From: an uncultured Flammeovirgaceae bacterium
GTDB taxonomy: Bacteria > Bacteroidota > Bacteroidia > Cytophagales > Cyclobacteriaceae
Direction: 5' to 3'
NCBI GenBank assembly: GCA_937138955.1
Contig: CAKZPJ010000655.1
Span: forward strand, 1 to 15,375
DNA: 15,375 nucleotides
Shown in pieces: positions 1-15,375 of this stretch; the first letter of the stretch is position 1, and the number at the start of each line of letters is the position of its first letter. The translations under genes and the position numbers were made by a program. Below the pieces are notes generated by a model that was not told the DNA's origin, did not search any database, and saw nothing but the letters and a program-made list of their open reading frames with translations.

Positions 1-146
1 TCCTGTCTCCACGCCACGCGGAAATTCCAGCTTGAATCGGACGTGCTCCGCAGGCCGCCCTTACTCAAGCAGGCCAAATCTTAAATAACATCATAAGTTA
101 GCTTTAGATTAACTATTAATATAAATAATTAAAATTTACTTATCTT
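1..146. other. Left-edge region with no assigned gene
   Basis: Bases 1-81 are GC-richer than what follows and are open in plus frame 1 (stop TAA at 82-84) and frame 2 (stop TAA at 86-88), so this may be the 3' tail of a gene lying outside the window. A minus-strand frame is also protein-like but has an in-frame stop and no ATG. I recognise none of these peptides. Bases 85-146 are strongly AT-rich. A near match to the Bacteroidota -7 promoter element occurs at 141-149 but with one extra base, so it is not called. No symporter coding sequence is visible here, although the gene that follows would need roughly 1.2 kb of it. Confidence 0.4.
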
Positions 147-557
147 TTGCCTGACCGGATACTCCGCTGCACAACGACCGGAGGGCTTCCGATGTTAGGT
201 AACTGGACAGACATAACGTTCTTTTTTATCCCGATCGCTTCCATTATGATTGCTGGACTGTTCATCCCCCGTATATCGGCTGCTGGGGCGAAAGCAGCAC
301 TTTTTATAGGCTTATTGTTTTACATCCTGACAACGTTTATCTTTAAGGTAGATATTCACTTTGTGCACATCTGGGGTATAGAATTTTTGTTGAATATGGC
401 AGTGATGTTTGGCGTATCGCACTTTTATCCGAACACCCGCCCGCCTTGGTCATCAGATAAAACTATTCTGGATATACAACCCTGGCGGTACGCAAAACCG
501 TTTAGTATCGTATTAACTATTATGATTATTGCTTTGTACATTTGGTTAGGGCAGTAA
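147..557 (+). pseudogene. 5'-truncated sodium:solute symporter (SSS/SGLT family) remnant
   Basis: Only the C-terminal end of an SSS-family transporter remains. The recognisable part begins near residue 22 with a helix, then the pattern R-I-S-A-A-G-A-K-A-A-L that links the last core helices, then H-F-V-H-I-W-G-I-E-F-L-L-N, and a final helix ending at the stop. Four hydrophobic segments lie near residues 23-43, 49-68, 72-93 and 118-135. Family members have about 500-600 residues and 11-15 helices, so most of the sodium and substrate sites are missing. In-frame TAA at 126-128 blocks extension. The possible starts are TTG at 147 or ATG at 192, and neither is convincing. It lies 20 bases before the lipoprotein gene and 533 bases before the inositol oxygenase gene, and many symporters of this family carry sugars or inositol. 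Inositol as the former substrate is inferred from that context only. A truncation or rearrangement is more likely than a functional 136-residue protein. Confidence 0.7.
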
Positions 558-577
558 GTAATGTAAAGAGACTACTG

Positions 578-1066
578 ATGAATAAACTTGTCGGTTATTG
601 CTTTTTAGCTTTGGTAATCGTGTCTTGTCAGGATGATGATATAGATGGGTATAACCTCGATACACAATTCGTATTTGAGGTATATAATGCTGAGGGTGTA
701 AACCTACTTGACCCAGCGAACGCTACGTCCTTTCAAGCCAGCCAAATCGATATCTACTACGAAGTTGATGGGGAAAAGCAACGGGTATTTAATGGAAACT
801 ATACTCATCCAGAAAACTTTTCTATTCGAGAAGATGAAATAACTGATAAACATACGATGGTGTTAGGTCCTAACGATGGAACTGATGAAGGTACTACCGT
901 TACTTATGTTCAGTGGAACGAAAATGATGCTGATACGATAACCTGTGATATCGCTCGGGGAAAAAGATTTGCGGTGACTACTCAGATTACGTACAACGGA
1001 CAAGAAGTGTGGAGTGTAGATGGTGAAGATTATTCAGAAAGACGCTATTTTACAATAATTAAGTAG
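578..1066 (+). CDS. Small lipoprotein, probably surface-exposed, function unknown
   Basis: The 162-residue product starts at ATG 578; an upstream in-frame TTG at 542 overlaps the preceding gene and would put residues ahead of the signal peptide. The N-terminus is a clear lipoprotein signal: M-N-K, a hydrophobic stretch, then a lipobox I-V-S-C with the lipidated cysteine at residue 17. The next residues are Q-D-D-D, which resembles the acidic lipoprotein export signal described in Bacteroidota for display on the cell surface. The rest is rich in Asp, Glu, Thr and alternating hydrophobic residues, as expected for a beta-sandwich, with no catalytic motif I can recognise. It sits between the symporter remnant and the MIOX gene with short gaps (20 and 24 bases), so the three may be co-transcribed. 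A role in binding the locus's substrate is possible but unproven. Confidence 0.72.
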   Translation: MNKLVGYCFLALVIVSCQDDDIDGYNLDTQFVFEVYNAEGVNLLDPANATSFQASQIDIYYEVDGEKQRVFNGNYTHPENFSIREDEITDKHTMVLGPNDGTDEGTTVTYVQWNENDADTITCDIARGKRFAVTTQITYNGQEVWSVDGEDYSERRYFTIIK

Positions 1067-1090
1067 TCTGTTCAATACATTACCAATATC

Positions 1091-1945
1091 ATGAAAGACA
1101 TAAAACCAACCCTAGATATAGAAGAACTGTGGGAAAAGGATTTACGGGAACGCTATCCCGAAGATGAGGAGAAGAAAAAGGAAGAATTTCGTAATTACGA
1201 CGAACCTGGTCGGGACACGGTGCGGGAATTTTACCGTCTCAACCATAAGTACCAGTCTTACGACTTTGTGTTGGCTAAAGAAGCGGAGTACAAAAAGTTG
1301 CAGAAGCGAAAGATGACCCTCTGGGAAGCGGTAGAGTTTTTGAATACACTGATTGACGATTCTGATCCGGATATTGACCTGGATCAAACCCAGCACCTAC
1401 TGCAAACCTCCGAAGCCATCCGGGCCGATGGCCATCCCGACTGGTTCGTGTTAACCGGCTTTCTGCACGATCTGGGTAAAATTCTCTGCTTATTCGGCGA
1501 ACCTCAGTGGGCCGTGGTGGGCGATACGTTTCCAGTAGGTTGCCAATTCTCCGACAAGATTGTTTATCCTGAATTCTTCCAGAATAATCCCGATATTGAT
1601 AACAAGGCGTACAATACTAAGTACGGAGTCTATGAGCCTAATTGTGGGCTGGACAACGTTCATATGTCATGGGGGCACGATGAGTATCTGTACACTGCCA
1701 TGAAAGATTACATGCCCGAGCCGGCGCTCTACATTATGCGCTATCACTCTTTCTACGCCCAGCACCGCGAGGGAGCCTACGATCATCTGATGAATGAGCA
1801 CGATCACAAGCTGTTTAAGTGGGTAGAGAAATTCAATCCCTACGATCTGTACACCAAATCTCCCAAAGCCCCGAATGTAGCCGAACTACAACCCTACTAC
1901 GAAGATTTAGCGTCTAAGTATTTGCCGGATACTATTGCTTTCTAA
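1091..1945 (+). CDS. MIOX: Inositol oxygenase (myo-inositol to D-glucuronate)
   Basis: This cytosolic di-iron enzyme splits the ring of myo-inositol with O2 to give D-glucuronate. At 284 residues it matches the mammalian enzyme (285). All six metal ligands of the family's HD-type site are present: H102, then H126-D127 in the H-D-L-G-K motif, H196 in W-G-H-D-E-Y, H219 in R-Y-H-S-F, and D252 in N-P-Y-D-L-Y-T-K. K130 matches the lysine that helps hold the substrate. The charged N-terminus (about residues 11-45) and the R-x-F-Y region are also typical. The protein looks complete and active. ATG 1091 has no Shine-Dalgarno sequence, as is normal for this phylum. Upstream genes are a lipoprotein and a truncated symporter on the same strand. 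The next enzyme of uronate breakdown is not in the window, so how glucuronate is used cannot be told from here. Confidence 0.95.
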
Positions 1946-1954
1946 TTACTGAAT

Positions 1955-1971
1955 CCCGGATTAAGTCCGGG
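1955..1971. repeat. GC-rich hairpin just after the MIOX gene (terminator or REP-like)
   Basis: CCCGGA (1955-1960) and TCCGGG (1966-1971) form a perfect 6-bp stem around a 5-base loop, nine bases after the MIOX stop. The arms could extend with a flanking C/G-rich context. No T-run follows, so it is not a textbook rho-independent terminator. Very similar palindromes occur as dispersed REP elements in other bacteria. Confidence 0.45.
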
Positions 1972-1990
1972 GCACACGGCTCAATGGTCC

Positions 1991-2016
1991 GATTGCTTAA
2001 TTGTTGATTGCTAATT
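1991..2016. repeat. Short direct repeat in the MIOX-padR gap
   Basis: GATTGCTTAATT (1991-2002) is followed three bases later by GATTGCTAATT (2006-2016). This is a degenerate 15-base-spaced direct repeat in the 226-base gap 1946-2171. The rest of that gap holds the hairpin at 1955, a pyrimidine-rich tract at about 2040-2095 with GTCTTCC at 2061 and 2081, and the padR promoter region. No gene is seen in the gap. Confidence 0.35.
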
Positions 2017-2110
2017 TGTCATCATATCAGTCAATTTCAGACCCCTGTTTCCTGATTTCGGTCTTCCATCTCTATTCTCTGTCTTCCGCTTCCAGTTAAA
2101 ACTATTTGTT

Positions 2111-2141
2111 ACTAAAATGTATAGCAAATAATAATTTTAGT
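2111..2141. promoter_or_regulatory. Candidate PadR operator (inverted repeat)
   Basis: ACTAAAAT (2111-2118) and ATTTTAGT (2134-2141) are perfect 8-bp inverted arms separated by 15 bases, immediately upstream of a TAnnTTTG-like promoter element and 30 bases before the padR start. PadR repressors bind dyads of this kind and usually regulate their own operon. Assignment to PadR is inference from position and symmetry. Confidence 0.4.
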
Positions 2142-2144
2142 TTC

Positions 2145-2152
2145 TATATTTG
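2145..2152 (+). promoter_or_regulatory. Putative padR promoter, -7 element
   Basis: TATATTTG fits the Bacteroidota consensus TAnnTTTG and lies 19 bases before the padR ATG. A clear -33 TTTG partner at normal spacing is not seen; the candidate operator fills that position, which fits repression by blocking the polymerase. Confidence 0.4.
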
Positions 2153-2171
2153 ATCTACAATTTAGTATCAT

Positions 2172-2501
2172 ATGAAAGAATCTCGTTTAGGCGACTTTGA
2201 AGAGACTATTTTATTACTCGTTGGCATTTTAGGAGAGAATGCTTACGCCTTTAAACTCGCGGAAGAATTTGAAGCTCAGGTTGAACGCTCAGTTTCCATT
2301 GGTGCGGTACATTCTGCGCTCAGCCGTCTGGAAGATAAAGGCTTCCTCACTTCTGAAATGGGTCAGGCTACTGCCGAACGGGGTGGGCGACGTAAACGCA
2401 TTTATACGATTACTGCTTACGGTCAACGAGCTTTGGAAATCTCTCGTGATCTGAAGGTATCGCTGTGGAGACAATTTCGACCAGAATGGGCTGGATGGTA
2501 G
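2172..2501 (+). CDS. PadR-family transcriptional regulator
   Basis: This 109-residue winged-helix repressor is the size of a minimal PadR subfamily member. The N-terminus D-F-E-E-T-I-L-L-L-V-G-I-L-G is the first helix. Residues about 42-60 (S-I-G-A-V-H-S-A-L-S-R-L-E-D-K-G-F-L) form the recognition helix and turn. The wing is G-G-R-R-K-R-I-Y-T-I-T near 71-81, followed by a C-terminal dimerisation helix. In Bacteroidota this subtype normally lies directly next to a MacB/FtsX-type permease with an N-terminal prefix domain, as here, and is expected to control it. In this window a GxxExxY gene separates the two. The last codons and the TAG stop (2499-2501) lie inside the left arm of a 14-bp inverted repeat, so the C-terminal few residues may have been altered by the insertion. 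Confidence 0.92.
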   Translation: MKESRLGDFEETILLLVGILGENAYAFKLAEEFEAQVERSVSIGAVHSALSRLEDKGFLTSEMGQATAERGGRRKRIYTITAYGQRALEISRDLKVSLWRQFRPEWAGW

Positions 2502-2506
2502 GATTA
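2493..2506 (+). repeat. Left arm of 14-bp perfect inverted repeat
   Basis: GGATGGTAGGATTA is the exact reverse complement of bases 2960-2973. It includes the last two sense codons and the TAG stop of padR. Beyond the perfect part, GATT recurs after four unmatched bases on both arms, giving a partial match over about 22 bases. Confidence 0.85.
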
Positions 2507-2543
2507 GCCTGATTATGATTTAGTGAATGAAAAGATTTAAGAG

Positions 2544-2936
2544 ATGAAAGAAGATGTTAATGATCCGTTGACCTACAAGATTATTGGTTGCGCCATGAAA
2601 GTGCATAGTACTTTAGGCAACGGCTTTCAAGAGGTTATTTATCAACGGTGTTTAGCAATTGAGATGGAAAAGCAGGGGCTAGGGTTTGCCCGTGAGTTGG
2701 AAATGCCCATCTATTACGAGAATATACAGGTGGGTACCAGAAGGGCTGATTTTGTAGTAGAAGACAAGGTGATAGTAGAATTAAAGGCAGTCATTCAGTT
2801 AGAAGATACTCATTTGGCTCAAGGTCTTAACTACCTGCAAGCGTATAAGATAGATAAAGGATTGCTCATAAATTTTGGTTCCAAGAGTTTAGACGTTAAG
2901 CGTCTATTCAGTAAAGAACACAAAGCGAAAATTTAA
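2544..2936 (+). CDS. GxxExxY protein (PD-(D/E)XK nuclease-like, function unknown)
   Basis: The 130-residue product carries the family signature G27-F-Q-E30-V-I-Y33 within the typical G-N-G-F-Q-E-V-I-Y-Q block. Further conserved blocks follow: R-A-D-F (D69), V-I-V-E-L-K-A (E79, K81), H90-L-A-Q-G-L-N-Y-L, and G-L-L-I-N-F-G near 106-112. D69, E79 and K81 have the spacing of a PD-(D/E)XK nuclease core, which is the fold usually proposed for the family; no activity is established that I can cite. ATG 2544 lies 42 bases after the padR stop. The gene is the only one inside a pair of 14-bp inverted repeats and has the same strand as padR and the permease, so it could be read from the padR promoter. 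It looks intact. Family members are often found scattered in many copies in Bacteroidota and Planctomycetota. Confidence 0.9.
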   Translation: MKEDVNDPLTYKIIGCAMKVHSTLGNGFQEVIYQRCLAIEMEKQGLGFARELEMPIYYENIQVGTRRADFVVEDKVIVELKAVIQLEDTHLAQGLNYLQAYKIDKGLLINFGSKSLDVKRLFSKEHKAKI

Positions 2937-2951
2937 CTATCCAGAAAGTGA

Positions 2952-2983
2952 AATCCTGATAATCCTACCATCCTGTGAATCCT
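2952..2983 (+). repeat. AATCCT periodic array overlapping the permease start
   Basis: AATCCT or CATCCT begins at 2952, 2961, 2969 and 2978, a step of 8-9 bases. The array covers the right arm of the inverted repeat and the GTG start codon at 2975, so the first residues of the permease (N-P-D-P) are encoded by repeat sequence. Confidence 0.7.
2960..2973 (-). repeat. Right arm of 14-bp perfect inverted repeat
   Basis: TAATCCTACCATCC is the exact reverse complement of bases 2493-2506. It ends one base before the T that precedes the permease GTG start codon. Confidence 0.85.
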
Positions 2984-5581
2984 GATCCCGACAATTTACC
3001 ACCCAAGCTTGCCCACAGATTCCTCCGCTGGTTTCTCCGTGATGACCTTGCCGAGGAAGTAGAAGGGGACTTAGAGGAGAAATTCTACCAAACAGTAGAA
3101 GAGTATTCTTTATCTCGGGCTAAACGCAATTACTGGTACCAAGTCTTTCATTACCTACGGCCTTTTGCGATCCAAAACTTAGTAACATTTCATAACCCAA
3201 CTCACTACGCTATGTATAAAAGTTATTTCAAAATTGGCTGGAGAAATATCCTAAAGTACAAAAGCTACTCGCTGATTAATATTAGTGGATTAGCGATTGG
3301 AATGGCAGTCGCGATCCTAATTGGCTTATGGGTACACGATGAATTATTATTTAATAAGTACCATGAGAACTACGACCGCATCGCTTGGGTAATGCAGAAT
3401 CAGAACTTTGAGGGAAAGATTCAGACGTGGCGGCATCAAGCTCTACAGTTGGCTCCCGAGTTACGGGATAACTATGAAGTGTACTTCGAGCATGTGATTA
3501 TGAGTAGCTTTCCGCAAAGACGAGTATTACGTCAGAATGGCAAACAAATGATTAAAAAGGGGCTTTTTATGGAATCAATCGCCCCCGAGATGCTCACACT
3601 GCGGATGCTTAATGGTACCCGGCAGGGCTTGGTCGAGCCTAATTCTGTGCTACTTCCGCTATCAACCGTTCGGGCTTTTTTTGGCGATAAAGACCCGCTA
3701 GACCAGATACTGATGCTGGGGGATCAGGAAGTCAAAGTGACCGGAGTGTACGAAAACCTACCCGATAATTCGAGCTTCGCTGAGGTGGAATTTATCGCTC
3801 CCTGGGAGCTGCATATAAAAAACTTGCCTGATGATCTTACTTGGGGGGATAGCTGGTTTCAAACGATTGTGCAAATCGCAGATCAGGCGGAGATAGCGCA
3901 AGTTTCGGAAGCTATCAAAGGTGCTAAATTGAAGCGAGCACAAGGCCGAGTGGCTGCGTTGGAGCCTGAACTATTTCTGCATCCTATGGACAAGATGCAC
4001 TTGTATTCAGAATTTGAGCAAGGTACTAACACCGGAGGGCGTATTCAGTATGTGTGGTTGTTCGGTACTATTGGGGTTTTAATATTACTGCTAGCCTGTA
4101 TTAATTTTACGAACTTAAGTACGGCTCGTTCTGAAAGACGGGCTAAGGAGATTGGGGTGCGTAAAGCAGTTGGCTCCCAGCGCAGTCAACTCGTTAGCCA
4201 ACTATTTGTTGAATCCCTGCTGATTGTGTCCTTGGCTTTTGCGGTTGCTATCTTGTTGGTGTGGTTGATTCTTCCCTTCTTCAACGAAGTGGCAGACAAA
4301 GAAATAAATGTTCCGTATTTGAATCCCCAATTTTGGCTAATCGGGCTCAGCTTTATTTTGCTAACCGGAACACTGGCAGGAAGCTATCCAGCCCTATATC
4401 TCTCTTCACTAAAAGCAGTTCGGGTACTCAAAGGTTCTTCTCGAGTGGGACGGTTAGCTGCATTACCGCGCAAAGTGCTAGTGGTAGTTCAGTTTGCCAT
4501 TTCGGTTAGTTTAGCTATTGGTACAATGGTTGTTTTTCAGCAGATTCAATTCGTAAAGAACCGCCCGATTGGTTATAATATTGATCGTCTGATCAGTGTT
4601 CCTATCCGAAGCAAGGAAGTAAATCAGCGCTTCAACGTTCTTAGAAACGATCTGCTGCAGACTGGCGCGGTAGAAGAAGTAGCCAAAAGTGGGTCACCCA
4701 TTACTGAAGTGTCCGCTATCCATAGTGGAATCGGTTGGCGAGGAAAAGGTTCTGAGATGCAAGATGAGTTCGTGGCAACCAGTGTATCCTATGAATTTGG
4801 CAAAACGATAGATTGGGAGATTGTTGAGGGAAGAGACTTTTCTCGCGCTTTTACTACCGATTCAATGGGGGTGATCATCAACGAAACCGCAGTGAAATAC
4901 ATGGGATTCAAAAATCCCATTGGGGAAGAGGTAAGAAAAGCAGGCGAAAACTACACGATCATAGGGGTAGTGAAAGATTTGATTACTCAATCGCCCTATG
5001 CCCCCACCAAGCAGACCCTCTTCTTTATAGATGAAGTAGGTACACGGGGAGTCCATATTAAACTCAATCCTCGCGTTAGTATATCAGATGCATTAGCTAG
5101 CGTAGAGGCGGTCTTCAAAAAGTATGATCCAGCTAATCCGTTTGAGTACGAATTTGCCGATGAGGGGTATGCTAAAAAGTTCGCTACCGAAGTACGGGTG
5201 GGAAAACTGGCAAGTTTCTTTGCTATACTAGCGATTTTTATAAGTTGTTTGGGGCTATTTGGACTGGTTTCCTTCGTAGCGGAGCAACGTACCAAAGAGA
5301 TTGGGATTCGTAAAGTATTAGGTGCTTCGGTAGCGAATTTGTGGCAACTACTTTCTAAAAACTTCCTAGGCTTAATTCTGATCGCCTGTCTGGTCGCTAT
5401 TCCGCTGGCGTACTACTTCGCTCGCGACTGGTTACAGGATTTTGAGTATCGTACGAACTTAAATTGGTGGATATTTGCAAGTGCTGCCTTAGGTGCTTTA
5501 GTAGTTACGTTACTAACCGTAAGTTATCAAACTATTAAAGCCGCTACGGTAAATCCAGTGAAGAGTTTGCGGAGCGAATAA
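2975..5581 (+). CDS. MacB/FtsX-type ABC transporter permease with PadR-linked prefix domain
   Basis: This 868-residue inner-membrane protein has three parts. Residues about 8-75 form the permease prefix domain found when such permeases neighbour PadR (P-P-K-L-A-H-R-F-L-R-W-F and E-V-E-G-D-L-E-E-K-F). Then come two tandem MacB_PCD-FtsX halves. Predicted membrane segments lie near 100-120, 360-380, 412-434, 452-472, 500-522, 746-767, 796-816 and 832-852. Each half has the cytoplasmic coupling motif K-E-I-G-(V/I)-R-K, at about 391-397 and 774-780. The end N-P-V-K-S-L-R-S-E is typical. Large periplasmic loops lie between helices 1-2 and 5-6. Members work with a separate ATPase, absent here, and do not move solutes in the ordinary sense; many transmit force to or extrude envelope substrates. 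GTG 2975 is the only usable start because TGA and TAA lie in frame just upstream, and it sits in repeat sequence. Confidence 0.92.
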   Translation: MNPDPDNLPPKLAHRFLRWFLRDDLAEEVEGDLEEKFYQTVEEYSLSRAKRNYWYQVFHYLRPFAIQNLVTFHNPTHYAMYKSYFKIGWRNILKYKSYSLINISGLAIGMAVAILIGLWVHDELLFNKYHENYDRIAWVMQNQNFEGKIQTWRHQALQLAPELRDNYEVYFEHVIMSSFPQRRVLRQNGKQMIKKGLFMESIAPEMLTLRMLNGTRQGLVEPNSVLLPLSTVRAFFGDKDPLDQILMLGDQEVKVTGVYENLPDNSSFAEVEFIAPWELHIKNLPDDLTWGDSWFQTIVQIADQAEIAQVSEAIKGAKLKRAQGRVAALEPELFLHPMDKMHLYSEFEQGTNTGGRIQYVWLFGTIGVLILLLACINFTNLSTARSERRAKEIGVRKAVGSQRSQLVSQLFVESLLIVSLAFAVAILLVWLILPFFNEVADKEINVPYLNPQFWLIGLSFILLTGTLAGSYPALYLSSLKAVRVLKGSSRVGRLAALPRKVLVVVQFAISVSLAIGTMVVFQQIQFVKNRPIGYNIDRLISVPIRSKEVNQRFNVLRNDLLQTGAVEEVAKSGSPITEVSAIHSGIGWRGKGSEMQDEFVATSVSYEFGKTIDWEIVEGRDFSRAFTTDSMGVIINETAVKYMGFKNPIGEEVRKAGENYTIIGVVKDLITQSPYAPTKQTLFFIDEVGTRGVHIKLNPRVSISDALASVEAVFKKYDPANPFEYEFADEGYAKKFATEVRVGKLASFFAILAIFISCLGLFGLVSFVAEQRTKEIGIRKVLGASVANLWQLLSKNFLGLILIACLVAIPLAYYFARDWLQDFEYRTNLNWWIFASAALGALVVTLLTVSYQTIKAATVNPVKSLRSE

Positions 5582-5660
5582 GTATTCTCATTGTAGCACT
5601 ATTAATGCTAATTATTCGTATTATTAGCTTAGTATGAAATAGATAAAAAGGTAGAAAATC

Positions 5661-5945
5661 ATGGAAAACGAGGATCGTATTTTAGAGTTACTCGCTGAGT
5701 TAGTTCGTACCCGTGACCAAGACGAAGAGCGCATTCAACAAAATGAAGAGCGCATTCAACAGAACGAAACAGGTATTAATGAGCTGAAACAAATTGCCCG
5801 ACAAACCAATGAGCGTCTTAATAACCTGGATGACATTTCAGCAGGGGTACTTACCTTACTAAGAGATTTAACGAAGCGTTCCGGAGAAACCGATGAGTTG
5901 CGCGACCGTATTGAGCGACTGGAGAAATACACCGGATTAAACTAA
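5661..5945 (+). CDS. Small coiled-coil protein, function unknown
   Basis: This 94-residue, highly charged soluble protein has no signal peptide or membrane segment. Residues about 3-90 show heptad spacing of Leu/Ile. Two identical seven-residue units (E-E-R-I-Q-Q-N) at residues 22-35 are followed by a diverged third, and the C-terminal stretch is D-R-I-E-R-L-E-K-Y. It is expected to form a rod-like coiled-coil oligomer. It follows the permease by 79 bases; a weak hairpin (TAGCA 5594-5598, TGCTA 5606-5610) and AT-rich sequence lie between, so it may have its own transcript. A purine-rich AAAAAGG precedes ATG 5661. I do not recognise a named family; similar small coiled-coil proteins are common and uncharacterised in Bacteroidota. 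Confidence 0.72.
   Translation: MENEDRILELLAELVRTRDQDEERIQQNEERIQQNETGINELKQIARQTNERLNNLDDISAGVLTLLRDLTKRSGETDELRDRIERLEKYTGLN
5724..5765 (+). repeat. 21-bp tandem duplication inside the coiled-coil gene
   Basis: Units 5724-5744 and 5745-5765 differ only at two bases near their ends, and both encode E-E-R-I-Q-Q-N. The unit is three heptad-turn residues short of nothing: exactly seven codons, so gain or loss would keep the coiled-coil register and reading frame. Confidence 0.85.
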
Positions 5946-5964
5946 TACAAACTCTCTCCAATTT

Positions 5965-6147
5965 TCATTTTCCCTGCTGCAACACAAAGTCCAGTGGATC
6001 AACTACCGGAGTGTTAGACGAAAAGAAATCGGCACTATTAACAGTTAAAATAATCTCACACTGTCCGCTTTGAGCGCAAATATATTGTAAGCTGTCTTCG
6101 TAATCTGGCCAAAGAATAATAATAGATGCTGTAATCCAAAATACAAT
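5965..6147 (-). CDS. Possible small secreted or membrane protein downstream of trpF, no canonical start
   Basis: A minus-strand frame ends at TGA 5965-5967 and reads as a plausible protein. It has a basic start (K-R-R-N), a hydrophobic run I-V-F-W-I-T-A-S-I-I-I-L-W, then an acidic, polar tail with two cysteines (C-A-Q-S-G-Q-C) and the ending L-Q-Q-G-K. The layout resembles a signal peptide or short membrane anchor. No ATG, GTG or TTG is in frame. The entry starts at an ATT (6147) preceded by AGGAG at suitable distance right after the trpF stop; CTG at 6166-6168, inside trpF, is the other option. It is in the +1 frame relative to trpF. It may be a real gene with a rare start, a gene that has lost its start, or chance. 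I do not recognise a family. Confidence 0.4.
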   Translation of the reverse strand: MVFWITASIIILWPDYEDSLQYICAQSGQCEIILTVNSADFFSSNTPVVDPLDFVLQQGK

Positions 6148-6157
6148 ATTTCTCCTC

Positions 6158-6799
6158 TTAGCCCTCAGAACGAATACTACGCACTCTATCTACTAGTTTT
6201 TGTAAGCGAGCGATGTCTTTGCGACCAGGCTCAATCTCAAACCGGCTATTAACATCTATTCCCTCAAATTGAGGATAGTCCAATGCTGAAGCTTCCTCAA
6301 GATTATCTAAGCTAATACCGCCGCTAAGGAAGAAAGGAGTAGAAAGCGTGTATTTTTCCAGTTGCGACCAATCAAACGAGTGACCGGAGCCGCCGTAGTT
6401 GGTAGTTTGGGTGTCGAATAGAAAATAGTCAACCTGCGCTTCGTAAGCAGATAACTGAGAAAAATCAAAGATTTTACTTCCTAACCGGAACACTTTGATA
6501 ACCAGATACCCCGCTTCTTTTAGTTCCTGGCATTGCTGAGGCGGCTCATCTCCGTGCAGTTGCACGCCAGCCAAACCAAAGTGCTTCATCTCTTGCTGGA
6601 TGTATTCATTAGTGGCATTCACAAAGACTCCTACTTTCTGAATACGATCGGGAATCGCCATTAATTCTTCTGGAGCCAGCGTATCAGCCATATAGCGAGG
6701 CGATTTATCGTAAAAAATAAAGCCTAGATAATCCGGTTGTAATGCAGCAACTTCACGCAAATTATCTGGAAGTTTCATTCCGCAAATTTTGAGCTTCAT
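6158..6799 (-). CDS. trpF: Phosphoribosylanthranilate isomerase
   Basis: TrpF catalyses the Amadori rearrangement of N-(5'-phosphoribosyl)-anthranilate to CdRP, the substrate of TrpC, in tryptophan synthesis. The 213-residue single TIM barrel is of normal length. The catalytic cysteine is C6 in K-I-C-G-M-K and the catalytic aspartate is D129 in F-L-F-D-T-Q. Other family blocks are G-F-I-F-Y-x-K-S-P-R-Y (26-36), V-G-V-F-V-N (56-61), V-Q-L-H-G-D-E (79-85), F-L-S-G-G-I (157-162) and G-I-D-V-N-S-R-F-E (the phosphate site near the C-terminus). It lies 42 bases downstream of the DUF5946-like gene, on the same strand as trpC, and has no Shine-Dalgarno sequence. It is probably read from the trpC transcript. 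Confidence 0.96.
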   Translation of the reverse strand: MKLKICGMKLPDNLREVAALQPDYLGFIFYDKSPRYMADTLAPEELMAIPDRIQKVGVFVNATNEYIQQEMKHFGLAGVQLHGDEPPQQCQELKEAGYLVIKVFRLGSKIFDFSQLSAYEAQVDYFLFDTQTTNYGGSGHSFDWSQLEKYTLSTPFFLSGGISLDNLEEASALDYPQFEGIDVNSRFEIEPGRKDIARLQKLVDRVRSIRSEG

Positions 6800-6841
6800 A
6801 GTGTAATTATATTAATGCTATGCAACTAGCTACTCCGATAG

Positions 6842-7399
6842 CTATTTCTTCGTTGGCAGTCGCCCCTTATTCTTATCGATAAACTTTTGAGCGATTTTAT
6901 CAACTAATTCATGGTACTGACTCCAGGACTGATATACGGCTTGTCCCCACTTTTCAATCATCGTCTGGCATTCAAGTTCATTGGTGGCATTATCACGAAT
7001 ATCGGTAGTAGTAACTGATCCTCGTTTTAACACTTCTGGAGGAGCCAAAAACTCGTTGCTGTTGTCTGCTTTGTAGATATTTAAATGGTCGCTGAGTTTT
7101 GGCGATAAATTATAATTCCAAAAGATTTTATACTCAAAAATCAGATGTTGTCGGGTTAGATGAAAGTGATTATTCCACCTTCCGTGAATTTCAGGATGCT
7201 GAAGCGTATGGGCATCCACACTTAAAAAGCGGTAAATATGATTTTCAGGTTTGGAGTAGTCAATCAGTTGAAAACCCAGGCTAAAAATCTCAACACATTC
7301 GTGAACACCATGATTAGTATTTGCACCACATAATTGGCAGATACCTTCGTCGTAAAGCGTAACTCCGTTCTTCTCCGCTAAATCAATATAGCTTTGCAT
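6842..7399 (-). CDS. DUF5946-like protein with a possible zinc site, between trpC and trpF
   Basis: The 185-residue cytosolic protein begins with C21-x-x-C24, followed by H30, H33 and C35, a probable metal-binding cluster. It continues with S-V-D-A-H-T-L-Q-H-P-E (60-70) and a histidine-rich helix region (H72, H78, H80, H85). The C-x-x-C plus V-D-A-x-x-x-Q-H-P pattern recalls the DUF5946 family of unknown function; this match is from memory of the motif and is not certain. The C-terminal half is helical with W-x-x-x-V-Y-x-S-W near 151-159. It starts six bases after the trpC stop, so the two are almost surely co-transcribed and translationally coupled. It has no known tryptophan role. A perfect Shine-Dalgarno sequence abuts its start codon, unlike its neighbours. 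Confidence 0.75.
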   Translation of the reverse strand: MQSYIDLAEKNGVTLYDEGICQLCGANTNHGVHECVEIFSLGFQLIDYSKPENHIYRFLSVDAHTLQHPEIHGRWNNHFHLTRQHLIFEYKIFWNYNLSPKLSDHLNIYKADNSNEFLAPPEVLKRGSVTTTDIRDNATNELECQTMIEKWGQAVYQSWSQYHELVDKIAQKFIDKNKGRLPTKK

Positions 7400-7407
7400 A
7401 CCTCCTT
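7400..7407 (-). promoter_or_regulatory. Full-length Shine-Dalgarno touching the ATG
   Basis: On the minus strand AAGGAGGT runs directly into ATG 7399 and shares its first two bases with the TAA stop of trpC. It matches the full anti-Shine-Dalgarno end of 16S rRNA. Usual spacing is 5-9 bases; here GGAGG is one base from the start. No other in-frame start lies at normal distance. Confidence 0.75.
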
Positions 7408-8209
7408 AACTTGCTCCCAGCTTCTGAATGAAATCAGCACACGCCTCACTAGGATTCGGTTGCTTCATAAAGTATTCACCGATAAGAAAGCCCTGGTAGC
7501 CGTACTGCATCAACGTGCGAATATTCGCAGGATCATTAATGCCACTTTCTGAAATTTTTACCAGATCTTCAGGCATCAGATCAGCTAACTGGATGGATGT
7601 CTCAATGGTGGTATTAAAGGTATTTAAATCCCGATTATTCACTCCAACCACATCGATGAAAGGAGTGATTACTTCGTTTAGAGCAGTCTGCTGCAATTCG
7701 TTTTCATCATGCACTTCCAACAGAACCTCCAAGCCTAATTGATGGGCCCACTGGGCTAAGGCCAGTACTCGGGGCGGAGGAAGAATAGCCGCAATCAACA
7801 AAATAGCATCTGCTCCTAGCGCTTTTGCTTCGGTGATTTGGTATTCGTCAATCGTAAAGTCTTTCCGCAGAATAGGCACCTGATTTTGCGCTCGAGCGAT
7901 ACAGAGGTTTCCGTCGCTACCCGCAAAAAAATCTACGTCAGTAAGCACTGAGAGTGCAGTTGCGCCCGCTTGAACATAACCCTGGGTAGTCTCAGCTACA
8001 TCGGCCTGATCGTTGATAATCCCTTTGGAAGGAGATTTCCGTTTGAACTCCGCGATAATACCGGGATTAGCGTTTCGTAGGGCTTGCGACAGAGAATATG
8101 TTTCTCGATCAAAGAAAGGACTTGCTTCTAATTCGGCAACACTTCTTTGTGCTTTCCGCTCTATTAGTTCTTCTTTCTTACGGATTACAATAGTATCTAA
8201 AATGCTCAT
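7406..8209 (-). CDS. trpC: Indole-3-glycerol phosphate synthase
   Basis: TrpC converts CdRP to indole-3-glycerol phosphate, the step after TrpF. The 267-residue TIM barrel starts at ATG 8209 with M-S-I-L-D-T-I-V; the reading frame is open for 31 more codons upstream, but that part is unlike the family and lies in the leader. Catalytic residues are in place: E54 and K56 in A-E-F-K-R-K-S-P-S, K116 in I-L-R-K-D-F, E165 in L-L-E-V-H, N191 in G-V-N-N-R-D-L, and S222 in S-E-S-G-I. The phosphate-site end is F-L-I-G-E-Y-F-M. It is followed after six bases by the DUF5946-like gene and then trpF. The 117-base gap upstream shows only near matches to a promoter, so transcription could also come from the upstream hydrolase gene. 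Confidence 0.96.
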   Translation of the reverse strand: MSILDTIVIRKKEELIERKAQRSVAELEASPFFDRETYSLSQALRNANPGIIAEFKRKSPSKGIINDQADVAETTQGYVQAGATALSVLTDVDFFAGSDGNLCIARAQNQVPILRKDFTIDEYQITEAKALGADAILLIAAILPPPRVLALAQWAHQLGLEVLLEVHDENELQQTALNEVITPFIDVVGVNNRDLNTFNTTIETSIQLADLMPEDLVKISESGINDPANIRTLMQYGYQGFLIGEYFMKQPNPSEACADFIQKLGAS

Positions 8210-8326
8210 ATTAGAGGATAATTTGAGGGAGTAAAGGTAGAGAAATTGGGCTAAAAGGTAACGGCTACAAAAAACTAAACAGAAAGATACCTCTCTGAAC
8301 AACCTACTTTATTACTATACTTTGCT

Positions 8327-9445
8327 TCATTTTTCTGATGCATTTTCTAGCGGAGTACCGGCCGTCTTTTCCGGTAAATAGTCTACATTCAGAAACTTAG
8401 CTACAGTTGGAGCAATCTGATTGGTGTAATATTGTCCTTTTACTTCTACCGATCCAGCGGGGGTGTCGGGCCCAATGATTGCCAGCCACACTTCATCCGC
8501 CCCTGTAATCTCGTCGCCATGACTACGCCAGGTATCCAGCGGCTCGGTACCCCGCCCGTGGTCGGTAGTGATAATAAACGTAGTTTTGTTTCGGTACGCT
8601 TCGGTAGATTGCGTGTATTCCCAAAGTTCGCGAATGAAATTGTCGGTACGGTGAGCAGCTTTCAAGTATTCATCGTAACTGCCATCATGGGCAAAATCAT
8701 CGGTTTCTCCGTAGGCAATGTACAATAGGCGAGGCTGATTTTTCTTAACGTATTCCAAAGCATAGTAGTGGGTGAAAGCATCCATCCGAACGGTAGGCCA
8801 ATGGCCAGGTACTTGAGGCTGAAGTGTGTTGAGTGCTTCTTCCATTGGAGTAATCGAACTTCCCGTCGCTATTTCGTAACCAGCATTTACCGGCACACCC
8901 GATCGCTCCTCGTTGATGATGTACGGGAATACATCCCAAGAGCCAAAGGCGGCCACTTTTCCGCTGAAACCCTCCTGCTGGTTGACAAACTCTAATACAG
9001 TTTGGTTCGGGTTCGGCTTTTTATCGTTGCTATCAATACGGTCATCGCTAAAGCCGGTGAGTATTTCGTTGTAGCCTGGATAAGAAAACCAAAATTTATT
9101 GGTAAGATTCACCTTGGAACCTTCACTACGGTTTCCGTAGAGTTGCCCTTTCTGAGCAATTATGTTGGTGAAGAAAGGAACAAGTGTTACTTTTCGTACG
9201 GCAGCAGTTTCACGCCAGAACAGTTCTTTCAGTTCGGTAGAGTCTTCTACGTAGTCGGGATGGGCGATAAGTTGCGGGTCGGCTCCAGTAAACATTTCCT
9301 GCCAGCGAAAGCCATCTAGTGTAATTAAAAAAATATTTTCAGTCTTGTTTTCTGACTGAGCGTGGGAAATATGACTGATGAAGGTTAGCAAAAAGATAAT
9401 CTGCGCGAGCCGTTGGGGAAAAGGTAGTAGCAAAGTAGATAGCAT
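8327..9445 (-). CDS. Secreted alkaline-phosphatase-superfamily hydrolase (nucleotide pyrophosphatase/phosphodiesterase-like)
   Basis: This 372-residue exported protein has a signal peptide of about 29 residues ending S-H-A before Q-S-E. The two-zinc site of the superfamily is visible: D44 in I-T-L-D-G-F-R-W; the likely nucleophile S121 in F-S-Y-P-G-Y-N-E-I-L-T-G; D249 or D250 and H253 in G-E-T-D-D-F-A-H; D295-H296 in T-T-D-H-G-R-G; and H309 in R-S-H-G-D-E. It should hydrolyse a phosphate mono- or diester in the periplasm or outside the cell, but the substrate cannot be read from the sequence. Closely similar Bacteroidota proteins are annotated as alkaline phosphatase family, phosphoglyceromutase or sulfatase-like; I favour the first. 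It lies 117 bases upstream of trpC on the same strand with no evident functional link, and divergently from the arginine deiminase gene. Confidence 0.88.
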   Translation of the reverse strand: MLSTLLLPFPQRLAQIIFLLTFISHISHAQSENKTENIFLITLDGFRWQEMFTGADPQLIAHPDYVEDSTELKELFWRETAAVRKVTLVPFFTNIIAQKGQLYGNRSEGSKVNLTNKFWFSYPGYNEILTGFSDDRIDSNDKKPNPNQTVLEFVNQQEGFSGKVAAFGSWDVFPYIINEERSGVPVNAGYEIATGSSITPMEEALNTLQPQVPGHWPTVRMDAFTHYYALEYVKKNQPRLLYIAYGETDDFAHDGSYDEYLKAAHRTDNFIRELWEYTQSTEAYRNKTTFIITTDHGRGTEPLDTWRSHGDEITGADEVWLAIIGPDTPAGSVEVKGQYYTNQIAPTVAKFLNVDYLPEKTAGTPLENASEK

Positions 9446-9719
9446 GAGAGTAGGTAAATAGTAGTATAAAGTATTGGCGAAGCTGGTTTAAAGCTACTGC
9501 TTTGGTTTATCAGATACTTTTCACCTAATATATCTATTTTGGTGGTTTGATAGAAAAATAGTTGCGTCCTGGACATCCTAAAAATACCAAAGGTATGGTG
9601 CTTGAGTGAGAGAAAGGTCGGTTAGCTAGGCTATTGATTGAAAAGATGTGCAGACTGGTAATTTAGGTTTTCTCCTATCAATTCTGCTATTTTTGTGTTA
9701 TTCAACATTACCGAAAATT
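9446..9719. other. Divergent intergenic region between hydrolase and arginine deiminase genes
   Basis: These 274 bases must hold the promoters for both directions. A TAnnTTTG match for the plus-strand gene is listed separately. For the minus-strand gene only near matches are visible (for example TAGCTTTA on the minus strand at about 9490-9500). A GTG at 9648 would extend the deiminase by 24 mostly hydrophobic residues but is not favoured. No RNA gene or strong hairpin is seen. Confidence 0.5.
9688..9695 (+). promoter_or_regulatory. Putative promoter (-7 element) of the arginine deiminase gene
   Basis: TATTTTTG fits TAnnTTTG and would give a leader of roughly 18 bases before ATG 9720. The T-rich GGTTTT near 9666-9671 could serve as a weak -33 element, though the spacing is short. 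Confidence 0.35.
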
Positions 9720-11207
9720 ATGACTCATGATATTCATGTTACTTCCGAAGTTGGTCGTTTAAGACGATTGCTCATTCACAGCCCCGATGCCGGTATTGGC
9801 AAGATTGTTCCCCGCATTAAAGACCAGTTACTCTACGATGATATTGTGTATCTGGAAAAGATGCAGCAGGAATACAGTGAATATCTACGCGTGCTGCTGT
9901 GCTTTCTTGATCCTGATAAAATACAAGGCAAGGCCAGTGATGCTGATTATCAAGCCTCGGTAAAGAGCAACCGTTTTGGTTCCGATAAGGTGCTAAATGT
10001 AGAGCAGATGTTAGCGCGCATTCTTCAGTACGAAGACATCAAGTATTTATTGGTTCCTTCGGTTTGCGCTCTAGAAAAGTGTGGGTTACGTACTCAGAAG
10101 CAGATGCTGGAGATGCCTCCCGAAACCTTAGCTTCGCTACTTATTACGGGTATTCTGAAAGATCAAGATGGGCAAGAAATTATTTTGTTTCCGCCCATAC
10201 CTAATCTGATCTTCACGCGCGATATTGGCATTACCATTCACGATCATATTCTACTGAGTAAGCCATACGAAAATGCCCGTGATCGAGAAGCGTTAATATT
10301 CAAGTATATTGCCCACTTTGAATTATTGCGTCAGAAGACTAGTCAGGAGGCAGATGAACTAGCCCATCAGGTAATTGAACTACAGGAACCCAACCTCTTT
10401 TATATCTCCAGTGAAGAAGAAACGCAGCAAAAGATAGTGACTATTGAGGGGGGCGACGTGATGATGATTAGCCCTGGGCATTTGTTAGTGGGACTGAGCG
10501 AACGTACTTCTTTACCTGCGGTAGAGCAATTAGTAGAAAAGCTGTTTCAGCGCGACTTAATCCAGCGAGTGTCAGTCATTAAGATTCCTCGCCGTCGGGC
10601 TTATATGCACATTGATACGGTTTTTACTCAGGTAAAGCGAGATACCTGGATCGTCTTCAGTCCCTTCACTAAGGAGGAAATCAACCGAAATCGGGGGTTT
10701 AACGTGGCCGGGGCTATTCAGGGGCAGAAGAATATTGAGCCAACTCACGATGTAGAGGTAGTACAGTTTGTTCGCCAACAAGAAGCGGGCGGTTCGTACA
10801 GCATATTAACCAACCGAATGGATTACCTGGATGATCTGCTGGAGCAGATTAGTCGAGAAGACTTTGGCGCAACAAAGTGTGAGGTAATTCCTAGTGCGGG
10901 TGGTCAGTTTCCGTATAGTGAGCGGGAACAGTGGACTGATGCTTGTAATTTTCTGGCGGTGCGCGAAGGGGTAATTATCGGCTACGACCGCAATGTTAAA
11001 ACAGAAGAAGAGTTTCGGAAACGAGGATTTGCCGTGATGCGCTCTGCTGAGATTATTGAGCAGGTAGAGCAAGGAAAGCCGGTAGACAAAGTAGTGACTG
11101 GTGATACGCTGATTTTGCTTCCTTCCGGCGAGCTATCCCGTGCCCGTGGTGGAACCCACTGTATGAGCATGCCTTTGCTCCGCGATGACGTGGATATTTT
11201 AGTTTAA
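9720..11207 (+). CDS. Arginine deiminase family protein (long form)
   Basis: This pentein-fold enzyme is expected to hydrolyse L-arginine to citrulline and ammonia in the cytosol. I use ATG 9720 (495 residues) because V-T-S-E-V-G-R-L-R-R-L-L-I-H-S-P is the usual N-terminus; GTG 9648 would add a hydrophobic lead lying over the promoter. The catalytic set is complete: D168 in F-T-R-D-I-G, E243 in I-E-G-G-D-V-M-M-I, H297 and D299 in M-H-I-D-T-V-F-T, and the nucleophile C481 in G-G-T-H-C-M-S-M-P. Classical deiminases have about 410 residues. The extra length lies in the N-terminal third and around 195-235, so substrate preference could differ. The downstream neighbour, 103 bases on, is a CtlX-type hydrolase of the same superfamily. 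Carbamate kinase, ornithine carbamoyltransferase and an arginine-ornithine antiporter are not in the window. I withhold the symbol arcA because this long subfamily may not be orthologous. Confidence 0.87.
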   Translation: MTHDIHVTSEVGRLRRLLIHSPDAGIGKIVPRIKDQLLYDDIVYLEKMQQEYSEYLRVLLCFLDPDKIQGKASDADYQASVKSNRFGSDKVLNVEQMLARILQYEDIKYLLVPSVCALEKCGLRTQKQMLEMPPETLASLLITGILKDQDGQEIILFPPIPNLIFTRDIGITIHDHILLSKPYENARDREALIFKYIAHFELLRQKTSQEADELAHQVIELQEPNLFYISSEEETQQKIVTIEGGDVMMISPGHLLVGLSERTSLPAVEQLVEKLFQRDLIQRVSVIKIPRRRAYMHIDTVFTQVKRDTWIVFSPFTKEEINRNRGFNVAGAIQGQKNIEPTHDVEVVQFVRQQEAGGSYSILTNRMDYLDDLLEQISREDFGATKCEVIPSAGGQFPYSEREQWTDACNFLAVREGVIIGYDRNVKTEEEFRKRGFAVMRSAEIIEQVEQGKPVDKVVTGDTLILLPSGELSRARGGTHCMSMPLLRDDVDILV

Positions 11208-11281
11208 TAAGGCCGCAGGGAATAAGAAGGCTAGAGCACGGAGTAGTGACTAATTCCCAACAAGTGATACTTTTTCAACCG

Positions 11282-11302
11282 TAGACTATCGACTGTGGAC
11301 TA
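11282..11302. repeat. Three-unit 7-base degenerate repeat before ctlX
   Basis: TAGACTA, TCGACTG and TGGACTA follow one another at 7-base steps, ending eight bases before the ctlX start codon. The conserved core is GACT. The unit lies where a ribosome or regulator would bind, but no role is known to me. Confidence 0.4.
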
Positions 11303-11310
11303 GGAAGCCA

Positions 11311-12261
11311 ATGACCAAAGATAATCAACAACTTACGGACACATTATTAATGATCCGACCCGTGAAGTTTGGGTACAATGTGGAGACGGCTGAGAATAAT
11401 CATTACCAACGAGAGTTGAGCGACGTAGCCCCAGAAGAAATTCAGCGTAGAGCGTTGGATGAGTTTAACCAGTTTGTGAATATTCTCAGGCAGCGAGGAG
11501 TAAATGTAATTACCGTTGATGATACTGCCGAAAAAGAAACACCTGATTCAATATTTCCCAATAACTGGATATCCTTTCACCAGGATGGTACAGTGGTTAC
11601 TTATCCTATGTGGGCTCCTAACCGTCGCAAAGAACGCCGCGATGATATTCTATCAACTCTAATTAAGGAGCATGAATATATTATTCGTCGGAAAATTGAT
11701 TATTCGTACTTTGAGGCGGAAGAAAAATTTCTCGAGGGCACAGGCAGCATGGTACTAGATCGAGAGAACCGAATGGCTTATGCCTGTGTGTCGCCCCGAA
11801 CGAATCTTAACCTGCTTTCAGAATTTTGTCAGGAATTTGGCTACCGACCCATCGTATTTATCGCATCCCAAATGATTGAAGATGGCTTTGCCGAGATTTA
11901 TCATACCAATGTGATGATGAGTATCGGAAAAGATTTTGCTATATTCTGTGCTGATGCACTCAAGAATACCTGGGAGCAAAAAGACATCGTGAAAATCATT
12001 CAAGATACGGGAAAAGATGTAGTGTTCATCAGCGAAGAGCAGTGCAACTATTTTGCGGGAAATATGCTACAGGTTAAAAATCAGCAGGGTGAGCGACTGC
12101 TTATAATGTCCGAACAGGCGTATCAGTCGCTTTATTCTGAGCAAATCAAGCAGATTGAAAAGTATACGGATATAGTGCATAGTCCACTGAATACTATTGA
12201 GGCTTGTGGGGGTGGTAGTGCCCGATGTATGATGGCCGAAGTGTTTCTTCCTAAAAACTAA
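11311..12261 (+). CDS. ctlX: CtlX-type citrulline-utilisation hydrolase (amidinotransferase superfamily)
   Basis: This 316-residue pentein enzyme belongs to the arginine-deiminase-related group (FN0238-type amidinotransferase) that is annotated as citrulline utilisation hydrolase CtlX. Diagnostic blocks are M-I-R-P-V-K-F-G-Y-N (14-23) with E-N-N-H-Y-Q, D79-S-I-F-P-N-N-W-I-S-F, E142-G-T-G-S-M-V-L-D-R, I-Y-H198-T-N-V-M-M-S-I-G, and C-G-G-G-S-A-R-C306-M-M-A-E. D79, E142, H198 and C306 are the probable catalytic set. It would act on citrulline or a related guanidino/ureido compound, giving ornithine; the exact reaction is taken from the family name, not shown here. It follows the arginine deiminase gene by 103 bases on the same strand, so an arginine to citrulline to ornithine route is plausible. 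It ends two bases from the stop of the convergent kinase gene. Confidence 0.85.
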   Translation: MTKDNQQLTDTLLMIRPVKFGYNVETAENNHYQRELSDVAPEEIQRRALDEFNQFVNILRQRGVNVITVDDTAEKETPDSIFPNNWISFHQDGTVVTYPMWAPNRRKERRDDILSTLIKEHEYIIRRKIDYSYFEAEEKFLEGTGSMVLDRENRMAYACVSPRTNLNLLSEFCQEFGYRPIVFIASQMIEDGFAEIYHTNVMMSIGKDFAIFCADALKNTWEQKDIVKIIQDTGKDVVFISEEQCNYFAGNMLQVKNQQGERLLIMSEQAYQSLYSEQIKQIEKYTDIVHSPLNTIEACGGGSARCMMAEVFLPKN

Positions 12262-12263
12262 GC

Positions 12264-14495
12264 TTATGTGGGAAGCTGTGGAAGGCGTAAAGTGAACTTT
12301 GTTCCTTGGCCGTGTTCGGAATGTACCTCAACTGAGCCTTGAAGCTTTTCTACGGTTTCCTTAACAATATACAGCCCCAACCCTGATCCTGGCTTGTGGT
12401 CATCAGCTCGGTAAAACATCTCGAAAATTTTAGCCTGATGACTATCAGGAATACCTATGCCGTTATCCTCTACCCAAACTACAGCTTCTTTCTGATTAAC
12501 TTCTACCTTTACTTCCACAAAAGACTCCGCATCGCTTCGTTCCATACGGTACTTCATAGCGTTAGAAATGATATTGCCTAAAGCAATATTTAGTCGGCTT
12601 TGATCAGAAAAGAAGGTACAGTGTTGGTTAATTTCCAGCGATGTTTTTACTGGAACTTCGTGATCCATGAACTGATACTGCTCAAATATACCATTGATAA
12701 GTTCTTTAAAATCAACTGGTTCAGCTGTTACCTCCATGCGGGCATTGCGAGAGAAGTAGATAAGGTCTTTAATGAAATTATCTAATCGATGAGCACTGTT
12801 CTTCATAAGCTGAAGGTAGTCTTGCACTTGTTCAACCCCTTCTTCGGTTTCAGCTAGACTGATAAGGCCAAGGATAGAAGTAAGTGGAGCTCGAAGATCA
12901 TGTGAGGCACTGTATACAAAGCGATCTAGCTCCTGATTCGCTTTAGTCAAATGCTGGTTACTCTCTACTAACAAAGCCTCGGCTTCTTTCTTTTCAGTGA
13001 TGTCGGTCAGCCGCACTACTCCGTAACCCATTTTGGGAAAAGTAGTGATCGCCAAACTACCCCAGAATATTTTGTTCTTGGTGGATACAAACTCAACCTC
13101 GCTGGTCCATAGTCCGGTTTTATCAATAGTTTTTCGGATGGAAGAAATTTCTTCTTTAGGAAAAGGAATTCTCTGAAAACTAGTGGCATCAGCTCCTAGT
13201 ATGTCTTCTTTGTGCTCAATCTCAAGAATATGTAAAGCACTTTGATTGCAATTGATAATTTTATGCTCCTGATCAATAATGAACAGTGCATCGGCTGTAC
13301 TATTGAATACCGACTGAAACAGCCACTCTCGGTGTTTGATTCTCTCCTTTGAAAGTTGCGATTCGGTAATATCCTGTATGACTCCGTAAGCCCGTACAAA
13401 ATTGCCATGAATACTTTCTCTCTGACCAATTACCCTTACCCATAACTCCCGTTTTTGGGCAGTATACATTTTCAGGCTAAGATCAAAAGGTTCACCGTTA
13501 CTGATTAGCCTGCGATATGCTTGACGTACTATGGGTTGGTGATCTTCTTGAAAAAATTGAATAGCGCGTCGTAATGAGATACGGGTTCCTTCAGCAATGT
13601 CGTGAATGCGGTAGGTTTCAGGCGTCCAACTAACTTGTTTAGATAAACTACTAATCTCCCAACCACCAATACGAGCCATCTGGCTAGTTTCACCTAATAG
13701 GTCGGCCATTCGTTTCTTCTGCGAAATATCATGGCCTACCGCCTGTATCTCCACAACATCTCCGGTATCATCGGTAATACCTACCAAATCCCAAGCGGTC
13801 CAAAAATACTCTCGTTTATTGTTGTAACACCTTATCTCGATATAGCGATAGCTTCCCGGGTGATCAACACAGTACGCAGCTGCTTTAATGCATGATATGG
13901 CGTACTTAGGATCGGTAAGATAGTTTAGTGATCGAAATACATCTTCGTTTTCATCATCTCGATCAAATTGAATCCGAGCCGCCTGATTTAGGTATAAGAA
14001 GTTTCCTTCCAGATCAGTACGAATAATATAGTTTGTTTGATGTTCCGGTACTGAACTTAGTCGGCTCGCCTCTCGGGAGGCTTTTAGTTCTGTGTTGGTG
14101 TTGGTCGTCACATCCATGAAAGTGACCACTGAGCCTTGGTAATCATTTACTTCAGAAAGCAGTGGTTTAGCATGAAAAGATAACCAAATCGTATTTTTCT
14201 TGAGAATAAGACCAATTCTTACTCCATTAATAGCTTCTTGAGCTTGAGGTGAATTGGCAAGTAGTTTCTCTGGAGCCTCTAGCACACTATTATCGGTACG
14301 TATTAGTAGCCACGACCCCCGCAAAAAAGGGCTTCCAATAAGATACCCGACTTCTTCTTCAAGTAATTCACAAACGAGTTGGTTGGCTTGTTCTATTCTA
14401 CCTTCAGCATCTACTAGTATGGTAGGCAACGGTAGGCTATCCAGCACTTGTGAGGAAAAAGAGTTAGATCTATATACTTTAGAAACGATATGCAT
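12264..14495 (-). CDS. Multi-PAS sensor histidine kinase, soluble
   Basis: The 743-residue kinase has no signal peptide or membrane helix, so it senses inside the cell. Four PAS-type modules lie at about 14-130, 148-258, 265-378 and 388-503; several end in the PAC-like D-I-(S/T)-x-(K/S) motif (near 256, 375 and 498). A short coiled coil (503-525) leads to the HisKA helix with the phospho-acceptor H532 in S-A-S-H-D-L-R-A-P-L-T-S. The ATPase domain has N box N-I-I-S-N-A-M-K-Y (641-649), G1 V-E-D-N-G-I-G-I (675-682), F box K-I-F-E-M-F-Y-R-A and G2 G-S-G-L-G-L-Y-I-V (703-711). No receiver domain or response regulator gene is in the window, so it is an orphan here and its partner is unknown. The signal may be redox, small ligand or gas, but no heme or flavin motif is certain. 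ATG 14495 gives the full first PAS domain. Confidence 0.93.
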   Translation of the reverse strand: MHIVSKVYRSNSFSSQVLDSLPLPTILVDAEGRIEQANQLVCELLEEEVGYLIGSPFLRGSWLLIRTDNSVLEAPEKLLANSPQAQEAINGVRIGLILKKNTIWLSFHAKPLLSEVNDYQGSVVTFMDVTTNTNTELKASREASRLSSVPEHQTNYIIRTDLEGNFLYLNQAARIQFDRDDENEDVFRSLNYLTDPKYAISCIKAAAYCVDHPGSYRYIEIRCYNNKREYFWTAWDLVGITDDTGDVVEIQAVGHDISQKKRMADLLGETSQMARIGGWEISSLSKQVSWTPETYRIHDIAEGTRISLRRAIQFFQEDHQPIVRQAYRRLISNGEPFDLSLKMYTAQKRELWVRVIGQRESIHGNFVRAYGVIQDITESQLSKERIKHREWLFQSVFNSTADALFIIDQEHKIINCNQSALHILEIEHKEDILGADATSFQRIPFPKEEISSIRKTIDKTGLWTSEVEFVSTKNKIFWGSLAITTFPKMGYGVVRLTDITEKKEAEALLVESNQHLTKANQELDRFVYSASHDLRAPLTSILGLISLAETEEGVEQVQDYLQLMKNSAHRLDNFIKDLIYFSRNARMEVTAEPVDFKELINGIFEQYQFMDHEVPVKTSLEINQHCTFFSDQSRLNIALGNIISNAMKYRMERSDAESFVEVKVEVNQKEAVVWVEDNGIGIPDSHQAKIFEMFYRADDHKPGSGLGLYIVKETVEKLQGSVEVHSEHGQGTKFTLRLPQLPT

Positions 14496-14519
14496 TCACT
14501 AAATAAGACTAGTGCGATT

Positions 14520-14527
14520 CAAATAGA
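14520..14527 (-). promoter_or_regulatory. Putative promoter of the PAS kinase gene
   Basis: On the minus strand TCTATTTG differs from TAnnTTTG at one base and lies about 25 bases upstream of ATG 14495. No clear -33 partner was found, so this is weak. Confidence 0.25.
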
Positions 14528-14654
14528 GATAAAACTACGAAGTTAGCATCTGCATTAGTGATATGATTTAGATAAAAGCTGTCGTAAGTAATGTTTAGCA
14601 ATAAAATGGCTAGAATGAAGCAAATGATCGGCTGAATGATATTCTATTCCATAT

Positions 14655-14678
14655 TTAACCCCTGATAGAAGGGGCTAA
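14655..14678 (-). terminator. Hairpin downstream of aat
   Basis: TTA-A-CCCC (14655-14662) pairs with GGGG-C-TAA (14671-14678) with one mismatch around an eight-base loop, 28 bases beyond the aat stop. On the aat-coding strand only a short TTAAAT follows, so termination may be weak; on the other strand a T-rich run follows but no gene needs it. The rest of 14496-14706 shows nothing else. Confidence 0.45.
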
Positions 14679-14706
14679 CTTTATTTTACGGAGTAATAGA
14701 ATCTGT

Positions 14707-15372
14707 TTATTGACTAGACCCATCAGATTGTAGGGCTACATCGAGAAGTTGCATATACTGTTGGCGGGGAATTTCTTCTGCCCCGAAACGTTCTAGATGA
14801 GGGGTGTGCACCTGACAGTCAATCAATAAAAAACCCTGCTGGGCTAGATCTAAGACGTGAGTAACAAAAGCAATTTTGGAAGCATCGCCTACTTGCGAGA
14901 ACATAGACTCACCGAAGAATATTTTCCCTAGAGAGATACCGTACAACCCACCTACCAGTTTGCCTTGTTGCCAAGCTTCTACCGAGTGGGCGTGCCCCAG
15001 CGTATGTAATTCACAATACGCTTCCAGCATTTCATCGGTGATCCAGGTACCAGGTTGGTCAGGACGTTTTACCTGTTGACAATTAGTAATTACTTGGCGA
15101 AAAGCCTGATCGTAGGTTACCGTAAACTTTTGCTGATTTAACACTGGCTTTAAGCTACGGGGGACGTGTAGGTTTTGGGGGAAGAGAACAAAACGAGGGC
15201 TGGGGGCGTGCCAGATAATTGGCTGGTCTTCGTCGTACCAAGGAAAGATGCCGGATCGGTAGGCCAATAGCAACCTTTGAGGTGAGAGATCTCCACCCAG
15301 CGCTAAGCCCCCCCAATCTTCAGCGTGCTCAACTGGTGGAAATACTAAATCGTCCGTAAGCCAGTAAAGCAT
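14707..15372 (-). CDS. aat: Leucyl/phenylalanyl-tRNA-protein transferase
   Basis: Aat moves Leu or Phe from charged tRNA onto proteins with N-terminal Lys or Arg, marking them for ClpS/ClpAP degradation (bacterial N-degron pathway, cytosol). The 221-residue protein is complete and close to the E. coli length (234). Signature blocks are G-L-A-L-G-G-D-L-S-P (22-31) with A-Y-R-S-G-I-F-P-W-Y, S-P-R-F-V-L (58-63), H-A-H-S-V-E-A-W (127-134), G-G-L-Y-G (141-145), F-F-G-E155-S-M-F-S, D-A-S-K and L-I-D185-C-Q187. E155, D185 and Q187 match the residues implicated in catalysis in E. coli. The start codon lies three bases from the window edge, so its promoter and any upstream partner such as clpS are not visible. 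Confidence 0.95.
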   Translation of the reverse strand: MLYWLTDDLVFPPVEHAEDWGGLALGGDLSPQRLLLAYRSGIFPWYDEDQPIIWHAPSPRFVLFPQNLHVPRSLKPVLNQQKFTVTYDQAFRQVITNCQQVKRPDQPGTWITDEMLEAYCELHTLGHAHSVEAWQQGKLVGGLYGISLGKIFFGESMFSQVGDASKIAFVTHVLDLAQQGFLLIDCQVHTPHLERFGAEEIPRQQYMQLLDVALQSDGSSQ

Positions 15373-15375
15373 TAG

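Follow-up and report, generated by a model that had tools for sequence, protein, structure and literature searches.

A candidate family of single-gene elements with inverted, iteron-bearing ends around GxxExxY nuclease genes, and a probable settled copy between padR and a permease

The GxxExxY nuclease gene described here lies between inverted ends, and the explanation favoured for it as a whole, held with somewhat more belief than doubt, is that it is an old copy of a family of single-gene elements whose ends carry GATT iterons and whose behaviour may follow a REPIN/RAYT-like model. Jointly with that explanation, and at the same strength, the DNA between about 2479 and 2994 is taken as a vertically inherited family copy that has since settled. 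(All coordinates refer to the window, that is, to the whole 15,375-nt stretch analysed, contig CAKZPJ010000655.1.) Comparison among loci and genomes establishes that such genes share common ends, that arms pair with their own partners, that gene-less copies occur and are associated with close homologues of the gene, that cassettes have inverted in place, that ends sit at gene junctions, and that the gene in this window is under purifying selection. Movement of the gene, action of the nuclease upon the ends and the repair steps are inferred. The features of the locus are as follows.

2172..2501, + strand: padR regulator, upstream, with its last codons and stop within the left arm
2479..2514, + strand: left arm, 36 nt, degenerate, with perfect core 2493-2506 and containing the padR stop codon (2499-2501)
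2544..2936, + strand: GxxExxY / PDDEXK_3 nuclease gene, 130 aa (Pfam E 1.5e-40, NCBIfam E 2.7e-43)
2748-2750, 2778-2780 and 2784-2786, + strand: catalytic-type residues D69, E79 and K81, from alignment
2952..2994, + strand: right arm with AATCC iterons, with 36-nt repeat part 2952-2987 and perfect core 2960-2973
2975..5581, + strand: ADOP/FtsX-MacB permease, downstream, with its GTG start and first codons within the right arm

A preliminary description of this DNA had pointed to a perfect 14-bp inverted repeat around the gene, with partial similarity continuing beyond it. Each core is indeed the exact reverse complement of the other and occurs once in the window. Ungapped extension yields two arms that are 75% complementary over 36 nt (2479-2514 and 2952-2987); no inverted pair of greater length was found in the window. 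Whole-window dinucleotide shuffles contain a mean of 0.84 perfect 14-bp pairs (at least one in 53 of 100), and a second, unrelated pair is present at 5882-5896/8697-8711; within the 600-bp stretch around the gene such a pair arises in a fraction 0.0006 of 20,000 shuffles. Given the whole-window expectation, the 14-bp repeat is suggestive through its location alone. Comparison of arms across loci is the stronger evidence: the window's left arm pairs better with its own right arm than with the right arms of 100 out of 100 other loci. Congeners G001 and G002 have not kept the perfect 14 bp, and by this comparison the ancestral feature is the longer end, not the perfect core. The right-arm terminus, AATCCTGATCCCGACAA at 2978-2994, is near-canonical for the family; the left terminal word is worn in the window, and G002 keeps a canonical left end, reading TGTCAGAATCAGGATT. 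The window gene has matched arms with GATT iterons, one of the features by which membership of the family is judged; a target duplication is not readable at its worn ends.

Matched inverted ends also flank other GxxExxY loci, which the preliminary description had proposed as a check. Among 108 unique related loci, 101 have full 200-bp flanks (a 103-locus set, used for some counts, includes two duplicate records), and 66 of these 101 carry one type of terminal word near the gene, GTCWGAA..GATT / AATC..TTCWGAC. Within 200 bp, TGTCWGAA lies upstream of the gene in 35 of the 101 and downstream in 6, and TTCWGACA lies downstream in 41 and upstream in 18; neither 8-base word occurs within 200 bp on either side in 35, the window among them. 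The 7-base words were found at 53/103 and 48/103 loci, versus 2.0% of 2363 control windows each. Paired with their own partners, arms score a mean of 29.0; permuting the partners gives 21.3, and at most 23.7 in 5000 permutations. Scores exceed the control 99th percentile at 41/103 loci versus 93/824 mismatched pairs; the arms of congener G001, with a score of 20, are at background. GATT words are spaced at intervals of 8-9 nt in 101 of 157 upstream cases, compared with 34 of 150 in the control. Of the 39 loci having the left word, 22 could be resolved, and in 17 of these a stop codon occupies the left end; of the 44 having the right word, 22 could be resolved, and in 9 of these an ATG or GTG lies 0-1 nt beyond the right end. 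Gene contexts are diverse: padR-permease, ruvX-O-methyltransferase, RhuM and Bro-N. An element family defined by shared ends around GxxExxY genes is well supported.

The same ends also bound dispersed, gene-less palindromes of 95-234 bp, whose outer limit falls sharply at (T)T|GTCTGAA; 36 complete ones were recognized among 46 loci examined, and three congeneric genomes contain 37, 7 and 57 end words. Of 392 genomes sampled from the phylum, 191 have a GxxExxY homologue. At least five ends are present in 17 of the 75 genomes with a close homologue versus 6 of the 317 others, and, once two ends are subtracted per close gene copy, in 9 of 75 versus 6 of 317 (p = 4e-4), both comparisons being uncorrected for shared ancestry. 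Genomes having only distant homologues resemble those having none in their end counts, so the link is to a subfamily rather than to GxxExxY as a whole. Five of 201 phylum genomes without any homologue still have at least five ends. One genome, G112, has 32 ends; it was rejected as a hidden carrier, as neither TIGR04256 nor PF05635 has a match in it.

In one genus the cassette has inverted in place between conserved flanks at two sites, an event that could be explained by ordinary recombination between the arms; 66 of 73 locus pairs with both flanks in common keep a single orientation. L012 also forms inverted pairs with L020 and with L046; these are between distant loci and stand outside the two counted sites. 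In relatives, 36 gene-less palindromes and 21 elements with the gene show no general excess of the 2-8-nt direct repeats that a target-site duplication, as in insertion sequences, would leave; the sole outlier is a 5-nt match at one offset (0.04 expected). The proposed search for an empty site succeeded in part: presence and absence of the gene, at the padR-permease junction, and of hairpins, at other sites, are seen, but the junction in congener G003 and the hairpin-less sites of G118 and G119 differ in their flanks also, so that none is a clean empty site. Plasmid carriage is rare (8 of 72,556 records), and seven viral stretches were found, none of them confirmed as relatives.

That the gene splits padR from its permease is borne out by G003, in which the gene is absent and padR overlaps the permease start. 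The suggestion of a mobile cassette stands as regards the family, whose other loci have matched ends; recent mobility of this copy does not. Of four genomes compared from the genus, three (G001 and G002 included) have the cassette at one place and in one orientation; the gene is under strong purifying selection, with replacement divergence similar to that of padR and MIOX; and it is the only GxxExxY gene in its genome. Nor does that genome have other clear ends: 24 matches were found at up to 3 mismatches versus 18 for a reversed control, the window's right arm is the sole match with fewer than 2, the general end pattern has no exact match, and the dispersed gene-less copies known from other genomes were not found there. 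The arrangement that the preliminary description regarded as adverse to its proposal--a cassette fixed in place and diverging like its flanks--is largely what is seen within the genus; distant relatives do not show it, the gene mostly lying elsewhere in them. The cassette in this window appears immobile. With its fixed position and strong purifying selection, the gene is probably retained here for some function at the level of the host.

The nuclease-like D..ExK core noted earlier in the enclosed reading frame is upheld: D69, E79 and K81 are invariant in a 47-sequence alignment, and the curated cut-offs of TIGR04256 (147 bits vs 35) and PF13366 (138.6 bits vs 22) are well exceeded. The predicted structure (model pLDDT 91.7) confidently places the protein in the PD-(D/E)XK fold, closest to Cas4/RecB, with fold matches to Cas4/RecB-like nucleases above background. 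Identity to Cas4 / RecB-family and Hjc nucleases is 16% and 14%, and among the fold matches only SSO0001 exceeds the level up to which resemblance may reflect a common arrangement; a modelled fold in common with Cas4, RecB and Hjc in itself shows no function.

In the mechanism proposed, an element consists of a GxxExxY nuclease gene between inverted ends, each with (T)TGTCWGAA as its terminal word and with GATT iterons that recur at 8-9 nt. The RecB/Cas4-like protein would cut or nick its own palindromic ends in their cruciform or hairpin form; when the cut palindrome was then repaired or replicated, palindromes would spread, sometimes together with the gene, or the cassette would flip in place. 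Surviving insertions would often be those at stop/start junctions of operons, sometimes providing the upstream stop codon, and would mostly read in the operon direction.

The closest known parallel is the REPIN/RAYT system, in which a small gene lies between two inverted palindromic repeats and gene-less inverted doublets are dispersed (PMC2817692, PMC3116915, PMC8266576, in the portions consulted). Both properties recur in the GxxExxY family, in degenerate form in the window; but RAYTs (REP-associated tyrosine transposases) are HUH/Y1 enzymes, whereas the GxxExxY protein belongs to PD-(D/E)XK, and REPs are GTAG-tagged, whereas these ends are built of GTCWGAA and GATT iterons. Pfam matched the window protein to PF13366 only, and thus neither to an HUH/Y1 tyrosine transposase nor to PF04754 (Rpn / Transposase_31). 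CGTC-tagged REPs, from Bacteroidetes, Spirochaetes and others, are said to lack a dedicated transposase, and many have TGTC or CCTC in place of CGTC (PMC3733652, in part); compared by description, their stems are of 8-9 bp and their loops of 4-5 nt, and most bear a CCA tail, in contrast to units of 95-234 bp with 8-9 nt iterons. Rpn / YhgA-like proteins (PF04754) are likewise PD-(D/E)XK nucleases, described as recombination-promoting, with a proposed role in gene acquisition and suggested independent insertions of one paralogue at one place (PMC5350276), and also as phage-defence toxin-antitoxin systems (PMC10327210); they differ in Pfam family, and the covered parts of these papers do not mention palindromic ends. 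Intervening sequences of 23S rRNA with an S23/IVP ORF are selfish, have one small ORF, and were acquired horizontally and then retained vertically (PMC4990558, in part), but they reside in rRNA, are excised by RNase III and encode no nuclease; the window has a PF13366 gene between padR and a permease, and Rfam models gave no hit to positions 2000-3400 even at E up to 1. The repeats described close to start codons in PMC4679880 (in part) carry TAACTGA, a different word. In the literature searched, whose scope left out bioRxiv and most subscription journals, there is no description of the present ends around GxxExxY genes, and the name itself turned up in full text in two papers, once in each.

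A rather unlikely alternative is that GxxExxY is an accessory or defence-linked nuclease that rides with operons such as type I restriction-modification, and that palindromes gather at junctions by some other mechanism, unmoved by the gene. HsdS, HsdM or HsdR is among the two nearest ORFs on either side at 38 of the 108 unique loci (clustered by BLAST, one representative per Hsd type being checked with Pfam); 180 of 203 immediate neighbours are on the gene's strand; one of three homologues has a weak PADLOC match to Cas4b; and both the purifying selection on the window gene and the end-rich genomes that lack the gene fit as well. Against this, the other gene contexts are diverse, arms pair locus by locus, enrichment of ends with close homologues persists after two are subtracted per gene, and the window protein itself has no PADLOC match.

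It is improbable that the ends act in RNA, with transcribed arms folding into a stem that encloses the ORF and either undergoes processing, like that of 23S rRNA intervening sequences, or stabilizes or insulates the message. The geometry, which resembles those intervening sequences in having an ORF between inverted arms, and the same-strand operon position speak for it. So do the PF05635 (IVP) genes of these genomes, whose flanks hold matching arrays in inverted or direct orientation: 12 of 14 flank pairs score above 28 as inverted repeats (the control 99th percentile, from other contigs), and 5 of 14 match better as direct repeats. The reading that IVP genes carry the same ends as GxxExxY genes was rejected. 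Yet arm mismatches have no sense-strand G-U excess (28 vs 36 antisense, 41 loci), and gene-less palindromes occur too; selection on the arms at the RNA level was rejected on the lack of this wobble-pair excess and of any Rfam match at 2000-3400. Among nine relative loci, two microRNA-model matches (one palindrome), far below gathering scores, were taken as chance.

Slightly less credible again is a homing-type endonuclease, whereby GxxExxY would cut gene-less alleles at operon junctions and be copied in by gene conversion, the arms being by-products of repair. The PD-(D/E)XK nuclease and the insertions at stop/start junctions would suit it, as would the partial interleaving of phyla in a tree of 72 proteins (11 label changes, where 8 is the least possible and 13 the shuffled mean); this tree gives weak support for between-phylum transfer because 44 of its 69 inner branches are unresolved. 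The junctions, however, differ between loci, which argues against a single recognition site, and gene-less palindromes with the same ends are scattered at many sites. Coincidence is very improbable: the shuffle expectation, the second 14-bp pair and the loss of the perfect core in G001 and G002 speak for it, but the 100 cross-locus pairings, the canonical left end surviving in G002 and the recurrence of the architecture across the family make it unlikely.

More broadly, it is conceivable, though on the whole doubtful, that a GxxExxY subfamily comprises the mobilising enzymes of a separate class of bacterial mobile DNA. In such one-gene elements no DDE, HUH, serine or tyrosine transposase would be involved: the RecB/Cas4-like PD-(D/E)XK nuclease would itself recognise long palindromes built of iterons, disperse palindromes that lack the gene, and flip its own cassette in place. 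The repeat arrays around IVP (PF05635) genes of the same genomes might represent another lineage living in a comparable way. If GxxExxY genes do drive palindromes, a common orphan nuclease family would gain a role and dispersed palindromes would gain an enzyme. A nuclease type would thereby be added to the few enzymes behind miniature bacterial repeats, and the genus of this window would illustrate how an element can settle at an operon junction and then be retained by selection.

The segment around the GxxExxY gene of the window is a worn member of a family of palindrome-ended elements, which consists of GxxExxY (TIGR04256/PF13366) nuclease genes lying between inverted ends and of gene-less palindromes with the same ends. 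A preliminary description had drawn attention to two perfect 14-bp blocks enclosing the gene; these are indeed exact reverse complements at the positions claimed (2493-2506 and 2960-2973), and they form the core of a longer arm pair, 75% complementary, which is the longest inverted pair listed in the window:

2479-2514: left 36-nt arm
2544-2936, + strand: GxxExxY protein gene, between the two 14-bp blocks
2952-2987: right 36-nt arm

Because shuffled windows contain on average 0.84 perfect 14-bp pairs, the 14-bp repeat alone is weak evidence. (A second perfect inverted pair of at least 14 bp, the widely separated 5882-5896/8697-8711, matches chance expectation.)

The gene was compared across loci. 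A search of 118 genomes, including the window's own, gave matches in 70, from which 30 loci were used; from GTDB species genomes the best 80 of at least 575 confirmed GxxExxY loci were kept. After removal of 2 duplicate records, these 110 loci leave 108 unique loci, 101 of them with full 200-bp flanks. Since the loci compared are the closest relatives, family-wide statements apply to this GxxExxY subfamily.

When flanks are compared side by side, many loci share a common architecture: (T)TGTCTGAA or TGTCAGAA and then GATT words on the upstream side, with the mirror image downstream. Of 101 loci, 35 have the 8-base word TGTCWGAA upstream and 6 have it in the opposite placement, downstream; TTCWGACA occurs downstream in 41 and upstream in 18. 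Both ends are properly placed in 19 of the 101 loci, and neither 8-base word is found in 35, the window's among them. The corresponding 7-base words are present upstream in 53/103 and downstream in 48/103 loci, versus 2.0% of 2363 control windows each, and 101 of 157 upstream GATT intervals are 8-9 nt long, versus 34 of 150 intervals in control stretches. Arm sequence varies among loci yet pairs within each locus: alignment scores average 29.0 for a locus's own arms versus 21.3 with permuted partners, and in 31/101 loci the own partner is preferred over at least 95% of the others. The window's arms outscore all 100 cross-locus pairs despite a worn left terminal word. That left end is intact in one congener (G002); in another (G001) the arms score at background. 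In two further flanks (upstream of L054, downstream of L050) copies of the terminal word (AATTCTGACA, for example) stand in tandem, giving the impression of a stack of several ends at a single place. In four Mucilaginibacter records (L045, L049, L055 and L092) the gene occupies a single place, flanked by ruvX and a gene for an O-methyltransferase (Pfam on L055 only), and its arms are variously worn.

The ends often lie at stop/start junctions. Among the 39 loci that carry the left word, the upstream gene end could be resolved in 22, and in 17 of these its stop codon sits at the left end, 8 times within the terminal word itself; a downstream start could be resolved in 22 of 44, and in 9 of them it comes 0-1 nt after the right end. 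The window fits this junction position, the padR stop codon being within its left arm and the permease start within its right arm. Of 203 immediate neighbours, 180 share the gene's strand. HsdS, HsdM or HsdR (type I restriction-modification) is found within two ORFs of the gene, to one side or the other, at 38/108 unique loci (representatives checked); RhuM and Bro-N genes also recur nearby.

Genome-wide, the end word is in excess (246 hits in 118 genomes versus 44 for the reversed pattern) and, in G086, G119, G112 and other genomes, builds palindromes of 95-234 bp, whose similarity stops sharply just outside (T)T|GTCTGAA. Three genomes of one genus contain 37, 7 and 57 end words. One G086 palindrome is absent from the matching place in G119 and another from those in G118 and G119; in both cases the adjoining sequence differs too. 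Among 392 sampled genomes of the phylum, kinship ignored, at least five ends occur in 17/75 genomes holding a close homologue (at least 100 bits), these 17 spanning 14 families, versus 6/317 others; when two ends are discounted for each close gene copy, 9/75 versus 6/317 remain (p = 4e-4). In this sample, end counts are alike in genomes whose homologues are all distant and in genomes without homologues. In G112 (loci L161-L187) there are 32 GTCTGAA..GATT ends, with palindromes measuring 141-152 bp, yet no TIGR04256 or PF05635 match, and five further end-rich genomes of the sample have no homologue of any kind.

At one site with both flanks common to G086, G118 and G119, the orthologous gene (one clade, support 0.97) is reversed in G086; at a second, the G086 and G119 genes (pair support 0.999) are likewise in opposite orientation, and in G119 a complete palindrome adjoins the gene. 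These are two inversion events within one genus. Of 73 locus pairs with both flanks common (tblastx), 66 share orientation and 7 are inverted, 5 of the latter representing these two sites with a duplicate record and 2 being other pairs.

Across the window's genus, orientation is unchanged. The order padR, GxxExxY, permease is identical in G000 (the window's genome), G001 and G002; in G003 the GxxExxY gene is absent and padR overlaps the permease, whose first residues resemble those of the window's (MNMNPNQ versus MNPDPDN). MIOX lies upstream in all four. Of replacement sites, a proportion of 0.046-0.063 has changed in the GxxExxY gene, compared with 0.013-0.053 in padR and 0.022-0.067 in MIOX. 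Synonymous difference between the window and G001 and G002 is greater for the gene (0.86-0.89, saturated) than for padR (0.47-0.54) or MIOX (0.55-0.62); thus the gene may not share their exact history. This is the only GxxExxY gene found in the window's genome, elsewhere in which no other clear ends were seen. Queried with the permease (2975-5581), that genome yields 52 matches and the congeners 80-81 apiece; behind padR, G002 and G003 have two or three of them close together.

In the same genomes, PF05635 (23S rRNA IVP) genes are likewise flanked by arrays of short words that match each other but differ in sequence from the GxxExxY ends. Among 14 such flank pairs (L284-L296, L299), the inverted match exceeds 28 in 12 and the direct match is stronger in 5. 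Of 7 PF05635 matches in the window's genome, 6 pass the cut-off; at one (L290, G000:C188:13101-13415) the flanks are inverted (40 versus 18).

Rival readings assign the GxxExxY gene a defence-linked function, an RNA-level function or a role in homing. The link between gene and ends, together with the analogy to REPIN/RAYT systems, with which the absence of detected target duplications is consistent without proving it, suggests instead that the nuclease may cut its own palindromes, and that repair of the cut palindromes would spread or flip them.
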